Source: a virus
Virus record (IMG/VR): IMGVR_UViG_3300037520_000795
Location: 1-60,758 of that record
Direction: 5' to 3' (one strand)
Length of the DNA: 60,758 bases
The notes under the pieces are model-generated. The model was not told the origin of the DNA. It did no database searches and saw only the letters and a program-made list of their open reading frames with translations. Position numbers and translations under genes: made by a program. Positions 1 through 60,758 of the stretch are shown piece after piece. Numbering within the stretch: the stretch's first letter is position 1; the number at the start of each line of letters is the position of its first letter.

Positions 1-135
1 GACAGCCGACCGCTCCTATTTCTTCGGGCCTGTGTCTCTCGCCGCTGTGTTTGGCGGGACGCTGCCGCCGAAGTTCGTGTTCTTCGTGACGCACAATCTG
101 CGGACGACAACGCCAACCGGCGTGGCGCTCAATAG
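1..135. repeat. left copy of the 135-bp terminal overlap
   Basis: Bases 1-135 are identical to 60624-60758 except for G at 127 against T at 60750. The repeat lies inside one reading frame that runs off the right end and resumes here, and the mismatch is synonymous (GCG/GCT, Ala). It is best read as the overlap of a circular or circularly permuted assembly rather than a physical terminal repeat. Confidence 0.9.
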
Positions 136-190
136 CACCGCCGGAAATCACCAGATCCGTATTCAGCCAGTTTTCCAAACGGTGAACTGA
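1..190 (+). CDS. C-terminal part of a gene that starts at the right end (60289)
   Basis: This is the tail of the gene that begins at 60289. Base 1 is the third base of a codon, and the frame reads from 2 to a TGA at 188-190. Joined across the overlap the protein is about 172 aa. It is beta-rich with a run of Phe/Tyr, Gly and Thr and ends in a short QPVFQTVN tail. It sits between a small unknown gene and the LamG-like gene in the fibre region, so a role in a tail appendage or virion surface is plausible, but I do not recognise the family. The stop overlaps the next ATG (ATGA). Confidence 0.8.
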   Translation, partial: TADRSYFFGPVSLAAVFGGTLPPKFVFFVTHNLRTTTPTGVALNSTAGNHQIRIQPVFQTVN

Positions 191-999
191 TGCGCTTCGA
201 GCATCCATCGCTTCGCCAGGGCCTTGTCTTCGCGGCTTGCCCGTCGCTCGGTCTTCCGTCTGCGCTGATCGAAGAACGAACGCAAGGCAACCACGCGCCC
301 ATCGGCGGATTGGTGTCTGAGGTTCAGAATGGATTTCCGTGCGTGTCCAGCAGGCTAAACGGTTCGTCTGTCTCGCGCGCCGTGATTCCTCTTTCAGGCG
401 ACATAACTGCTTCGATGTCGTTCTTTGGGAAGCAGGACAGCCTGTTGAGTCAGTTTACTGTTCTCGGGGGGCTGGCCGCGTCAGGCGCGACAGCATCAGG
501 GTTTTCTGTGGCTCAGGTTAATGGAGTTATTCGCGCAGAGTTCACAGGGGTAAGTTTCGCCTCGACTGCGATAGTGATAACGCTTGGGCAGTGGTTTCAC
601 TTCTGCATGGTAAAGACTCCTGGCCCAATCAACACGACTACGCGGCTGTTTGTTAACGGAACTGAGATTGCTGGTACTGGCTCAACCAACACTCCCAACG
701 TAGTTGCCAGTAGGTTTTGGTTTTGCGACTACGGTGCGAATGTCGGCGCTTTTCGCAGGACGGTCGCGCTAGACGACATCCGCATCTACAACCGCGCCCT
801 CACCCCAGCCGAGATCCGCCTGCTCGCCTCCCGTCGCGGGATCGGGCTGTCGCCCCTGCCGGATCGGGCGGCGGGGATGCCAAGGAAACTGTCGATCAAT
901 GTCGGGGGAACGTGGCGGCCTGCCGATGCGTACGTCCACGACGGGACGGCGTTCCGCTTGAGCGAGGCCAAGATCAACGTCGGCGGGGTGTGGAAGTGA
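190..999 (+). CDS. LamG/concanavalin-like domain protein, putative tail appendage
   Basis: 269 aa. The middle is a jelly-roll lectin-like domain: a WFHFCMVK strand near residue 138 and the closing motif DDIRIYNRALTPAEI near 195-209 are typical of LamG/concanavalin-type domains that bind glycans or proteins. The C-terminus carries two short related strands containing INVGGTW and INVGGVW, a motif I associate with phage fibre ends. It follows the fibre cluster that wraps round from the right end and starts by ATGA overlap. A receptor-binding or fibre-accessory role is the best inference. No signal peptide or membrane segment is visible. Confidence 0.75.
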   Translation: MRFEHPSLRQGLVFAACPSLGLPSALIEERTQGNHAPIGGLVSEVQNGFPCVSSRLNGSSVSRAVIPLSGDITASMSFFGKQDSLLSQFTVLGGLAASGATASGFSVAQVNGVIRAEFTGVSFASTAIVITLGQWFHFCMVKTPGPINTTTRLFVNGTEIAGTGSTNTPNVVASRFWFCDYGANVGAFRRTVALDDIRIYNRALTPAEIRLLASRRGIGLSPLPDRAAGMPRKLSINVGGTWRPADAYVHDGTAFRLSEAKINVGGVWK

Positions 1000-1037
1000 A
1001 ACGCGCACTCATCACGGGAATCACCGGGCAGGATGGC

Positions 1038-1046
1038 TGGTATACT
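1038..1046 (+). promoter_or_regulatory. possible extended -10 promoter before the tail adaptor-like gene
   Basis: An extended -10 box, TGGTATACT, lies in the 80-bp gap between the LamG-like gene and the ATG at 1080. I see no good -35, as expected for extended -10 promoters. Weak evidence from one box. Confidence 0.3.
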
Positions 1047-1079
1047 CAACGACCATCTGCTATCTAGACAGGAACTTTC

Positions 1080-2213
1080 ATGCTGACTTACTTTGACGCC
1101 GTCGAGCACCTGATTGTCGCTTCGTTTGGAGGACCTCAAGATGCCGAGCAAAGGGACATCCGGTCAGCGATCCAGCGTGCCTACAACGAGGTGTGCTGGC
1201 TGAAGGACTGGCAGTTCACGCAGACGCACGGACGCATTGTGTTTGCCCCGCACTGGTCCGGGACTGTCACGTACGACGCCACAACCCGCACCGTGACCAG
1301 GGTGTCTGGAGACGCTTTTCCGTCCGACGCCATCGCTCGCGAGCTTCGCGTCAACAACGTCATCGCAAAGGTGGTGACTCGGGTGGACAACAACACGCTC
1401 GTTCTCGACGAGACGCTGTGTTTGCCGAAGGACTACCCAGACGCCACGCAGGCCATGCTCTACCGGACTGTCTACCCGATGCCCGATGACTTCCGGAACA
1501 TCGACCCCCCAGTCAACGAGGTGCGGTACACATCGCTCATGTACGTGTCTCCGGATGCGGCCATGAAGATGGAGCGGGCCCAAATCCTCCAGGGACCACC
1601 TTCGTACTGGACGATCTCGCCCGACCCTTCCCCGAGCGGGTACGCCATTCGGATCATCGGTTACCCGGTGACCGTGGCCTCGCTCGACTTCACCTATCGC
1701 CGGGCCTGTCGAACGCTTCGCCTGTCCGGGCACGAAGCTGCATCCCGGCAGGGAACCATCTCGGCCGCGGGCACAGCGGTCACGGGGAGTGGCACGGCGT
1801 TCAACGCTTCCATGGTGGGATCGGTGCTTCGGGTTGGCGGGGCAGACTACCCGCAGTCGCTTTCCGGCATCGCCCCGTACATGGCCGAGAGCAAGATCAC
1901 CGCCGTGGCCAGTGCCACCTCGCTGACGGTTGCCGACGCGGTATCGGCCAGTGGTGCCAAGTACCTCATCACGGACCCCGTGGACGCACCGCCGGGCATG
2001 CACAACGTCATCCTGAGTGCGGCCGAGTACTGGCTGTCAAGGACGCGTGGGGCCAATCCCGACAAGGTGTTCCAGATGTACCAGCGAGACCTTCGGCTGG
2101 CCATGGAGAACGACGCCATGGCTCGGCAGCAGTGGGATTCTCGGACGGTGTGGGACCCGCTTGGCTGGCGTACTCCGCTGATGGCAGACAACTTCGACGG
2201 AGGCAACGCATGA
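1080..2213 (+). CDS. tail adaptor/tail tubular protein A-like
   Basis: 377 aa. The N-terminus (an alpha-helical start, then IRSAIQRAYNEVCWLKDWQF around 27-46) and the C-terminal helices resemble the gp11/tail tubular A type adaptor of podoviruses, which sits between portal and nozzle. A middle insert of about 70 residues (roughly 228-297) is Ala/Ser/Thr/Gly-rich beta sequence and looks like a small added domain. The gene directly precedes the nozzle-like pair, the usual podovirus order, and its TGA overlaps the next ATG. The family assignment rests on pattern and context rather than a signature motif. Confidence 0.6.
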   Translation: MLTYFDAVEHLIVASFGGPQDAEQRDIRSAIQRAYNEVCWLKDWQFTQTHGRIVFAPHWSGTVTYDATTRTVTRVSGDAFPSDAIARELRVNNVIAKVVTRVDNNTLVLDETLCLPKDYPDATQAMLYRTVYPMPDDFRNIDPPVNEVRYTSLMYVSPDAAMKMERAQILQGPPSYWTISPDPSPSGYAIRIIGYPVTVASLDFTYRRACRTLRLSGHEAASRQGTISAAGTAVTGSGTAFNASMVGSVLRVGGADYPQSLSGIAPYMAESKITAVASATSLTVADAVSASGAKYLITDPVDAPPGMHNVILSAAEYWLSRTRGANPDKVFQMYQRDLRLAMENDAMARQQWDSRTVWDPLGWRTPLMADNFDGGNA

Positions 2214-2464
2214 AGTGGGCTGGACTCGTCACCAACGCCTCGCCCTATGAGGTTCCGCAGGGCTGTGCTGTCACGCAAGTCAACCTCCAAGTCCTGGCTC
2301 CGGGACAATTGACAGTGCGCCCCGGCCACATGCCCGTCAGCTTTGCCTCGACCAGCGGATCGACGTCTCGGATCATCACGGCGTTCCGCTACCCCAAAGA
2401 TACTGACGGCGTGGTATACCAGGACGCTACTGGACGGGTGTTCATCTCCAGGGGCCCAAGCTAA
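2210..2464 (+). CDS. short protein resembling the N-terminus of a tail nozzle protein
   Basis: 84 aa, starting by ATGA overlap and ending by TAATG overlap with the 862-aa gene. The opening (GLVTNASPYEVPQGCA, then strands with GHMPVS) is the kind of sequence found at the very start of podovirus nozzle (gp12-like) proteins. The two frames differ, so the nozzle N-terminus appears to be a separate, translationally coupled chain. The alternatives are a sequencing frameshift near 2464 or programmed frameshifting. Confidence 0.6.
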   Translation: MKWAGLVTNASPYEVPQGCAVTQVNLQVLAPGQLTVRPGHMPVSFASTSGSTSRIITAFRYPKDTDGVVYQDATGRVFISRGPS

Positions 2465-5052
2465 TGCAACTCGCAGCCCGCACGACCGGTGGGGTAAACA
2501 GCTTCATGCTGCTCTCGGGAGGCAGCGGATACACCTCCTCTCCCACCGTGAGCGTCAACGCTGCCACCGGGAGCGGGGCGACGGTTGTCGCGGTCATGGG
2601 CGGGACGGTCGTCAAGGACCTCCAGGTCATCTCCTCTGGAAGCGGATACTCCGGGGTCACCCTGTCCTTCTCGGGCGGCGGCGGGACCGGTGCGGCAGCG
2701 ACGGCATCGGTGTACACCGGCTCCCTGCGTCCCATGTCGCTCCTCAAGGGGCGGTTCAACGACGTCTATGGCTTTGACGGGATGGGGCGTGGTATCCGCT
2801 GGGACGGCTCGGCCACGGCTGCTGTTCCTGTCGGGATCGCCAAGCCCGTTCGCGGACCATCCTTGACCTACGGCACGACGGCCAACTACTACGTGAGTGC
2901 CATCCAGGTCCAGACCCCAGGGGCCGGGTTCAACCAGACTCCGACCGTGCAACTGATCGGCGGCAGCTACTCCCGGCAAGCGAAGGCTTTGGCCAGGGTG
3001 TCGATTGGGCGGCTCCAGTCCGTAACGCTGACCGACAAGGGGGCCGGGTACGTCTCTGCTCCGCTGGTCGTCGTCAGCGGCGGTCAGGGGTACGGTGCGT
3101 CCCTTGGCATTGGCATCCTTGGCAGCGTTGACTCGGTGGAGATCACCAACCGAGGGGGTGGCTATGTCGCTGGCGACGTCATCCCTGTGGTGTTCTCGTC
3201 TGCCCAGGGACTGACCAACGCCGTGGCAACCATCACCGTCGACAGTGACGGTGGCTTGGGGTCGGTGCAGATTCTCGGCAACGGCACGGGAGCGACCACC
3301 GAGGGCGTGACCGGGGCGATCACGGCAATCACCGGAAGCGGTGGCTTGGTCAAGGTTAACATGGCGTACCGCGTTGCCAGTGTCACGGCTGCCTCGTCCG
3401 GCACGCTGTACATCACGCAGCCCGTCGTGTCTTTTCGTGCCGCCAGCCAAGACCCGCTTGGGTTCGGTGCCGCCGCAACGGCCTACGTCAACAGCACTGG
3501 CAACATCACGGGCGTGGCTGTGTACCAGGGTGGCCAGTACTCGGCTCGACCCGAAGCCCTGGTGTACGACACTTCCGCCCGAGCCACGGCGACCATCCGA
3601 TCCAACTTCCGAGGCGTCTACAACTGTGCCATCCGGTACATCGACGACACTCCCGAAGGGCAGAACGGCCCGGCACCGTCATCCATCTCCGAGCTTGTCG
3701 AGCTTGACGTTGGCGACTCGGCGTCGTCCATCACGTGGACCTTCAACCACGGGACCATTGACAGCCGCGTCACGGCGATGGAGTTGTGGAGGACATCGGC
3801 CGACCAGTCCGTGATCCTGTACCGGATCGCCACCATCCAGCGAGCGAACTTCAGCACGCCGTACGTTGACACCGTGTCCGACGAAGACTTGATCGACGTC
3901 ACGAGGATCAACTACGGGCTCATGCCGGTGACCATGCCGTCCGGCCAGTTGAACGCTCGTCGGTTCGAAGTGCCGCCCGGCAACTACAGCGTTGCGGTCA
4001 TGTTCCAGGACCGGGCGTGGTTCGCGGTCGACACCACGGGTGAGAAGCCAAACTCGCTCATGTACTCGGAGATTGACGAGCCAGAGTCGGTGGCGGCAAG
4101 CAACGAGCTTGTCCTTCAAGAGAACACATCGGAGCCCGACCGCATTGTGGCCCTGGTGCCCCTGGCGACGGTCTTGCTCATCTTCCAGCAGTACCACTGC
4201 TATCGCCTTGCATACGTGTCGCAGCCAGTCATCGACGCCTCGCTGACGCTCACGTGCTACCGGGGAATCCTCAACAGCCAGTGCTTTTCCACGATCAACG
4301 GCGTCGTGTTTGTCGCGGACAGCATGGGGATGTACGCCTTCGACGGGTCTCGGGAGGAGCCCATTTCCGTCCCGGTCGACAACTACTGGCGGGATAGGAT
4401 CGTCGACTTCAGCAAGAGCGACCTGTTCCACGTGTCGCAGGACTACTCCCGTCGCGTGGTCCGGTTCCACTACTGCCGGTCAACGGACACGCTGCCCGTG
4501 CGAGCCCTGTGCTACTGCATCGCCACACAGGCGTGGTGGGAAGAGGTCTATGCAGAGGCGGCGACGGCGTCGGTTCCGGTGTCGATGGGTGGCCGTCGAG
4601 AGGACTTGCTGGCCACGGCGTCAGGCAAGTTCATCAAGACGACCGGTGTCAACGACAACGGAGCGGCCATCCCGTTCCAGGTCCGCACTGGCAATCTGCC
4701 CTTGGCCGCAGGGAACACTCCGCGAACCGTCGAGATCACATTCGCCCCGACGACCAGCGACTGCTCGCTGACCATGAACCTGCACTACAACAACTCCTCG
4801 ACCGCCCGGCCAAACGCGATCCGAGTCGAGAGGGGAGGCGGATTTGTGGCAGACACAAACGGGGCTGTGCTCAATCTCAAGAGAACTCGATCTGCACTGG
4901 GGGAGGCGACTGGGGTTGCGGCGGCAATGTTCTCTGGACACCGCGATCCGCGATCCAGTGGCGCTGACCGTCATGTGGCCATCGCCCTGGACGGTAGCCA
5001 GTCCTCCGACGCCGTGGCCTTGTACGACATGACCGTGGCGGGAGTCCAGTAA
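2464..5052 (+). CDS. tail nozzle-like protein (tail tubular protein B type) with inserted GxGY repeats
   Basis: 862 aa. The C-terminal two thirds, with many beta strands and segments such as AVMFQDRAWFAVDTTG and ALVPLATVLLIF, fits the propeller-like nozzle at the tip of podovirus tails. The N-terminal ~400 residues carry at least six diverged copies of a G-x-G-Y/F-x(3-4)-P-x-V-x-V-x-GG motif (near residues 18, 57, 152, 190, 229 and 355), each followed by Ala-rich strands. Such repeats occur in phage and surface beta-domains and look like an insertion into the nozzle fold, perhaps an external decoration. It follows the nozzle N-terminal fragment and precedes the collagen-like gene. Confidence 0.65.
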   Translation: MQLAARTTGGVNSFMLLSGGSGYTSSPTVSVNAATGSGATVVAVMGGTVVKDLQVISSGSGYSGVTLSFSGGGGTGAAATASVYTGSLRPMSLLKGRFNDVYGFDGMGRGIRWDGSATAAVPVGIAKPVRGPSLTYGTTANYYVSAIQVQTPGAGFNQTPTVQLIGGSYSRQAKALARVSIGRLQSVTLTDKGAGYVSAPLVVVSGGQGYGASLGIGILGSVDSVEITNRGGGYVAGDVIPVVFSSAQGLTNAVATITVDSDGGLGSVQILGNGTGATTEGVTGAITAITGSGGLVKVNMAYRVASVTAASSGTLYITQPVVSFRAASQDPLGFGAAATAYVNSTGNITGVAVYQGGQYSARPEALVYDTSARATATIRSNFRGVYNCAIRYIDDTPEGQNGPAPSSISELVELDVGDSASSITWTFNHGTIDSRVTAMELWRTSADQSVILYRIATIQRANFSTPYVDTVSDEDLIDVTRINYGLMPVTMPSGQLNARRFEVPPGNYSVAVMFQDRAWFAVDTTGEKPNSLMYSEIDEPESVAASNELVLQENTSEPDRIVALVPLATVLLIFQQYHCYRLAYVSQPVIDASLTLTCYRGILNSQCFSTINGVVFVADSMGMYAFDGSREEPISVPVDNYWRDRIVDFSKSDLFHVSQDYSRRVVRFHYCRSTDTLPVRALCYCIATQAWWEEVYAEAATASVPVSMGGRREDLLATASGKFIKTTGVNDNGAAIPFQVRTGNLPLAAGNTPRTVEITFAPTTSDCSLTMNLHYNNSSTARPNAIRVERGGGFVADTNGAVLNLKRTRSALGEATGVAAAMFSGHRDPRSSGADRHVAIALDGSQSSDAVALYDMTVAGVQ

Positions 5053-5877
5053 ATGCTGACACAGGCAGTTCCGTCGATCATCCAGGCTCTCGGGACTTCG
5101 CTCCCGGACCAGACGATCAAGAGCTTGACTCAGGCTCTTGGGAACTGTGTCCAGCCATTGACGCACCGCGGCTCGCTGAACATCCAGCCCACGATCTTCG
5201 GCAACCGCCGGGGGGTCTACACGGGCCAGAACTGGTCCAGCAGCAAGTACAACGAAATCCTCCCGACCGCCGGATCGGATGTGTTCGCTGACATCCCAGG
5301 CTTCCGTGCTGGCGACTGGAACTCCGTGAACTACGAAGGGTCGCAGTTCTACTTCCCGACCGACAACACCTTCAACACGAACAACTTCTACGGCGGCGAC
5401 ACCACCAACATCGGTGGTGACACAAACTTCCAGAACATCACCGTCCAGAACATCACGATCAACGGTGGCATCAACCAGCCGGGCAGGGACGGCACCGATG
5501 GCCGAGACGGCGAGCGAGGAGAGCCTGGGCCCCCAGGTGACCCAGGAACCATCGAGCCCATTGACCCTCCTGGTGGCGGTGGCCAGGGGAAGATTGGCTA
5601 CCCGTCCGAGACGGTCCGGTTCATCACGGACGCCGACATCAATGCCGTCCACCGCACGATCAAGCTGACGCTCACGAAGGGCAGTGCGGAGGTTCTGACG
5701 GGGGTGACGTTCAATACGGAGACCTGCCAGCTTCAGCTTGCGACGACGACGATCAACTACGTGTCGGACGTCAAGATCGGGATTGGGGCCAAATCCGGCA
5801 CTTCTGTGGGGATTTGGGAGACCCTGGGGCTCAAGCCCACATACGTGACCAAGACCTTCCTCAAGCCCAATCGGTGA
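5053..5877 (+). CDS. virion protein with a collagen-like segment
   Basis: 274 aa, starting directly after the nozzle-like gene's TAA. Residues ~135-165 contain Gly-x-y triplets (GRDGTDGRDGERGEPGPPGD), a collagen-like trimerising stretch common in phage fibres. Before it is an Asn/Thr-rich beta segment (FNTNNFYGGDTTNIGGD) and after it a compact beta domain. Probably a trimeric tail connector or fibre attached to the nozzle. This is inferred from the triplets and position. Confidence 0.65.
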   Translation: MLTQAVPSIIQALGTSLPDQTIKSLTQALGNCVQPLTHRGSLNIQPTIFGNRRGVYTGQNWSSSKYNEILPTAGSDVFADIPGFRAGDWNSVNYEGSQFYFPTDNTFNTNNFYGGDTTNIGGDTNFQNITVQNITINGGINQPGRDGTDGRDGERGEPGPPGDPGTIEPIDPPGGGGQGKIGYPSETVRFITDADINAVHRTIKLTLTKGSAEVLTGVTFNTETCQLQLATTTINYVSDVKIGIGAKSGTSVGIWETLGLKPTYVTKTFLKPNR

Positions 5878-5920
5878 TTCCGGGCCTCCCCCCGGACACT
5901 AGAAGGTAGGAGAACCGCAC

Positions 5921-7069
5921 ATGGGATTTACGTCAACGATGTGGGGTGGGTTTGGCAACACCCCCCAGGAAGCTGCCACCAAGCAGGTCAAGGCTGCCCA
6001 GCCGGGCGTGTTCGGCCAGAACTACACCGGTGCGTACGGAGGCTACGGGCAGGCCCTGACGGGTTTGGCCAACGCCGGTGCCAGCGCCTACGGGGCCCAG
6101 GCTGGTGCCATGGGGAACATTGCCAACGCACAGGCCCAGGAGCGGGGTGCCCGGAACTCTGCCACTGGGATGGCCGAGGCGGCTCGCCAGGGGGCCATCG
6201 GGAATATGGGGTCCGCTGCCCTGGGGGCCTATGGCTCGGCAGCCGGGTCCGCACTCGGGGCATGGGCTTCCAACCAGACGGCCTACAACAAGGCCCTGGC
6301 AGACATGATGGCTGCCAACCAAGCGGCTGTCTCTCAGTTCGGCCAGTCCCGCAACCAAGCCCTGGCTGGCGTCGGAGATTCCTACTCCAAGGCGGGGACC
6401 GGACTCGGTGCCTCGTCGGTGGCTGGGAACCTCAACTTCAACATGAGCGGCGGTGGCAGCAGCTACGCACCGGACTACTCGGCCTACGGGCTCGACGGCC
6501 TTCTTGCCCAAGGCGGGTACGGTGGCCAGATGAACATGGACCCGATGTCGATCAGTGCTACCCGCACGACGACTCCGGGTCAGCTTGACCAGATTGTCAA
6601 CCCGACATTCGGTGGCTTGAACGCCACCCTGGCGTCATTGAACTCCGATGCCATCCCGCAACAGCTTGCCTACGGGAACGCTGATGCAATGGGACGGCTT
6701 GACGCCCAGCACTCCACCTCGCGGGGGCAGCCGAGCCAGATGCTTGGCCAAGCCCTCTCGGGGTTGCTTACTCTCGGCAGCCAGAACCTTGGCGAGTCGG
6801 GTCGTGGCATGAGCCAGTTCTACGCGTCCGACAGCCCGTCCGACTACTCGGGGTACGCCCAGTCGGTGAACGGCGGATACCAGGACTTCATGCGTGGCAA
6901 CCTTGGGATGCAGCAAGGGCTTGACCAGGGTTACGCCAACGTCGGGAATCAGCTTGGACAGTTGTGGAAGAACTCTCTCGGCAACAAGAACTGGCTCGGT
7001 GACATGCCGTGGATGGCCAACGTCACTGACTTCATGGGTGGCCGTGGTTCTTCCTACCGGTATCTGTGA
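5921..7069 (+). CDS. Gly/Ala/Gln/Asn-rich virion candidate
   Basis: 382 aa, preceded by an AGGAG ribosome site after a 43-bp gap with a 6-bp hairpin at 5879-5896. The sequence is low complexity: Ala/Gly/Gln-rich helix (residues ~50-160) followed by Gly/Tyr/Asn-rich stretches. Such proteins are frequent among internal virion components of podoviruses, which rearrange on ejection. No catalytic motif is visible, and the assignment rests on its position between nozzle and giant internal proteins. Confidence 0.55.
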   Translation: MGFTSTMWGGFGNTPQEAATKQVKAAQPGVFGQNYTGAYGGYGQALTGLANAGASAYGAQAGAMGNIANAQAQERGARNSATGMAEAARQGAIGNMGSAALGAYGSAAGSALGAWASNQTAYNKALADMMAANQAAVSQFGQSRNQALAGVGDSYSKAGTGLGASSVAGNLNFNMSGGGSSYAPDYSAYGLDGLLAQGGYGGQMNMDPMSISATRTTTPGQLDQIVNPTFGGLNATLASLNSDAIPQQLAYGNADAMGRLDAQHSTSRGQPSQMLGQALSGLLTLGSQNLGESGRGMSQFYASDSPSDYSGYAQSVNGGYQDFMRGNLGMQQGLDQGYANVGNQLGQLWKNSLGNKNWLGDMPWMANVTDFMGGRGSSYRYL

Positions 7070-7077
7070 GGCAAGCA

Positions 7078-7386
7078 ATGGCGTGGTATCAGTCTCGATT
7101 GCCGAACGATCCTCCCGGCGTGCAGATGCCGAAGGTCGTGTCGCCGTACCAGTACCCAGGTGCCAACGAGGACATCGTTCGCTCGATGGGCCAGGGTGCC
7201 CAGGCTCGACAGCAGCTTGCGGCCGAGCAGTCCAACGCCAACTACAGCCTTCAGCAACAGGAGCAGGCCCGCAACCTTGTGCTTGGTGGCCTGACGCAGC
7301 AGAACCAGGGCATGCAGAACCAGCAGCAGTTGGCGACCAATCGCCTGGGAATCCTTAGCTCCCTCCTCGCGAACGTGTACCGATGA
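7078..7386 (+). CDS. small Gln-rich virion candidate
   Basis: 102 aa from ATG 7078, chosen over an upstream in-frame GTG (7066) because GAGG sits about 8 nt before it. Gln/Asn-rich helix with a hydrophobic end containing GILSSLLANVY. The next gene ends with a similar GIGILGTLMR, so the two may be diverged paralogues. Likely a minor internal virion protein by context. Stop overlaps the next ATG. Confidence 0.55.
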   Translation: MAWYQSRLPNDPPGVQMPKVVSPYQYPGANEDIVRSMGQGAQARQQLAAEQSNANYSLQQQEQARNLVLGGLTQQNQGMQNQQQLATNRLGILSSLLANVYR

Positions 7387-7772
7387 ACTGGAACATCTAC
7401 CAGCCGCAGCCGCGAATCACGGCCCAAGACAAGGTGTTCGCCAACGACATGGCCAACGCCCAGGCTTCGGCTGACCCGCGGTTCACGCTCAAGCAATACG
7501 ACCGGCCGGGTCTCTCGCGTGGCGCAGGCTCACGGGCCCAGGCCGGAATCGACGCCAGCAAGAATCTCGTCGACGGGATTTCCCAGGCGTACGGCAATTA
7601 CCAGCAGGCACGCAACAACGCCGCCAACACCGCCCTTCAGTTCGCTGGCGGGCAAGAGCAGTTCGGGCAGGCCCTCAATGGTCTGGCCCAGCAGAACGCT
7701 TACCAACAAGCCATGAACCGGATGAGCAACATGCAAGCGGGGATCGGAATCCTTGGCACACTCATGCGTTGA
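7383..7772 (+). CDS. small Ala/Gln-rich virion candidate
   Basis: 129 aa beginning by ATGA overlap. An extended start is followed by an Ala/Asn/Gln-rich helix from residue ~45 and a hydrophobic C-terminus (GIGILGTLMR) like that of the previous gene. No known family recognised. Context suggests an internal virion protein or chaperone. Confidence 0.55.
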   Translation: MNWNIYQPQPRITAQDKVFANDMANAQASADPRFTLKQYDRPGLSRGAGSRAQAGIDASKNLVDGISQAYGNYQQARNNAANTALQFAGGQEQFGQALNGLAQQNAYQQAMNRMSNMQAGIGILGTLMR

Positions 7773-7819
7773 TTTCAACATCGACTGGGATGACGAAGAA
7801 TACTGGGAGGGCTGGACCC

Positions 7820-8101
7820 TTGGCACACCTGAATCTTGATCTGGAAGACCTGACCAACGCCGCCCTCAAGCGGTTGGTGAAGCAGTTGCTCACGGCCAAG
7901 GACGGAGACGAACAGAGCATCCTCCAGAAGCTCTCTGCCAAGGGGCAGAAGCCACCCCAGAAGAACGACCTTGCTGATCTGCATGAGCAGATGCACGGCA
8001 AGGCCAATGCTCCCGAAGTCGAGCCCGACGATGGGCCTGACCTTGAGGACGCTGCTGAGAAGAAGCCCTCGATGAATCGCAAGGAGTCGAAGCGTGGCTA
8101 A
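7820..8101 (+). CDS. small charged helical protein, TTG start
   Basis: 93 aa. The start is taken as TTG at 7820 because GGGAGG lies at 7805-7810 with a 9-nt spacer. The upstream in-frame TTG (7769) and ATG (7790) lack this. A helix with LTNAALKRLVKQLL is followed by an acidic and basic tail (EPDDGPDLEDAAEKK). Unknown function, in the internal virion cluster. Its end overlaps the GTG of the 818-aa gene. Confidence 0.6.
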   Translation: MAHLNLDLEDLTNAALKRLVKQLLTAKDGDEQSILQKLSAKGQKPPQKNDLADLHEQMHGKANAPEVEPDDGPDLEDAAEKKPSMNRKESKRG

Positions 8102-10550
8102 TCCCCTCAACAAGCTCGTCCGCAGTGCCGAGCGAGCGGGCGACGAGACCCTCGACGTCATTCGGATGTTCCTTCGTCTGGGGCAGAACCCCGCCGACGA
8201 GGTCACGGCTGACGTTGCTGCTGGCTTGCCGAGTGCCGCCGCACAGATTCCAGTGCCGCCACCAACTGGTGCTGGTTCATTCGGCCGTGGACCGGCCATG
8301 CCTGCCCCCGTTGTCGCGACTCCGCAAACCCCAGCCACCCAGGGCATTGGTGGTCTTGGCTGGAGCGGCTCTGCACAGGCTGCTGGCGATGTGGCAGAAA
8401 GCCTCCCGGCGGTTGTGGCACCTCCTTCCGCACCGGCTCCCGCCGGGTATCTTGAGTCGCTTCTGGCTCGACTTGGCATCGGCGGGCAGGCTGCCCCCAA
8501 GAGACCGGCGGTCTTTCGCCTTCCTGACCAGTCGCCTTCTGTAGCGGACGCGAGTGGAACGCTTGGCAGTGACTACGTTCGTCAAGCCCAAGCAGCCGCG
8601 GAGGAAGCTTCTAACGCAGACATGGCTCGCCAGTTGGAGGCGATTGCCCAAGACGCCAGCGGCGGGGTTGTGCCCGTCAACCCAAGAAGCGTCCAGTTGA
8701 ATCGGCCGGTCCTCAACAATGCCGAAATCGCAGAGCAAGTCGACGCTGACAAGGCCAAGGAACTGGCTTTCATGTCCGGGCGGTTTGATGGCTTGCAGAA
8801 TCAGACAGGCCCCATGACGGACCTTCGTCGATCGGTGATCGCTGACCGCGTTGTCGAAGCAAACCGGGCGCGTCAAATCCTTCAAGGCCAGATGCAAATG
8901 CGAGAGCAGATTGGCAATGCTCTCGATGCCGCGAGGGGCGTAGCGGCCAAGTGGGGTGGTCCCGCTGGCGTTGCTGCTGGCGTCGGGGCTGGTGCCGCTG
9001 CGCTCAACAATCTTTCCAAGGACATGCGCCGGTCTTCTGGGGCGACCACGGCTGACCTTGCGGCTGCCGTTCCGGCCATTGCCGCTGTGCCCGACGAGCA
9101 GCCGAGCTACATGGCGTCTAACCCAGGAGCCGAGGTCACCCCAGAGCAGCGAGCCAAGGCGGCGGCGGATTACGAAGCGTTGCAGCAGTTGAACCACAAC
9201 GCGAACATGCTGTACGGCACGGCCGTGCCCGTGTCGGAAGGCGATGCTCGTGTTCAAACCGCCGCATCCAAGGTCCTTGCTCCCATCAAAGCGCAAAGCA
9301 GGGCCGAAGACAACCGCCTCGCCGCCATGGCAAGCGACCAAGACCTTGCCCACATGGAGGAAGTCCAACGGCAGCAGGAATCCAACCTGCGTATGCAGGC
9401 CATGGCTGACGGATTGCCGAAGCCCCAGGCACAACAGAAGAAGTCTGACGCCGCTCTCCCGTCCGACAACCTCGCGGCCGTCGAGCAGCAGATCACGCCC
9501 GAACCCATGGTCAAGTCCAAGCCGAAGCCCATCGCCACGGCTTCTGCCTACGACGACCCGACTGGCTCGCGGTTCAACATGCTGATCGCGAACCTCGCCC
9601 AAAAGGCTGGCATCTCGGTTGAGGAAGCTCGGGCCATGTACAAGGAGGGCGTGGCCAAGGACCTGTCTCCTCGTCAGGCCATGCAGCCCGTCATCGACCT
9701 GGGTGCCCAGGCACGAAACTCTGACGAGGCTAAGCGTAGGGGGAACGTCTCGCGGGCGGCGATGACCTCGCTGAGCAACCCGCGACGAGAAAGCAACCTC
9801 TTCGGCATGCAGGACCCGGCGGACCAAGCGTACTCGCTGGCTGTTCGTGCCAGCGGTGACAAGGCTGGCCCGAGCCCACGTGAGATGGCCGCACAGAAGC
9901 AGCGAGCCGATGCGGATTATGAGAAGGCGAAGATGGAGAAGGAGGTCCTGGCAGAGCAGGCTCGCCTGGAGCGAGAAAGCCAGGAGCGTCAAAAGACCAT
10001 CATGGCCAACGGGCAGGTCAGCGCCGCCTACCCGTCTGCCCTGGCCACCCTTGCTGGTCAAGGCATGGGTGCGTTCATCGACTGGCTGAAGGTCAACGCC
10101 ATGACAGAAAACGCCAAGGCTGACCGCAAGCAAGCCGAAGAACTTTACAACACGCCCAAGCCAGAGACTGCCACTGACGCGGCTGTCAGGCAGGAAACAA
10201 AGGTCAAGGGTGAAGCGGCTGCCACCACCACGAAGTTAGCGGAATACCAAAGGCGAGATGCGGTTATTGGAATCCCAGGTGCCGCGGAGGCATTGGCCAC
10301 CGGTAAGTTCCGCGTGCAGCCTGCGAGGGACGCTTTGCAGAAGCTTGCGGCAGACGCCCGCAAGGCTGGAGGCCAGTGGTTTGGGGTCAACGACAAGGCG
10401 ATTGAGTCCATGAACCAAAGCCTTGAGATGATGGGCGTCACGGACCCGGCTCTGCGATCGCAGCTTGTGCAGGAGTACCTGGGAGGCGGTGCCCAACCGG
10501 CGATGCCAGGGCGACCCGACCTTCCCGACAACTGGCAGAGAGACATGTAA
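8094..10550 (+). CDS. large internal virion/ejection protein candidate bearing an NPLN tag
   Basis: 818 aa from GTG 8094. The first residues (ANPLNKLVRSAERAG) match the N-terminal NPLNRA peptide of the small effector-like proteins at 42555-46928. The body is Ala/Gln/Glu-rich helix and coiled coil with Pro/Ala linkers (residues ~40-130), and a hydrophobic Ala/Gly stretch near 285-300 (GVAAGVGAGAAALNN) that could insert in a membrane. Length, composition and position before the 1361-aa gene fit a podovirus internal core protein that leaves the head with DNA. No lytic transglycosylase motif was seen. Confidence 0.6.
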   Translation: MANPLNKLVRSAERAGDETLDVIRMFLRLGQNPADEVTADVAAGLPSAAAQIPVPPPTGAGSFGRGPAMPAPVVATPQTPATQGIGGLGWSGSAQAAGDVAESLPAVVAPPSAPAPAGYLESLLARLGIGGQAAPKRPAVFRLPDQSPSVADASGTLGSDYVRQAQAAAEEASNADMARQLEAIAQDASGGVVPVNPRSVQLNRPVLNNAEIAEQVDADKAKELAFMSGRFDGLQNQTGPMTDLRRSVIADRVVEANRARQILQGQMQMREQIGNALDAARGVAAKWGGPAGVAAGVGAGAAALNNLSKDMRRSSGATTADLAAAVPAIAAVPDEQPSYMASNPGAEVTPEQRAKAAADYEALQQLNHNANMLYGTAVPVSEGDARVQTAASKVLAPIKAQSRAEDNRLAAMASDQDLAHMEEVQRQQESNLRMQAMADGLPKPQAQQKKSDAALPSDNLAAVEQQITPEPMVKSKPKPIATASAYDDPTGSRFNMLIANLAQKAGISVEEARAMYKEGVAKDLSPRQAMQPVIDLGAQARNSDEAKRRGNVSRAAMTSLSNPRRESNLFGMQDPADQAYSLAVRASGDKAGPSPREMAAQKQRADADYEKAKMEKEVLAEQARLERESQERQKTIMANGQVSAAYPSALATLAGQGMGAFIDWLKVNAMTENAKADRKQAEELYNTPKPETATDAAVRQETKVKGEAAATTTKLAEYQRRDAVIGIPGAAEALATGKFRVQPARDALQKLAADARKAGGQWFGVNDKAIESMNQSLEMMGVTDPALRSQLVQEYLGGGAQPAMPGRPDLPDNWQRDM

Positions 10551-10553
10551 GGC

Positions 10554-13500
10554 ATGGCACGTTCACCACTCTATGACCTCTACGGTTCCGCTGGTGGTGA
10601 CGCTGGCTATGAGCCACTGGAGTTCGACCCGGCAACCGGCGAGTTTCGCAGGCGACGAGAGCTTCTTGCCGACCTTCTCCCAGAGGAGGAGAAGAAGACC
10701 ATGCTTCGGAAGCTCTCCGAAGTCGGGTCAAGCGGCATCGCCGGTCTAGGCTGGTTGCTCGACACCCCAGGGTCAGTTGTCCGAGGCACGCTCTCTGGCG
10801 GGCCTATGAAGGGTCTGTCTGCCCTTTGGGACACCAGCGAGGACCGGGTGTCGGGTCGTGATCTTGCTCGCCAGTACGGCCTTGCTGGCAGCGAAGACAC
10901 GTGGACGAACTTCGCGGGCGGGATCGGCACTGAGTTGCTCCTGGACCCGCTGTCGTACCTCACGCTCGGTGCTTCTCAAATCCTGGGCCGTGGGGCCACG
11001 ACGGCATCGGGCCGGTTGCTGCGTGCGGCGGGCGGGCTCGACAACGTCGACGAGCTTGCCCGACTTGCGGAGGTGGCCAAGGCAACTGCCGCTGGTGCCC
11101 CGGACGCCGCCCAGATCGCCAAGGGGCTGCCCCGGCAGTTCGCCCGGCAGAACACTCCAGCCTCCGTCTTGGAGATGCTGGACGACACCGTCAAGCTGCC
11201 GAACTATGCAGATGACACGCTGAACATGGTCGAGACCCAGCGGTCTCGCGTGGCCAACCGGTTCAAGGAACTTGCCGACCGAGAGGGCCTCGACTACCAG
11301 GAGCTTCTCAATCAACCCCTGGCCCGCATGAACAGTTGGGGGTCTCCCTGGAGCCACAAGGACGCCTTCGATCTGTTTGGCGAGAAGGTCGGCGACTGGG
11401 CTGCCAAGTTCGGTGACGAGACAGCAGAGGGTATTCGGCAGGCCCCGTACCTGGGCAGGGCAGTTCGGACGGCCGCGAAGGTCTTTGATCCACGGGTCAT
11501 GGACTTCATCACCGCCAAGGGACAGGACCAAGCCCGACGCCTGTTCGGCATGCAGGAGTCCGCGACCAAGGAAGGACGCGAACGGCTGGCCCGGTACATG
11601 CTGGAAGCCCAGAACGACATCACCCAAGCTGGCGTCGTTCAGAGCAGCCCGGAGTACGCACGCTACTTCCTCAACGCCATCAACGACACTCCGGAGTTCA
11701 ACGACTTCCTGCCTGCGGACCATCCGATCCGTGCCCTGTTTGCGGAGGGCACCGCCAACGATCGGCTGGTCAAGGAGGCTCGCAGGATTTTCGAAGAGGC
11801 TCCCGAGCGTGCAGCCGAGCTTGGCCTGAAGTTCACCAAGTGGCAATCCAAGGCTGGCTCAAAGTTCTACCCCCGACAGCAGACTCGCTTCGACATCGCG
11901 GAGGTGCCGGTGTGGCCCGAGGGCTCGCCGGTTCCGAACCCATACCAAAAGAACGCGTGGCAGCGAGGCTTCCAGCGGGCGGCAACCAGGGACACTTCCT
12001 CCCTGTCGCGTGCCGACTACATGGACATGTTTGGCGGGACCGACATCGCCAACCAGATGTCGCTGGACAAGGGGTTCGAAGGCGTCCTCGACACCACGGC
12101 ACCGACGCACCGAGTCACGCTCAGCACAGGAGCGACGGCAGACGTCATCCGCGAAGCCGATGGCTCGATGTCCCTGATCGGCAGTGGCGGCGAACTTACT
12201 CCGCTCGACCCTGCATTGGTTCGCTCGTCCACGCCATTGCCGCCTTCCATGACGGGGGCCCGCAAGGCGCTCGCAGAGGTGCTTCGTGCCACTCCGGACG
12301 CCGAGGTGCAGAAGGTCATCCGCGACTGGGTGGGGGAGATCAACCCCGCGACCGGCGAGAGGATGCGGTACTCCACCCTGGACGACGACATCTACAAGTG
12401 GGTGGACGAGACCGACGAAGAGACAGGCAAGTTCCTGTACGACGTCCCGAGCCTGCCGAAAGAACATCCGCTCGTCCAGCGAATGACCGCACTCACCGAA
12501 GAGTTGCGAGCCGTGCCGGACGGCTGGGCAGGCGAGGCCGACAAGCTGCGTCTGTCTGGAGAGATGAACTCTCTGAGGGAGCAGATTCAAGCCGAGGCTC
12601 GGGCGACGTACAAGAACTCGCTGTACGTGCAACTGTCCGACCTCATGCGTCAGTTGGACCCGCAGCACGCACGCAAGGGCGTACCGCTGTTCGGCAACAA
12701 CCCGTGGAACGAACTCCAGAACTACGTGTCGAAGCGTGCTGGAACGGAGGTAAACGGCGAGTTCCTGCTGAACCTCATGCGGGAACACCAGATCGGCCAG
12801 TCGCCTGAGTTCGTTCCGGGCGGGCAGGTCTACGGCATCGACGAAGTGGCTCGCCTGCTGAAGTTTGATCCAGCCATCTTCCGCAAGGCGTACGCCAAGA
12901 AGTTCGGCATTGGCCTGGACGACCTGCCGCCCGGCAATCCGGCGATGGACGGAGCGGAACGTGCGGCCGAGATTCTCGCCCACCAAGAGCAGGCTCTGAA
13001 CAAGGTCGCCTTCCCCACCAGCCTCATCGACGACTGGGCTGGGCATGTCAAGCGGGGTGCCACCAGCCCTGGCGGCGACGACCTGCTCAAGCCGTACGAC
13101 GACTACACTTCGTCGTTCAAGACGCTGGCTCTCTTGTGGCCCGCCCGCTACTTCCGCGACCTGTACTCGGGTGCATTTGCGGCCGCGGCGAAGGGAAGAT
13201 TCAACCCATCATCGTGGCTTGCTGGCAAGCAGATTCGCGAGGGGGACTATGAACGGCTCGGCAAGATTCTGGCCGATGCCCCTGGTTACAGGCACCTTGA
13301 AAATCCCGCAGCACGTGTCAAGAAGTTCTTGGTCGAGTCTGCCGGTGCTGGAATGTCTACCAGCACCGCGACGGACGAGCTTGCCCGAGGAGCCGGTGGA
13401 GCGTTGCTTGACGAGCCGTACCCAGGTGCCAGCCGTCCAGAGTGGGGCAGCTTGAAGCGGAAGGTCTACAACCCAGACCGCACATGGAAGCAGGCGTTCG

Positions 13501-14639
13501 TTGGCGAGGGGTTTGGCCGGGATACGTGGAACCCGTTCCTTGGCGACTTCTCGCCATTCGCAACGCGAGGGTCGGGCGGCAACCGCAATCCGCTCATGGA
13601 CCTTGGCGATCGTGCCGCCGAAACCACGGACTCGATGAACCGGTACGGCACGTACCTGGAAGGTATCCTTCGCGGCGACTCGCCATCCCAGGCGGCGGCG
13701 ATGGCCAATCTGACGCAGGTGAACTACAAGCCCACCGCGTTCACATCCTTTGAGCGAGACGTCCTCAAGCGACTGTTCCCCTTCTACAGCTACACCAAGG
13801 GGATCACGCCCTTCATCGCAGACGAAGTCCTCAACAACCCAACGGGCTTGACCGGCCTGTCGGTTCGCACGATCAACCGTGCCACGGAGCCGAACGAAGA
13901 CTTCTTCACGCCCGAGTACCTCCGTCAGTCTGCAAGCATCCCGCTCCCGTCCGGCTTCCCCGGCCTGGGATTGCCAGAAGGCAGCCCACTTCAGCGGTTC
14001 GTCACCAACATCGACCTGCCGTATGAGAGTGCCGTCAACCTCATTACCCCTGGGGTGGGCAACACCACGTGGGACAAGTTCTCTTCCGGTGCCCAGAAGA
14101 CGGCGTCCAACATCCTTGGCCAAAGCAACCCGCTGCTCAAGGGCGTATTGGAGATGGTCTCCAACCGCCAGTTCTATTCGGGTCGCCAGTTGTCAGACCT
14201 GTACTCGATGCTTGAGCAGACCCTCGGCACGCCCGGACGCACCATCGAGCAGATCGCACTCAATGCTCCTGGCGGCTCGCGGGCCATTGGCGTCATCCGA
14301 CAACTCACTGACGATCGTCTGACCCCAGCCGAGCGGGCCACCAAGCTTGCGGTCAACACGCTCCTGGGCATCAAGCTGCAAGACGTTGACCAGGAACGCA
14401 CCAAGCAACTGGCCGCTCGCAACACGCTCAATGAACTCCTGTCCTCGACTGCCGGTGTTCGCACGTACGAAAACATCACGGTCCCCGACGAGGCCCTGCT
14501 GAAGATGCCGCCCGAACAGCGTCGGATGTACCTGCTCTACAAGGTCATCCAGTCGGAAGCGTCCAAGAAGGCCCGCCTCCGAGAGAAGGCGGAAGCCGCT
14601 CTAAACCCAGCAGCCGCAATGGGTTTGAGGATGCCCTAA
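10554..14639 (+). CDS. giant internal virion protein candidate
   Basis: 1361 aa, the largest gene here. Mostly helical, with segments suggestive of membrane contact (SGIAGLGWLLDTPGSVV near 60 and LLLDPLSYLTLGASQILG near 130) and a long C-terminal region ending in Ala-rich coiled coil. It is the last gene of the tail/internal cluster. A promoter for the next operon lies 20 bp downstream. Podoviruses usually encode one or more giant ejection proteins here. I see no polymerase, peptidase or transglycosylase signature, so the role rests on size and context. Confidence 0.6.
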   Translation: MARSPLYDLYGSAGGDAGYEPLEFDPATGEFRRRRELLADLLPEEEKKTMLRKLSEVGSSGIAGLGWLLDTPGSVVRGTLSGGPMKGLSALWDTSEDRVSGRDLARQYGLAGSEDTWTNFAGGIGTELLLDPLSYLTLGASQILGRGATTASGRLLRAAGGLDNVDELARLAEVAKATAAGAPDAAQIAKGLPRQFARQNTPASVLEMLDDTVKLPNYADDTLNMVETQRSRVANRFKELADREGLDYQELLNQPLARMNSWGSPWSHKDAFDLFGEKVGDWAAKFGDETAEGIRQAPYLGRAVRTAAKVFDPRVMDFITAKGQDQARRLFGMQESATKEGRERLARYMLEAQNDITQAGVVQSSPEYARYFLNAINDTPEFNDFLPADHPIRALFAEGTANDRLVKEARRIFEEAPERAAELGLKFTKWQSKAGSKFYPRQQTRFDIAEVPVWPEGSPVPNPYQKNAWQRGFQRAATRDTSSLSRADYMDMFGGTDIANQMSLDKGFEGVLDTTAPTHRVTLSTGATADVIREADGSMSLIGSGGELTPLDPALVRSSTPLPPSMTGARKALAEVLRATPDAEVQKVIRDWVGEINPATGERMRYSTLDDDIYKWVDETDEETGKFLYDVPSLPKEHPLVQRMTALTEELRAVPDGWAGEADKLRLSGEMNSLREQIQAEARATYKNSLYVQLSDLMRQLDPQHARKGVPLFGNNPWNELQNYVSKRAGTEVNGEFLLNLMREHQIGQSPEFVPGGQVYGIDEVARLLKFDPAIFRKAYAKKFGIGLDDLPPGNPAMDGAERAAEILAHQEQALNKVAFPTSLIDDWAGHVKRGATSPGGDDLLKPYDDYTSSFKTLALLWPARYFRDLYSGAFAAAAKGRFNPSSWLAGKQIREGDYERLGKILADAPGYRHLENPAARVKKFLVESAGAGMSTSTATDELARGAGGALLDEPYPGASRPEWGSLKRKVYNPDRTWKQAFVGEGFGRDTWNPFLGDFSPFATRGSGGNRNPLMDLGDRAAETTDSMNRYGTYLEGILRGDSPSQAAAMANLTQVNYKPTAFTSFERDVLKRLFPFYSYTKGITPFIADEVLNNPTGLTGLSVRTINRATEPNEDFFTPEYLRQSASIPLPSGFPGLGLPEGSPLQRFVTNIDLPYESAVNLITPGVGNTTWDKFSSGAQKTASNILGQSNPLLKGVLEMVSNRQFYSGRQLSDLYSMLEQTLGTPGRTIEQIALNAPGGSRAIGVIRQLTDDRLTPAERATKLAVNTLLGIKLQDVDQERTKQLAARNTLNELLSSTAGVRTYENITVPDEALLKMPPEQRRMYLLYKVIQSEASKKARLREKAEAALNPAAAMGLRMP

Positions 14640-14658
14640 GATTTTTCGGATTGTGGTA

Positions 14659-14686
14659 TTGACCTCCCTGCGCTGGCGAGTACACT
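14659..14686 (+). promoter_or_regulatory. sigma70-like promoter of the recombination operon
   Basis: TTGACC at 14659-14664 and TACACT at 14681-14686 with a 16-bp spacer, in the 92-bp gap before the exonuclease gene. The predicted start is near 14693, leaving a short leader with AGGAGG before ATG 14732. Confidence 0.6.
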
Positions 14687-14731
14687 TCGCCCCCGTCGCA
14701 CATGACGCGACGACCCCCGCAGGAGGATGGC

Positions 14732-15562
14732 ATGGAACTGCCAGTCAAGTTTGTTGGCATGAGCGGCGACGACTACCGCTCGCACAACGACTTCTTCAGC
14801 CGGTCCTACCTGTCTGCCGTCTACAAGCACGGGGCCAGGGCCCAGCAGTGGATGGACCTGGGGCATCAGCTTGTCCCGCAGACCAACTCCCTCACGGTCG
14901 GAACCCGCTTTGATCGCGTGGTCGAGGGCATCATCCAAGGCCGGTCGATCGACGACATGATCTTCACGCCCCCGGCGGAAGTCCTGACCAAGCAGGGACA
15001 CCGTCGAGGCAAGGCGTACGACGAATGGAAGTCCAACCAGAACGGCATCGTTGTCAGTGCTGATGACGAGTTCCAGCTTCGGTCGATGGTCGAGTCCCTC
15101 ATGGCTCACAAGGCTGCTCGGGACTTGGTCGAGATGTCGACCGAGACGCAGGTCAGCGTGTTCTTTGAGATCGACGGGCACCGCGTGAAGGTACGCCCGG
15201 ACGGATGCCTGCCGACCATGTGGTGGGACTTGAAGTCGACAAGCTCGACTTGGGATCGCATTTACAACTCGGCGGCAGACTATGGCTACTACGAACAGGA
15301 GTGGCTGTACGTCAAGGGTGCCATGGCCATCGGCCTTGAGTGGCACCGGATGCCGTTCGTGTTCACGCAGACCATGCCTCCCTACGCAACGGAGGTCATG
15401 TATCTTCCGGAGGAGTTGGTAGAGATTGCCGGGGAGCGGATGAAGGAGGCCATGGAAGTTGCGAGTCTTCGCATTTCCACGGGCGTCTACACCCCGGACG
15501 AGTATTCCATTCAAGAGATGAAGGTTCCGACATGGGCAAGGAGGGCTTACATTGAGGGCTAA
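14732..15562 (+). CDS. PD-(D/E)XK exonuclease of the recombination module
   Basis: 276 aa. ATG 14732 follows an AGGAGG; an in-frame ATG at 14702 precedes that site. The core shows the nuclease pattern D-x(n)-D-x-K: RPDG near residue 156 and WWDLKST near 167, after an acidic helix region. This fits the RecE/YqaJ-like exonucleases that resect double-strand ends to make single strands for annealing. The next genes are an Erf-like annealing protein and SSB, a classic two-component recombinase. The stop lies inside the next gene. Confidence 0.8.
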   Translation: MELPVKFVGMSGDDYRSHNDFFSRSYLSAVYKHGARAQQWMDLGHQLVPQTNSLTVGTRFDRVVEGIIQGRSIDDMIFTPPAEVLTKQGHRRGKAYDEWKSNQNGIVVSADDEFQLRSMVESLMAHKAARDLVEMSTETQVSVFFEIDGHRVKVRPDGCLPTMWWDLKSTSSTWDRIYNSAADYGYYEQEWLYVKGAMAIGLEWHRMPFVFTQTMPPYATEVMYLPEELVEIAGERMKEAMEVASLRISTGVYTPDEYSIQEMKVPTWARRAYIEG

Positions 15563-16247
15563 TGACTATTTGCTGGGGAACAGCGAGTCCCCGGAAACCA
15601 AGCAGATCGTGGCTGCTTTGGCCAAGGCACAGATGGAGTTCCCGAACATCATCGAGGACGCCAAGAACTCGCACCTTGGCAACAGCTACGCCACGTTCCA
15701 GCAGTGTTCGGCTGCCCTCCGCGGGCCGCTGACCAAGCACGGGCTGGCGTTGCCGCAGTACCAGACATGCCTCAACCAGCAGGTTGGCTGGGTGTGTGTG
15801 GGCACGCTGCGGCATCAGAGCGGGGAGTACATCACCGGCATGGTGCCGCTGTTGAACCACCCGATCCGCAGGAAGGACCGCCGCACGGACGAGGTGGTCG
15901 AGGAGCCGCCGTCGATGCAGGGCTTCGGTGCCTGCCTCACGTACGCCAAGAGGCAGCTTCTGCTTGCCTTGACTGGTGCGTGGGTTGGTGAGGTGGACGA
16001 CGACGGGAACACGGAGTCCACTCCGCTTGCCCCGGCTGTTGGCCTGCCCGATCCGCCAGACATGACTCCGATGGAGAACAACTACTCGACGTTGATGCAG
16101 GAGAAGATTCTGGCATCGGAGTCTGCCGCGGAAGCCAAGAAGGTGCTTGATGTTGTCAAGCTCCGCGTCCGTGAGAAGAAGGTTGGCCGGGCTGTGTTGG
16201 CCCGGTGTTCGGAGGTGTTCACTAAGAAGTTCGGAGGTGAGGCATGA
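15552..16247 (+). CDS. erf: Erf-type single-strand annealing recombinase
   Basis: 231 aa from TTG 15552, which has AAGGAGGG about 7 nt upstream. Residues ~20-150 match the ERF superfamily: helical start, then SYATFQQCSAALRGPLTKHG, a strand with GWVCVGTLRHQSGE, and QGFGACLTYAKRQLL followed by GVGEVDDDGN-like acidic end (here WVGEVDDDGN). Such proteins anneal complementary strands during phage recombination and replication. The C-terminus is basic helical. It is coupled to both the exonuclease and SSB genes by overlaps. Confidence 0.88.
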   Translation: MRANDYLLGNSESPETKQIVAALAKAQMEFPNIIEDAKNSHLGNSYATFQQCSAALRGPLTKHGLALPQYQTCLNQQVGWVCVGTLRHQSGEYITGMVPLLNHPIRRKDRRTDEVVEEPPSMQGFGACLTYAKRQLLLALTGAWVGEVDDDGNTESTPLAPAVGLPDPPDMTPMENNYSTLMQEKILASESAAEAKKVLDVVKLRVREKKVGRAVLARCSEVFTKKFGGEA

Positions 16248-16594
16248 GCTACCAAAGGATCATCATTCAAGGCAATCTCGGCGGCGAGCCCGAGATCGTG
16301 ACGACCAAGAGCGGCAAGGAGGTGGTCAAGTTCCGCCTCGCCCAGTCGGACCCGTTCACCCAGAGCACCAACTGGTTCAGTTGCGAGTACTGGCGTGGCG
16401 GCAAGGTGGTTGGCTACCTCGCCAAAGGTGGCCAGATTCTTGTCGAGGGGTCCATGCGGCAGGAGGAGTGGGAGAAGGATGGCGTCAAGCGGACGTCGTG
16501 GATCGTGAACGTCGACAACATCACCCTGCTCGGTGGCGGTGGCGGTCGACGCCAGAACGACGATGACGATCTGGCCAATGACTACCGGCGATAG
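16244..16594 (+). CDS. ssb: single-stranded DNA-binding protein
   Basis: 116 aa, ATGA overlap with the annealing protein gene. An OB fold is visible: IIIQGNLGGEPEI at the start, FRLAQSD, WFSCEYWRGGKVVGYLAKGG and VEGSMRQEEW, all standard SSB elements. The C-terminal tail is short and acidic (NDDDDLANDYRR) but lacks the DDIPF-type tip that recruits host partners, which suggests reduced host contact. It is the last gene before a strong terminator. Confidence 0.93.
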   Translation: MSYQRIIIQGNLGGEPEIVTTKSGKEVVKFRLAQSDPFTQSTNWFSCEYWRGGKVVGYLAKGGQILVEGSMRQEEWEKDGVKRTSWIVNVDNITLLGGGGGRRQNDDDDLANDYRR

Positions 16595-16630
16595 TGCGAG
16601 GCAGTGTCGACAGCACCACTGCTGACGCCT

Positions 16631-16671
16631 CCCCAGGGGCTGGTTACCTCCACCAGCCCCTGGGGTTTTTT
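16631..16671 (+). terminator. rho-independent terminator after ssb
   Basis: A perfect 14-bp stem (16631-16644 with 16652-16665), a 7-nt loop and TTTTTT at 16666-16671. It separates exonuclease-erf-ssb from the helicase genes and shows that the helicase must start after it. Confidence 0.92.
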
Positions 16672-16683
16672 GAAAGGACTCAC

Positions 16684-17232
16684 ATGAACCTCATGCTCCC
16701 CTTCGACGAACCGACCGGCCTCAAGCTGCGGGACTATCAGGAAGAGATCGTCCGCAAGAACATCGCTGCCATGGAGAGCGGAGTGAAGTCCGTCCTCAAT
16801 GGCCTGTTCACGGGGGCAGGCAAGACCGTATGCTTCGTGGAGCTTGCGAACCGGATTGCCGGACGCACGCTCATCATCTGCCCAATGCGTGAGCTTGTCT
16901 GGCAGGCGTGCGAGAAGGTGCATGCCATCACAGGCCGCGAGGCTGCTGTCGAGATGGCTGACTTCCGAGCCAACGAGGACTGGCCATCGAAGATCATCGT
17001 GGCGTCCAAGCAGACACTGCTGTCCCGGATGGGCGGGCAGCACCGCTACCGACGCTTCGATGGCTTCCAGCTTGTGATCGTTGACGAAGCTCACCTCATG
17101 ATGTCGGACTCGGTCAAGCAGATGCTGCGTTTCTTTCAAGACCAAGGTGCCATGGTCGCGGGGTTCACCGCAACGCCGTTCCGTATGGACGGCAAGCCCA
17201 TGGTCGCCGCTATGGAGACGTCACCCCAATGA
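16684..17232 (+). CDS. superfamily 2 helicase, first RecA-like domain only
   Basis: 182 aa from ATG 16684, with GAAAGGA upstream. An in-frame longer reading from 16594 would cross the terminator and is rejected. Motifs: LRDYQ near 18, Walker A GLFTGAGKT near 42, motif Ia PMRELVWQ near 72, DEAH box VIVDEAHLM near 132, motif III GFTATPFRMDG near 161. It stops there. Motifs IV-VI are in the gene at 17696. Related phage helicases (UvsW/RadD-like) carry both domains in one chain. The TGA overlaps the next ATG. Confidence 0.88.
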   Translation: MNLMLPFDEPTGLKLRDYQEEIVRKNIAAMESGVKSVLNGLFTGAGKTVCFVELANRIAGRTLIICPMRELVWQACEKVHAITGREAAVEMADFRANEDWPSKIIVASKQTLLSRMGGQHRYRRFDGFQLVIVDEAHLMMSDSVKQMLRFFQDQGAMVAGFTATPFRMDGKPMVAAMETSPQ

Positions 17233-17696
17233 GCGAGAAGTCTTTGGTCGACTGGAACGAGGTCCGCATCACGGCCGCGAAGGCCATGGCGAGGGGCGTC
17301 ATGTGTTCGGTGTCTGGCGAGGAGCTTGCCAAGATGGCACGCGTCGGGCTGTTCCTGACCAAGCAGTTCCAGTTCCTGCGGTTGTCGCGGAAGCGACTCA
17401 AGGCCGATCTGGAGGCCGCTCGGTCGGAGCATGAGCGGACACGCATGGCCTACGCCGGTCGCCTCCATGGGGCACAGGAAGGGGCACGGTCGGCACGAAA
17501 GGGCATGGAGCGTATGCGGACCCGTCTTCAGCGGGAGACGGACCGGGCTGACGAGCTTGCCCTTCAGTGCCACCTCATGGCCGAGAGGATGGCATGCGTT
17601 GAGCGTGCCTGCTGGCAGTACCAGAAGGAAGCTCTCCAGATGATGGGCAGCGAGCCGGGTGGCCAGTGCCCTCCCGAATCCGATGGAGACGAGTGA
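17229..17696 (+). CDS. coiled-coil protein encoded between the two helicase halves
   Basis: 155 aa, coupled to both neighbours (ATGA at its start, TGATG at its end). Residues ~1-50 are a small helical domain (DWNEVRITAAKAMARG). Residues ~55-140 are a strongly charged coiled coil rich in Arg/Glu with Leu/Met spacing. No homing-endonuclease, intein or known helicase-insert motif is visible. Because it sits exactly at the joint between helicase domains, it may bridge or regulate the two subunits. That role is inference. Confidence 0.75.
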   Translation: MSEKSLVDWNEVRITAAKAMARGVMCSVSGEELAKMARVGLFLTKQFQFLRLSRKRLKADLEAARSEHERTRMAYAGRLHGAQEGARSARKGMERMRTRLQRETDRADELALQCHLMAERMACVERACWQYQKEALQMMGSEPGGQCPPESDGDE

Positions 17697-18739
17697 TGTA
17701 CGAAGAGGTGCTGTGCAACTTCGACCTGCACTGGGCCATCGCTCACAACTGGGCCGTGAGTCCGGTGTGCAAGATTGCCAAGGTGGATGGCCTCGACCTG
17801 TCGGGCGTGACCATCACGAACGGTGACTTCAACCAGAAGCAGTTGCAGGAGGCCATCGACAAGGAGGCCCACCTGCACCGCATCGCCGTCATTGCCGAGC
17901 AGGAGCGAGAGGGGCAGACGGTTGTGTTCTGCCCATCGGTGGCATCCTCCAAAGGGGTGTGCCATTACTTGAACCACAACTACGGGGTGCCTTCCGTCTA
18001 CGTATACGGCACGATGCCCGAAGACGACAGGCGGGAGGCGCTCCGGAAGTTCAAGACCGGAGAGGCACAGGTGCTGGTGAACTGTCAGGTGGTGGCGGTT
18101 GGATTCGATCACCCACCCACAGCCACGCTGATCCTCGGTCGACCGACACGGAGCCGGTCGTTCTGGCTTCAGTGCGTGGGCCGTGCCACGCGTCCGCTGG
18201 CTGGCGTCGTGGACTTTCCGGGGTCGACCATCGACTCTCGCGGAGAGGCCATTGCCGCTAGCAAGAAGCCCCGGTTCAAGATCGTGGACTGCACCGACGA
18301 GACTCTGAACCACAGGCTGGTGACGTCTGTCGACATGTTCGTGGACCAGAGCGACGAGGTCAAGCAGATCGTCAAGCAGGCTTCGGCCGACGCAAAGGAG
18401 CCGCTGACCCCGGAGGAACTCGACCTTCTGGCCCAGCAGGAACTGGAGCGCCGGAGGATCGCCGCTGAGATCGAGGCTCGCCGGAAGCTGCTGGTTGGCA
18501 AGGCGAAGGGGAGGATTCGCGAGACGGCCGTCGACCTTTCCGCCGACTCCACGGCACGGGTGGGCACCTACTACAATCCGCTGAAGGGCAAGTACGCTGG
18601 GCTCAAGATGTCCCAGCTACCCGACCACTACATCCACTGGGCATGCGGCCCTGCCGCCAAGCTCAACGGGTGGGTGAGGAACGTCTTCATCCGAGAGAGA
18701 GCGAGGAGATTCAATGAGCGACGACCTGCTCACAGGTGA
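17696..18739 (+). CDS. superfamily 2 helicase, second RecA-like domain
   Basis: 347 aa. It begins with MYEEVLCNFDLHWAIAHNW, the segment that in single-chain helicases follows motif III. Then motif IV (TVVFCPSVASS), motif V (VNCQVVAVGFDHPPT) and motif VI (QCVGRATRP), followed by a Lys/Glu-rich tail with a KGRIRETAVDL segment. With the gene at 16684 it completes an SF2 helicase. No ATPase Walker A is present here, so it should be inactive alone. Stop overlaps the next gene. Confidence 0.88.
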   Translation: MYEEVLCNFDLHWAIAHNWAVSPVCKIAKVDGLDLSGVTITNGDFNQKQLQEAIDKEAHLHRIAVIAEQEREGQTVVFCPSVASSKGVCHYLNHNYGVPSVYVYGTMPEDDRREALRKFKTGEAQVLVNCQVVAVGFDHPPTATLILGRPTRSRSFWLQCVGRATRPLAGVVDFPGSTIDSRGEAIAASKKPRFKIVDCTDETLNHRLVTSVDMFVDQSDEVKQIVKQASADAKEPLTPEELDLLAQQELERRRIAAEIEARRKLLVGKAKGRIRETAVDLSADSTARVGTYYNPLKGKYAGLKMSQLPDHYIHWACGPAAKLNGWVRNVFIRERARRFNERRPAHR

Positions 18740-18980
18740 CACCAAGGACGAGATCGAGGGGGTGTTCTTTCCACCCCTGGAAGACAACGACAACCCCACG
18801 GAATGGGAGCCGGTGACAATCCGGATCGACAGTGAAGCTCGACCTTCTGCACCTCCTTCTCTACTGCGCCGCTTCTGCACCGCCTTTGCGTCATGCTTTC
18901 GCTCACGGCCCAGAGTTGTGGCGTCGGTGCATCGTGAACAAGGAAGCCGCGAAGAGGGCGGCACAGAAGATGGGACTTGA
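18714..18980 (+). CDS. small acidic protein overlapping its neighbours
   Basis: 88 aa from ATG 18714 with AGGAG upstream. The first ~40 residues are acidic and look coding (VFFPPLEDNDNPTEWEPV). From 18832 on, codon third positions lose GC while the overlapping frame of the next gene gains it, so the C-terminal half may be a passive overlap. Function unknown. Confidence 0.5.
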   Translation: MSDDLLTGDTKDEIEGVFFPPLEDNDNPTEWEPVTIRIDSEARPSAPPSLLRRFCTAFASCFRSRPRVVASVHREQGSREEGGTEDGT

Positions 18981-19446
18981 CGAGGATCAAGTCATGGCGG
19001 CGGTCACCACCATGCGGACGGTGCGGCGATGCCCAAGCCCAGAGCGGATGGCGGTCGTCGTCATGAACGATCCCGGACTGGACGACGAGGACATTGCGGA
19101 GATGTTCAGCCGCAGCGAACGGTGGGCTCGCATGGTTCGGTCCCAAGCAGAAGACATTCGACGCGACGAGCCGCTGGGGGAGGCCCTCTATCCTTGGATG
19201 TACCCCTCCGATCCAACGCACCAAGAGCTTGAGCGTCGTCAGGATGAAGCCAGGGAGTTGTACGCCGCTGGCCTTCTCACCAAGACTCGGGTAGATTTTT
19301 TTGCCAGCCGTCGTGCCTTGCTTGCCAATGGAGTGCAGGTCAGTGGAGGACAAAGACAAGACGATTGCGGAATTGAGGGCCCAGGTCCGTCTTCTGATGC
19401 AGGAGATTGCGAGACTGAAGGCCAAGCTTCTCAGTACATGGGGTGA
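18832..19446 (+). CDS. helix-turn-helix-like small protein
   Basis: 204 aa from GTG 18832; GTG 18934 is the alternative. Residues ~40-140 are helical with NDPGLDDEDIAEMFSRSERW, a pattern like an HTH in which a second helix follows a DIAEMF turn, so DNA binding is possible. The last ~50 residues are low-complexity and overlap a small coiled-coil frame at 19343, so the useful protein may end near residue 160. Function otherwise unknown. Confidence 0.6.
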   Translation: MKLDLLHLLLYCAASAPPLRHAFAHGPELWRRCIVNKEAAKRAAQKMGLDEDQVMAAVTTMRTVRRCPSPERMAVVVMNDPGLDDEDIAEMFSRSERWARMVRSQAEDIRRDEPLGEALYPWMYPSDPTHQELERRQDEARELYAAGLLTKTRVDFFASRRALLANGVQVSGGQRQDDCGIEGPGPSSDAGDCETEGQASQYMG

Positions 19447-19453
19447 CGCATGA
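19343..19453 (+). CDS. 36-aa coiled-coil micro-protein
   Basis: GTG 19343 to TGA 19453, overlapping the next ATG. The translation is an uninterrupted amphipathic helix (KTIAELRAQVRLLMQEIARL) with heptad Leu/Ile spacing, more protein-like than the overlapping tail of the upstream gene. GGAG lies about 8 nt upstream. Function unknown. Confidence 0.5.
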   Translation: MEDKDKTIAELRAQVRLLMQEIARLKAKLLSTWGDA

Positions 19454-19614
19454 GCGATCCAACGCCGATAGTAGTCAAACTTCCGGCCTTCAGTATCTCG
19501 GCACCGCCTCCGTGGAACCGGATAACCTGGGCCGAGATACTCGCCATCCTTGTGGCTCGCCTTACTGCACAGGGTTTTATTGTCACCATCGAGGACCATG
19601 ACAATGCTGAATGA
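19450..19614 (+). CDS. 54-aa hypothetical protein
   Basis: ATG 19450 overlapping the micro-protein stop; its end overlaps the ATG at 19604. A Pro-rich start is followed by one amphipathic to hydrophobic helix (WAEILAILVARLTAQGFIV), possibly membrane-peripheral. No family recognised. Confidence 0.55.
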   Translation: MSDPTPIVVKLPAFSISAPPPWNRITWAEILAILVARLTAQGFIVTIEDHDNAE

Positions 19615-19885
19615 CAACGACGAGATGGAGAACATCTGCCTGTTCCGGACCTACCACACCAACATTCGGGTCTGGGTAAGCAGGGAGGCCGAGGGGCCAT
19701 CGGACATCGATGACTACGAAGAGATTCGCCAGTTCATCGAACTCAACCGGTACGCCATCGACAAGATGGAAGACCGGATGGAGGCGTGCCTGATGATTGC
19801 CAAGCAGTACCCTCGCGTTGCTGCGGTGGAAGTGATGGACGGCGGGGCCCGTTGCGGTAGTCTCTACTACTCAAAGTGGCCGTGA
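19604..19885 (+). CDS. hypothetical protein
   Basis: 93 aa from ATG 19604, an 11-bp overlap with the previous gene. Compact alpha/beta sequence: an acidic start, strand IRVWVSREAEG, a helix YEEIRQFIELNRYAIDKMEDR and a final strand ending CGSLYYSKWP. I do not recognise a family. It lies in the small-gene run after the helicase. Confidence 0.65.
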   Translation: MLNDNDEMENICLFRTYHTNIRVWVSREAEGPSDIDDYEEIRQFIELNRYAIDKMEDRMEACLMIAKQYPRVAAVEVMDGGARCGSLYYSKWP

Positions 19886-19907
19886 CCGACCATCCGGAGA
19901 AGCATGG

Positions 19908-20378
19908 ATGCAAGTGACGCTATCGCCCGTGGAGTTCGATGTGGCAGTCAACGCCGCTCGACTCAGGATGATTGCCTCTGCTGCCAAGAAGCTGAACCAT
20001 TCGTCGACCTACGAACGCAACTACATCAAGCGTCTGGAGGAGGAGGTTATCGGTGCGTGTGCCGAGCTAGCGCTTGGCAAACTCACTGGCGAGTACTTCA
20101 TCCCGTCGCTCAACACGTTCCACTGCGTGCCCGACTTCCTCAGGGATGTCGAGGTTCGCGGAACTGCCCTTGACACCGGACGGTTGATTCTGCGAAACAA
20201 TGACGACGACGCTCGGAGGTATGTCCTCGCTATCGTGGACGCCCCGATCGTCACGTTCGTCGGATGGATTAAAGGCAAGGACGGCAGGAAGGGCGAGTAT
20301 GTCCGCAACCCCAAGGGGTATCGGAAGGCTCACTTCGTCCCGCAGGAAGCCTTGCGTCCGATGAGCGAGTTCAAGTAG
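19908..20378 (+). CDS. PDDEXK-like phage nuclease family protein
   Basis: 156 aa. A helix with EEEVIGACAELALGKLTGEY carries the conserved Glu and G-x-x-AE pattern. A strand with DVEVRGTAL and then RLILRNNDDDARRYVLAIV follows, ending WIKGKDGRK and a KAHFVPQEAL close. This E...D...(E/V)R arrangement matches small PDDEXK-fold proteins seen in many phages. The catalytic assignment is tentative because the canonical K appears as R. It lies upstream of an HNH gene. Confidence 0.6.
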   Translation: MQVTLSPVEFDVAVNAARLRMIASAAKKLNHSSTYERNYIKRLEEEVIGACAELALGKLTGEYFIPSLNTFHCVPDFLRDVEVRGTALDTGRLILRNNDDDARRYVLAIVDAPIVTFVGWIKGKDGRKGEYVRNPKGYRKAHFVPQEALRPMSEFK

Positions 20379-20617
20379 GCACTGTTGCCACACTGGCCCG
20401 ATGATCGGCTCGCCGCCAACCTGCCCCTGCGGGGGTGCAACAAGAGCGAGCACAACCAGCAGCACGGAAGTGTGGCTGCTGGCTCCGGGAATAGCAGGGC
20501 ACGCTGTCGACTCCAGCCCTGACGTAGTCGAGGACCGTCCCGGCGGGGCGAAGGATGTAAGGAGGTGGACCCCGTGAACAACGACGCACCCCCGCTCTCC
20601 CAACGTGGCTCCACTCG
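20379..20617 (+). other. structured, largely non-coding leader before the HNH gene
   Basis: About 240 bp with GC-rich dyads: an 8-bp perfect stem 20456-20463/20475-20482 and a CCCC...GGGG hairpin near 20423-20435. No U-tract follows, so these are not simple terminators. An 11-bp direct repeat (CCACTCGTTGA) occurs at 20611-20621 and 20666-20676. A 58-codon frame from ATG 20401 exists, but its codon use is not convincing. Confidence 0.5.
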
Positions 20618-20621
20618 TTGA
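20574..20621 (+). CDS. possible 15-aa leader peptide
   Basis: GTG 20574 has a near-perfect ribosome site (AAGGAGGT, 20559-20566, 7-nt spacer) but the frame ends after 15 codons (VNNDAPPLSQRGSTR). Its TGA overlaps a TTG (20618) in frame with the HNH gene. Such a strong site on so short a frame suggests translational coupling or attenuation. Confidence 0.4.
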   Translation: MNNDAPPLSQRGSTR

Positions 20622-20686
20622 GGCGTGTGACTCTGGCTTACCCCCGGAGTCGCTTCCCTCGTTCACCACTCGTTGAAACGGTTTGC

Positions 20687-21094
20687 ATGGACGCACAGCA
20701 GTCTCGGGAACTAACGGCTTGGCTAAAGGACATGGCGGATCGGTGTGCCGTGTGCTGGTGGCCGAGGAGTGATCTTCGTCGGGCCATCGAGGTTCACCAC
20801 ATGGTTGGTGGTTCGTCTCGATCGAAGGGCCATGACCCCAGGAACTACGTGCTGCTGTGTGCCCGGTGCCACGGCGTGCTTCACTCAGGGAAAATCTACG
20901 CCTTGACCCCCGATCTGAACGCTCGTATACTCCTCGCCGTCAAGCAGGAGAGCGACCCCGAACGCTACGCTCCGCAGTATCTGGCTGAGCTTCGGCACAA
21001 GAAGCATCTAGGCTACGACCCCGAGCCTGTCCCCCAGTTCTATCTGGACGAGCGGAAGCAGAACGCTTCTGGCTGGAAACAACGCAGGCCGTAA
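20687..21094 (+). CDS. HNH endonuclease-like protein
   Basis: 135 aa from ATG 20687; TTG 20618, coupled to the leader frame, is the alternative. Pattern: CAVC near 19-22, then EVHHMVGGSSRSKGHDPRN with the catalytic His pair, then LCARCHGVLH with the second Cys pair and His. This is a zinc-stabilised HNH domain, a metal-dependent nuclease used in phage packaging or homing. It is far from terminase and lies among recombination genes. No strong ribosome site is visible before either start. Confidence 0.78.
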   Translation: MDAQQSRELTAWLKDMADRCAVCWWPRSDLRRAIEVHHMVGGSSRSKGHDPRNYVLLCARCHGVLHSGKIYALTPDLNARILLAVKQESDPERYAPQYLAELRHKKHLGYDPEPVPQFYLDERKQNASGWKQRRP

Positions 21095-21112
21095 CTCAAC
21101 GGAAGGGTGATC

Positions 21113-21358
21113 ATGCAGACAGGCAACACCTTCAAGACCGTCAACCACAAGGTCCGCGTCCTGTGGAGCAGCACGGGGACGAACCGTGACTTCACGGTCT
21201 TCAACAAGGTTGGCTCCTGGCTTGGCAAGAACGGGCGAGCCCTCGACAAGAAGACTCCCCACGAAGTCGTCAAGGAAATCTCCGACCAGTTCCCGGAAGT
21301 GAACGAGGTCGAGTGCGAGGACTCCTTCGGCCGCATCGCACGGATGGTCAAGCCATGA
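21113..21358 (+). CDS. hypothetical protein
   Basis: 81 aa. ATG 21113 is preferred over GTG 21107 because GAAGG is spaced for it. Small alpha/beta protein: strands KVRVLWSSTGTNRDFTVF, a helix THPHEVV-like region (TPHEVVKEISDQFPEV) and a final strand. Stop overlaps the next ATG. Unknown family. Confidence 0.65.
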   Translation: MQTGNTFKTVNHKVRVLWSSTGTNRDFTVFNKVGSWLGKNGRALDKKTPHEVVKEISDQFPEVNEVECEDSFGRIARMVKP

Positions 21359-21732
21359 AGTACAAGGACGTCTGGGTTTACATTGCATCGCCGTACACTC
21401 AAGGCGATCAGGCAATGAACGTGCGGTTCCAACACACGATCTGGGATGTGCTGTTCCAGCTTGGCGTGACTCCAATCGCACCGTTGCTGTCTCACTATCA
21501 GCACATCTTCCAGCCCCGGCCTTACGAAGACTGGATCGCCTACGACGACTCGCTTGTCAGTCGGTGCGATGTGTGCCTGCGTCTTGCGGCCTGCGAGCGG
21601 ACGGTCAAGTACCGCCAGGAAGAAAGCCCTGGTGCCGACCGTGAGGTGGCGATGTTCATGGCCGCTGGCAAGCCGGTGTTCACGAACCTTGTTTCTCTGG
21701 AACTCTGGCTACAGCAAGGAGCAGGACGTTGA
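21355..21732 (+). CDS. DUF4406/nucleoside deoxyribosyltransferase-like protein
   Basis: 125 aa. A Rossmann-like start, VYIASPYTQGD, is followed by a helix and strand (LGVTPIAPLLSHY), YEDWIAYDDSLVSRCDVCLRL and finally SPGADREVAMFMAAGKPVF. These are the marks of the DUF4406/nucleoside 2-deoxyribosyltransferase-like group (ligand-binding Ser-Pro-Tyr, Asp and a conserved G-x-x-xE). Likely a nucleotide-salvage or base-modification helper. No substrate can be named. Overlaps its neighbours by ATGA and TTGA. Confidence 0.72.
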   Translation: MKYKDVWVYIASPYTQGDQAMNVRFQHTIWDVLFQLGVTPIAPLLSHYQHIFQPRPYEDWIAYDDSLVSRCDVCLRLAACERTVKYRQEESPGADREVAMFMAAGKPVFTNLVSLELWLQQGAGR

Positions 21733-22133
21733 ACTCACGGGACAAGGGCGGTCGGGGGGAGCGAGAGGGCTCGGCAATCTGGGCCAGCCTTTGGGGCGTC
21801 TTTGCCCGGCGTGGCCAGCAGCGGTCTGGTTCCCCGGACAGTCCGGATATCATCCATGGGATGGACGGCGTTCACATCGAGGTCAAGCGCTGTGAGCGTG
21901 GCAACCCGTACGACTGGATTACGCAGGCCGTCCGTGACGCTGGGGACAATATCCCTGTGGTCATGCACAAGAGAAACCACAGGCCGTGGCTGCTCATCGT
22001 GAGGTTGGAAGATGCCCCGAGATTCGTCATGGCGGCGGGCCTTAGCCCGACAGTTCAAGCGATGGGCGTCCAGGGAGTTCCCGCTGGTGTTCCCTGTGAG
22101 GGTGTATGTTCGACCGTCGAAGGTAATGGGTGA
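21729..22133 (+). CDS. Holliday junction resolvase-like PDDEXK nuclease
   Basis: 134 aa from TTG 21729 (TTGA overlap). Core: REGSAIW near residue 12, then SPDII near 38 and HIEVKR near 49 (the D...E-x-K signature), then a helix DWITQAVRDAG and strand PVVMHKRNHRPWLLIV. This is the layout of Hjc/PDDEXK-type resolvases of phages, which trim branched DNA. Residues after ~100 overlap the next gene in another frame and look less constrained. Confidence 0.75.
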   Translation: MNSRDKGGRGEREGSAIWASLWGVFARRGQQRSGSPDSPDIIHGMDGVHIEVKRCERGNPYDWITQAVRDAGDNIPVVMHKRNHRPWLLIVRLEDAPRFVMAAGLSPTVQAMGVQGVPAGVPCEGVCSTVEGNG

Positions 22134-22395
22134 TTACCTTGGGTACTTCCGGTTGCACGGAACCACCCATGCCGCCATCATTGCCGTCTCGGACGCGACC
22201 GACAAGACCACTCTGCTTGACACACTCTGCGAGGAATGGGCCCATGCGAGAACGTACAACCTGGGGACGCCCGCGGTCGATCGACTTATTCCCAAGCATC
22301 TCCCCACCCAAACCGGAGAAGACCCCCATCACCACCCTACTTTCTGGGCAGAGTACGGGCGAATCCAAACCGCCTGTCGAGCCCGAGATTTCTGA
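22012..22395 (+). CDS. SprT-like metallopeptidase-fold protein
   Basis: 127 aa, beginning 122 bp inside the resolvase gene. Strands VYVRPSKV and YLGYFRLHGTTHAAIIAVS lead to a helix CEEWAHART, then HHPTFWAEYGRI. This is the SprT/zincin-like layout common in phages, but the first His of HExxH is Glu (EEWAH), as in several phage members I recall, so peptidase activity is uncertain. It may be a structural or DNA-repair-associated homologue. Confidence 0.55.
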   Translation: MPRDSSWRRALARQFKRWASREFPLVFPVRVYVRPSKVMGDYLGYFRLHGTTHAAIIAVSDATDKTTLLDTLCEEWAHARTYNLGTPAVDRLIPKHLPTQTGEDPHHHPTFWAEYGRIQTACRARDF

Positions 22396-22738
22396 GGACG
22401 CCCGGCAGATCGGGGCCAACCTCTCCTGCCTGGACATCCTCCTGTCGGACGACCCCTACTGGCCCGTCTGCGTGGCCCTGTGGCGGCTCCTGTCCCGGAA
22501 GCGGGGGTATTACGGGTGCGTCCAACACCCCCTCCAGAACGCTCTGGGCGTGGCCGAGGACGGCATCATCCCCTGGGTCTACCAAGTCGCCCGAATCGGG
22601 GAGAAGTGCCGCCGACTCCGTGGCACTTTGGGGACACTAGCTATTAGGGAAACCCTCATGGACATCGCAGGCCATGCGGTCGTCGCCATCGCCTGTCTGA
22701 ATCACGCCGAACCCCCTCAGAAGAAGGACGAGACATGA
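22244..22738 (+). CDS. phage protein with DUF6378-like C-terminus
   Basis: 164 aa if ATG 22244 is used; the frame is open from 22130 and the true start is unclear because it overlaps the previous gene. The C-terminal ~110 residues are helical: LSDDPYWPVCVALWRLLSRK, then GVAEDGIIPWVYQVARIGEKCRR and RETLMDIAGHAVVAIACL. This resembles small phage proteins of the DUF6378 type, sometimes compared with MazG-like nucleotide hydrolases. Assignment from memory of the pattern. Confidence 0.5.
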   Translation: MRERTTWGRPRSIDLFPSISPPKPEKTPITTLLSGQSTGESKPPVEPEISEDARQIGANLSCLDILLSDDPYWPVCVALWRLLSRKRGYYGCVQHPLQNALGVAEDGIIPWVYQVARIGEKCRRLRGTLGTLAIRETLMDIAGHAVVAIACLNHAEPPQKKDET

Positions 22739-23055
22739 ACATCGCCGTCATGAAGTGGCTGCTCGCCAACCGCAACGTACTCCAGCAGGTGGTCGAGGCT
22801 GCCCGTGGCTGGAGGAAGGACATGCCCTACGCGGAGCAGTGGGTGATCGTCGACAAGATTGCCCGCATCCTCCTGCCCATCCTCGATCCGGCCACGGTCA
22901 CCAAGCTTTCGGTCCCGGAGTCCCCGGTCACGGTATCTGCTGCCATGTCTGTGGGTGCAGAGGTCCAGGCCCTGGGCGTGGACTGGAAGCTGATCGTGGA
23001 GGTCGTGATCCCGATCATCATCTCCATCCTCCAGGCCATCTCTCATACCCCGTGA
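22735..23055 (+). CDS. small helical protein with hydrophobic C-terminus
   Basis: 106 aa, ATGA overlap at its start and GTGA overlap at its end. Helices with Arg/Lys, then a hydrophobic C-terminal segment (IVEVVIPIIISILQAI) that could span or anchor in a membrane. As the first gene of the protease cassette it could be a holin-like or membrane-anchoring partner. Not recognised by family. Confidence 0.55.
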   Translation: MNIAVMKWLLANRNVLQQVVEAARGWRKDMPYAEQWVIVDKIARILLPILDPATVTKLSVPESPVTVSAAMSVGAEVQALGVDWKLIVEVVIPIIISILQAISHTP

Positions 23056-23990
23056 GCTACGTCAGCCTTCCTCCCTACCGAGTTGCTCTGGCTTCGTCCG
23101 TCAAGTCGGTAGGGGAGAGGCTTGACTGGGGGCTAAAAGCCTACGGCATCCCGTCGATCTGGTCGCGGAGCCAAGGCGAAGGTGCGGTGGTTGCGGTCAT
23201 CGACTCTGGCGTGGCCCACCACCCCGACCTTGAGAGTGCCGTCACAGACAGGCGGAACTTCACGCTCGACGCCGAGAGTTCGGATACGCTTGGGCACGGC
23301 ACGCATGTGGCGGGCATCATCGGGGCCCGCTCTGGGATGAAGGGCATCGCTCCTGCCTGCACCATCCTGTCTCTCAAGGTGCTCGGTCACTCGGGCACGG
23401 GCGACAACACGTGGGTGGCACAGGCTATCCAGCAGGCCGTGGAATCCAAGGCTGACATCATCTGCATGTCGCTCGGCAGTCCAAAGGCAGACAGCCAAAT
23501 CCACCATGCAGTCCGTGCTGCCCATGCTGCCGGTCTGATCGTGGTCTGTGCGGCTGGCAATGACGGCTCAGCGGTGAACTACCCTGCCGCCTTCCAGGAA
23601 ACCATCGGCGTCGGGGCCGTGGACAAGGACGGCAAGGCGTGCGAGTACTCGTCTCGCGGCAAGGAGATTGCCGTCGCCGCCCCCGGCAGTGACATCACAT
23701 CCTGCTGGATTGACAACGGGTACGCCACCATCAGTGGCACCAGCATGGCAGCACCGTTCGTGGCCGGGACGCTCGCGTTGTACGTCTCGTCTGCCCGCAA
23801 GAACGGCAAGAAGGTCAACCACGCCGATGTCATGGAAGCCTTGGCCAAGACCTGCACTGACGCCGGGGACGCAGGACGCGATCCGCTGTACGGCTGGGGT
23901 CTGATCGACCCGCACAAGCTCGTCAACTACAGCCCGTCCGATTCGCGGGACGGCGTTACACTATGGATTCCAGGAGCCAGGGTGCTATGA
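23052..23990 (+). CDS. subtilisin-like serine protease (S8)
   Basis: 312 aa from GTG 23052. The complete catalytic set is visible: Asp51 in VIDSGVAHH, His82 in LGHGTHVAG, Asn170 (oxyanion, AAGND) and Ser231 in SGTSMAAP. The chain starts almost at the catalytic domain: no signal peptide and no propeptide, so it is probably cytoplasmic until the membrane opens, or acts inside the virion. Subtilases are uncommon in phages. It sits between two membrane-protein genes and upstream of a C1 peptidase, which suggests lysis or envelope degradation. Confidence 0.92.
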   Translation: MSYVSLPPYRVALASSVKSVGERLDWGLKAYGIPSIWSRSQGEGAVVAVIDSGVAHHPDLESAVTDRRNFTLDAESSDTLGHGTHVAGIIGARSGMKGIAPACTILSLKVLGHSGTGDNTWVAQAIQQAVESKADIICMSLGSPKADSQIHHAVRAAHAAGLIVVCAAGNDGSAVNYPAAFQETIGVGAVDKDGKACEYSSRGKEIAVAAPGSDITSCWIDNGYATISGTSMAAPFVAGTLALYVSSARKNGKKVNHADVMEALAKTCTDAGDAGRDPLYGWGLIDPHKLVNYSPSDSRDGVTLWIPGARVL

Positions 23991-24226
23991 GCAAGCAAGT
24001 GCAGTTCGCCATCTTCGCCCTTACCGGCTGCGTGATCGTGGCCCAGTACGTTTACCCGTTGCTCAAGCCCTACCTCAAGCTGCCCGTACGCTCTGGTTCC
24101 AAGCTTCCGGCAATGCAGAACATCGAGTCAGTCATGATGGTGCGGGACCAGTACGTTGGTCGGGACCAAGCTGTGGTCGCGTGTGCCAATGAACTCCTGC
24201 AACTCCTCCTCAAAGCACAGGGCTGA
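23987..24226 (+). CDS. small membrane protein
   Basis: 79 aa from ATG 23987 (ATGA overlap with the protease). One N-terminal transmembrane segment (FAIFALTGCVIVAQYVYPLL), then a cytoplasmic or periplasmic tail with a helix (ACANELLQLLL). Position between two proteases makes a pinholin-, anchor- or spanin-like role possible. No family recognised. Confidence 0.65.
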   Translation: MSKQVQFAIFALTGCVIVAQYVYPLLKPYLKLPVRSGSKLPAMQNIESVMMVRDQYVGRDQAVVACANELLQLLLKAQG

Positions 24227-24229
24227 ACC

Positions 24230-24655
24230 ATGCGTAAGCACATCCCGATCCTGCTGTGCATTGCCTTGTGCCTGCTGACCATGATTCCGAAGGTCGAGCG
24301 ACGGGCACCACGCCCCGGCCCTGTCGCCACTGCCCTGGCCACGGCCACGTTCAAGGACAAGGACGACCTTCGCCGGTACTTCAACTCGATGGCTGACGTC
24401 ACCGCCCGAGACAAGGGCCAGCGAGTCAAGACCCTGGCTCAGTGGCGAGAGGCACACCGCAACGCCTTGGGCTTGGCGTTTGGCGGCACCGGACTGGTGG
24501 GCAAGTACCCCGGCCTCGACGTAGCCATCGACGGCATCCTCCACAAGCAGCAGGGGCTGGTTGACCAGTCACTCGCCACGCCCTTGTCGGACGGACGCAC
24601 CCTGTCGGATGTGCTGGTCGATGCCTGCAAGGAAGTAGAGGCTCAATGTGAATGA
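24230..24655 (+). CDS. exported or membrane-anchored protein
   Basis: 141 aa. The N-terminus KHIPILLCIALCLLTMIP is a signal peptide or anchor, with a Cys in the h-region, but there is no clean lipobox. The rest is soluble helix (DKDDLRRYFNSMADVTA, WREAHRNALGLAF) ending with two Cys. It precedes the C1 peptidase by overlap and may be its envelope partner. Function unknown. Confidence 0.65.
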   Translation: MRKHIPILLCIALCLLTMIPKVERRAPRPGPVATALATATFKDKDDLRRYFNSMADVTARDKGQRVKTLAQWREAHRNALGLAFGGTGLVGKYPGLDVAIDGILHKQQGLVDQSLATPLSDGRTLSDVLVDACKEVEAQCE

Positions 24656-25553
24656 GCATCTCCAGGGATACCGACCTGACCCGGCTGAACGCGAGAGCTT
24701 CCTTGCCAGCCAGCCTGTCCAGCGGTTCTCGATGGCTGGTCCCAAGGGCCAGTGGAAGGGCAAGCGGGCCACGCTGTGGCACTACTACCGCACCATCGAC
24801 CGCCGTGCGTACACCGAAGTGCAGACCGGACCCGACTGCACCTCGCATGGCAGCCGCAACGCACTCGACACCTCGCGGTCCGTGAGCATAGCGACTGGCC
24901 GGGCTCCCGCCACATGGAACACCATCACTGCCACCGAGCCCATCTACGGGGCGAGAGGCGACTGCGACCCACGGGGTGGCATGTCCCCTGCCCGAGCCTC
25001 ACGCTGGCTGCGTGACGTTGGCTACCACGGGAGGATGAAGTACGACGCCGTCGACTTGTCCACCTACAACTTCGCCATCGGCAGGGACTGGTGCCGGGGC
25101 GTGCCCGACAAGGTGAAGGCTCTGTGCGATGGCCGCAAGGCTGGCACCATCACCGCCATCGAATCCATGGACGACCTGTTCGACGCCCTTTTCAACGGGT
25201 ATGGAGTTCACTCCGGACAGAGTGCTGGCTGGGCAAGCACGCCCAACGGCATCTACCACCCACGCTCCCGCAACGACTGGGGGCACGACATGCAGATCGG
25301 CGGGTACGACGACACGCGTACGCACTGGCCGTACACCGTCGTGTTTCTCATGCAGTCTTGGGGTGACTGGAACGAGCCCGTCAAGGACTGGCCCGCCGAC
25401 CTCCCGCCCCCAGTGCCCGGCATGATCGTCAGCAAGGCAGACGATGCCGAGGTGTGCGTGGCAAGCAGGGATTGCTGGGCAGTCTCGGATGTTGTTGGCT
25501 ACCCGCCAACCGTGCTGCCAGACATGGGAACCATAGGGATGCTGCGAAGATGA
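24648..25553 (+). CDS. papain-like cysteine peptidase (C1 type)
   Basis: 301 aa from GTG 24648. Papain-like layout: Cys64 in GPDCTSHGSRNA, His213 in GHDMQIGGYDD, and Gln236 in MQSWGDW where papain has the Asn of NSWG. The Asn-to-Gln change is unusual but the geometry is kept. Conserved Trp/Gly spacing around both motifs supports the fold. No signal peptide is seen. It is the second protease of the cassette and a candidate lysis or virion-associated peptidase. Confidence 0.75.
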   Translation: MNEHLQGYRPDPAERESFLASQPVQRFSMAGPKGQWKGKRATLWHYYRTIDRRAYTEVQTGPDCTSHGSRNALDTSRSVSIATGRAPATWNTITATEPIYGARGDCDPRGGMSPARASRWLRDVGYHGRMKYDAVDLSTYNFAIGRDWCRGVPDKVKALCDGRKAGTITAIESMDDLFDALFNGYGVHSGQSAGWASTPNGIYHPRSRNDWGHDMQIGGYDDTRTHWPYTVVFLMQSWGDWNEPVKDWPADLPPPVPGMIVSKADDAEVCVASRDCWAVSDVVGYPPTVLPDMGTIGMLRR

Positions 25554-25780
25554 TCGAATACATCCTGGCTCTGTTCATCAACGGCCGGTCGTACGTTCCA
25601 GAGATTGCCGTCGAGACGGCTTTCGTTCTGGCTGCCGAGCCTGTCGCACCCGTGCCTGTGGTCACCGGCAAGTGCTGCACCGAGTGCAAGAACACCGGGA
25701 GGCTTGTCCATGGCGACGGGCACTCCACCGATTGCAAGTGCCCGCCCACCTGTGCCTGCAAGAAGAAAGCTGGACGATGA
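25550..25780 (+). CDS. small Cys-rich protein
   Basis: 76 aa from ATG 25550 (ATGA overlap). A hydrophobic start (MIEYILALFI) and a C-terminal Cys cluster: KCCTECKNTGR...DCKCPPTCACK, with C-x-x-C pairs like a DnaJ-type zinc-binding motif. It may bind zinc or sit in the envelope. Unknown role. Confidence 0.62.
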   Translation: MIEYILALFINGRSYVPEIAVETAFVLAAEPVAPVPVVTGKCCTECKNTGRLVHGDGHSTDCKCPPTCACKKKAGR

Positions 25781-26205
25781 AGACATGCAAGCTGCTGGAT
25801 GCGTGCGTGCGTGAGACGAAGGCTGGCAAGCTGGGCGGCGGTGCCAGCGATGCCATCGCCAGAGACATCGCCGCCATCGCCATCGAGTCCATGCCAGACG
25901 ACATAGGTCTGGTCGACAAGCGAGAGCTTCGCATGGCTGTGGCCGAGCGGTACATGGCCGAGCACAAGCCCGGCTTCCTGTTCTCGATGATCGTCCTCCC
26001 CGTCATGATCTCCCTCATCTCTCACTGGCTAGTCCAATGGTTCAAGAACCGACCGAGCCAACTCAAGGAACTGAAGGCAGCGGCATCGGGAGGGTGCGCC
26101 TGTCGGTTACGTACGGGGGCCACGCCCACCTGTACATCTACCGAGAAGGAGAAGAACTCGACGTCGTCGACGTCATCGCCAGACACGTGGCCGAAGGAAG
26201 GCTAG
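25777..26205 (+). CDS. membrane protein in the lysis-like cassette
   Basis: 142 aa from ATG 25777 (ATGA overlap). A soluble helical N-terminus, then one strong transmembrane segment (FLFSMIVLPVMISLISHWLV) near residue 70-90. The last ~45 residues become Ser/Thr/Cys-rich and out of character exactly where another frame (26037-26264) becomes protein-like, so the tail may be passive. One-TM holin- or anchor-like candidate. Confidence 0.6.
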   Translation: MKTCKLLDACVRETKAGKLGGGASDAIARDIAAIAIESMPDDIGLVDKRELRMAVAERYMAEHKPGFLFSMIVLPVMISLISHWLVQWFKNRPSQLKELKAAASGGCACRLRTGATPTCTSTEKEKNSTSSTSSPDTWPKEG

Positions 26206-26264
26206 AGCCGGACGCCGGGGACTTGTTGTGCATGATGCTTTGGGGGGGGTTCGATGACGCCTGA
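26037..26264 (+). CDS. small protein overlapping the previous gene in another frame
   Basis: 75 aa; a GTG at 26095 is a possible internal start. The sequence after residue ~19 is well-ordered (VRLSVTYGGHAHLYIYREGE, then DVIARHVAEGRLEPDAGD) and reads as a genuine small domain. It overlaps the membrane protein gene by 169 bp in a different frame, so frameshift fusion cannot be excluded. Confidence 0.5.
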   Translation: MVQEPTEPTQGTEGSGIGRVRLSVTYGGHAHLYIYREGEELDVVDVIARHVAEGRLEPDAGDLLCMMLWGGFDDA

Positions 26265-26481
26265 GACAGAACTGTGGATGCTGTTCGTCACGCTGGCCGT
26301 GGCTGTCACGCCGTGGGCATTTAGCCTGCACGCGAAGGTGGCGGTGATCGCCAACACAATCCAGACCCTACCGCGGATGCTTGAGGAAATGAAGGATACA
26401 CTCAAGCAGCATGAGTTCCGTCTGGACACGCATGAAAAAGAAATCCAAGCTATCAAAGCGACAGCAAGACCTGACCGTTGA
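26254..26481 (+). CDS. XhlA-like/holin-associated membrane coiled-coil protein
   Basis: 75 aa. One N-terminal transmembrane helix (WMLFVTLAVAVTPWAFSL) followed by a coiled coil (MLEEMKDTLKQHEFRLDTHE). This is the shape of XhlA-like or holin-associated phage proteins. It closes the membrane/protease cassette and overlaps the sigma factor gene. Confidence 0.6.
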   Translation: MTPETELWMLFVTLAVAVTPWAFSLHAKVAVIANTIQTLPRMLEEMKDTLKQHEFRLDTHEKEIQAIKATARPDR

Positions 26482-26968
26482 ATGGATGCACCTCGTCAGG
26501 CGTCTCGCAGTTTACTTCGTCCAGTTCCGGCCGGGCTGGCAGAAGTGGCTGTACGTTGACGACTTGGAAGGCGAAGGGTATCTGGCACTGGTCAAGGCCG
26601 CACGCACGTACGACCCGGCACGGCTGCCATACCCCAAGGCATACTTCGCCAGGGCCATACTCAATGCCATGCTCAAGCACATCAAGCGGACGACCCGCTG
26701 CCCCGGTGTGCGAACGTCGCTGAGCGAAGCGGAGCAGCAGGCCCCCGAGATGGAGGAGGCAGACGAGCTACGCATGGCAGTCATGGACTTGCCAGAGTGC
26801 GACCGGCCCATCGCCATCGACCGCTTCCTCATTGGCTGCACCATCCAATCAATCGCCGCACGCCACAACCTCACGGTACGGATGGCGTCTCTGCGTTCCC
26901 GGCGACTGGCAAAGATTCTTGCGGACGAATTGGGTATCCGTCTTGTGCGGCGCAATACAACCTCCTGA
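26411..26968 (+). CDS. phage sigma70-family RNA polymerase sigma factor
   Basis: 185 aa; ATG 26411, with 26432 and 26485 as alternatives. Region 2 is clear: YVDDLEGEGYLALVKAARTY, DPARLPYPKAYFARAILNAM and KHIKRTTR. Region 4-like helices follow after an acidic linker: LPECDRPIAIDRFLIGCTIQ, SIAARHNLTVRMASLRSRRL. It could redirect host RNA polymerase to late genes; no phage polymerase was found. Its 3' end overlaps the convergent recombinase by 98 bp. Confidence 0.8.
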   Translation: MSSVWTRMKKKSKLSKRQQDLTVEWMHLVRRLAVYFVQFRPGWQKWLYVDDLEGEGYLALVKAARTYDPARLPYPKAYFARAILNAMLKHIKRTTRCPGVRTSLSEAEQQAPEMEEADELRMAVMDLPECDRPIAIDRFLIGCTIQSIAARHNLTVRMASLRSRRLAKILADELGIRLVRRNTTS

Positions 26969-27620
26969 TGTCAGTGCGGTTGTACCAACCCTTGGACCCA
27001 GCCTTGGACTGTGGCTTGCGGATGCCGCGTGACTGAACGTCAAGGGCGATGGCAGCCCATGACATGCCAGTCGAACGTGCCTCCATCACCATCGTGCCAA
27101 GCTCCCGCTCCTTCTGGCATGGCACGAACGTCCGTTCCCTGGTGATCCATCCCCACGGGCGGCTGGGTCCAAAGGGTATCTGGTGCTTCTTCATGTAGGC
27201 GTAGATGGCACGCACCCGGCGACCGGTCATGCGTGCCTCATACTCTGCCGCTGCGGAGATGACGCCGAACATGAGCCCACCTTCGGGCGTGTCGAGGTCG
27301 AGGTTCAGGTCGAGGAACCGGACCTTGACCCCGAGCTTCCGCCATAGGGCAAGCGTGTTGTGGGAGTCCTGCTGCGAACGGAACGCCCGGTCGGGGTGGG
27401 TGATGACCACCATGTCCCCGGTCTGAAGCAAGTCCCACAGCTTACGCCCCTCGCGGCGTGTCTCCATGGGGTTCTTGCTGGCCGACACAGCCTCGTCCGC
27501 GAACACGCCCCCGAACTCGGCGTCGAGGTTGCGGATGTAGGCAGTCAGCCTTTGGACTTGGTTGTCCGCAGACTGCTCTTGTTCGTCGGTCGATACCCGA
27601 GCGTACCCGTAAGCCTTCAT
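26871..27620 (-). CDS. serine recombinase (resolvase/invertase family)
   Basis: 249 aa. N-terminal catalytic domain: YARVSTDEQ with the nucleophile Ser near residue 10, then DEAVSASKNP, GDMVVITHPDRAFRS with the catalytic Arg-containing helix, and EYEARMTGRRVRAIYAYMKK leading into a C-terminal DNA-binding region with WYNRTDIRRLY. Too short for a large serine integrase, it suits resolution, inversion or integration in the phage. The last residues overlap the sigma factor gene on the other strand. No repressor or att site was recognised. Confidence 0.85.
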   Translation of the reverse strand: MKAYGYARVSTDEQEQSADNQVQRLTAYIRNLDAEFGGVFADEAVSASKNPMETRREGRKLWDLLQTGDMVVITHPDRAFRSQQDSHNTLALWRKLGVKVRFLDLNLDLDTPEGGLMFGVISAAAEYEARMTGRRVRAIYAYMKKHQIPFGPSRPWGWITRERTFVPCQKERELGTMVMEARSTGMSWAAIALDVQSRGIRKPQSKAGSKGWYNRTDIRRLYCAAQDGYPIRPQESLPVAGNAETPSVP

Positions 27621-27649
27621 GGTCTACGCACCCGTCAGTCCGGGGCTCC

Positions 27650-28189
27650 TCAAGTGCCTTCTTCGTACAGCCTGCCGGAACCCTCGCCCTCGCAGCCCAT
27701 CGCCACGTTCTCCAGCAGGGTGCGTGCGGTAGCTCCTTCCCACTGGCTCGACATCTTCCACTTCACGGTGAATCCATGGAGGGCGTCGGACTCGCTGCTT
27801 GGATAATCCCATTGCCAGTCCGTGATGTCGACACGGAGAAGCTTGGCAGCTTTCCGAGCAAAGGTCTCGACAAGCGTGCCGAGCGTGACGTCTGGGTCGC
27901 AGCAGCTTAGCGAGAAGTTGCTCAGCCACTGTGAGTACAGCACATCCAGCCCGCCAGACGGGTGCTTGAACACATTGACATTACCATCCATGGTGCAATG
28001 CCTGCGGTTCAGAACCTGCTCACGCAGGCCGTCCCGCTCCTTGGCCATCTTGTCCACCTGATCGGCAAGCTGCCGCATGATGTCGGTCGCTTCCGCCACG
28101 GTGGCAGGGGAAATACTGAAGGCAGAGAGCGTGCGGCACAGGGAGTCGAGCTTGTCTGCGGCCATGATGGCACGTGCGTCAAGAGTCAT
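27650..28189 (-). CDS. hypothetical protein
   Basis: 179 aa. A helical N-terminal half with TVAEATDIMRQLADQVDKMA and a basic coiled coil, then a beta-rich C-terminal half (LDVLYSQWLSNFSLSC, ITDWQWDYPSSES). No family recognised. It is coupled to the small membrane protein upstream (ATG inside its TGA). Confidence 0.7.
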   Translation of the reverse strand: MTLDARAIMAADKLDSLCRTLSAFSISPATVAEATDIMRQLADQVDKMAKERDGLREQVLNRRHCTMDGNVNVFKHPSGGLDVLYSQWLSNFSLSCCDPDVTLGTLVETFARKAAKLLRVDITDWQWDYPSSESDALHGFTVKWKMSSQWEGATARTLLENVAMGCEGEGSGRLYEEGT

Positions 28190-28323
28190 TGCGATCCTCG
28201 CTTGTAGTGGGTAGAGCGTCTTCGGAACCGGGCGGGGCTTGTGAGTAGGAAGTACAGCAGAAGAACCACGGCAGCAAACAGGAAATCAAGGTGCTTGTCC
28301 TGCAAGGAAAGCCCTCCAGTCAC
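28186..28323 (-). CDS. 45-aa membrane micro-protein
   Basis: GTG 28323 to TGA 28186. The chain is a short polar start, one transmembrane segment (FLFAAVVLLLYFLLTS), then a basic tail (PARFRRRSTHYKRG) on the likely cytoplasmic side. Overlaps both neighbours by stop/start, so it is part of one operon. Function unknown. Confidence 0.6.
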   Translation of the reverse strand: MTGGLSLQDKHLDFLFAAVVLLLYFLLTSPARFRRRSTHYKRGSQ

Positions 28324-28427
28324 CCGAACATTCGGTATTGCGGGTCTCGCTCGACGCGAAACTCAGGGCAACCGCAACGCACGCAAGGATGGGTGTTTTC
28401 CTTGCGTGCGTTGCACCGGTTGCACAA
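28320..28427 (-). CDS. 35-aa zinc-ribbon-like micro-protein
   Basis: TTG start at 28427, TGA overlapping the next GTG. Two Cys pairs (CNRCNA...CVRCGC) in 35 residues form a plausible treble-clef or zinc ribbon. The longer frame to 28541 has poor composition before this point, so it was not used. Confidence 0.5.
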   Translation of the reverse strand: MCNRCNARKENTHPCVRCGCPEFRVERDPQYRMFG

Positions 28428-28431
28428 CCTG

Positions 28432-28665
28432 CTAGATGTCCTTGCTTGTTCTGGCAAAGCACTGGAAGACGTAGACGATTCTGCGGTTGGACGAGCCCTC
28501 CTTCGGGGGGCGTTCCTCATAGGCATACACCTCGACGTCACGGGGTTTGCGAACTACCTGCAAGAACTCCTTCGGCAGCGGGAGCGGAACCGGAATCATG
28601 CTGCCGTCAAGCGAACCACCAATCATCTCCAGAGGCATGGACTCCTCAATAGGTGGGTGCGTCAT
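28432..28665 (-). CDS. hypothetical protein
   Basis: 77 aa; ATG 28665 overlaps the end of the upstream gene, and ATG 28638 after GAGGAG is an alternative start. A Pro-rich start with MIPVPLPLPKEF, then strands DVEVYAYEERPPK and RIVYVFQCF. Small beta-type protein of unknown function in the leftward operon. Confidence 0.6.
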   Translation of the reverse strand: MTHPPIEESMPLEMIGGSLDGSMIPVPLPLPKEFLQVVRKPRDVEVYAYEERPPKEGSSNRRIVYVFQCFARTSKDI

Positions 28666-29053
28666 TCAGGGAGAGCCTTTCGTTCAGAAGCTCGACCGCA
28701 GCTTGGAGGTCACGCACCGCCAAGGCAAGGTCGCGGAGAGTAGAAACCACCGCGTCCGTGCTGACGGACTGCACCTGCTGGGCCAGCGGCTCGGCTTCGG
28801 TCAGGCCGTGCCGCAGGGCGAACGCCTGACGTCGAGCGTTCAGCAGCTTCCGCCCTTGCTCTGGGTCAATGAAGACCCGTCCAGTCCTGTCGCTGGCCCA
28901 GCGAGCCAGCTTCACGGCAGCGATCTCGCCGTTGGTGTGGGCTCGGGAAAGCCACACGGCTTCCCTCTGGTTGGTGGCAACCCGAGCAATCTGCACGAAC
29001 CCATCCGGCACATCGGCCGGGCTGGTCACAAGCTTCGTCCTGTGCATCTTCAT
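28646..29053 (-). CDS. HTH-containing small protein
   Basis: 135 aa from ATG 29053 (AAGGAG upstream; the frame is open to 29083). Residues ~15-70 resemble a small winged or excisionase-like HTH: IARVATNQREAVWLSRAHTN, then AVKLARWASDRTGRVFIDPE. The C-terminus is a coiled coil (STLRDLALAVRDLQAAVELL). Possible leftward-operon regulator. Not assigned to a named family. Confidence 0.6.
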   Translation of the reverse strand: MKMHRTKLVTSPADVPDGFVQIARVATNQREAVWLSRAHTNGEIAAVKLARWASDRTGRVFIDPEQGRKLLNARRQAFALRHGLTEAEPLAQQVQSVSTDAVVSTLRDLALAVRDLQAAVELLNERLSLNDAPTY

Positions 29054-29086
29054 CGACTCGCTCCTTGTCGCTTCGCGTGTCATCCT

Positions 29087-29332
29087 TCACCGCACCTTTC
29101 GTCCGGCAAGGATGGAGTTGAGGGCAGACACGGTCGCACCACGCTTGGCACGAGGAGTGTCAGCCAACTCCGGGAACTTGCACCCCTTGCGGGCGTACGC
29201 ATACTTCCGCGTATGCACTGCGGCACGTGTCATCCCGAGGAGCAGAGCAAGATCGTCGTACGTCTTGCCCTCCTCGAAAGCCTGCCGATAGGCGGTGCAG
29301 TACTCGATCTCGCTGACTCTCTTCGCTGGCAT
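29087..29332 (-). CDS. HTH DNA-binding protein
   Basis: 81 aa, GGAGG upstream of ATG 29332. Clear HTH: KTYDDLALLLGMTRAAVHTR, where DLALLLGM is the first helix and TRAAVHTRKYAYAR the recognition helix. A basic C-terminal tail follows. Likely a transcription regulator; it is the first gene after a sigma70-like promoter. Confidence 0.7.
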   Translation of the reverse strand: MPAKRVSEIEYCTAYRQAFEEGKTYDDLALLLGMTRAAVHTRKYAYARKGCKFPELADTPRAKRGATVSALNSILAGRKVR

Positions 29333-29374
29333 AGGAACCTCCGAAACTGGTGGGTGAAAGGAACTCGGGCGTGT

Positions 29375-29404
29375 GTTCTACTGCAATCGAATGGGGCGTG
29401 TCAA
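29375..29404 (-). promoter_or_regulatory. sigma70-like promoter reading left
   Basis: On the minus strand: TTGACA (29404-29399) and TAGAAC (29380-29375) with an 18-bp spacer, 43 bp before the HTH gene at 29332. It lies in the only sizeable gap of this stretch. Confidence 0.65.
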
Positions 29405-29417
29405 TACCGTGTGTGGA

Positions 29418-29702
29418 TCAGGTCTTTTCGGCCTCCTCCCAGAGCGAGATGGCGGTGTCGGTGACGTCGTGCCACGCTTGGATCATGTCGTCGACGGTCA
29501 CTCCCCCCGCTGGACGAACGCCGCTCAGCCACTGGCGGCAGGCGTGCCGGATGATGTAGCACGCGGACAGCGTGGTGTGCTTGCCGAGTTTGTCTTGCGA
29601 GAGAAGCTGAGCAGCCAGCGTTCGAAGAGTCTCGCCCTGGCTCTCGATGGTCGCCTTGAGGCTGGCGATCTGCTGTTCGTAGGGCTCAAACGGATCGGTC
29701 AT
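29418..29702 (-). CDS. hypothetical helical protein
   Basis: 94 aa, AAGGAG upstream of ATG 29702. A coiled-coil start (QQIASLKATIESQGETLRTL), a middle helix (CYIIRHACRQWLSG) and a final helix (DMIQAWHDVTDTAISLWEEA). No family recognised. The next downstream gene has its own promoter. Confidence 0.68.
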   Translation of the reverse strand: MTDPFEPYEQQIASLKATIESQGETLRTLAAQLLSQDKLGKHTTLSACYIIRHACRQWLSGVRPAGGVTVDDMIQAWHDVTDTAISLWEEAEKT

Positions 29703-29713
29703 GCAGTCTCCTT

Positions 29714-30049
29714 CTAGCCGGATCGTGACCGGCCAATGCCGTGGAAAAGGTAGTGGGAGTCCCAGTCGTTCGGCTCATCTTTGGTCAACACTCTCGCACG
29801 CAACTGGCCCTTGGTGCTGTAGTCAAAGCGAGTGAACGGGTAGCAGGTGTACGCAGCCCACTGCTTGGGGCGGTTGGCAGAAATCCATGCCTGCTGGCCT
29901 GTGTTTCCCCAGCCAATGAGCACCGCCCCGAACTGAACGTCTCTGTTGAGGACGACCACGGAGTACCCCGGCAACTCCGGGGTGTACGAACGCAGCCGCC
30001 GCAACGGCAGTTCTGACAGCGTCATGGGATCGAATAGCTCTGATCTCAT
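29714..30049 (-). CDS. hypothetical protein
   Basis: 111 aa from ATG 30049, which has AGGAGG upstream and overlaps the TGA of the neighbour. The upstream extension to 30277 is Arg-rich non-coding sequence in another frame and is excluded. Small beta-rich protein: YSVVVLNRDVQFGAVLIGWG, then QWAAYTCYPFTRFDYS and RARVLTKDEPNDWDS. Unknown family. Confidence 0.62.
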   Translation of the reverse strand: MRSELFDPMTLSELPLRRLRSYTPELPGYSVVVLNRDVQFGAVLIGWGNTGQQAWISANRPKQWAAYTCYPFTRFDYSTKGQLRARVLTKDEPNDWDSHYLFHGIGRSRSG

Positions 30050-30585
30050 CCAACCTCCTCTTCTGCCCAGTCGTCGATGCCATGGGCGACACGGACGGGC
30101 TCGGGGATTCTTTGCCGAATCCACTCGGCATTGCAGACCACTCGCCAGTTCTTCGTGGTGTACCCTTCGCACACGCACAGGTCGCGATTGACGGGGTCTT
30201 TGGTGACCAGAGAGAAGGTCTCCAAGACGTCGTTGTCCATCGCTGTCTTGAGCATGGTCCGCAGATAGAACGGCCACTCTTGGCTGTCGAACGTGACAGT
30301 CAGGTTGTCGCCGTCAAGCTGTGCAACCGGCTCGCCGGGTCGTCTGCCCCACGAATCCTTCTGGCCCGTGTAGTCAATCCGGAGGTTCTCCAGACGGACT
30401 CTTGTCAACACTCGCTCTGTCTCCGCTTCATCGGAAAGCAAGGCAAGCCTCACCTCGATGTCCGTTCGTCTGGCCCTGTAGCTAGGGCACAGTGCCATGC
30501 AGATATCGCCTGCGTTCCAGCAGTCGACAATCTCTTGGGCACAGTCTGGCTTGCAGTGCATCGTCAACTTGTTGTAGCTCGACAA
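30046..30585 (-). CDS. hypothetical protein, TTG start
   Basis: 179 aa from TTG 30585 with AAGGAG upstream. A Cys-rich N-terminus (CKPDCAQEIVDCWNAGD), strand-rich middle (DIEVRLALLSDEAETERVL, RLENLRIDY, NLTVTFDSQEWPFYL) and more Cys near the end (RDLCVCEGY). It may bind metal. Stop overlaps the next ATG. No family recognised. Confidence 0.65.
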   Translation of the reverse strand: MSSYNKLTMHCKPDCAQEIVDCWNAGDICMALCPSYRARRTDIEVRLALLSDEAETERVLTRVRLENLRIDYTGQKDSWGRRPGEPVAQLDGDNLTVTFDSQEWPFYLRTMLKTAMDNDVLETFSLVTKDPVNRDLCVCEGYTTKNWRVVCNAEWIRQRIPEPVRVAHGIDDWAEEEVG

Positions 30586-30588
30586 GTG

Positions 30589-31791
30589 TCAGGCTCCTTT
30601 CTTCGGGGGACGCGGGGCGATGAAGCCCTTGGCGGTGAGGAAGTCGTGCAGGTAGGGGTAGGACTTGCGGGGCAGCCACTTGACGAAGGCGGTGGCACTC
30701 GCGGACTCGGCCATCGAGCGATTGCCGGGACCGCAGAACTCCACCAGAGCCTGTGCGAACTCCAGATTCTTCATGAACCCACGCTTGTTGAGCGTGCCCT
30801 TGAAGATGCGGAACTCGGCAGTGCGTCGGGTGATGTTGAGTGCCACGTACCGATCGTCGCCGTAGCGGACGTCGGAGATTTTCTTCTTGCTTACACGGGC
30901 CCACCGGTCACTGGTGCGGCCAGCGATCGTGGACACAAGGTGCTGGTTGGTGGGCTCGTTGACGAACACCAGCATCTTGCCAAGCTGGAGTTGGGTGAGG
31001 GCAGCCTTGGTGACATGCACGTGCATGCCACACCGGCCAGTCGTCCACGATGCCAGTCGCTTCTCGGGCTTGCTGGCGAAGAACGACTCCCAGTGCCGCT
31101 TGTGGACAGAGACACTGTCGGGACGGGTCACGATCTCGATGCCCTCGTCGGACAGGCTGCCGTCCTCCTTGAGCACCGCGTAGTCCGTGCCGAGATGCTC
31201 GCGGATGAACTCGGCACCGTCATCCTGACTGCGGTGAGCTTCGGTCTCAAGCTCGATGCCGTACTTGATCTTGTCCTTGGTCTCCGATCGCATGGTGTCG
31301 GCAGACCTGTCGCTGTAGTCGGACACGCCGCTGCTGCGACTGGAACTGCACGAATCGCACTGGCCATCGCACAGGTCGTCGTTCCAGTGCTCGGTGCCGC
31401 AGTCCTCGCAGCATGAGACATGGTCGTCGTAGCAGTCTCCGCACAGGTGGTCGCCGCCCGGAGAGGAGTAGGCGTCGCGGCGTCGGATGTTGTCGCCGCA
31501 CAGCGAGCAGCTTGCTGTCATGTGCTCCGGGTAGTACTCGCCGTCGATCGACACGCAGTCGTCGACCCAGCGGAACTCGCCGTCGTAGCACTCGCAGATG
31601 CGGTCGTCATCCCGGTCGACCCAGTCGCCGCTGGTCAACTGCACGGCACACTCTGCATGCACGATGGTGCCGCACTCCAGCGTGACGACATCGGCGGGCA
31701 GGTAGTACTCGCCGTCGCTGGCAAGGATGGCATCGCCGCCATCGTACTCCGTGCCGTCATGAAGGGTCACCGTCTTGTTGGCGTTGGTCAA
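30589..31791 (-). CDS. amidoligase-like (COOH-NH2 ligase) protein with Cys-rich N-terminus
   Basis: 400 aa from TTG 31791 (TTGA overlap with the neighbour). Residues ~90-170 hold Cys pairs (SLCGDNIRRRD, CGDCYDDHVSCCEDCG, LCDGQCDSC) suggesting zinc binding. The rest matches the phage amidoligase family of the glutamine-synthetase-like/COOH-NH2 ligase group: KIKYGIELETEA, ETVTRPDS-like EIVTRPDS, GRCGMHVHV, RYVALNITRRTAEFRIFKGT and LEFAQALVEF. Such enzymes form amide bonds, possibly on proteins or peptides. The partner glutamine amidotransferase is adjacent. Confidence 0.72.
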   Translation of the reverse strand: MTNANKTVTLHDGTEYDGGDAILASDGEYYLPADVVTLECGTIVHAECAVQLTSGDWVDRDDDRICECYDGEFRWVDDCVSIDGEYYPEHMTASCSLCGDNIRRRDAYSSPGGDHLCGDCYDDHVSCCEDCGTEHWNDDLCDGQCDSCSSSRSSGVSDYSDRSADTMRSETKDKIKYGIELETEAHRSQDDGAEFIREHLGTDYAVLKEDGSLSDEGIEIVTRPDSVSVHKRHWESFFASKPEKRLASWTTGRCGMHVHVTKAALTQLQLGKMLVFVNEPTNQHLVSTIAGRTSDRWARVSKKKISDVRYGDDRYVALNITRRTAEFRIFKGTLNKRGFMKNLEFAQALVEFCGPGNRSMAESASATAFVKWLPRKSYPYLHDFLTAKGFIAPRPPKKGA

Positions 31792-32690
31792 GATCGTTCT
31801 CCCGAGTGGTGGTAGTGAAGTTCGCTGATGGCATCGACGCCTTCGCTCTGGATCATGTCGTCAAGCTCTTGGATGGAGTAGCCCATCTCAAGGAGGTCTT
31901 CGTACTCAAACTGCTGGTCGTGGTGCATGTTGGACAGGTAGCGGCTCTCGTTGTGGGCTTTCACCTGCAACTCCTCCGCGTACGCTGCCCATGCCGCACT
32001 GTCTGCGGCAAGAATGTCGTCGCGAGACTCAGACGAATCGCCAAGCACAATCAGCTTGCCGTCGTCGTCGTCCTTTGACTGCTTTTTTTCCCAGTGCTCC
32101 GTGTGCCACTTGGACATGCCGTAGGAGGCAGTGCTGCCGTAGCCGAAGCCGTAGGACTTGTAGGACTTGTTGCTGTACCAGACACCGGACTCCCAGTGTC
32201 CGTCCTCCTCGTTCCAGATACCGTACTGACCGTCCCGTCGCAGGAAGCAGAACTTGCTACCCGAGATGGCTTGACTGCCCATGTAGGCAATCTCTGGACG
32301 CAGGAAGAAGTCCGGGTCACGCTTGGCCATGGGTGCCAACACACCGTCGACATAGTGCCACGTATCCGAACGCTTGGGCTTGGTCTTGGTGTCAATGTCC
32401 AACACACCGTTGTGGATCATGACGGTCTCGTCAGTGACCCAGAACGGGTGACAGTTCTTGACGCCGCGAGTGCCGTGAGTTGCCCATCGGAAGTGGATCA
32501 GAGCCTGATGCTCTGCCCACGGCAGGTACGCCTCAAGGAACTCGGCGTACTTGTAGAACCCCTTGAACACACGCATGTGGCCGCGGTCGACCACAGCGAA
32601 ACCGGCACTGTGAGGGTTTGAGACAAACCCTTCCTCCAGGTGATCGTGTGGCACGATGACGCCGGATGGCTTGTAGATGGCTAGGCACAC
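31788..32690 (-). CDS. class II glutamine amidotransferase-like Ntn hydrolase
   Basis: 300 aa from GTG 32690 with GGAGG upstream. This start gives MCLAIYKPSG, so Met removal exposes Cys as the N-terminal nucleophile of class II GATases. Supporting motifs: SAGFAVVDRG, HFRWATHGTRG and ETVMIHNGV (the last two are characteristic of the class II fold). It would release ammonia from glutamine for the amidoligase downstream. Paired amidoligase and class II GATase genes are known in phages, but the substrate is unknown. Confidence 0.78.
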   Translation of the reverse strand: MCLAIYKPSGVIVPHDHLEEGFVSNPHSAGFAVVDRGHMRVFKGFYKYAEFLEAYLPWAEHQALIHFRWATHGTRGVKNCHPFWVTDETVMIHNGVLDIDTKTKPKRSDTWHYVDGVLAPMAKRDPDFFLRPEIAYMGSQAISGSKFCFLRRDGQYGIWNEEDGHWESGVWYSNKSYKSYGFGYGSTASYGMSKWHTEHWEKKQSKDDDDGKLIVLGDSSESRDDILAADSAAWAAYAEELQVKAHNESRYLSNMHHDQQFEYEDLLEMGYSIQELDDMIQSEGVDAISELHYHHSGERS

Positions 32691-33016
32691 TAGATAGATA
32701 CCTCCTCGGTGTTGTCGGAATCGGACGAATCGCACTTGTACGGATGCTCGGCCATGTACTCTTCGATCTTGGATGGCATGTGAGGGTCGCACCTTTCGGT
32801 CCGGCACTCGTCCAATGCTCTGTCGAAGTAGTCGTACTCTGGCTTTGGTTCGTCAGCCCGGAGCGAAGGGATGCCCGGCAGGGTGGTCCACATCTGGCAC
32901 CACTGTCCGTTGCCGTAGATGCGGCGGCTGTTGCGATCCCACGTGTCCCAAACCATGCGGACGCGGAACCGTCCGACGACGAACTCTCGGGCAATGGGCC
33001 AGCAATGGTAGGTCAC
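32690..33016 (-). CDS. hypothetical protein
   Basis: 108 aa from GTG 33016, with a GGAAGG-type site upstream. Aromatic, basic start (CWPIAREFVVGRFRVRMVW), then an acidic Cys-containing tail (RTERCDPHMPSKIEEYMAEH). Stop overlaps the GATase GTG. No family recognised. Confidence 0.6.
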   Translation of the reverse strand: MTYHCWPIAREFVVGRFRVRMVWDTWDRNSRRIYGNGQWCQMWTTLPGIPSLRADEPKPEYDYFDRALDECRTERCDPHMPSKIEEYMAEHPYKCDSSDSDNTEEVSI

Positions 33017-33189
33017 ACTGCCTTCCTTTCTCTGCCGTGTGGGATCGTGCCCCACTGGAGGCATGGGAACATTGCTCGGTTGTCGATGGCCAAGCGGGCC
33101 CCGTGCCCGTGGATTGCGGTGTAGTCCCGCAGCCACTGCTTGGCCTCATGCTCATGGTCGAACCGGGCAAGAACTACCCGCTTCACCAT
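33013..33189 (-). CDS. 58-aa hypothetical protein
   Basis: ATG 33189 to TGA 33013. Compact alpha/beta chain: VKRVVLARFDHEHEAKQWLR, DYTAIHGHGARLAIDN, then FPCLQWGTIPHG. Stop overlaps the next GTG. Looks coding from codon use and coupling, but no family is recognised. Confidence 0.55.
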   Translation of the reverse strand: MVKRVVLARFDHEHEAKQWLRDYTAIHGHGARLAIDNRAMFPCLQWGTIPHGRERKAV

Positions 33190-33219
33190 GACGCAGTAGG
33201 GCGGTGTGTGTTTGAAGGG

Positions 33220-33306
33220 TCACCTCCCTCGGATGCTTTCCGAGATAGCCACGGCACAGACACCTGCCGTGAGGATCAGGACAAGACACTGCTGGGACCA
33301 ACTCAC
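33220..33306 (-). CDS. 28-aa membrane micro-protein
   Basis: GTG 33306 with AGGAG upstream, TGA 33220. One transmembrane segment (CLVLILTAGVCAVAI) flanked by short polar ends. Probably one of the several membrane micro-proteins in this phage. Function unknown. Confidence 0.5.
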   Translation of the reverse strand: MSWSQQCLVLILTAGVCAVAISESIRGR

Positions 33307-33317
33307 TGTCGAATCTC

Positions 33318-33623
33318 CTAGCGTGTGTAGAACCGGCGAGACAGTCGCTTTGTGCGGGCAAGCTTGCCCACACTCAAGACCTTCCGATCCCAGAACGACG
33401 GGCCCGGCGACCCCGGCTCCCAGAACTTGGAGGGAGCAGGGTAGACCGATGCCCGCAGCAACCGGTCGCGGAAATCGAGGGCATCCCGGACACCGTTTCG
33501 CTGCCGGATTAGCAGCAACTGCGATGCCAGCATGGGCCTGTAGCAACAATGCTGCGAGTGACGTTCGCGGGCCCACTGCTGGACCCACCGCGTCATTCGC
33601 GGCTGTGTGATCGGACCAAACAT
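33318..33623 (-). CDS. hypothetical protein
   Basis: 101 aa from ATG 33623 (AGGAG upstream). Basic, with helices RMTRWVQQWARERHSQHC and MLASQLLLIRQRNGVRDALD and a very basic C-terminus (RTKRLSRRFYTR), which suggests nucleic-acid contact. The upstream extension to 33761 was rejected for lack of a ribosome site. No family recognised. Confidence 0.6.
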   Translation of the reverse strand: MFGPITQPRMTRWVQQWARERHSQHCCYRPMLASQLLLIRQRNGVRDALDFRDRLLRASVYPAPSKFWEPGSPGPSFWDRKVLSVGKLARTKRLSRRFYTR

Positions 33624-33688
33624 GGGAACACTCCTAGAACGGAAACCATTTCGGGGCAGTGTCAGTCCTGCCCACAGATGGGGGCCGG

Positions 33689-33958
33689 TCACAGTGTCTC
33701 TGAAGTGAAGGGATGGAGATGCAAGAGACGCTGCATGTCTCCAGCGAACTCGTCTTCCCAACTAACGAACCTGCATACGTCCGCGAGAAACTCGTAGTGC
33801 TTCTCTTCCGGACTTTCATCTGCTGCGTCAGGAGAGTCTCGATCCCATTCGTACCCTCCAATGTGGAAGTTGGGCTTCCAGGTCAGGTCGAAGTCGAACC
33901 TGCCGATGGTTAGCGTGACGCTTCGGCACTGGCACAAAGCTGCCTCCTCTGCCCGCAT
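33689..33958 (-). CDS. hypothetical protein
   Basis: 89 aa. Strands SVTLTIGRFDFDLTWKPNFH and GGYEWDRD, then an acidic helix (ESPEEKHYEFLADVCRFVSW) and a hydrophobic close. Small alpha/beta protein of unknown function. Ribosome site weak. Confidence 0.6.
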   Translation of the reverse strand: MRAEEAALCQCRSVTLTIGRFDFDLTWKPNFHIGGYEWDRDSPDAADESPEEKHYEFLADVCRFVSWEDEFAGDMQRLLHLHPFTSETL

Positions 33959-33961
33959 GGG

Positions 33962-34225
33962 CTACTGAGTGGGTCGTTCCTTCTTGTTCTCGCGTTCGCG
34001 GGCTGCAAGCATTGCGTCCGCCATTTCGTAAGCCGCCACTCCGGCCTGATGACAGGTTCCTTTGTAGGCGAGCGAACCCTGCAAGGCCGCAGCCGCGAAG
34101 TAATCTCGCAGGGTCACTGAGGACTTGAGTTCGCTCAGTGCATGATGGAGGCGGATCACCTCTCGGTGAAGCTCCTCGTTCTCCTGGCGGCACCGCTTGA
34201 GTGTCGCCTTGTCAACTTTGTCCAT
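33962..34225 (-). CDS. coiled-coil phage protein
   Basis: 87 aa from ATG 34225 (GGAG upstream). Basic coiled coil (DKATLKRCRQENEELHREVI), then LRDYFAAAALQGSLAYKG and YEMADAMLAARERE, a pattern I recall in many short phage proteins of unknown function. Confidence 0.62.
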   Translation of the reverse strand: MDKVDKATLKRCRQENEELHREVIRLHHALSELKSSVTLRDYFAAAALQGSLAYKGTCHQAGVAAYEMADAMLAARERENKKERPTQ

Positions 34226-34442
34226 TGCTGGAACTCCAGGGATCATCAAAGACACAGGAATCCACCCCACTGCCCGAAGGCAATGGAGCGGGGTCGCATG
34301 TCCTCTGACATAGGGCCGTGGTTTTTGGCTTATCCGGATACTCCGGACCACATAGCACCAAGCAAGGCTTGTGCCCTCCGCAACAAGGGCCGTCTCCTCT
34401 CAGGCGGGAGGCGGCTGTATCACCGACTGCGGCGTGCCCGCA

Positions 34443-34613
34443 TCATCCAACCGTGACGCACTCCAGAGCGATGTGCATCGCCTGCCAGTGGTCGAGTCCC
34501 TCGGCTCGGGCAAACCGATACGAGTAGTCGTACAGGGTCTCATCCACTCCCATCCACCAGATGGGATCGTCGTCCGGCAGTTCGTAGCTCGGAAGACGGG
34601 AACCTTCTTGCAT
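34443..34613 (-). CDS. 56-aa acidic protein, first gene of the leftward operon
   Basis: ATG 34613 with AAGGA about 7 nt upstream. An acidic aromatic segment (DDDPIWWMGVDETLYDYSY) and a helix (RAEGLDHWQAMHIALECV). First clear gene left of the control region. Between it and the next gene (34226-34442) I see no gene, but TCCGGA occurs twice 3 bp apart near 34338-34352. Confidence 0.6.
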   Translation of the reverse strand: MQEGSRLPSYELPDDDPIWWMGVDETLYDYSYRFARAEGLDHWQAMHIALECVTVG

Positions 34614-34961
34614 AGGCACATCCTTCGCTGCCCGTATGGGCGTGTGAGGGAATCGGGCTCTTGTCAAGGGGCTGCGGGGCGTGGGCTACCTTTGCTGTCG
34701 GAAACGGCCATACCAAGAGGGCAGCCGCCGTTTCTCTGCCACACGATCCCCGCACTGCTGCCGCTCAAGGCGGCTCTCTCCAAGCAACACTGAGTCACCC
34801 CCTCGCATCTCCGTGCGGGGACATAGGGGTTGCCCTCACCCGTCCTGCCGGTCGGCAGGTAAGGCTGGGGGGCGACTCAATGCTGCCGGTCTAGAGCTAC
34901 CGGGAGCGGGGGCCACTGCTGCCCGTATCATCGTGAGGATGACGGGGGGCGACCCGGTCGC

Positions 34962-34991
34962 TGTACAGGCGTTCACCTGTACACCTGTACA
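34962..34991. repeat. triple CCTGTACA operator-like site
   Basis: TGTACAGG (34962-34969) faces CCTGTACA (34976-34983) across 6 bp, and a third CCTGTACA (34984-34991) follows directly. A dyad plus an adjacent half-site is typical of operators or iterons. Confidence 0.65.
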
Positions 34992-35083
34992 CCACCCTCC
35001 GGAGCGGTGAACATCCGAACACCACCCGGTAGGGTAGTGAACGAACGATCACCAACCCCGGAGGGGGGTTGACAGGATCGAAC

Positions 35084-35130
35084 CGAACCGAACCGGATCG
35101 AACCGGAGCGGAGTCGAACCGAACGGAAGG
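35084..35130. repeat. iteron-like GAACC run
   Basis: CGAACC or its close form occurs repeatedly in 47 bp (spacings 5-18), just before the large inverted repeat. Could bind a replication initiator or regulator. The copies are not perfectly periodic. Confidence 0.45.
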
Positions 35131-35131
35131 T

Positions 35132-35262
35132 AGTGCATGGCCGCACCAATTGACCGCCGCCCCGCTGCGAATGACGCGTATAACGGAACGCGCGCGTACC
35201 TTATCTAGTGGTTCGCTAAGAAAATCCGCGCACCCCTATTGCAATTGGTGCGGCCATGCACT
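35132..35262. repeat. 21-bp perfect inverted repeat, cruciform-forming
   Basis: Arms 35132-35152 and 35242-35262 are perfect reverse complements (AGTGCATGGCCGCACCAAT...), with an 89-nt centre. Inside the centre GCGAA (35167-35171) pairs with TTCGC, and CGCG-rich runs add more dyads. It is the largest structure of the control region. Confidence 0.85.
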
Positions 35263-35327
35263 CTACTACGCTCTCAGCCCCACCGGTCACAACGACCGGA
35301 CAGGGGAAACCCACAGGAGCCTAGACC

Positions 35328-36785
35328 ATGACAACCGCAAACGCCACCACCGACACCGCCGCCGCCGTCGCCGCATGGGCCAGCCGCACGCTTGGAACCG
35401 CCGCCCCGGCCGACCGCCACGCCGAACACGCCGAACACTACAACCCGGCCACCGTCCCGGCCGACGTCTACGCCCGCTCCATCGCATGGCTTGCACGCCG
35501 ATATGTTCGGGACATGACTTCCGCCGCCCCGGCCCCGGCCCCGAAGGCACCCAAGGCACCCCCCGCCGCCCGCGCCGATGGCACGCCGGTCATGATCGAC
35601 GAGAAGGCAGCCGCCGCCCGGAAGGCAGCCGCCAAGGACGCCCAGACGATCCGCACCGGGGGTAACGACCACAAGGGCCTGACCTACGCCGAACTCGTCG
35701 CCCGTAGCCACGACGCCGCCGCAGACTACTACCACGGCGCCATCGTCCGACTCTCCACCCAAACTATCAAGCGCGGTGAAACCATCGCCCGTACCGGATG
35801 GCAACGCGCCAACGTCGGAGCGCACGACCACGCCCGCGCCGCGATCGTCATCGCCCAACAGGCTCGCCGCGCCCGATGGCGGACCGCCGAGACCGAGACC
35901 GGGGGGGGGCGAACGACAGGCCGCCGCCGCTTCCCATTCATCCACGGGATGAGCGCCACGGGGGACAACCCCGCCGCAATCGCAGCCCTTGCGGAATCCT
36001 ACGCCCGCACCGGCCGAACCGGAACAGGCCACCACACCGGCCGTGGACGACGCCCCACCATCGCGGCCCCAGCCCCGGACACCACGTACCGCGATGCTAT
36101 GGCCGATGCCGTTGAGGCGATCATGGGATGGACCCAAGCCGAGAACACCGCCGCCCCCAAGACGCCGCACGCCACGGCGGGAGGGCTTGCAAAGATCGAA
36201 AACCACACCATGACCCGCAACATCGATGGCACCACCGCCATTGTCGACGTCGACCATATCGGCCCCGACACCATGCCAGTCCTCCAGAATGGCCAATGGA
36301 GGAGGGTACAGACAGGATGGACAGCCTACACCACGACCCGCAGCATCCCCCGCCACCGCTTCACCATGGCCACGGCCAGTAGCACCAACGACCACTACCA
36401 ACCCTCCACCGTCCACGACATCGACCACGTAGGGGAGATCGTCGCCGCCTGTACAACGTGGAACCCGACCCACTTCCCCGCCGCCCCGGCCCCGATCCAA
36501 TCGCGGGGACCATGGTACACCGTCGAAGGCATCACCGTCGTCCAGACGCACCGTCCCGCCCCCGCGCCACGACCGGCGACCCCGGACACCATCGCAGGGT
36601 ATCGGGAGATCATGACCTATCAATCCTCCCTCCCGAGGAGCCCGTACAAGGATTGGAACCCGCACGACGTCACCCGCATCGCGGAGGCTTTCCGCCGCAG
36701 CATGCACGACCAAGCCGCCCGCGCGTGGAACCAGACAATCGGCACGCAGGCCGCGCAGTGGTGGTATGACGCCGCCTCCCGCTGA
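35328..36785 (+). CDS. 485-aa protein of unknown family, first gene of the rightward arm
   Basis: ATG 35328 follows an AGGAG in a short leader. The chain is Ala/Thr/Pro-rich with a Pro/Ala linker (residues ~65-85), a basic middle (KRGETIARTGWQRANVGA, ARRARWRTAETE), and a C-terminal half with mixed strands (IVDVDHIGPDTMPVLQNGQW) and a helix (PYKDWNPHDVTRIAEAFR). GCC, CGC and ACC dominate its codons more than in neighbours. Position beside the candidate origin and a private terminator suggest a replication or early regulatory role. No motif proves it. Confidence 0.7.
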   Translation: MTTANATTDTAAAVAAWASRTLGTAAPADRHAEHAEHYNPATVPADVYARSIAWLARRYVRDMTSAAPAPAPKAPKAPPAARADGTPVMIDEKAAAARKAAAKDAQTIRTGGNDHKGLTYAELVARSHDAAADYYHGAIVRLSTQTIKRGETIARTGWQRANVGAHDHARAAIVIAQQARRARWRTAETETGGGRTTGRRRFPFIHGMSATGDNPAAIAALAESYARTGRTGTGHHTGRGRRPTIAAPAPDTTYRDAMADAVEAIMGWTQAENTAAPKTPHATAGGLAKIENHTMTRNIDGTTAIVDVDHIGPDTMPVLQNGQWRRVQTGWTAYTTTRSIPRHRFTMATASSTNDHYQPSTVHDIDHVGEIVAACTTWNPTHFPAAPAPIQSRGPWYTVEGITVVQTHRPAPAPRPATPDTIAGYREIMTYQSSLPRSPYKDWNPHDVTRIAEAFRRSMHDQAARAWNQTIGTQAAQWWYDAASR

Positions 36786-36793
36786 TCGACCAC

Positions 36794-36829
36794 GCCCCCC
36801 GGAGCGCTCGCGGTTCCGGGGGGCTTTTT
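36794..36829 (+). terminator. rho-independent terminator after the 485-aa gene
   Basis: A perfect 10-bp stem (36794-36803 with 36815-36824), an 11-nt loop and TTTTT at 36825-36829, immediately after the stop. Confidence 0.92.
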
Positions 36830-37288
36830 CATGCGCCGATGCCGTCCTCCAGGCCGACGACGCACGACCACCGCACACGACTAGCGACCTCGAGCCCGAA
36901 TGACGACGACCACCAGGCCGATGGCAACGCCGATGCAGGCCCGCCTATCGGCCGGGAGCGCCGCGCGCTCGCTTCGCTCGCTTTTTCGGAGCGACTCCGT
37001 CGCCCCTTAGATAACATGTCCAATACCGACCCGTTCCGGACACCCTAACCCTAGCGTACTTCTACCCTTAAGTTGTAGCTCCAGCCCGACTCTGTCCGCT
37101 CGGGGGGTGGGCCGGGGACGCTGCGCGTACCCCCAGCCCCCCCCGAGCGGACGTAGGAGTTTGTCAATTCCCCTCCGAGATTTTTTCACTATCTCGGCCC
37201 CCACGTGATGATTTCCCCCAAATCTCACCCCGTGAACCCACGCGATTCTGGGGTTGCAAGCCCAGCGTCCCCTTGGTAGTCTCCCGCC
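36830..37288. other. hairpin-rich gap with no gene
   Basis: No credible reading frame. Contains a Ser/Arg-poor, REP-like GC region with GCGCTCGCTTCGCTCGC (near 36965-36982), the long hairpin 37094-37152, and a 7-bp dyad 37175-37181/37191-37197 with a T-rich loop. Probably structured RNA or a transcription block ahead of the tRNA-like element. Confidence 0.55.
37094..37152. repeat. long GC-rich hairpin
   Basis: Arms 37094-37107 and 37139-37152 are a perfect 14-bp inverted repeat. The centre can add GGGG-ACGC/GCGT-CCCC with one bulge. It could end transcripts from both sides or form part of a structured RNA. No U-tract follows. Confidence 0.75.
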
Positions 37289-37373
37289 ACGCCAATAACT
37301 CAAGGGGCTGGGCAATCCCGGCCGTGGCAGAGTCCCTTCCTGGGCGATCCGGGTTCGACTCCCGGTTGGCGTA
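37289..37373 (+). ncRNA. tRNA-like element without an anticodon arm
   Basis: A 7-bp acceptor stem pairs 37289-37295 with 37366-37372, and a canonical T arm (CCGGG-TTCGACT-CCCGG) lies at 37349-37365. The 85-nt length matches a type II tRNA, but no 17-nt 5-7-5 anticodon arm can be drawn. The centre instead forms a 7-bp hairpin (37306-37323, CAAT loop) and a short CCC-TTCCT-GGG arm. It may be a degraded tRNA, a tRNA mimic or an attachment-site relic. Confidence 0.45.
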
Positions 37374-37405
37374 CTGGTGTTCGGTCAGGCTTGGAGGGAA
37401 TCCCC

Positions 37406-37705
37406 ATGAAGATGATGAGTGCTGTGCTGGTTTCGCTGTCGCTGGTCTGCTCACCCGTGCAGGCTGCACTCCAAAGAACTGCCCCCACGGCCAAGTCCAC
37501 GGCTGTGGCTAGTTGGTGGAAGCGGACGATCAAGATTCACTACGCGAACGGGAAGTGGGAGTATGGCTACTACCGGTGGTGGGGTCTGGCTGACTCGATG
37601 GTCTCCCCCACGGTGTGGATTCTGTTGAACGGCTCGACTCAGCAGGCGTCCTGGGCGTTGATTGGTGCGAGGATCGAGGTGATCGGGGTGCCCTATCCGG
37701 GGTGA
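37406..37705 (+). CDS. small secreted protein
   Basis: 99 aa from ATG 37406 (GGAGG upstream). A signal peptide, MKMMSAVLVSLSLVCSPVQA, with an A-x-A-like cleavage site near residue 20, then a short basic beta protein (IKIHYANGKWEYGYYRWWG) with a hydrophobic C-terminal strand. Exported by the host. Function unknown. Confidence 0.65.
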   Translation: MKMMSAVLVSLSLVCSPVQAALQRTAPTAKSTAVASWWKRTIKIHYANGKWEYGYYRWWGLADSMVSPTVWILLNGSTQQASWALIGARIEVIGVPYPG

Positions 37706-37717
37706 GGAGGTGTTGCC

Positions 37718-37828
37718 ATGGACTGGGATGGACTGTGGTCGTTCATGTGGTTTTGCATCGGCTGGGTGGCGGGTATCGCTACCGTTGTGGCTTGGTTCTG
37801 CTGGGGACTCTTGAACGAGGGCAACTAA
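37718..37828 (+). CDS. 36-aa membrane micro-protein
   Basis: ATG 37718 with GAGGAGG upstream, TAATG overlap with the next gene. Trp/Phe-rich single membrane segment (FCIGWVAGIATVVAWFCWGL). One of three micro-proteins of this kind in the arm. Confidence 0.6.
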   Translation: MDWDGLWSFMWFCIGWVAGIATVVAWFCWGLLNEGN

Positions 37829-38118
37829 TGACCAAGGCGGACATGCAAGCGAAGTCGTACTCCCAGGAACGCCTGCAAGAGATTTTCCTCAAGGCGTTTG
37901 AGCGGGAGCTACTGACCCCAGCCACCTTGAGCTATGAGCAGGAGATGGCTCTGAAGGCTTCGATCGCCTACTTCAAGCGGGCGGAAGCCGAGCGAGAGGC
38001 TATCGGCGGGGGCAAGTACCGGGTGGGTACGGTCACCTCGCCAGCATACGGTCTGGTTGACTTGGTCGGTGAGTTGGAGGGGATTCTGGAACGCTTTGCG
38101 GAAAGGCCGATTCAATGA
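37828..38118 (+). CDS. hypothetical helical protein
   Basis: 96 aa, TAATG overlap at the start. Helix-rich: SQERLQEIFLKAFERELLTP, EMALKASIAYFKRAEAERE, then VDLVGELEGILERFAERP. Stop overlaps the next ATG. No family recognised. Confidence 0.65.
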   Translation: MTKADMQAKSYSQERLQEIFLKAFERELLTPATLSYEQEMALKASIAYFKRAEAEREAIGGGKYRVGTVTSPAYGLVDLVGELEGILERFAERPIQ

Positions 38119-38198
38119 CCTCATGGGAAGACGTTGCTTTGCAGGCGGTGATGTGGATGGGATTGGCTTTGTACATCTGGGTTCTACGGAGGGATTGA
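38115..38198 (+). CDS. 27-aa membrane micro-protein
   Basis: ATG 38115 overlapping the previous stop, TGA 38198. A membrane segment (ALQAVMWMGLALYIWVL) with a basic RRD end. Coupled start and good hydrophobic span support it. Confidence 0.5.
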   Translation: MTSWEDVALQAVMWMGLALYIWVLRRD

Positions 38199-38200
38199 GC

Positions 38201-39367
38201 ATGACCCACGCATGGTGTTCCGATCCGTCGAGGGACGAGTCCGTGCGAGCGGCCGAGGACGGCCGGACCTCGCCGCTGCCGACGCTGGAGGAGTGCATCG
38301 AGCGGCAGAAGAAGACGGCCCGCCCATGTGGTGGGACCGATCCCGCCCCGTCGCGCGGCGAGCGCGGCGCGGCGGACACCGGCATGCGCACGGAGCGGAT
38401 CACGCTTGAGGTGACGCACAACGCAGCCTTGAGCGCTCGTGAATGGCGGATGTGGCGTACGATTTTTGACCCAAGGTACGGCGAATCCGTCCGCGTCGTG
38501 AGCGACGAGGAGCGGGAGGCCGCTCTTCCCGATGTTTCCGACCAGGACGGCGACCGCGTTGCCATCGACTGGCAGGGTCTGACGAAGGTCTTGCAGGCCG
38601 AGCGTGACGCCGCGAATCGCGAGCGGGATGCGGCTGTGGCTGAGTCCGAGCGTCGGCTGCGTCTGTGCGAAACGATGAAGAGAGACGGGGATTCGGCCCG
38701 TTTTCATGCGGCGGTCGCCCAGGCCCGCGTTGCCGAACTGGAGGAAGCCCGCAAGCGATTTGACACCGCTCTGGAAGAGGCCCGAGACGCCAGCGGGATC
38801 AACGATTTCATTGTCCAGAGAGACGAGGCTTTTGACGAGCGTGACGCCGCGATCCGCGAGCGTGAGTCATGGAAGCTCCTTGCCGACCGCACGAACGAAA
38901 GGCTTTCTGCGGCAGAGGCCCGCGTGGCAGAACTGGAGGCCGCGAGCGGCGGCGGGCAGCAGAAGCCGGATGCGTGGGGCGTGGTGCGAGACGGAAACGT
39001 CCAGAGCGTCACGCATCGACTTTTTCGCAACAAAGCAGGAGACATTGCAGAAAAGCTTGGCGGCACCGTCGTCCCCCTCTACCGCTCACCTCCGCAGCCT
39101 CGCGGGTGGCTGACAAATGAGGAGCGGGAGGCTGTCGAGGCCAGCCGCGAGTTCTGGCAGGTGGAGTGCGATTCTACGCTTGGCGATGACACCGACAGGC
39201 GTTATCTGGCCGCACTTAGCAACCTCCTCGCCCGCTCGACGCCGCCGGAGGTGCGACTTGTCAGACATCTGAATTACTTCGACTGCCACGGAGATCGCGT
39301 GGACGCGTTCGATGCCGCCGACGTTCTCGCAGCCCTTGTCGCTGCGGGCGTGGAGGTGGCGCAGTGA
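38201..39367 (+). CDS. long coiled-coil protein
   Basis: 388 aa from ATG 38201 (GGAGGG upstream); ATG 38384 (MRTERITLEVTHNAAL) is an alternative start. Residues ~125-260 are a long coiled coil (ERDAANRERDAAVAESERRL, ARVAELEEARKRFD, AARVAELE). C-terminal domain: KPDAWGVVRDGNVQSVTHRL, WLTNEEREAVEASREFW and a small alpha/beta end. The first half looks like a fibre-, scaffold- or structural-type protein. No known family. Confidence 0.6.
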   Translation: MTHAWCSDPSRDESVRAAEDGRTSPLPTLEECIERQKKTARPCGGTDPAPSRGERGAADTGMRTERITLEVTHNAALSAREWRMWRTIFDPRYGESVRVVSDEEREAALPDVSDQDGDRVAIDWQGLTKVLQAERDAANRERDAAVAESERRLRLCETMKRDGDSARFHAAVAQARVAELEEARKRFDTALEEARDASGINDFIVQRDEAFDERDAAIRERESWKLLADRTNERLSAAEARVAELEAASGGGQQKPDAWGVVRDGNVQSVTHRLFRNKAGDIAEKLGGTVVPLYRSPPQPRGWLTNEEREAVEASREFWQVECDSTLGDDTDRRYLAALSNLLARSTPPEVRLVRHLNYFDCHGDRVDAFDAADVLAALVAAGVEVAQ

Positions 39368-39603
39368 AAACTCTGCTGACTGCTGTGCTGCTGGCGTTCG
39401 TCGATCAACGTCCATCGCTGCCGCCGCCGCTGCCAGAGTGGTCGGTCGTAGAGGTTTTGGTGCCGCATCACCCTGTGCCGCCGTCTGGTGAAAAGCGCGT
39501 CTGGGTTACGTTCGTCGTCCATGACGGGAAATTACACGGCGGCGGTGGAACGATGCCGCTTCGGTGGCTGAACACCATGCCGTGGAGGAAAAGTGAGCGA
39601 TAA
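39364..39603 (+). CDS. small hypothetical protein, possible signal peptide
   Basis: 79 aa from GTG 39364 (GTGA overlap). A hydrophobic start (LLTAVLLAFV) followed by a Pro-rich beta chain (PLPEWSVVEVLVPHHPVPP, RVWVTFVVHDGKLHGGG). Possibly exported. Its end overlaps the next gene. Confidence 0.55.
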   Translation: MKTLLTAVLLAFVDQRPSLPPPLPEWSVVEVLVPHHPVPPSGEKRVWVTFVVHDGKLHGGGGTMPLRWLNTMPWRKSER

Positions 39604-40000
39604 CGAAAAAAGGATTTGGAGGTGGGGCGTGAGTGAGCAGATGCAACGTATTCACGACAAGATCGCGGAGTGCGACCGAGAGGCCGAGTTGCGCGGATGG
39701 GACACTTCCGGTTTTCCGCGGTTGTGGTTTGCGGCGTTGTCTCGCGTGGCTGGGCTGGACCTGCAAGAGCGCCGGAGAAAAGCGCGACACCCGGCCGACG
39801 GTTCGATTCCGTTGCCAGTCACGCGAGACACTTCGCCTGGGATTTGCGAGCTTCAGCAGCAGAACGACGAACTGCAAGCCGAGATCGCCCGGCTCCGCGA
39901 GTCTTTGGCGATTTTTGTCCACGCTCACGCGACTGGAAACATCGTGCCGCCGCACCTTGAAGCCGCAGCGAAAGAACTGGTGAAGGAGGTGGGGAAGTGA
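39593..40000 (+). CDS. hypothetical protein with a coiled coil
   Basis: 135 aa from GTG 39593. Basic helix (QMQRIHDKIAECDREAELRG), a hydrophobic patch (FPRLWFAALSRVAGLDL), then coiled coil (ELQQQNDELQAEIARLRESL). Unknown function. Confidence 0.58.
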   Translation: MSDNEKRIWRWGVSEQMQRIHDKIAECDREAELRGWDTSGFPRLWFAALSRVAGLDLQERRRKARHPADGSIPLPVTRDTSPGICELQQQNDELQAEIARLRESLAIFVHAHATGNIVPPHLEAAAKELVKEVGK

Positions 40001-40104
40001 AACTCTTACTTCGGCTTGTGAGTGCGGCCCTGCTGGTCGTAGGCGCTGTTACGGTGTGCGTGTGGGTGTGGGTTGTGTTCATGCTGTCGATGGCAGGGAG
40101 ATGA
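39997..40104 (+). CDS. 35-aa membrane micro-protein
   Basis: GTG 39997 (GTGA overlap), TGA 40104. A signal-anchor-like segment (LVSAALLVVGAVTVCVWVWV). Coupled to both neighbours. Confidence 0.55.
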   Translation: MKLLLRLVSAALLVVGAVTVCVWVWVVFMLSMAGR

Positions 40105-40649
40105 CTATGAGTTGCGACTGGTGCGAACGTCCCGTCGGAGCAAGTCACGCAGTCACGTGCCCGCTGAAGGGATATGTAACCGAGCCTGCGGCACCTTCGG
40201 AAGGAGGAACTGGCGATGAGATCGCCAAGCTCCGTGCCGAGATCGCCCGGCTCCGCAAAACCGCCGACGGACAGATCCGGTCCCGCGTTGCCGAGGACAT
40301 CGCCGTCGAGTCAGCCTGGGAGCGATGCGGTATCACGCCGCACTGGCCCGACGACGAGGCAGGAAGCATTGTCAGTCACGCGGAATCGATGGCGATGGAG
40401 ATCGCCCGGCTCCGCGAGGAGCGGCGGTGGATTCCGGTGGGCGAGAGGTTGCCGGAACACGGCGATAGCGTCTGGGTGTTCGACGGCACTGACGTTGTCA
40501 TTGGCGAATACTGGGGTACATGGCAGTCCTACGGTGCGTCCTGTGACGGCGAGGGGCTCAATAGCGAGACCCTCCTTGGCATCACGCACTGGACGGAGAT
40601 TCGGAAGCCGTCCCCGCCGTTACCAAACGCAAACCGGCTTGCGGATTGA
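40101..40649 (+). CDS. DUF551-domain protein
   Basis: 182 aa from ATG 40101 (ATGA overlap; 40107 is an alternative). The N-terminus has Cys pairs (SCDWCERPVG, VTCPLKG), then a coiled coil (EIAKLRAEIARLRKT), and a C-terminal DUF551 pattern: WIPVGERLPEHGDSVWVF then YWGTW and ITHWTEIRKPSPP. DUF551 is common in phages and prophages, function unknown. Confidence 0.72.
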   Translation: MTMSCDWCERPVGASHAVTCPLKGYVTEPAAPSEGGTGDEIAKLRAEIARLRKTADGQIRSRVAEDIAVESAWERCGITPHWPDDEAGSIVSHAESMAMEIARLREERRWIPVGERLPEHGDSVWVFDGTDVVIGEYWGTWQSYGASCDGEGLNSETLLGITHWTEIRKPSPPLPNANRLAD

Positions 40650-40686
40650 GGCTTTGGGGACATTGGTAGGGTAGGAGCACCCCCCC

Positions 40687-41481
40687 ATGTCATGCCCTAC
40701 CCACTCTTGCAACTGCTGCAAGGGAGCCTGCTGCTGCGGTCGACACACCTGCACGCAGCTAAAGTGCGACGAGTGCGAAAGCACCACCTCCGTCACCTCG
40801 ACCAAGGGGTACGGACTGTTCATGGGGTACGGCCAAATCTGTGCCGACCATGACTCTGGGTCGCCGCCGTCCTACTACCCGTACTGCGACCGGCCTGTTG
40901 GCTGGTGTTGCAACAAGGCCACGGGTTCGTGTGCCCGCGATTCCGTAAACGGGCCGACAATCTCCCAGTGTGAGTGCTACCGGGAGAAGGGCTTGCCGCC
41001 GACCATTGAGTGGCAGGCCAACCCGTTTTGCGAAGACCCCACGCAGCCGTGCTGCCCATACGGCGTGTGCTGCTACACCAACGGCACATGCGGCAACGAG
41101 ACGAAGTGCATGTGCGAGTACCTGGGGGGCAACTTCCTTGAGGCTGGCGAGGAGAACGTCTGCGACACGGGGGCCTGCTGTTCGGGGACGACCTGCACGG
41201 TGCGGACCAAGTGTGCATGCTCCGTGATCGGCGGGGCGACGTTCAAGGGTTACGGGACGACCTGTAGCCCAAACCCATGCACCACATGCTCCCTGGACTC
41301 CGACTGTCCAGAGGGTGCGGCCAAGTGCTGCAACGGCACGTGCATCCCATCGGAGTGCTGCGTCATCGCCATCTCCACCACGTGCCCGGCAACCTGCAAT
41401 CTTGGGTGTACGCTTATCACTTCCGGCCCAAATGCCGGGAAGTACAACTGCTTCCGCAACGACTGCAACCCACTGCCATGA
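40687..41481 (+). CDS. Cys-rich repeat protein
   Basis: 264 aa with about 45 Cys (17%). Repeats of the form CC-x-GxC-x-C followed by GG-x-GxG-x-C (for example GACCSGTTC and GGATFKGYGTTC). Such Cys-knot-like repeats resemble proteins I associate with planctomycetes. No signal peptide is visible, so disulfide formation would need export or lysis. The next gene carries a small Cys cluster, supporting a shared host theme. Confidence 0.72.
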   Translation: MSCPTHSCNCCKGACCCGRHTCTQLKCDECESTTSVTSTKGYGLFMGYGQICADHDSGSPPSYYPYCDRPVGWCCNKATGSCARDSVNGPTISQCECYREKGLPPTIEWQANPFCEDPTQPCCPYGVCCYTNGTCGNETKCMCEYLGGNFLEAGEENVCDTGACCSGTTCTVRTKCACSVIGGATFKGYGTTCSPNPCTTCSLDSDCPEGAAKCCNGTCIPSECCVIAISTTCPATCNLGCTLITSGPNAGKYNCFRNDCNPLP

Positions 41482-42011
41482 ACCCAATCTGGTCTTCGCC
41501 GGTCTACCTCCAAGAGCGTGCCCGCCAACGCGGGTACGCCTACGACGAGGTGACCCCGTGCATCGTCGAGGTCAAGGACGGGATGATCCTGGTGGACGTC
41601 GATCACCCGGCCTACCCCCTCCACCCCAAGCCTGGGTTCCACGAAAAGGCCACCGCCGCCCTACGGGCTGAGTCCGAAGCCCGGCAAGCCGCCTTGGACA
41701 AGGAGCGTGGTGCCAAGGGGCCAGGGACGGAACTCAAGCGGATGCTGCGGATGGTGGGGATCACAGCCACCCCCAACTGCTCCTGCAACGCACGGGCCGA
41801 GGAAATGGACACCCAGGGGTGCCTGTGGTGCCTCAAGAACACCGACAAAATCGTTGGTTGGCTCAAGGAAGAGGCTGACAAACGGCAATTGCCGTTCAGC
41901 CACGCTGGTGCAAGGGCACTTGTTTATGCGGCCGTTGCTCGGGCTGGGGCCAAGTCGACGGTGCGGAAGTTGATTCCTGGCAAGAAGGGGAAGGCCGATG
42001 CCAAGTCTTGA
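41478..42011 (+). CDS. protein with GPGTELKRML-type Cys-cluster domain
   Basis: 177 aa from ATG 41478 (ATGA overlap with the Cys-rich gene). Residues ~85-150 have GPGTELKRMLRMVGI, NCSCNARAEEMD and GCLWCLKNTDKIVGWLKEEA, then a helix FSHAGARALVYAAVARAG. This Cys-x-Cys...C-x-x-C domain recurs in planctomycete genomes in my memory, function unknown. The start is strand-rich (CIVEVKDGMILVDVDH). Confidence 0.62.
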   Translation: MNPIWSSPVYLQERARQRGYAYDEVTPCIVEVKDGMILVDVDHPAYPLHPKPGFHEKATAALRAESEARQAALDKERGAKGPGTELKRMLRMVGITATPNCSCNARAEEMDTQGCLWCLKNTDKIVGWLKEEADKRQLPFSHAGARALVYAAVARAGAKSTVRKLIPGKKGKADAKS

Positions 42012-42558
42012 GGAAACAGCCAAGCGGTTTGGGATCGACCCAATCAAGGTGCCCGACCGGCAGAAGCTGACCGAAGCTGTCATTCAAGCTCGGGCTGGCG
42101 GCGACGTCCCGAAGGAAATCGCCCTCGTTGCCCCAGAGCCCCCAGCCGCTCCCGCCGATCCGCCTCCTGCCGCACCGCCCCCGCCACCCGCTGGCAACAA
42201 CCAGCAAGCCAGGGCAATGAACCAAGCCCACTCGGTGGTGTACGGGGCTCCGGTCATCGACCCGACGCACATGAGCAACCTCATGGAGAGCCAGCGGTCG
42301 CTCAGCAAGACCGAGTCGTACATCGCCAAGGAGAACGAGTCTCGGGTCGAGCAACTCAAGGAGGAGGCCGAACGCCAGCATGAGAAGGAGATGCTGGCCA
42401 TGAAGCAGCAGGGCAGGGACAGGGAGTCCTCCTTGATCGACCGGCTTGGCAAGGAGTCGTCTCGCGGTGGCTCGCTTCGCGTCTGGGACCCCGCAAGCAA
42501 GTCCTGGAAGTACGGCAACAAACTCCAGGTTGGCCGTGGCGGGGCAAGGCTCACATGA
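41998..42558 (+). CDS. hypothetical virion-region protein
   Basis: 186 aa, overlapping the previous gene by 14 bp. A Pro/Ala-rich linker (residues ~42-65) joins a short N-terminal helix to a charged coiled coil (ESRVEQLKEEAERQHEKEML) and a C-terminal LRVWDPASKSWKYGNKL. No known family; the start of the effector/scaffold block. Confidence 0.6.
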   Translation: MPSLEETAKRFGIDPIKVPDRQKLTEAVIQARAGGDVPKEIALVAPEPPAAPADPPPAAPPPPPAGNNQQARAMNQAHSVVYGAPVIDPTHMSNLMESQRSLSKTESYIAKENESRVEQLKEEAERQHEKEMLAMKQQGRDRESSLIDRLGKESSRGGSLRVWDPASKSWKYGNKLQVGRGGARLT

Positions 42559-43244
42559 ACCCACTCAACGCCGCCAGTCGATTTCTTGTCGACCGAATCG
42601 CGGATGTAGCCAACGCCGCTGCAACACGCGTCGGTGGTGGCAATCGCACGCGGGCCATGCTGGCTGCTCGCCGTGGCATCAATGTTCTACCGCTCCCAGG
42701 TTCTGGGGCGGAAAGGCAGGCTGTCCTGGACAACCCGGCACTCTCGCCCAGTGTCGCCTATCGGCTGAAAAACAACTTCATCTCTGGCGGGTTCGTTCCT
42801 GGCGACCGGCAAACGTCCAACATTGGAACGGCCATCTACCCGGAAGGCAACAACGCCCTCAGAGACCATGAGATCAACCACGGGTACTGGGAGGCGGCTG
42901 TACGCGACCCGACCGACATGCCAGCGTTCATGCGGTGGTTGGTAGGCCGCGTGAAGGAAGCGGCCCCCGGCGATGAGTACAGGAGGGCCGAGGCCACTCG
43001 CAATCTGTTCAACGAGATCGCCGCCCAGATGCGAGGGGGCCGCAATTTCACGGACATCCCCGCCGAGACGTACGCACGCCTGCACGCGAACAACCCAGAG
43101 CTTGCCGAGGCGTACCGTGCCTTCGGTCGATTCCAGGCTGGGGCCGAGGGAATGGCTGGGGGGGCAATCGGAGGCGTGTTGGGTGCCTCTGCTGGACTCG
43201 GCATAGACACGCTCGGTGGTCTTCTTGACGATTCGGAGATGTGA
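42555..43244 (+). CDS. NPLN-tagged protein with HExxH zincin-like motif
   Basis: 229 aa, ATGA overlap at the start. N-terminus MNPLNAASRFLVDRIADV matches the short tag of the following genes. A zincin signature H105-E-I-N-H109 lies in a helix after a hydrophobic-charged stretch, with a later acidic helix (FNEIAAQM) that could supply a third ligand. C-terminal Gly/Ala-rich hydrophobic helix (GGAIGGVLGASAGLGID). A metallopeptidase-like effector or internal protein is inferred. Confidence 0.6.
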   Translation: MNPLNAASRFLVDRIADVANAAATRVGGGNRTRAMLAARRGINVLPLPGSGAERQAVLDNPALSPSVAYRLKNNFISGGFVPGDRQTSNIGTAIYPEGNNALRDHEINHGYWEAAVRDPTDMPAFMRWLVGRVKEAAPGDEYRRAEATRNLFNEIAAQMRGGRNFTDIPAETYARLHANNPELAEAYRAFGRFQAGAEGMAGGAIGGVLGASAGLGIDTLGGLLDDSEM

Positions 43245-44194
43245 TGCCTGCATTTGCTGGACCACTCAAGTCCGGGTACATCCCGGCGGCAGCCGCTGGA
43301 CCGAACATCCCCTGGCTGGTGGATGACGCCAAGCAGAAGATTGCTGTCCAGAGGCCGGTGGAGTTGCCGAGCCTAGCCAGCCGGATGTTCCATCACCCTG
43401 GCGTCTTGGGATACGCCATGCGTGACCAGGATGAGTACAACGACGCCGTCAGGCACGACCTCCTCGTCAAGCGTCTTCGGGAGATTCGCGACCAGTTCCC
43501 GAACGAGTTCGCCAACACCAACGCTGGCACAGGTCCAGATGGCAAGCCCATCCAGTGGGGCGATGTCCCGCTGGACCAAGACACCACTCCGTCGCCGTAC
43601 AAGTGGCGTGGAATCTCTGCCCCCGGCCAGCCGATGCGAGAGGGGTCTGACTGGCTTCGATCGGTGTTCTCAATCCCGCAGAACGCCGTCCGGGTGATGG
43701 GCGGAAGCGTCAACCAAGCCAAGGCCGAGAGCGACATGGCCAAGGGGTTGGACACCGCACTCATGGGCATCCCCTCCATGATCCAAGGCAAGGACGCCAA
43801 CCCAGAGTGGTCGGGTGACAAGGAGCGTCCCTTTGCTGCCCTGGAGCGACTGACGGAATACCCGGAATCGCAGGGGCTCCTGGAAGCCAAGCCTTCCAAT
43901 TCCGATGAGGCGAGGGACGGAATCACCTCGTTTGGCCAAGCCTTCGTGGACATCGGTGCCCCCGAGAACACGGCCACCTACATGGTTGGCGGTCTTCTCG
44001 ATGGCCTGACCGACCCATTCCCGCTTGGTCCAGCGGCTTTCCGATCGGCCATGGCCAAGCAGTACGGCAAAGCTGCTATCCAAGCCGCCGCCGAGTTTGG
44101 CCCCAACCTTGGAGCCAGCTATGTCGCAGCCCCCCGCAAGCCAGTCGCGCCGCCAGAACCCGTTGTCCATAAGCACTGGTCGGAGTACCACTGA
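43244..44194 (+). CDS. unknown protein in the effector cassette
   Basis: 316 aa from ATG 43244 (a GTG at 43241 overlaps). Pro-rich start (AGPNIPWLVDDAKQKIA), helices (NDAVRHDLLVKRLREIR), a basic to acidic core (PFAALERLTEYPESQGLL) and a hydrophobic Gly/Phe stretch (YMVGGLLDGLTDPFPLG). No recognised family. Its end overlaps the first MPNPLNRA gene. Confidence 0.6.
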   Translation: MPAFAGPLKSGYIPAAAAGPNIPWLVDDAKQKIAVQRPVELPSLASRMFHHPGVLGYAMRDQDEYNDAVRHDLLVKRLREIRDQFPNEFANTNAGTGPDGKPIQWGDVPLDQDTTPSPYKWRGISAPGQPMREGSDWLRSVFSIPQNAVRVMGGSVNQAKAESDMAKGLDTALMGIPSMIQGKDANPEWSGDKERPFAALERLTEYPESQGLLEAKPSNSDEARDGITSFGQAFVDIGAPENTATYMVGGLLDGLTDPFPLGPAAFRSAMAKQYGKAAIQAAAEFGPNLGASYVAAPRKPVAPPEPVVHKHWSEYH

Positions 44195-44775
44195 TGCCGA
44201 ACCCGCTGAACCGCGCAATGGCAATAGCGTCTAAGGTGGTTGGGGAACTCCCTGTCGGGAAAGTACTTCCGCCTCCACCGCCGCCCCCTCCCGCTCCTGC
44301 CAGGGCGTTCCATCAAGCAGAGGCACCTGCTGCGAACTCTCGTCTTGACGAAGTTCTTGCTGCCGTGCAGCGAGCCATTTCCAAGCAGCCTGTTCCGGAA
44401 GGCCACTCTCGGCTGTATCGGTACGGCCCAGTGCCTGCTGACGCGTCTGGCGACGGCACGCGAACAGTGTTCGGTAAAACGTATACGCCAGAGGAGTGGG
44501 ACAAGTACCTCGCTTCTAAAGGAATACGAAACACAGAGCCGACCGGCGCTCGCGGACGGTGGTTTACGGACGTCCCAGAAGAACTTGACTACTACGTCAA
44601 GGACGCAGCTTTTCCAAAGCCCCTGTATGCCGTGGACGTTCCATCCGCAAGGCTTCCAGACATAAACGTGTCGCGCACCCCGTACTCAGAAAGTTCATCG
44701 AACCACGCGCGTGAGTTTGTGGTGCCTGACGAATACCTGACGCAAGCAAGGCGGCTTCTTGAGGGACGCCAGTAA
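44194..44775 (+). CDS. NPLNRA-tagged ADP-ribosyltransferase-like protein
   Basis: 193 aa, TGATG overlap. Begins MPNPLNRAMAIASKVVGE, then a Pro linker (PPPPPPPPAPARAF). The C-terminal half has an ART-like layout: SRLYRYGPVP (Arg strand), GRWFTDVPEELDYYV, LYAVDVPSARLPDI and REFVVPDEYL. Catalytic residues cannot be fixed from sequence alone. Predicted effector acting inside the host. Confidence 0.5.
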   Translation: MPNPLNRAMAIASKVVGELPVGKVLPPPPPPPPAPARAFHQAEAPAANSRLDEVLAAVQRAISKQPVPEGHSRLYRYGPVPADASGDGTRTVFGKTYTPEEWDKYLASKGIRNTEPTGARGRWFTDVPEELDYYVKDAAFPKPLYAVDVPSARLPDINVSRTPYSESSSNHAREFVVPDEYLTQARRLLEGRQ

Positions 44776-45362
44776 TGCCGAACCCACTGAACCGAGCGGT
44801 CGGGCAGCTTGATGGGCTTCTGGCAAGGCTGGCTGGGTACAGCACACGCTCGCCTCGCGTCCACTCTGGCGTGAGGTTCAATCCGGCTGACGGTCTTGGC
44901 GGAACCCCCGACGCCGCCAACATTGACTACCGTGGCTTCCAGGCGTACATGACACCGGCTGAGTTCCTTGGGCTGAACCCGGCAAGGAATTATCCGTACG
45001 ACCATGTCCAGGAAGCCATCCGGTCTGGCCAGGAAATCAGCACGCCCATGCTGATGGTCGACCGACTCCCGAAAGGCGAGGGCTGGAAGGTGGTGGGGCA
45101 CGAAGGCCGTGGACGCATGATGTCGTTGGCCGAGCAATCCCCGGACTCCCTGTTCCCCGTTGGCGTCCACCCGTACGGAGAAGTTCGGGCCAGGAACCTT
45201 ACGCCCGACGACTTGTTCCGAGCTATCAAGCCCGAGATGGACAACTCGCGGTCTGTTGCTGTGCCGAGGATGGCAATCCTGAACAAGACGCCATACGTTC
45301 GCCCTGGGCTTGGTGACGACGAGGCCGTGGTCCGTGCTCTCCTTGAGATGCTGGGGGAATAA
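44775..45362 (+). CDS. NPLNRA-tagged ParB-like protein
   Basis: 195 aa, TAATG overlaps at both ends. Begins MPNPLNRAVGQLDGLLAR. The middle has AYMTPAEFLGLNPARN, then STPMLMVDRLPKG and VVGHEGRGRMMSLAEQ, which resemble the ParB-like nucleotide/DNA-binding fold of phages (the HEGRxR motif). Possible DNA or nucleotide effector. No nuclease residue can be assigned. Confidence 0.58.
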   Translation: MPNPLNRAVGQLDGLLARLAGYSTRSPRVHSGVRFNPADGLGGTPDAANIDYRGFQAYMTPAEFLGLNPARNYPYDHVQEAIRSGQEISTPMLMVDRLPKGEGWKVVGHEGRGRMMSLAEQSPDSLFPVGVHPYGEVRARNLTPDDLFRAIKPEMDNSRSVAVPRMAILNKTPYVRPGLGDDEAVVRALLEMLGE

Positions 45363-45949
45363 TGCCGAACCCACTGAACCGAGCGATGAACGTGGCGAAG
45401 TCGGTTGTTGATGCAGCCATGGCACCGGCCGCACGCAAAGTAGACCCGGCGTCCCTGCCTCCTATCCCGGAAGACTATGTGCGACTGACGCACAACACAT
45501 CTCGGGTTGATCCGTTCCAGGCCGGTGCCCCGTTCCGCTATGCCGGTGAAATCATCGACAGCAGCACGGACTCGTTCACCAACAACGAACAGGTCGCCAA
45601 CTGGGTCAGCCAAGGCAAGCGAGACAGCTTCGGCCCGCTCACCTTGCTGATGGACATGCCGATCGACGAGCACAACAAGAGGATGTGGCGGTTCGGGTGG
45701 AGTGGGTACAAGCCCGTGCCAAACAGCAACATCATCGGCCACATCGACGAGGCAGGGAAGTTCGTCCCACTCAAGGTCGACACGACCAACGCCGACCAGT
45801 ATTCGGGTCGTCTGTATCGCGAGTCAAAGGAGTCTGACTACGTTCGGCGTCTTCTCAAAGACATGGACGACGCCATTCTCGACGACTACAACCCGATCCC
45901 GCCGCCCGTCAAATACATCAGACCGCCCGGCGACCCGGACGTTTTCTAG
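45362..45949 (+). CDS. NPLNRA-tagged protein, possible ADP-ribosyltransferase fold
   Basis: 195 aa, TAATG overlap. Begins MPNPLNRAMNVAKSVVDA. The core (YVRLTHNTSRVDPFQAG, STDSFTNNEQVANWV, PLTLLMDMPIDEHN) looks like a mini ART-type domain with strand-helix order, but motifs are weaker than in the next gene. Separated from it by a 13-bp gap with AAGGAG. Confidence 0.45.
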   Translation: MPNPLNRAMNVAKSVVDAAMAPAARKVDPASLPPIPEDYVRLTHNTSRVDPFQAGAPFRYAGEIIDSSTDSFTNNEQVANWVSQGKRDSFGPLTLLMDMPIDEHNKRMWRFGWSGYKPVPNSNIIGHIDEAGKFVPLKVDTTNADQYSGRLYRESKESDYVRRLLKDMDDAILDDYNPIPPPVKYIRPPGDPDVF

Positions 45950-45962
45950 GCAAGGAGCGTCA

Positions 45963-46928
45963 ATGCCCAACCCGCTCAACCGTGCGGTCGACATGGCTGG
46001 TGATGCAGTCCGCAAGATCATCGCCTACCACGGCTCTCCGCACAACTTCGACAGGTTTGATGCCAGCAAGATCGACACTGGCGAGGGCGTTCAGGCATTT
46101 GGTCACGGCCTGTATTTTGCGGGCAACGAAAGCACGGGGCAGTACTACCGCGACACGCTTGGTGGCCAAAAGATCGTTGACTACCTCGACGGGAATCCGC
46201 TCGACAGAAGCGAATACGCCAAGTATGCAACTGGCGAGGTCGCATACCCGAGCATTGACACTGAGCAGGGGGTGCTTGCAAGACTGCTTTCGACTCCAGG
46301 GTTTCCGATTCAAGGCTCGTCCTCATTGCTGGACCGGCAGATAAAGAGAATCGAAACGCCATCAAGGAGACACTCAAACTCGCTGGCCTTGCGGTTAATG
46401 GGCACCCCGTGGGAAAGCGCTTCGGTCGATGAGCTAAAAGCAGCCAGAGACATTGCGGCAAATCTAGAGAGCCGCACATCTAGCGTGCGTTCCCCGGCAG
46501 GAGTCATGTACCAAGTAGAGATTGGGCATCCGGAGTCATCTCTTCTGGATTGGGATGCGCCAATGAGTCAACAGCCCCTGCCTGTTCGCCGGGCGTTTGG
46601 TGACTCGGGCATGGACCTTCCTGGAGACGGACGCAGGGTTTACATGGACGCGGTCACGCGATTGGGGGAGGGCTTTGACGATGATGCGACTGGATTTTTG
46701 GCTGGCAAGGCTGCTGCCGAAGAGTTGCTTTCCGAGGGAATACCGGGCATCAAGTACCTAGACGGAATGTCTCGCAATCTTGGGGCAGGCAGCCGCAACT
46801 ACGTCATGTTTCCCGGCACCGAGGACTCCATCACCATCCTCCGCAAGTACGGTTTACTGCCCGCCGTAGGGGTCGGAGCGGCCTCCGCAGGGAGTGCCAT
46901 GCAAAATCCTGCGCAAGATTCGCAGTAG
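45963..46928 (+). CDS. NPLNRA-tagged ADP-ribosyltransferase (ART-PolyVal-like)
   Basis: 321 aa from ATG 45963 (AAGGAG upstream). Begins MPNPLNRAVDMAGDAVRK. The core has IAYHGSPHNFDRFD, GEGVQAFGHGLYFAGN and GQYYRDTLGG, the pattern of the ART domain of phage polyvalent proteins, plus YMDAVTRLGEGFDDD, PGIKYLDG and NYVMFPG. A polyvalent-protein-like ART suggests a toxin or host-target modification. Last gene of the cassette. Confidence 0.7.
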   Translation: MPNPLNRAVDMAGDAVRKIIAYHGSPHNFDRFDASKIDTGEGVQAFGHGLYFAGNESTGQYYRDTLGGQKIVDYLDGNPLDRSEYAKYATGEVAYPSIDTEQGVLARLLSTPGFPIQGSSSLLDRQIKRIETPSRRHSNSLALRLMGTPWESASVDELKAARDIAANLESRTSSVRSPAGVMYQVEIGHPESSLLDWDAPMSQQPLPVRRAFGDSGMDLPGDGRRVYMDAVTRLGEGFDDDATGFLAGKAAAEELLSEGIPGIKYLDGMSRNLGAGSRNYVMFPGTEDSITILRKYGLLPAVGVGAASAGSAMQNPAQDSQ

Positions 46929-46978
46929 CTGGACATTAGGCAGGTAGGAACCAATCCCCCCGAAAGGATTCCAAGCCA

Positions 46979-48049
46979 ATGTCCATCGAAGACTCCATCA
47001 CTTCCGACGCGACGAGCGAATCGCTCGGCTCCCAGGATGCCGGTGTTTCCGGTTTCTCTGGGGCTGACGCTGGCTCGCAGGCCCCGCAGTCGAACGACCA
47101 ATCGGCCGGTTCTTCTGCCGGTGGCTTCAGTACTCCGTACGAAGCGTTCCGGCATCTCCCCGACTTTCAGGGCAAGGACGACCTTGCGATCGCGCGGGAC
47201 TTGTACAAGGCCCATGCGGAGCGGCAGGAGCTTTCCCGGCAACTCAACCAGTTTCAGACGTTGCTTCCGGCCACGCAGGACTACGTTCGCCATGAGCGTG
47301 AGTTCCAGGCGTGGAAGCAAGCCCAGGCCGAAGCGGCGCGGCCCAGGGCTCCGGAGCAGCCGAAGTGGTGGAATCCGCCGAAGGTCGAGGATTCGTGGAA
47401 GAGTTACATCGTCCGCGATCCCCAGACCGGGAGGGAGGTGATCTCGCCTGACGCCCCGTACGAAGCCCAGCAGGCTCTGCGTCAATACCAGAGCTACACG
47501 GCTGACTTCGTCCGACGCTTCGCCACCGACCCCGAGTCGACGCTGAAGCCGTTCGTGGAGCAGGTCGCCGTCCAGAAGGCCCAGGAGATGGTGCAGAACC
47601 ATCTCAACCAGTACGCCACCACGAACTACGTCCAGGACCTGAACCGGCAGAACGCGGACTGGCTCTACGACGACCAGGGCCGCACGACCCAGGCCGGTCA
47701 GGCGATCTCGCACTACATCAACGAAGCCGCCAGCATGGGCATCCAATCGGCCCAGGACCGTTGGCGGTACGCGACGGGCTCGCTCCAGCGTGACCTGCTC
47801 GCGGCCCAATACCAGCGAGTCATGGCTGGCCAGCAGGCCCCCCAGGCTCAGCCGCAATCCATCCCGCAGGCCCCAGTGGGCGTCCAGCAGCAGGACGACG
47901 CCGCGGCTCGCGACATGCAGTTTCTTCGGGAACGGGCGATGCACGCCCCGAACCGAAGTGGTGGCTCAACTGAACCGAGGGCACCGCGCCCCCGGCAGAG
48001 TTTCAATGATCGACTTCGCTCCCAACTTGAGCATGACGGAGTAATCTGA
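46979..48049 (+). CDS. head scaffold-like protein
   Basis: 356 aa. Ser/Gly/Ala-rich start, then coiled-coil helices (DDLAIARDLYKAHAERQELS, QALRQYQSYTADFVRRFA) and a Gln/Ala/Pro tail ending in basic helix (PRQSFNDRLRSQLEHDGVI). Lies directly before the capsid gene with a 2-bp gap, as scaffolds do. No protease motif. Confidence 0.7.
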   Translation: MSIEDSITSDATSESLGSQDAGVSGFSGADAGSQAPQSNDQSAGSSAGGFSTPYEAFRHLPDFQGKDDLAIARDLYKAHAERQELSRQLNQFQTLLPATQDYVRHEREFQAWKQAQAEAARPRAPEQPKWWNPPKVEDSWKSYIVRDPQTGREVISPDAPYEAQQALRQYQSYTADFVRRFATDPESTLKPFVEQVAVQKAQEMVQNHLNQYATTNYVQDLNRQNADWLYDDQGRTTQAGQAISHYINEAASMGIQSAQDRWRYATGSLQRDLLAAQYQRVMAGQQAPQAQPQSIPQAPVGVQQQDDAAARDMQFLRERAMHAPNRSGGSTEPRAPRPRQSFNDRLRSQLEHDGVI

Positions 48050-48051
48050 CA

Positions 48052-49164
48052 ATGAGTTCTAATGTTGACTGGGCACGTTCCATTGCCACGACCATTGTCA
48101 ACCATCTCCGCGAGGAGGAGGTTGCATCGCTCCGTAAGTACAAGGTTTTCTCGCTGATCGAGGGTTCCGGCAACGTCCGGACCAACGAGGCTGGGCGAGG
48201 TTTCGACTGGGAAATCCAGTACAGGAATCACACTCCGTCCGGCAATAACGGCGAGACTCCTCGTTCGTTCGCTCGCCAGAACCTGTGGAAGCGGGTTGAG
48301 CTGGAGTACAGAGGAGCACAAGTCACGGACGCGATCTACAAGCGCGAGATGCTTGAGAACCGTTCGTCTTCTGCCCTGGTCAACGTCGCCGGGAAGATGG
48401 CTTCCCGCCTCCTGACGTCGATGGAGCAGTATCTGGCGCGTGAGTGGGTCCAGGACGGTTACGCCAGTGGCAACGAGCTTCGGTTCCACGGGACCGAGTC
48501 GTTCATGGGCGTGAACGGCACTGTCAACATCGCGGACGGCACGCAGCGTTCGGCCAATGCCGCCGATCCCTTCGGTTACCCGAGCGACACCTACGGCGGT
48601 CTCTCGACCGTCCTGGGTTCGTACGGTGGATCGCAGGCTTCCGGCAGCGTGTGGCCGAACGGGTACGCCGATCCGGAGTTCGACTTCTTCTCTCCTGTGA
48701 TCGTCAACTTCACCTCGACCTACTTCGGTGGGTCGACTTGGAGTGCGAACTGCACCAAGGCTCTCCGCGAGGCGATCCACCAGACTCGCCGCAACGACAG
48801 CAAGGAAGACCAGATCGACACCGTGTTCCTGGATCGTCGACTCTTCATCGACTTCCTCAACACGCTCGACGCCAAGGAGCGAGTGATCGTCAGCCGCACC
48901 AACGGCCTCCGGTCCTACGGCTTCACGGACGTCTTCGAACTCGACGGCGTCGAGGTGTCTTCGGAGAACTCTGTGCCGGTGAACACTGGGTACGGAATGG
49001 CCATGGGCAATGTTGAGTTGCTCTGTATGGAAGGCCAGCTTCTGAACTCTGAGGGTCCGTTCTACGACGAAATCACGCAGCAGTTCCGCTACGTGGTGTC
49101 GTGCCTCGGCAACCTCAAGTTTAAGTCACCGAGGAACTTCTTTAAGCTCCAGGCCCTTGCTTGA
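48052..49164 (+). CDS. major capsid protein
   Basis: 370 aa after the scaffold gene. A helical N-terminus (SIATTIVNHLREEEVASLRK), a beta-rich middle with Gly/Ser insertions (GGLSTVLGSYGGSQASG) and a C-terminal domain (TVFLDRRLFIDFLNTLDAKE, SSENSVPVNTGYGMAMGN) fit an HK97-fold capsid protein by size, composition and context. No cleavage site was assigned. Confidence 0.72.
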   Translation: MSSNVDWARSIATTIVNHLREEEVASLRKYKVFSLIEGSGNVRTNEAGRGFDWEIQYRNHTPSGNNGETPRSFARQNLWKRVELEYRGAQVTDAIYKREMLENRSSSALVNVAGKMASRLLTSMEQYLAREWVQDGYASGNELRFHGTESFMGVNGTVNIADGTQRSANAADPFGYPSDTYGGLSTVLGSYGGSQASGSVWPNGYADPEFDFFSPVIVNFTSTYFGGSTWSANCTKALREAIHQTRRNDSKEDQIDTVFLDRRLFIDFLNTLDAKERVIVSRTNGLRSYGFTDVFELDGVEVSSENSVPVNTGYGMAMGNVELLCMEGQLLNSEGPFYDEITQQFRYVVSCLGNLKFKSPRNFFKLQALA

Positions 49165-49200
49165 TCTCTGCGGTAATCTCTCTCACAGGAACCAGATCGA

Positions 49201-49791
49201 ATGAGTACGATGTACGAAGACCCGCCGTTCCCGCTGGGTCAAGTCCTTGGCACCACGACTCCGAGCGACATCCTGGTCAGCCCGTCTGTTCCGGTGGGGA
49301 GCAACGTCTACGGAATGGTCAAGCTGTTCCCGGACGTCAACCCGATCACCGGTCGCGTTCGGAGCAACCGGATCAAGAAGTGCCTCGCCGTCCGGAACTC
49401 GTCTGGCATCACGCTGGCTGCCAAGCGTCTTGTCTCGCTGAAGTCCGGCTCGCTCCATGAGGTCGACGGTTACGGTTTCCGTACCGATGGCATCGTGAGC
49501 GGCGTGGTGGACGAGTACCTGTCGGGCGGTTGCCCGGCCGGTGAGGTGTGCTGGATCACGATCGAGGGTCCCACGGAAGTCTCGCTTGGCCTTGCCTCGC
49601 AGGCTGCTGCGGACACCGACCTTGTGGCCCTCACCTCGGCGGCTTCGACGGATGCTTCGACGGCCGGTCGTGCCCAGACGGCGAACGTCACCACGGTGGC
49701 TCAGCTTCGTTCTGTGTTCGGCCGGGCTCTTTCCGCGAGTGCGACCACGGCGGCTGACGTCCTGGCTTCTGTGTTCCTCTCTCGGAGGTGA
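49201..49791 (+). CDS. head decoration-like protein
   Basis: 196 aa after a 36-bp gap. Beta-rich, with a strand series (NVYGMVKLFPDVNPITGRVR, GITLAAKRLVSLKSGSLHE, GIVSGVVDEYLSGG) and a Ser/Ala/Thr C-terminus. Position after the capsid gene suggests a decoration or minor head protein. Confidence 0.6.
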   Translation: MSTMYEDPPFPLGQVLGTTTPSDILVSPSVPVGSNVYGMVKLFPDVNPITGRVRSNRIKKCLAVRNSSGITLAAKRLVSLKSGSLHEVDGYGFRTDGIVSGVVDEYLSGGCPAGEVCWITIEGPTEVSLGLASQAAADTDLVALTSAASTDASTAGRAQTANVTTVAQLRSVFGRALSASATTAADVLASVFLSRR

Positions 49792-49794
49792 TGT

Positions 49795-50061
49795 ATGCCC
49801 CTTTCGTCCAATGACACGCGAGCAAACCTCATCATCGGGCTGGCCGACCGCCAGCTTGGTGAGGAGGTTCATGACTCGCTTCGCCACACCACGGGCGCTA
49901 CCAACGCCCTTACAGTCGGTGCAACTACCACTCGGCTTGGTGTGGCGGGTGGGACGGTGGCGTTCTTCGGCGGGACGGGCTCTACTCGGGCCTCCTCGAC
50001 CGGCGTCACTGATGTGGCTGGGCTTGTGACCGTGCTTCGCAACTACGGCCTGTTTTCGTGA
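49795..50061 (+). CDS. small head- or tail-associated protein
   Basis: 88 aa. A helix (RANLIIGLADRQLGEEVHD) then Gly/Thr-rich strands (TTTRLGVAGGTVAFFGG, VTDVAGLVTVLRNYGLF). Similar motifs occur in small phage structural proteins. Terminator follows. Confidence 0.55.
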   Translation: MPLSSNDTRANLIIGLADRQLGEEVHDSLRHTTGATNALTVGATTTRLGVAGGTVAFFGGTGSTRASSTGVTDVAGLVTVLRNYGLFS

Positions 50062-50093
50062 CACAGCCCCTTACCGGGGGCTTTCGGGGGGGA

Positions 50094-50125
50094 GCCCCTG
50101 GTTGGGAAACCGGCCAGGGGCTTTT
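50094..50125 (+). terminator. rho-independent terminator with GAAA tetraloop
   Basis: A 12-bp stem (50094-50105 with 50110-50121, two T-G wobbles) closed by a GAAA loop at 50106-50109, then TTTT and a T/C-rich run. Ends the capsid transcription unit. Confidence 0.85.
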
Positions 50126-50148
50126 CTCTTTTCTGGAAAGTGAGAAAC

Positions 50149-50307
50149 ATGCCAGAGCCTTCCGCCATCCAGAACATGGACTTCCTTCGCCAGCTTCTTG
50201 AGCGGGCCAAGCAAGACCCCCAGATCATGGACATGCTTCGCTTGAGGATGCTTCAGGGGTCCGGACTTGGCCTGGACGCCGTCGCTCGCCTGCGGGGTGA
50301 CCAATGA
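50149..50307 (+). CDS. 52-aa small helical protein
   Basis: ATG 50149, ATGA overlap with the next gene. Two helices (NMDFLRQLLERAKQDPQIMD, MLRLRMLQGSGLGLDAVAR). Unknown family, located just after the terminator. Confidence 0.6.
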   Translation: MPEPSAIQNMDFLRQLLERAKQDPQIMDMLRLRMLQGSGLGLDAVARLRGDQ

Positions 50308-50786
50308 ACCCGCTCGACGGCTTGATGGGCGACGGGAAGCCCAGCCCGTTTGTCATGGTCTCCGACGAGCGGAAGCCAGCCGCCGAGATGTCGCTTCGCA
50401 ATCTGATCGCGGAGTACCTCGCCTACCAAGAGGAGATGGGCCGGGAAGACGCTCTGCCGTCAGACGACTCCCCGGAAGGCATCCAAGCCTGGAATGAACG
50501 GATGGCCCGCACAAAGGACGTAGGCAAGGAAGCCGCTGGTCGCCTGGGGGTCTACTGGAACGACTTCGTGATGGGGGCTCCCATTGGCGTGTGGAAGCAG
50601 AGCACCGTCCACAACGACGATCTCCTCATGAACCGCAAGCCCACGTTCGGGACCAACGGTGTGATCTCCGCCCCAACGGACCGCTTGATCCCGCGAAGGA
50701 GAAACTCCAACACCAAGGTCTTCCGTCTGCCGGTTGACCGCGGCAAGCTGCCGTCGAATCCCCACCCCGATCAGAACAAAACGTGA
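50304..50786 (+). CDS. protein with a short MNPL start
   Basis: 160 aa. The N-terminus MNPLDGLMGDG is a weak match to the NPLN tag (MNPL, then D in place of N). Helical start (RNLIAEYLAYQEEMGRED), acidic segment, then a beta-rich basic C-terminus (TNGVISAPTDRLIPRRR). Minor virion protein by position. Confidence 0.55.
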   Translation: MNPLDGLMGDGKPSPFVMVSDERKPAAEMSLRNLIAEYLAYQEEMGREDALPSDDSPEGIQAWNERMARTKDVGKEAAGRLGVYWNDFVMGAPIGVWKQSTVHNDDLLMNRKPTFGTNGVISAPTDRLIPRRRNSNTKVFRLPVDRGKLPSNPHPDQNKT

Positions 50787-50793
50787 GGCAGCA

Positions 50794-51450
50794 ATGATAA
50801 AGGCCATGTCTTCCTACACGGGATCGCAGCAGCCCCAGAGCGGCGGATACCAGTCGGTCTACAGTCAGAGTGGTGGGCCGAGTGCCTACACTCCCAAGCC
50901 CCAGGCTCCCAAGCGGAAGGCTGCTCCTGGTGATGTGTACTCCGCTCGCCGTGCCTGGAAGCAGGCTGGGGGAACCGGCGACTGGCGGGCCTACATGCCT
51001 GGGGCTGGCGGATACCAGAACGCCCCGCTGGCCGAACCGGGCGGAATGTCGATGCCAGCGTACGCCCCTCCCTCGCAGCCTGGGACCCGAGGCGGTGCTG
51101 CCACCCCCGGCCTGTTGGATGGAGGCTGGGGGCAGCCGAACGCTCGGCCCAGCAGCCCGATCCCTCCTTACGCCGCTGCCCTTCCTCAAGGTGGGTTCAA
51201 CGCGTCGTACGGCCAGCTTGGCGGTGGCTACGGCTCCACGCCCGACTTCAATCGCCGGGACGCGTTCATCAACAACATCAACGAGACCATGGCCGGGTAT
51301 CAGGGGAACCAGGGAACCTACCAGGGGAACGACACTCCACCGGCCACATGGGGTCAGGCCCCGCAGTTTGACTTCCCTGCCCTGTGGAAGCAGGCGGGCA
51401 ACATGGTCCAGAGCGGCTGGCAGAACCCGCTGCTCGGACTGCTCGGGTAA
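50794..51450 (+). CDS. Gly/Ser/Tyr/Pro-rich virion candidate
   Basis: 218 aa from ATG 50794 (GAGG upstream). Low-complexity: Gly/Tyr/Gln/Ser-rich throughout (QPQSGGYQSVYSQSGGPSAY, FNASYGQLGGGYGST) with Pro/Ala stretches. Probably disordered structural protein. It ends near a candidate promoter. Confidence 0.5.
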   Translation: MIKAMSSYTGSQQPQSGGYQSVYSQSGGPSAYTPKPQAPKRKAAPGDVYSARRAWKQAGGTGDWRAYMPGAGGYQNAPLAEPGGMSMPAYAPPSQPGTRGGAATPGLLDGGWGQPNARPSSPIPPYAAALPQGGFNASYGQLGGGYGSTPDFNRRDAFINNINETMAGYQGNQGTYQGNDTPPATWGQAPQFDFPALWKQAGNMVQSGWQNPLLGLLG

Positions 51451-51451
51451 G

Positions 51452-51460
51452 TGCTATACT
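51452..51460 (+). promoter_or_regulatory. extended -10 promoter for the glycosyltransferase-methyltransferase gene
   Basis: TGCTATACT (TG-C-TATACT) lies in the 43-bp gap before ATG 51494. No clear -35. Same form as the site near 1040. Confidence 0.45.
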
Positions 51461-51493
51461 TCCGTCCACTCCAACCCCCCCCGAGGAGAGACG

Positions 51494-52945
51494 ATGATCC
51501 AGAAGTTCAAGGTCGGTATCTGCACGTTCAGCTACGGCGGCAATGGAGGCATCTCCTCCGAGGTGCCCGACATCCGGGAGTGGATGATCCCCCTGGTGGC
51601 TTCGGCCCAGTCCGACCCTCGCATTGACGCCATCCAGGTCTGGAACCTGTCCGACACGCCGATCACCATGACCCGCAACCGGGCAGTGATCCAGGCTCGC
51701 CAGAACGGCTGCGACTTCCTGCTCATGGTCGACTCCGACATGAAGCCGGACCTGTACTTCGGCTCCGACCCCCTGGCCCAGCAGTTCTTCCAGTCGTCCT
51801 TCGACTTCCTGGCCAAGCACTACCACAAGGGCCCGGCGTGCGTCGGTGCCCCGTACTGTGGGCCCCCGCCGAACGAGTGCGTCTACGTGTTCCGTTGGGC
51901 GAACTTCCAGAACGAGAACCCGAATCCGGACTTTGCCCTGGAGATGTACGACCGCCACACTGCCGCCAAGCTGGCTGGCATCCAAGAGTGTGCGGCTCTC
52001 CCGACCGGCCTGCTCATGTACGACATGCGGCTGTTCGACATCACCGAGCCGAAGCAAGAGGGTGACAAGCCCTGGTTCTACTACGAATGGAAGGACGTCT
52101 ACTGCTCGGAGAAGGCGTCGACCGAGGACGTCACCAACACCCGAGACCTGTCCCTCGTTGGCACGCAGAAGCTGGGGTACAACCCCGTGTTCTGCAACTG
52201 GGACGCCTGGGCCGGTCACTGGAAGCCGAAGTGCGTCGGCAAGCCCACGCCCGTGGACGCAAGTGCCATCGCCTCCAAGCTCAAGGAGTCATGGGAGGCT
52301 GGGTACGACGGCAGTACCAAGCTCCTCGACCTTCGGCCCATCGACAGTCCGGTCGTGCCCAAGGGCGAGATGACTCGGCCCACCGCCCTGTCCCTGCTCC
52401 CGGACGGGTTCGACGACATGGGCATGGGGCTTCCGGCCCAGGATGCCGACGCTCTCCGGACCATGATCGAGCGGTTCAAGGAGCAGTTCGGGTACGCCCC
52501 ACGTGTCCTTGAGATCGGATCGTGGGCTGGCAAGTCAGCCATCATCATGGTCGAGTCCGGTGCCGCCTGCGTCCACTGCATCGACACCTGGGAGGGCTCC
52601 AAGAACGACGACGGAACGAAGGCATACACCGGTGCCGTCCCTCCCATCCAGGTGTTCTTCGACAACACCGAGGCGTACAGGCGTCAACTGAAGATCAAGT
52701 GGTCCAAGGCTCGCTCGCCCGACATCGCCAAGAACTTCACCTATCCCCCGGTCCCGCACGACATCGTCTACATCGACGCCGAGCATGACTACGACTCGGT
52801 CATGGCAGACATCGCGGCGTGGCGTCCGATCGTCAAGTGGGTTGCCGGTCACGACTACCACTCCTTCGAAGGCGTGCGTAAGGCCGTGGCCGATTCCGGA
52901 CTTGTCCCAGAGGTGCATGGAAATGTCTGGTGGGCCACACCTTGA
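51494..52945 (+). CDS. glycosyltransferase-methyltransferase fusion
   Basis: 483 aa from ATG 51494 (GAGGAG upstream; the longer frame back to 50870 runs through the previous gene and is excluded). N-terminal GT-A-like domain: VGICTFSYGG, then a DxD-type MVDSDMKPD near 79, PPPNECVYVFRWANF and QECAALPTGLLMYD. C-terminal class I SAM-methyltransferase-like domain: RVLEIGSWAGKS near 335 (SAM loop), HCIDTW, and DIVYIDAEHDYDSVMADI. It lies inside the head operon, so it may glycosylate or cap virion or host glycans. Order GT then MT in one chain is unusual. Confidence 0.75.
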   Translation: MIQKFKVGICTFSYGGNGGISSEVPDIREWMIPLVASAQSDPRIDAIQVWNLSDTPITMTRNRAVIQARQNGCDFLLMVDSDMKPDLYFGSDPLAQQFFQSSFDFLAKHYHKGPACVGAPYCGPPPNECVYVFRWANFQNENPNPDFALEMYDRHTAAKLAGIQECAALPTGLLMYDMRLFDITEPKQEGDKPWFYYEWKDVYCSEKASTEDVTNTRDLSLVGTQKLGYNPVFCNWDAWAGHWKPKCVGKPTPVDASAIASKLKESWEAGYDGSTKLLDLRPIDSPVVPKGEMTRPTALSLLPDGFDDMGMGLPAQDADALRTMIERFKEQFGYAPRVLEIGSWAGKSAIIMVESGAACVHCIDTWEGSKNDDGTKAYTGAVPPIQVFFDNTEAYRRQLKIKWSKARSPDIAKNFTYPPVPHDIVYIDAEHDYDSVMADIAAWRPIVKWVAGHDYHSFEGVRKAVADSGLVPEVHGNVWWATP

Positions 52946-53480
52946 GCGGCGGGCTTGCCTGACTTGCGGCAAGACCTACGCCCTGGAGCCTAGGTTCTGG
53001 CACAAGGCCAAGGATGGCTTTCACGCCCACTGCAAGCGGTGCCGCAACGGCAGCATCAAGAAGAAGCGTGCCGCCAAGCGGAACGAGAAGCTTGAGGAAA
53101 TCGAGAAGGGTGCCGTCGATCTCTTCCTGGCATCGGCTCGGGTGGGGGGTGCCAACATCCCTCACTCGGCCGAACTGCTGGAAGTGCTCATGCGGTACTT
53201 CGGTGGGGCTGGCGGGTTTGCCAACGCCTACATGAAGCAGTTCTTCGACGCTCCATCCGGCGGTGCGTTCCGAACCAAGATGCTCGACACGGTGGTTCGC
53301 TTGGTCCAGGCCAACACCGCCATGGGTGGAGCCCAGAAGCCGCTGGAGTTCTGGACTGAAGAAGAACTCCAGAACGAACTGAAGAAGAAGCTGCTGCTTG
53401 CGGCCCAGGGCATGAAGCTCATCGAGGTCACCCCAGAGCCTGTCTCCGCACCGGCTGAGCCCGAGCGAGAGACGGCATGA
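52923..53480 (+). CDS. putative terminase small subunit with zinc ribbon
   Basis: 185 aa from ATG 52923 (52917 is an alternative), overlapping the fusion gene by 23 bp. A zinc ribbon (RRACLTCGKTYAL, then HAHCKRCRNGS) is followed by basic helix and coiled coil. The middle (DLFLASARVGGANIPHSAEL) and C-terminus (ELQNELKKKLLLAAQGMKLI) are helical. Directly upstream of the large terminase gene, as small subunits are. No HTH is obvious. Confidence 0.6.
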   Translation: MSGGPHLERRACLTCGKTYALEPRFWHKAKDGFHAHCKRCRNGSIKKKRAAKRNEKLEEIEKGAVDLFLASARVGGANIPHSAELLEVLMRYFGGAGGFANAYMKQFFDAPSGGAFRTKMLDTVVRLVQANTAMGGAQKPLEFWTEEELQNELKKKLLLAAQGMKLIEVTPEPVSAPAEPERETA

Positions 53481-55150
53481 AGAAGCACCCGCCGATCCCT
53501 CCACCTCCCATACCCGAGGTGGCAGAGTCGAACATCACGCAGCATGCGATGTCGCAACTGCGTGACCTCCAGGCGGAACTGGCCAATCGCCAGATCGAGG
53601 CCCTGCGTCTCTACGAGCCCATGCCCAAGCAGGACGAGTTCCACAGGTGCATGGCGTCCGAGCGGATCGTCATCGGCGGCAACCGGTCGGGTAAATCCCT
53701 ATCGACGTTCATCGAGGACGCACGGGCGGTCACCGGCCAGGACCCCTACAACAAGTACCCCAAGGAGAACGGCAACCTCGCCATCATCGGCAAGAACTGG
53801 TCTCACATCGGCTTGGTCGTTTACCCCATGCTGTTCCGAGCCGGGGCGTTCCGCATGATCCGCGACGAGGTGACTGGTGTCTGGAGGGCATACCGCCCAG
53901 CCACAGACGGCCACCGCCTCTTGCAGTCCAAACCCGCTCCTCCTTTAATACCGCCCCGCCTTATTAAAGACATCGCGTGGGTCCAGAAGAACGCTGGGTA
54001 TCTGAACTCCGTCGAGCTTACCAACGGTTGGCGAATCTTCGTGTTCTCCAGCGAAGGCGAGCCGCCCCAGGGTTTCCAGGCTGACCTTGTCCACATCGAC
54101 GAGGACATCAACAACGAGCGGTTCGTCGGAGAAATGCAGGCCAGACTCTCTGACCGTAAAGGGAGGTTTGTCTGGAGTGCAATGCCCCATTCGAAAAATG
54201 ACGCCTTGCTCGGCTTGTGCGAGCGTGCGGAGCGTGTGGCTGACAACCCGGACGCAATCATCCGGAAGTTCACCCTGCGGTTCCTTGACAACGATCACAT
54301 CGACAACGAGGAGAAGAAGAAGAACGTCGAGCGGTGGTCCGACCTTGGTGTCGAGGAACTCCGCATGCGTGCCGAGGGTGAGTTCACCCACGAATCCACG
54401 CTGATGTACCCGACGTTCAACACCAGCGTCCACGTGATCCCGCGTTCGGAACTGATGACAATCCCGGATGACTGGACAAGGTACGTTGCCATTGACCCAG
54501 GCCACACGGTCATGGCCGCACTGTTCGGTGCCGTGCCTCCGGGCGAGAAGTTTCTGCTAATCTACGACGAGCTTTACATCCGGGATTGCAACGCACTGAT
54601 CTTCGGTGAGCACTTCGCCAAGAAGGCCGAGGCTCAATCGTTCTGGTCGTTCATCCTGGACATGCACGGCGGTCGGTTGCGAGACATCGGTGGTGGTCGA
54701 CTGCCGCACGAACTGTACTCGGAGGAGTTGAGGAAACGGAACATCCGGTCGCGTGCGTCAGGCTACGGATTCATCCCTGGCTCCGACGACATCCCGGCTC
54801 GCACGGCCATGGTTCGGCAGATGCTCCACATCCGCGGCGACGGGACGACCAAGCTGAAGTTCTGGGAGGGTGCCTGTCCGAACCTGCTCCGCGAACTGAA
54901 GCGATACCGCAAGAAGACGACGACCCTCAATGGACAGACCTACGTGACCGACGAGCCCCAGACGCGGGGCGAGGTCCACGCCTGCCAAGTCCTTGAGTAC
55001 CTGTGTGCCTACGAACCCAAGTACCACCAACCCCCCAAGGTATTTGGCCCCCGGACCTGGATTGACAAGTACCTCACCGACAAGGCGCGGCGGAAGCGAA
55101 GTAGCTCCGATTCGTGCATTGTCCTTGGCCCCATAGGGAAACAGCCATGA
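53477..55150 (+). CDS. terL: terminase large subunit
   Basis: 557 aa. Packaging ATPase: Walker A GGNRSGKS at residues 67-74, Walker B HIDED near 211, and C-motif region after it (SAMPHSKND). RNase H-like nuclease domain: Asp in VAIDPGHT near 338, LIYDELYI and LDMHGG. Length and motif order fit TerL. Overlaps the small subunit by ATGA. An inverted repeat with rare codons lies inside (53943-53969). Confidence 0.92.
   Translation: MKKHPPIPPPPIPEVAESNITQHAMSQLRDLQAELANRQIEALRLYEPMPKQDEFHRCMASERIVIGGNRSGKSLSTFIEDARAVTGQDPYNKYPKENGNLAIIGKNWSHIGLVVYPMLFRAGAFRMIRDEVTGVWRAYRPATDGHRLLQSKPAPPLIPPRLIKDIAWVQKNAGYLNSVELTNGWRIFVFSSEGEPPQGFQADLVHIDEDINNERFVGEMQARLSDRKGRFVWSAMPHSKNDALLGLCERAERVADNPDAIIRKFTLRFLDNDHIDNEEKKKNVERWSDLGVEELRMRAEGEFTHESTLMYPTFNTSVHVIPRSELMTIPDDWTRYVAIDPGHTVMAALFGAVPPGEKFLLIYDELYIRDCNALIFGEHFAKKAEAQSFWSFILDMHGGRLRDIGGGRLPHELYSEELRKRNIRSRASGYGFIPGSDDIPARTAMVRQMLHIRGDGTTKLKFWEGACPNLLRELKRYRKKTTTLNGQTYVTDEPQTRGEVHACQVLEYLCAYEPKYHQPPKVFGPRTWIDKYLTDKARRKRSSSDSCIVLGPIGKQP
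53943..53969. repeat. AT-rich inverted repeat inside terL
   Basis: CTTTAATA (53943-53950) faces TATTAAAG (53962-53969) across 11 bp. It coincides with a cluster of rare codons TTA, ATA, ATT and AAA in a gene that otherwise uses GC-ending codons, suggesting a protein-independent function such as a cleavage, binding or pausing site. Confidence 0.6.
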
Positions 55151-55476
55151 ACGCCGAGACGAAGGCTTACCAGATGCCCGCCGCCGAAGTGGGCGACTGG
55201 GTTCTCTTTTACCCCCACCAGGACGCCGACTCGATCCCGGCCATGGTGACGAAGGTGTCGTCACGCACCCTCACCCTCTGGGCGATCGCCCCTGGGTACG
55301 GCGGGATCGACCGGTTCTCGGTCCACCACAAGTCCGACCCCGGCCTCCAGGAGTTCCCGGAGTGGAAGACGACCGGCCTGTGGGAGCACCGCCGCTCGCA
55401 GCACGCGATTTTGGCTGAAAAACTGGCTTCCCTGGAGAAGCGTCTGGCTGAAGTTGAGGGTCGCAACCGCAAGTAG
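55147..55476 (+). CDS. small protein with SH3-like start and coiled coil
   Basis: 109 aa from ATG 55147 (ATGA overlap with terL). Strand-rich start (DWVLFYPHQDADSIPAMVTK, RTLTLWAIAPGYG) and a C-terminal coiled coil (ILAEKLASLEKRLAEVEGR). Similar to small proteins near phage portal genes. Unknown role. Confidence 0.58.
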   Translation: MNAETKAYQMPAAEVGDWVLFYPHQDADSIPAMVTKVSSRTLTLWAIAPGYGGIDRFSVHHKSDPGLQEFPEWKTTGLWEHRRSQHAILAEKLASLEKRLAEVEGRNRK

Positions 55477-55500
55477 GGCACTTACCAGTAGGAGTTCTAC

Positions 55501-57549
55501 ATGCACGACAACCCACTTCGGGCCATCTCGGCGTCCTGGCTCAAGCTCTTGAAGCAGGCCAAGGACCACAAGAAGCCCTTCAACGACGATGCTTGGGAAG
55601 CCATGCAGTTCTTCTGCGGCGATCCCAACTTCATGTGGGAGAACTCCTACGCCCGTGGGGAACGGGGGTACAACAAGGGCATTGAGCCGCCCCCGTTCCG
55701 CATGCAGGTTAACCGGGTGTGGGAGGCCGTCCGCTTGTTTGCGGCGGTCATCCACCACCGGAACCCGACCCGCACCGTCACGGCCCGCAAGTACCCGGCC
55801 GTCGAGCCGATGATGCTCGGGATCATGCCCCAGCCTCCGCAGCCAATGATGGGCCCCCAGGGGCCTGTGATCGGTCCGGACGGCCAGCCCGTCATGCTCC
55901 CGGACCAGGGCTTGATGATGTACCAGCAGATGCTCCAGCAGCAGGAGTTCTTCCTGAAGAAGCGAGAGCTTGTGTCGAAGCTGCTGGAGGACTACCTGAA
56001 CTACACCCCCGTCGAACTGAACACCAAGACCCACAATCGCAAGGTGGTGGAAGAGGCGTTCATCAAGGGCGTCGGTGTGTGGTGGCATGAGATGTACGCC
56101 CCGGCCGGGTCGGACGTCCAGATGGCTGGGTCGTTCTACGACACCTTCGACAACCTCGTCTGGGACCCGGACGCCGACGACTTCCAGGACATCCGCTGGG
56201 CAGCCCGGCGTCGGTGCCAGCCCTTGGACGAGGTGGCGGCACGGTTCAATCTCTCCCGCGAGCAACTCAAGGGCCACCTGGAAAGCTACACCTCCCGTGC
56301 GGGCGAGGGCGAGCGTGGCCATGAGTTCAAGAAGAAGACCGGCAAGACGAACGACCTGATCGTCTACTGGGAAATCTACTCCAAGACCGGCTTCGGTGAC
56401 CGGCTCAAGGGGGCCGAGATCGACGAACGGATCAAGGGCTCGTTCGACTCCGTGGGTCAGAACTGCTACATCGTCGTGGCCGAAGGCGTGGACTTCCCGC
56501 TCAACATCCCGCCCTCGATGATGGACGAGCCCATCGAGGAGCCGCTGGACGACGGACTGGGCGGCGTGGGTGGCGAACCCGCCAAGACTGCCGTTCCCCA
56601 GAAGCTGTTCATGGCCGCTCAGTGGCCGGTGCCTTTCTGGATCGAGCCCCAGGGTTGGCCGTTCACGCTCTACTCCCTGCACTGGAAGCCTGGGTACTCC
56701 TACCCGGTGTCCATGATCCGCCCTGGGATCGGTGAGCTTCGCTTCATCAACTGGGCCATGAGTTGCTTGGCGACGAAGATTTCCATCTCGTCCAAGACTC
56801 TCATCGGCGTGGCCAAGGCCGCTGACCCGGAACTCAAGGACAAGATTCTCAACACCTCCGAGAACGGCTTCAACGTCGTGGAAATCTCGGAGGCCATTGG
56901 CCGCAACGTCAACGACGTCATCTCGGTGTTCCAGATGCCGCAGGTGACGCAGGACATGTGGCACATCATTGCCGAAGTGACGGCAATGTTCGATCGACGC
57001 GTCGGGTTGACCGAACTCGTCTACGGCATGACGCGGAACCAGTTCCGGAGTGCCGCTGAGGCAAACGTCAAAGCGGAGCAGATTAGCGTTCGCCCTGACG
57101 ACTACGCTAACATCCTCGAGGATTCGTTGTCGGAGTGTGCCCGCAAGGAGGCGTTGCTGGCCCGGTGGTTCGTGCGTCCCGAGGACATCGCTCCGCTCAT
57201 GGGTCCGATGGCTGCCCAGGCTTGGCAGATGCACGTTCGCAATCAGAACCCGGACCAGATCGTCCGCGAGTACGACTACCGCATCGAAGCCGGTTCGGCA
57301 CGCAAGCCGAACGTCGCCACTCGCGTCGAGAACATCAACAACGCCATGCAGATTCTCATGCCTGTTGCCCAGGGCATGCTCCAAGCCGGGAAGCCCGAAC
57401 TGTTCAACGCCCTCATCGAAGACTGGGGCAAGGCTCTCCAGGTGGACGTCGGCAAGTACATCTTGCCCCCGCCGCCACCGCCGCCACCACCACAAGGCCC
57501 CGTCGAGGGCCCGCCACCACAGGAAGGACCACCCGATGGACAGCGCTGA
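55501..57549 (+). CDS. portal protein
   Basis: 682 aa, after a 24-bp gap with AGGAG. Large portal-type chain: helical N-terminus, long helical stem (EFFLKKRELVSKLLEDYLNY), core with WHEMYAPAG and VWDPDADDFQDIRWA, a hinge helix (RFINWAMSCLATKISI), and a Pro/Gln tail. Size and its position after terL match podovirus portals. Its N-terminus (HDNPLRAISASW) contains NPLRA but is not clearly the effector tag. Confidence 0.8.
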   Translation: MHDNPLRAISASWLKLLKQAKDHKKPFNDDAWEAMQFFCGDPNFMWENSYARGERGYNKGIEPPPFRMQVNRVWEAVRLFAAVIHHRNPTRTVTARKYPAVEPMMLGIMPQPPQPMMGPQGPVIGPDGQPVMLPDQGLMMYQQMLQQQEFFLKKRELVSKLLEDYLNYTPVELNTKTHNRKVVEEAFIKGVGVWWHEMYAPAGSDVQMAGSFYDTFDNLVWDPDADDFQDIRWAARRRCQPLDEVAARFNLSREQLKGHLESYTSRAGEGERGHEFKKKTGKTNDLIVYWEIYSKTGFGDRLKGAEIDERIKGSFDSVGQNCYIVVAEGVDFPLNIPPSMMDEPIEEPLDDGLGGVGGEPAKTAVPQKLFMAAQWPVPFWIEPQGWPFTLYSLHWKPGYSYPVSMIRPGIGELRFINWAMSCLATKISISSKTLIGVAKAADPELKDKILNTSENGFNVVEISEAIGRNVNDVISVFQMPQVTQDMWHIIAEVTAMFDRRVGLTELVYGMTRNQFRSAAEANVKAEQISVRPDDYANILEDSLSECARKEALLARWFVRPEDIAPLMGPMAAQAWQMHVRNQNPDQIVREYDYRIEAGSARKPNVATRVENINNAMQILMPVAQGMLQAGKPELFNALIEDWGKALQVDVGKYILPPPPPPPPPQGPVEGPPPQEGPPDGQR

Positions 57550-57814
57550 CAACATCCGAAAGCTACTCAAGGACGGAAAGGCTTGGACACGCAAGGAGGG
57601 GCAAGACCCCGAGGGTGGTCTGAATGAGCGTGGCCGGGCAGCCTACAACCGTGCCAACGACGCCAACCTCAAGCCGCCGCAGCCGGAAGGTGGCCCTCGT
57701 CGAGACTCCTTCTGTGCCCGGATGCAGGGGATGAAGGAGAAGCTGACGAGCAAGGAGACGGCCAACGATCCCGACAGCCGCATCAACAAGTCGCTGCGGA
57801 AGTGGAACTGCTGA
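57536..57814 (+). CDS. small phage protein with SFCARM/LRKWNC motifs
   Basis: 92 aa from ATG 57536, overlapping the portal's end by 14 bp. Motifs EGGLNERGRAAYNRAN, DSFCARMQGMKEKL and a final LRKWNC are a conserved phage pattern I associate with DUF6321-like proteins. Function unknown; often near structural genes. Confidence 0.65.
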   Translation: MDSADNIRKLLKDGKAWTRKEGQDPEGGLNERGRAAYNRANDANLKPPQPEGGPRRDSFCARMQGMKEKLTSKETANDPDSRINKSLRKWNC

Positions 57815-57839
57815 CCCAACCCCCCGAAAAGGAAGTCAG

Positions 57840-58391
57840 ATGCAAGCCGAACGCGACATGGAAGTTCCCGCAGAGATCGCCTCGTCCCCACGGTCCGTCC
57901 AGGATCACTACCGGAAGATGATCCGGGATGGCCAGAGCGAGCGGTTCGCGGTCATGTGTGCCTTGCAGGTCGCCCCCGGAACGCACGGCTGTGACCGGGC
58001 GTTCATGGAGGGCCGCATGAACAACCAGCAACTGGATGACATGCCAGAGAACCAAGCCAAGTACATCGCCCGCGAGGCCCGTGGTGCTGGCATCTCGATC
58101 GAGGGCAAGTACTACGTTGGTGGTCTGGCTGACGGGCGAGGCTGGAGGGACCCGGAAGCGTGGGTGTCCTCGACCGACGACATCCTCAAGGTCGCCAAGA
58201 AGCGGCGTCGGATGGTTCAGGGCAACGTCAACTACGACCCCGGCCCCGAGGCCCCGCAGCGAAAGGTGATGAGCGAGCGTCTCATCAAGGAGTACGTGGC
58301 CAGGGAACGCAAGACCGATCGGAAGAGTTCCGACGCTGACCTGCGTGCCAAGGTGATCGAGAAGCACGCCTACAAGGCCAAGGGGCGATGA
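57840..58391 (+). CDS. hypothetical protein near fibre genes
   Basis: 183 aa. Helical N-terminus (SVQDHYRKMIRDGQSERFAV) with a Cys pair, then RFAVMCALQVAPGTHGCDRA, and basic C-terminal coiled segments (LIKEYVARERKTDRKS). Stop overlaps the next ATG. No family recognised. Confidence 0.62.
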   Translation: MQAERDMEVPAEIASSPRSVQDHYRKMIRDGQSERFAVMCALQVAPGTHGCDRAFMEGRMNNQQLDDMPENQAKYIAREARGAGISIEGKYYVGGLADGRGWRDPEAWVSSTDDILKVAKKRRRMVQGNVNYDPGPEAPQRKVMSERLIKEYVARERKTDRKSSDADLRAKVIEKHAYKAKGR

Positions 58392-58618
58392 GCAACTACC
58401 GCTACTTCCAGATGAAGCGGGACGACGAATCCGAGTGGATTCGCAAGAACCCCATTCTTCAACCTGGAGAGCCGGGGTTCTCGCGGGACACGAACACCAT
58501 GAAGGTTGGGGACGGAATCCTGCGATGGTCGGAACTGCCCAGGGCACTGGGTTCAGCGGGTGCTATTGCCGTGCTTTCCGAGGGGGTCACCACTCCGCTG
58601 GTGATTGACGTCCAATGA
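58388..58618 (+). CDS. fibre-head protein with Mtd-N-like motif
   Basis: 76 aa, ATGA overlap. The motif NPILQPGEPGFSRDTNTMKVGDG followed by WSELP is typical of the start of phage fibres and the major tropism determinant/hyaluronidase-type domain. It is coupled to the fibre gene and may be its separate head-binding piece. Confidence 0.62.
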   Translation: MSNYRYFQMKRDDESEWIRKNPILQPGEPGFSRDTNTMKVGDGILRWSELPRALGSAGAIAVLSEGVTTPLVIDVQ

Positions 58619-59847
58619 CCGCCGCCATGACGTTTCAGACCCGCGTGGTGATCGACCACATTCGCGGGACATCGTCTGCGCTTGCAGCAGCCAACCCGGT
58701 CGTTGGGTACGGCGTGTTCGTCATGGAGACCGACGCCGATCGAGGGAAGTTCGGGGACGGCCTCACGGCCTACAACGATCTTCCGTACTTTGCGGGCGAA
58801 GCTACCTGGGCCTCACTGTCGGGCAAGCCAGCCAGCTTCACTCCATCGTCGCACGCGTCCACGCACGGCTCGGCCGGTGCCGATCCAATCACCGTCGCCA
58901 TCAGTCAGGTCACCGGCCTCCAGACTGCCCTGGATGGCAAGCAGGCTACTGGCAGCTATGTCCTGACCACCGACTCCAGGCTGTCGGACTCGCGAGAGTG
59001 GTCGGCAGCCACGGTCACCCAGGCCCAAGCGGAGGCGGGCACGGGGACGACTCGTCTGGCGTGGACCGTGCAGCGAGTGTGGCAGGCAATTGCCGCATGG
59101 TGGGCGGCTTCTGCGGACAAGACGAAGCTTGACGGCGTGGCGGTCGGTGCGACGGCCAACTCGTCAGACGCTCACCTCTTGAGCCGAGACAACCACACCG
59201 GGACGCAGGTCGCCAGCACGATCAGCGACTTCTCCACGGCAGCAGTCGCGGCGGTCACCTGGACGACCCTGACCGGCAAGCCGTCGTTCGCCACCGTAGC
59301 AACAACCGGTTCCTACACGGACCTGTCCAACACCCCGGCTGCGTACACGCTCCCAACCGCCACTGCCTCTGTCCTTGGTGGCGTGAAGATCGGTTCGGGC
59401 ATTAGCATCGACGGCAATGGCGTGATCTCGGCATCTTCTGGATACACGCTCCCGATCGCATCCGCTTCCGTCCTGGGGGGCATCAAGATCGGTTCGGGTT
59501 TGTCCATCGACGGCTCTGGCGTGGTGTCTGCGGCCGGAACGTACACGCTGCCAAACGCCACGACCTCGACGCTCGGTGGCGTGATCATCGGCACGGGGCT
59601 GGCAGTGTCGTCGGGGACGGTCTCGGTGACCTACGGCACGAGCTCGAGCACTGCATGCGTCGGTGACGACGCGCGGCTCTCAGACGCAAGGACGCCGACG
59701 GCACATACGCAGGCTTGGTCGACCATCACGAGCACGCCTACGACACTTGCTGGATACGGCATTACCGATGGGCAAAAGACGATCACCAGCGGCACGGCCG
59801 CCCCGTCCGGCGGGAGTTCCGGGGATATCTACCTGAGGTACTCCTAA
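58615..59847 (+). CDS. tail fibre protein with tandem repeats
   Basis: 410 aa. The start (FQTRVVIDHIRGTSSALAAA, then GKFGDGLTAYNDLPYFAG) resembles fibre N-terminal domains. Middle: collagen-free beta repeats (WASLSGKPASFTPSSHAS, ATVATTGSYTDLSNTPA). C-terminal: three tandem 33-residue repeats beginning YTLPxAtASVLGG. Trimeric receptor-binding fibre likely. Confidence 0.8.
   Translation: MTAAMTFQTRVVIDHIRGTSSALAAANPVVGYGVFVMETDADRGKFGDGLTAYNDLPYFAGEATWASLSGKPASFTPSSHASTHGSAGADPITVAISQVTGLQTALDGKQATGSYVLTTDSRLSDSREWSAATVTQAQAEAGTGTTRLAWTVQRVWQAIAAWWAASADKTKLDGVAVGATANSSDAHLLSRDNHTGTQVASTISDFSTAAVAAVTWTTLTGKPSFATVATTGSYTDLSNTPAAYTLPTATASVLGGVKIGSGISIDGNGVISASSGYTLPIASASVLGGIKIGSGLSIDGSGVVSAAGTYTLPNATTSTLGGVIIGTGLAVSSGTVSVTYGTSSSTACVGDDARLSDARTPTAHTQAWSTITSTPTTLAGYGITDGQKTITSGTAAPSGGSSGDIYLRYS
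59344..59640 (+). repeat. three tandem 99-bp repeats in the fibre gene
   Basis: Copies begin at 59344, 59443 and 59542 (period 99 bp = 33 aa). Each encodes YTLP-x-A-x-(6)-GG-x-(2)-IG(S/T)G. Third copy is diverged. Could shorten or lengthen by recombination. Confidence 0.78.
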
Positions 59848-60296
59848 TGAACTTGTCCGCTCTCGCCGCGAAGATCCGCGAGCCGCAATACGCCGGGCTC
59901 TCCGACCAAATGCTGGCCGACGCGATCAACGGCCTCCGCGTCTCCGTGCGTCGCCCGGTGCCGACTTGGGCGATCCGGCAAGCGGCAATCGAGGGGGGCT
60001 ACTGGGTCTCGCTTCTCGATGCCCGTGAGTCTTCGACCGCTGCCGTCCGCTCGCTCGCTCTGTCGGTCCTCGCGTGGATCGACGATCAGTCGGGGACGAT
60101 TCAGACCGTCGATCTCGACAGGCCCGCGGTGGTCGCCATGAGGGCCGCGCTCGTGTCGGCGGGGATCGTGACGCAGCAGCAGGCCGACGCGCTGTCGTCG
60201 CTTGCCGACCAGTCGATCCCGTGGACGGAGTCGGTCGGTCTGCCAGAAGTCGGGATCGGGCTCATCATCAACGCTCGGAGAATCGGCAATGGCTGA
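59847..60296 (+). CDS. hypothetical protein in the fibre region
   Basis: 149 aa, ATG 59847 overlapping the fibre stop (TAATG). Helical: LSALAAKIREPQYAGLSDQM, then ADAINGLRVSVRRPVPTW and SLALSVLAWIDDQ; a final QADALSSLADQS segment. Fibre-accessory or chaperone role by context only. Stop overlaps the next ATG. Confidence 0.62.
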   Translation: MNLSALAAKIREPQYAGLSDQMLADAINGLRVSVRRPVPTWAIRQAAIEGGYWVSLLDARESSTAAVRSLALSVLAWIDDQSGTIQTVDLDRPAVVAMRAALVSAGIVTQQQADALSSLADQSIPWTESVGLPEVGIGLIINARRIGNG

Positions 60297-60758
60297 CCTA
60301 AAGCTGGCATACGGCACCGCGAGCGATGTGACAATCACGCTGGCGAGTCTTGCGAGCGACACGAACCTGTTGACGGGCCGCGAGTCGACGGCAGTGGATA
60401 ACACATCGTCGCTCGTCCTCGACTACCTCGTATCAGGCAAGATCACGGCTGGCACGGCACCGACGAACACCGGATCGAAGTCCATCGAGGTATGGGCAGT
60501 CGGCAGTTGGGACGGCACAAACTGGCCTTCGGTGTTTGACGGAACTGACTCGGACGAGACGGTAACGAGTGCCGACATCAAGGCCAGCGTTTGCCGGTTC
60601 GTTGCGGCGATGGCTTGCGACACGACAGCCGACCGCTCCTATTTCTTCGGGCCTGTGTCTCTCGCCGCTGTGTTTGGCGGGACGCTGCCGCCGAAGTTCG
60701 TGTTCTTCGTGACGCACAATCTGCGGACGACAACGCCAACCGGCGTGGCTCTCAATAG
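60289..60758 (+). CDS. N-terminal part of the gene split by the ends
   Basis: About 156 aa from ATG 60289 to the right end, continuing in frame at base 2 on the left. Beta-rich (LKLAYGTASDVTITLASLAS, SSLVLDYLVSGKITAG, KSIEVWAVGSWDGTNW) with a Phe/Gly-rich end near the join. See the entry at 1-190. Family not recognised. Confidence 0.8.
   Translation, partial: MADLKLAYGTASDVTITLASLASDTNLLTGRESTAVDNTSSLVLDYLVSGKITAGTAPTNTGSKSIEVWAVGSWDGTNWPSVFDGTDSDETVTSADIKASVCRFVAAMACDTTADRSYFFGPVSLAAVFGGTLPPKFVFFVTHNLRTTTPTGVALN
60624..60758. repeat. right copy of the 135-bp terminal overlap
   Basis: Matches 1-135 with one difference (T at 60750 against G at 127). Confidence 0.9.

Follow-up and report, generated by a model that had tools for sequence, protein, structure and literature searches.

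The window analysed here, the whole 60,758-nucleotide stretch of an IMG/VR record of an uncultured lake phage, contains at positions 22735-26481 a single run of overlapping genes that encodes an intact S8 subtilase, an intact papain-like peptidase and five proteins with one predicted transmembrane (TM) segment (Table 1). An earlier note had described a cassette of this kind with four or five one-TM proteins; the cassette is real, and these proteins number five (c13, c11, c10, c36 and c48). Its gene junctions overlap, mostly as ATGA or GTGA. The 84 called genes include nine with a predicted TM, and the cassette, with eight genes, accounts for five of these (hypergeometric P=2e-4). The operon additionally takes in a small soluble ORF and, as its last gene, one for a sigma-70 region 2 protein, which its profile matches mark as a possible late regulator. 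For the Cys-rich gene, an ORF start at 25454 (25454-25780) was rejected in favour of 25550-25780, which encodes a Cys-rich protein that relatives also have after the peptidase.

Table 1. Genes of the cassette and its operon, with positions in the window.
Feature	Position	Strand	Remarks
c13, soluble N-terminal region and C-terminal TM (86-104)	22735..23055	+	first cassette gene in 12/12 genomes
S8 subtilase, ISP type	23052..23990	+	GTG start, 312 aa; PF00082 E=5.8e-54
c11, N-terminal TM and about 50-aa tail	23987..24226	+	
c10, N-terminal membrane anchor and novel helical domain	24230..24655	+	usual C1 neighbour
C1-like papain-fold cysteine peptidase	24648..25553	+	301 aa; Q59, C64, H213, Q236
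Cys-rich small protein, hydrophobic N-terminus, CxxC...HGDGH...C-C motif	25550..25780	+	overlaps C1 stop
c36, one central TM	25777..26205	+	
Small soluble ORF overlapping c36	26037..26264	+	resembles relatives' cl94, by eye only
c48, N-terminal TM and coiled coil, holin/XhlA-like	26254..26481	+	PF24073 DUF7365 3.2e-6
Sigma-70 region 2 protein, last gene of run	26486..26968	+	PF04542 1.9e-7; phrog_234 late sigma factor 6.6e-5

The gene order, which the earlier note had proposed to seek in other planctomycete phages, is kept by every near-complete relative: c13-S8-c11-c10-C1-(c36)-(c48) recurs in 12 of the 12 genomes holding the region, the window counted, and c13, S8, c11, c10 and C1 belong to the 32 gene clusters found in all 10 near-complete genomes. 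These five genes, the ones comparable with the relatives L001 and L002, are under purifying selection (pN/pS 0.14-0.41), including the subtilase (0.15-0.18) and c13 (0.31-0.34), which has no match in Pfam or PHROG. In relatives, inteins are located exactly at the active sites of both proteases, after the catalytic-His motif of the subtilase in L171 and immediately before Cys64 of the peptidase in G023, L222 and L232.

The catalytic residues of the subtilase lie exactly where they were first placed (Asp51, His82, Asn170 and Ser231), and by sequence the enzyme looks like the zymogens of cytoplasmic intracellular subtilisins (ISPs). Its nearest PDB entries are the ISPs 7y6m and 7xr8 (E 1.8e-47), it has neither a signal peptide nor a large prodomain, and an N-terminal LPPY motif is invariant in all S8 sequences listed. 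With intracellular subtilisins (7y6m, 7xr8, 2x8j) it shares its length, the lack of a signal peptide, the catalytic residues and an N-terminal L-x-x-Y segment, but it carries LPPY instead of LIPY/F, the ISP N-terminal motif, and sits in a phage membrane-protein operon. It is confined to one phage clade, none of the 22 distant module carriers having it; five seeming losses near the clade were rejected as regex misses. The ISP-type enzymes of the cultured phages Moorella MTATph1 and Bacillus vB_BcoS-136 are encoded among replication, nucleotide, DnaJ and ClpP genes, and this setting, together with the likeness to ISP zymogens, makes the subtilase the weaker candidate for a part in lysis.

Such features would suit intracellular proteolysis or host takeover. 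Both proteases would then act on host or phage proteins, either within the cytoplasm or on the inner membrane face, to recycle precursors or to inactivate proteins of the host or of its defences; the TM proteins would anchor the complex in the membrane, and lysis would fall to something unrecognised. The ISP kinship and ISP-like N-terminal motif, the lack of a signal peptide on either protease, the neighbourhoods in the two cultured phages and the location of the cassette after the replication block are all consistent with this explanation. It leaves the five TM proteins unaccounted for, however, as well as c10 and the Cys-rich partners, which look extracytoplasmic given fusions with secreted thioredoxin, and it cannot have the subtilase as its core, since that enzyme is missing from distant modules. 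We consider it unlikely, though with a substantial chance of being correct.

The second protease likewise has Cys64, His213 and Gln236 exactly as the earlier note gave them. In a 42-sequence sample of its relatives, Q59, C64 and H213 never vary and at least 90% have Asn at position 236, so the Gln236 of the window represents local variation on a genuine papain triad; E57, D63, H67 and R70 are further invariant residues of the family. The fold is predicted to be that of papain and cathepsin: the AF2 model (pLDDT 91.1), compared with the PDB by Foldseek, has its best matches in xylellain and cathepsin B (E 7.5e-9), with a probability of 1.00 to C1A proteases and a TM-score of 0.5-0.6. A Pfam scan of the window's protein gave no PF00112 match, three of 11 relatives reach that family (best E 0.003), and a profile search of PDB sequences yielded weak cysteine-protease matches at most (best E 0.072). 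The label C1-like is used because the curated PF00112 cut-off is not reached. Relative to papain family C1A (PF00112; xylellain 3ois, cathepsin B), the fold, the Gln-Cys-His-Asn active site and the SWG motif are shared, whereas the extra invariant residues, the failure to match Pfam and the lack of a recognised propeptide set the window's enzyme apart.

Single-sequence searches with three different queries found no match to C1 in cultured phages. The family extends over at least 531 viral contigs, from phages of about 33-210 kb, and its neighbours are usually small TM proteins. Distant phages lack the subtilase but retain C1, in most cases next to the membrane-anchored helical partner and further small TM proteins. 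It is thus a papain-like module that forms the conserved core. The proposal of a core of two proteases was rejected: of 22 distant loci for which 2.6 kb or more of upstream sequence was available, all 22 lack the subtilase. The gene set, apparently undescribed, is conserved across hundreds of environmental phages, some of them very large. A trypsin-like protease joins the module of L227. Phages related by MCP to L154, a phage from a planctomycete MAG, carry other papain-type proteases in the C1 slot or its vicinity, namely a papain-type protease in L325 (PF00112 1.3e-7) and a secreted Cys-protease-like and thioredoxin-like pair in L326 and L369 (in L326 by motif only).

Among the small partners, c10 lies directly upstream of C1 not only in the clade but in many distant phages as well; its model is confident (AF2 pLDDT 94.4), and a fold search against the PDB gave no match at E<=0.001. 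In L179 and L212, one two-TM gene before C1 replaces c11 and c10. A strict pattern applied to 88 loci placed the Cys-rich motif protein directly after C1 in more than 24 of them. A related Cys motif shares a chain with a c10-like region in L159, and L157 has one fused to thioredoxin. The holin match of c48 is weak (phrog_1296 'holin', E=4.8e-6), as are those of its counterparts in two relatives (1.8e-5 and 1.6e-5) and of an unrelated 58-aa holin-like neighbour in L159 (phrog_9987 holin, 1.1e-4); proteins with a TM and a coiled coil give promiscuous matches. No spanin pair was recognised, which counts against a role in lysis; no lipobox was seen in c10, as judged by eye alone.

The claim that the window encodes no muralytic enzyme stands at the level of recognised domains. 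Six-frame searches of the window for SLT, Amidase_2, NLPC_P60, Phage_lysozyme, CHAP, M15_4, Amidase_3 and M23 gave no match, Pfam scans of its proteins found no muralytic domain, and eight muralytic Pfam families had no six-frame match above cut-off in 21 C1-carrying records, phages of 160-210 kb included. Nor did the large virion proteins yield anything significant that might be a cryptic endolysin. Yet the sister phages G062 and G067 (partial records, without C1) also lack muralytic Pfam domains, so C1 carriers are not alone in this absence, and it proves little; it was rejected as a decisive argument. The claim moreover goes too far, since peptidoglycan hydrolases commonly have the papain fold and C1 could itself cut peptidoglycan peptides.

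It is conceivable, then, that C1 is a divergent papain-fold endolysin acting on peptidoglycan stem or cross-link peptides, within a normal holin-endolysin cassette unseen by Pfam. CHAP, NlpC/P60 and related phage lysins have this fold (PMC10318531), 20% of known phage endolysins are endopeptidases (PMC12596118), and peptidoglycan is present in the planctomycetes tested (PMC4432640); among the structural neighbours of C1 in BFVD are phage proteins that bear the names 'peptidoglycan binding-like' and 'N acetylmuramidase'. The closest solved folds, however, are those of xylellain and cathepsin B, C1A enzymes that genuinely cleave proteins, and the C1A N/QSW motif is present; the 301-aa protein has no separate wall-binding domain, and the module is accompanied by a serine protease in this clade and by the trypsin-like one in L227. 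We regard this explanation as unlikely.

A role in virion maturation or injection, with the proteases processing capsid or internal proteins or being carried by the virion to breach the envelope on infection, is improbable. C1 does lie between MCP and the next head gene in L154-type phages, and the inteins and core status are compatible with any essential enzyme. But the L154-type phages already have an MCP fusion that, as judged by eye, is prohead-protease-like, prohead proteases are not accompanied by a set of small TM proteins, and the window's cassette, at 22.7-26.5 kb, is not encoded beside scaffold or MCP as a prohead protease would be: scaffold, MCP and portal genes are some 20 kb away (scaffold/MCP-region genes at 47-49 kb), although the position of the module differs in other phages.

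Tentatively, and at a little under an even chance, we read the cassette as a host-exit (lysis) module with the papain-like peptidase as cutter and the ISP-type subtilase as a clade-specific addition; lysis itself we infer. The earlier suggestion that the proteases are the lysis agents gains from the placing of C1 among small membrane proteins, including a weakly holin-like one, in a conserved order, but loses from the clade-confined, ISP-like subtilase. Of the two outcomes that the note would have taken as refuting it, a cryptic endolysin and proof that both proteases serve virion maturation alone, neither emerged. Further points in favour of an exit module are the invariant catalytic residues and papain fold of C1, the spread of its family, the inteins in both active sites, the other papain-type proteases in the MCP relatives of L154, and the BFVD neighbours with peptidoglycan-related names. 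Also counting against lysis are the want of a signal peptide on both proteases, the position of the cassette, downstream of the replication block and outside the structural block, and the dCMP-deaminase relatives of L233, 32 of 80 of which are without C1 in the stretch covered, some being incomplete.

As a lysis module, the overlapping genes would be expressed together, and the small TM proteins, the holin-like TM and coiled-coil protein included, would insert into the cytoplasmic membrane and permeabilise it. C1, which has no signal peptide, could thereby gain the envelope, where the membrane-anchored c10 domain may hold it while it cuts peptide bonds, whether of wall protein or of the peptidoglycan peptide. 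The Cys-rich or thioredoxin-type partner might keep the catalytic Cys reduced or open wall disulfides. The subtilase would be made as an inactive zymogen, its LPPY segment in the active site, and would act from the cytoplasm side.

The earlier note had made its reading conditional on a host envelope that depends on protein, as argued for some Planctomycetota. Four of the nine genome contigs carrying the C1 enzyme are Planctomycetota MAGs, which is suggestive of such a host, but reliance on a protein wall is disputed. One paper states that most Planctomycetales lack the peptidoglycan genes, and it describes Cys-rich YTV wall proteins (PMC8567305), and yet peptidoglycan has been demonstrated in the planctomycetes tested (PMC4432640). 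Our literature search found no planctomycete phage and no subtilisin lysis cassette. The fullest version of the proposal, in which Planctomycetota phages without peptidoglycan hydrolases lyse a load-bearing Cys-rich protein wall by means of C1 (with the subtilase in this clade) and a thiol-active Cys-rich or thioredoxin-like partner, appears decidedly doubtful. If the cassette lyses cells, it would represent a new enzyme class for phage egress and offer a handle on the disputed Planctomycetota wall, as the bond cut by C1 would tell whether protein or peptidoglycan bears the load. The gene set can in addition mark phages whose hosts have no cultured viruses.

The conserved gene set occupies the place expected of lysis genes, yet it is built on a protein-type protease. 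With the canonical holin-endolysin(-spanin) cassette it shares coupled genes in a compact arrangement, small TM proteins, a single hydrolase and a weak holin-like PHROG match; it differs in that the hydrolase is a C1-type peptidase, a subtilase is added, and no muralytic domain or spanin is recognised. Phage papain-fold lysins (CHAP, NlpC/P60 and the PeiW/PeiP pseudomurein endoisopeptidases) likewise have a Cys-His papain-like fold, which serves in phage lysins to cut envelope peptide bonds (PMC10318531), but the CHAP and NLPC_P60 profiles fail to match C1, whose nearest structures are protein proteases. For archaeal viruses, egress by a holin and an S-layer protease has been hypothesised (PMC4456609). 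Membrane disruption and proteolysis of a protein coat are common to both; the archaeal scheme is a hypothesis only, whereas the window presents a concrete, conserved gene set in what are probably bacterial phages.

The cassette recognized at 22735-26481 in the earlier note holds up in its genes, its catalytic residues and its clustering of transmembrane (TM) proteins. About ten genes lie on the same strand of this 60,758-base IMG/VR virus record between 22735 and 26968, mostly coupled by overlaps of 4 bases or longer; they encode an S8 subtilase, a papain-like (C1-like) cysteine peptidase, hereafter C1, and five one-TM proteins. The catalytic positions previously assigned to both proteases (see table) are exact in the window proteins. 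A block of eight cassette genes encodes five of the nine TM-predicted proteins of the window (84 called genes; P = 2e-4), and S8, C1 and the one-TM proteins c13, c11 and c10 are under purifying selection, with pN/pS of 0.14-0.41 (window versus two other contigs). For the gene following C1, a start at 25454 was rejected. A short way upstream of the cassette, a conserved small protein (22012-22395, +; EEWAHA...HHHPTFWAEYGRI) resembles a zinc metallopeptidase signature; a Pfam search with it gave no match.

Coordinates of the proteases and other features in the window
Feature	Position	Strand	Residues, match or context
S8 gene	23052-23990		D51, H82, N170, S231; PF00082, E 5.8e-54
C1-like gene	24648-25553		C64, H213, Q236
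Cys-rich protein, hydrophobic N-terminus	start 25550		next gene after C1
Amidoligase_2 protein	30589-31791	-	PF12224, E 1.4e-5
MCLAIYKPSG protein	31788-32690	-	overlaps Amidoligase_2 gene
Proteins sharing N-terminal NPLN tag	starts 8094, 42555, 44775, 45362, 45963		otherwise different
Head-fibre genes	around 58388-59847		Head fibre protein matches, PF11133

The window terminase recovered 158 related viral loci. Among 43 records tested, S8 and C1 are both present in every record above 50 kb and also in 33- and 44-kb records that include the cassette region; one 48-kb record (G026) stops just short of the cassette position. The order c13-S8-c11-c10-C1 is constant, followed by variable c36, c48 (a TM plus coiled-coil protein) and sigma factor genes and then a convergent resolvase, and five records carry direct terminal repeats of 91-127 bases. 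In-frame inteins containing homing-endonuclease-like sequence lie immediately before Cys64 of C1 in three loci (G023/L133, L222 and L232) and within the GHGTH motif of S8 in another (L171). Because the active sites of essential enzymes are favoured intein positions, those of both proteases probably matter.

The C1 family extends to at least 531 viral contigs by profile search. Eight residues (E57, Q59, D63, C64, H67, R70, H213, W238) show no variation across 42 diverse members, and N236 is almost invariant. The window protein has no Pfam match, and 3 of 11 relatives reach Peptidase_C1 (best E 0.003); its AlphaFold model (pLDDT 91.1) matches xylellain and cathepsin B, which identifies it as a papain-type peptidase diverged beyond Pfam recognition. 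Its viral structural neighbours include phage Peptidase_C1 proteins, and two carry the deposited names 'peptidoglycan binding-like' and 'N acetylmuramidase'.

S8 is present and intact in 54 near loci. It is absent from all of the distant loci whose upstream sequence reaches 2.6 kb or more (22 loci). C1 persists in distant phages, generally adjoining a membrane-anchored c10 protein (in about half of the distant loci by BLAST, in more by eye) and accompanied by other one-TM proteins. One locus, L227, has a secreted trypsin-like protease three genes upstream of C1 (Trypsin_2, 3.5e-17), with a weak thioredoxin match downstream. This distribution argues that the papain-like enzyme is the module core and a serine protease an optional companion. 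The c10 protein is confidently predicted as helices (pLDDT 94.4), and a fold search with the model found no relative in the PDB. In L157 the protein with the Cys-rich motif is joined to thioredoxin in a fusion, and in L159 a single chain combines it with a c10-like region. Small multi-TM proteins that resemble one another in sequence lie downstream, near C1, in four distant phages (L156, L230, L233, L236), that of L156 matching Transgly_assoc (PF04226, 8.7e-6); in L156, moreover, a one-TM protein of the module (938-1399) has a DNA-binding domain of the ComEA-like HHH_3 type (E 1.7e-18). Two different C1 modules (L204, L209) lie about 58 kb apart in the 117,778-base record IMGVR_UViG_3300049595_001870, which is probably two phage genomes joined.

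L154 is a phage contig within a Planctomycetaceae MAG. Most loci related to it by the capsid gene lack C1 over the stretch of sequence available, with 2 of 60 carrying it. About 2.3 kb downstream of its capsid gene, L325 encodes a classical papain instead (PF00112, 1.3e-7). By motif reading only, the same slot in L326 and L369 encodes a thioredoxin-like protein together with a secreted protein that has Cys/His motifs of papain type; L326 gave no Pfam match. That a different papain-type enzyme takes the place of C1 suggests that the kind of enzyme is what counts.

Four of the nine genome contigs with the C1 family belong to Planctomycetota MAGs, and the others to Synechococcaceae, Flavobacteriales, SAR202 and Lokiarchaeota MAGs; binning errors are possible for contigs of this kind. 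One of the four, a 55-kb Pirellulaceae contig (L153), carries nearly the whole cassette, its C1 and S8 being 82% and 76% identical to those of clade members. The nature of planctomycete walls is disputed: lysozyme-sensitive peptidoglycan has been demonstrated (PMC4432640), but another study reports that most Planctomycetales lack peptidoglycan synthesis genes and that wall preparations contain Cys-rich YTV proteins (PMC8567305). A Cys-rich protein wall would be a suitable target for a Cys protease acting with thiol-active partners.

Elsewhere in the window, the protein that begins with MCLAIYKPSG is likely the class-II glutamine amidotransferase of the window scan, and it may form a peptide- or envelope-modification pair with the Amidoligase_2 protein; both clusters recur in record G016. 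The NPLN tag may mark internal virion proteins for packaging or sorting, and a window protein with an ADP-ribosyltransferase (ART-PolyVal) domain probably belongs among the five. A match to Mtd_N, the N-terminal domain of the major tropism determinant, also occurs in the window, with no reverse transcriptase family among the matches listed.

The earlier note found no muralytic enzyme and proposed that the proteases could be the lysis agents if the host envelope depends on protein. The lack of a muralytic enzyme extends to 21 carrier records of up to 210 kb, which gave no match to SLT, phage lysozyme, Amidase_2, Amidase_3, NlpC/P60, CHAP or M23 and none above threshold to M15_4. That absence favours lysis, as do the clustering of membrane-protein genes, core status, and weak matches to holins in two settings that are unrelated to each other. 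Against lysis, a muralytic Pfam domain is likewise missing from two partial sister records (33 and 36 kb) that have no C1, so that the control is poor; ten sister records without C1 show no Amidase_2. The proposal is partly supported: we rate the papain-like enzyme as the likely lysis agent and S8 as an accessory. S8, which is missing from distant modules, looks cytoplasmic: its nearest solved structures are intracellular subtilisins (ISPs), every member carries an LPPY near the N-terminus that is similar to the inhibitory LIPY/F segment of the ISP mechanism, and in cultured phages S8 sits among replication and nucleotide genes. The cassette is better described as a membrane module centred on a papain-like enzyme, widespread and undescribed, that probably serves egress and has gained an ISP-type subtilase in one phage clade.
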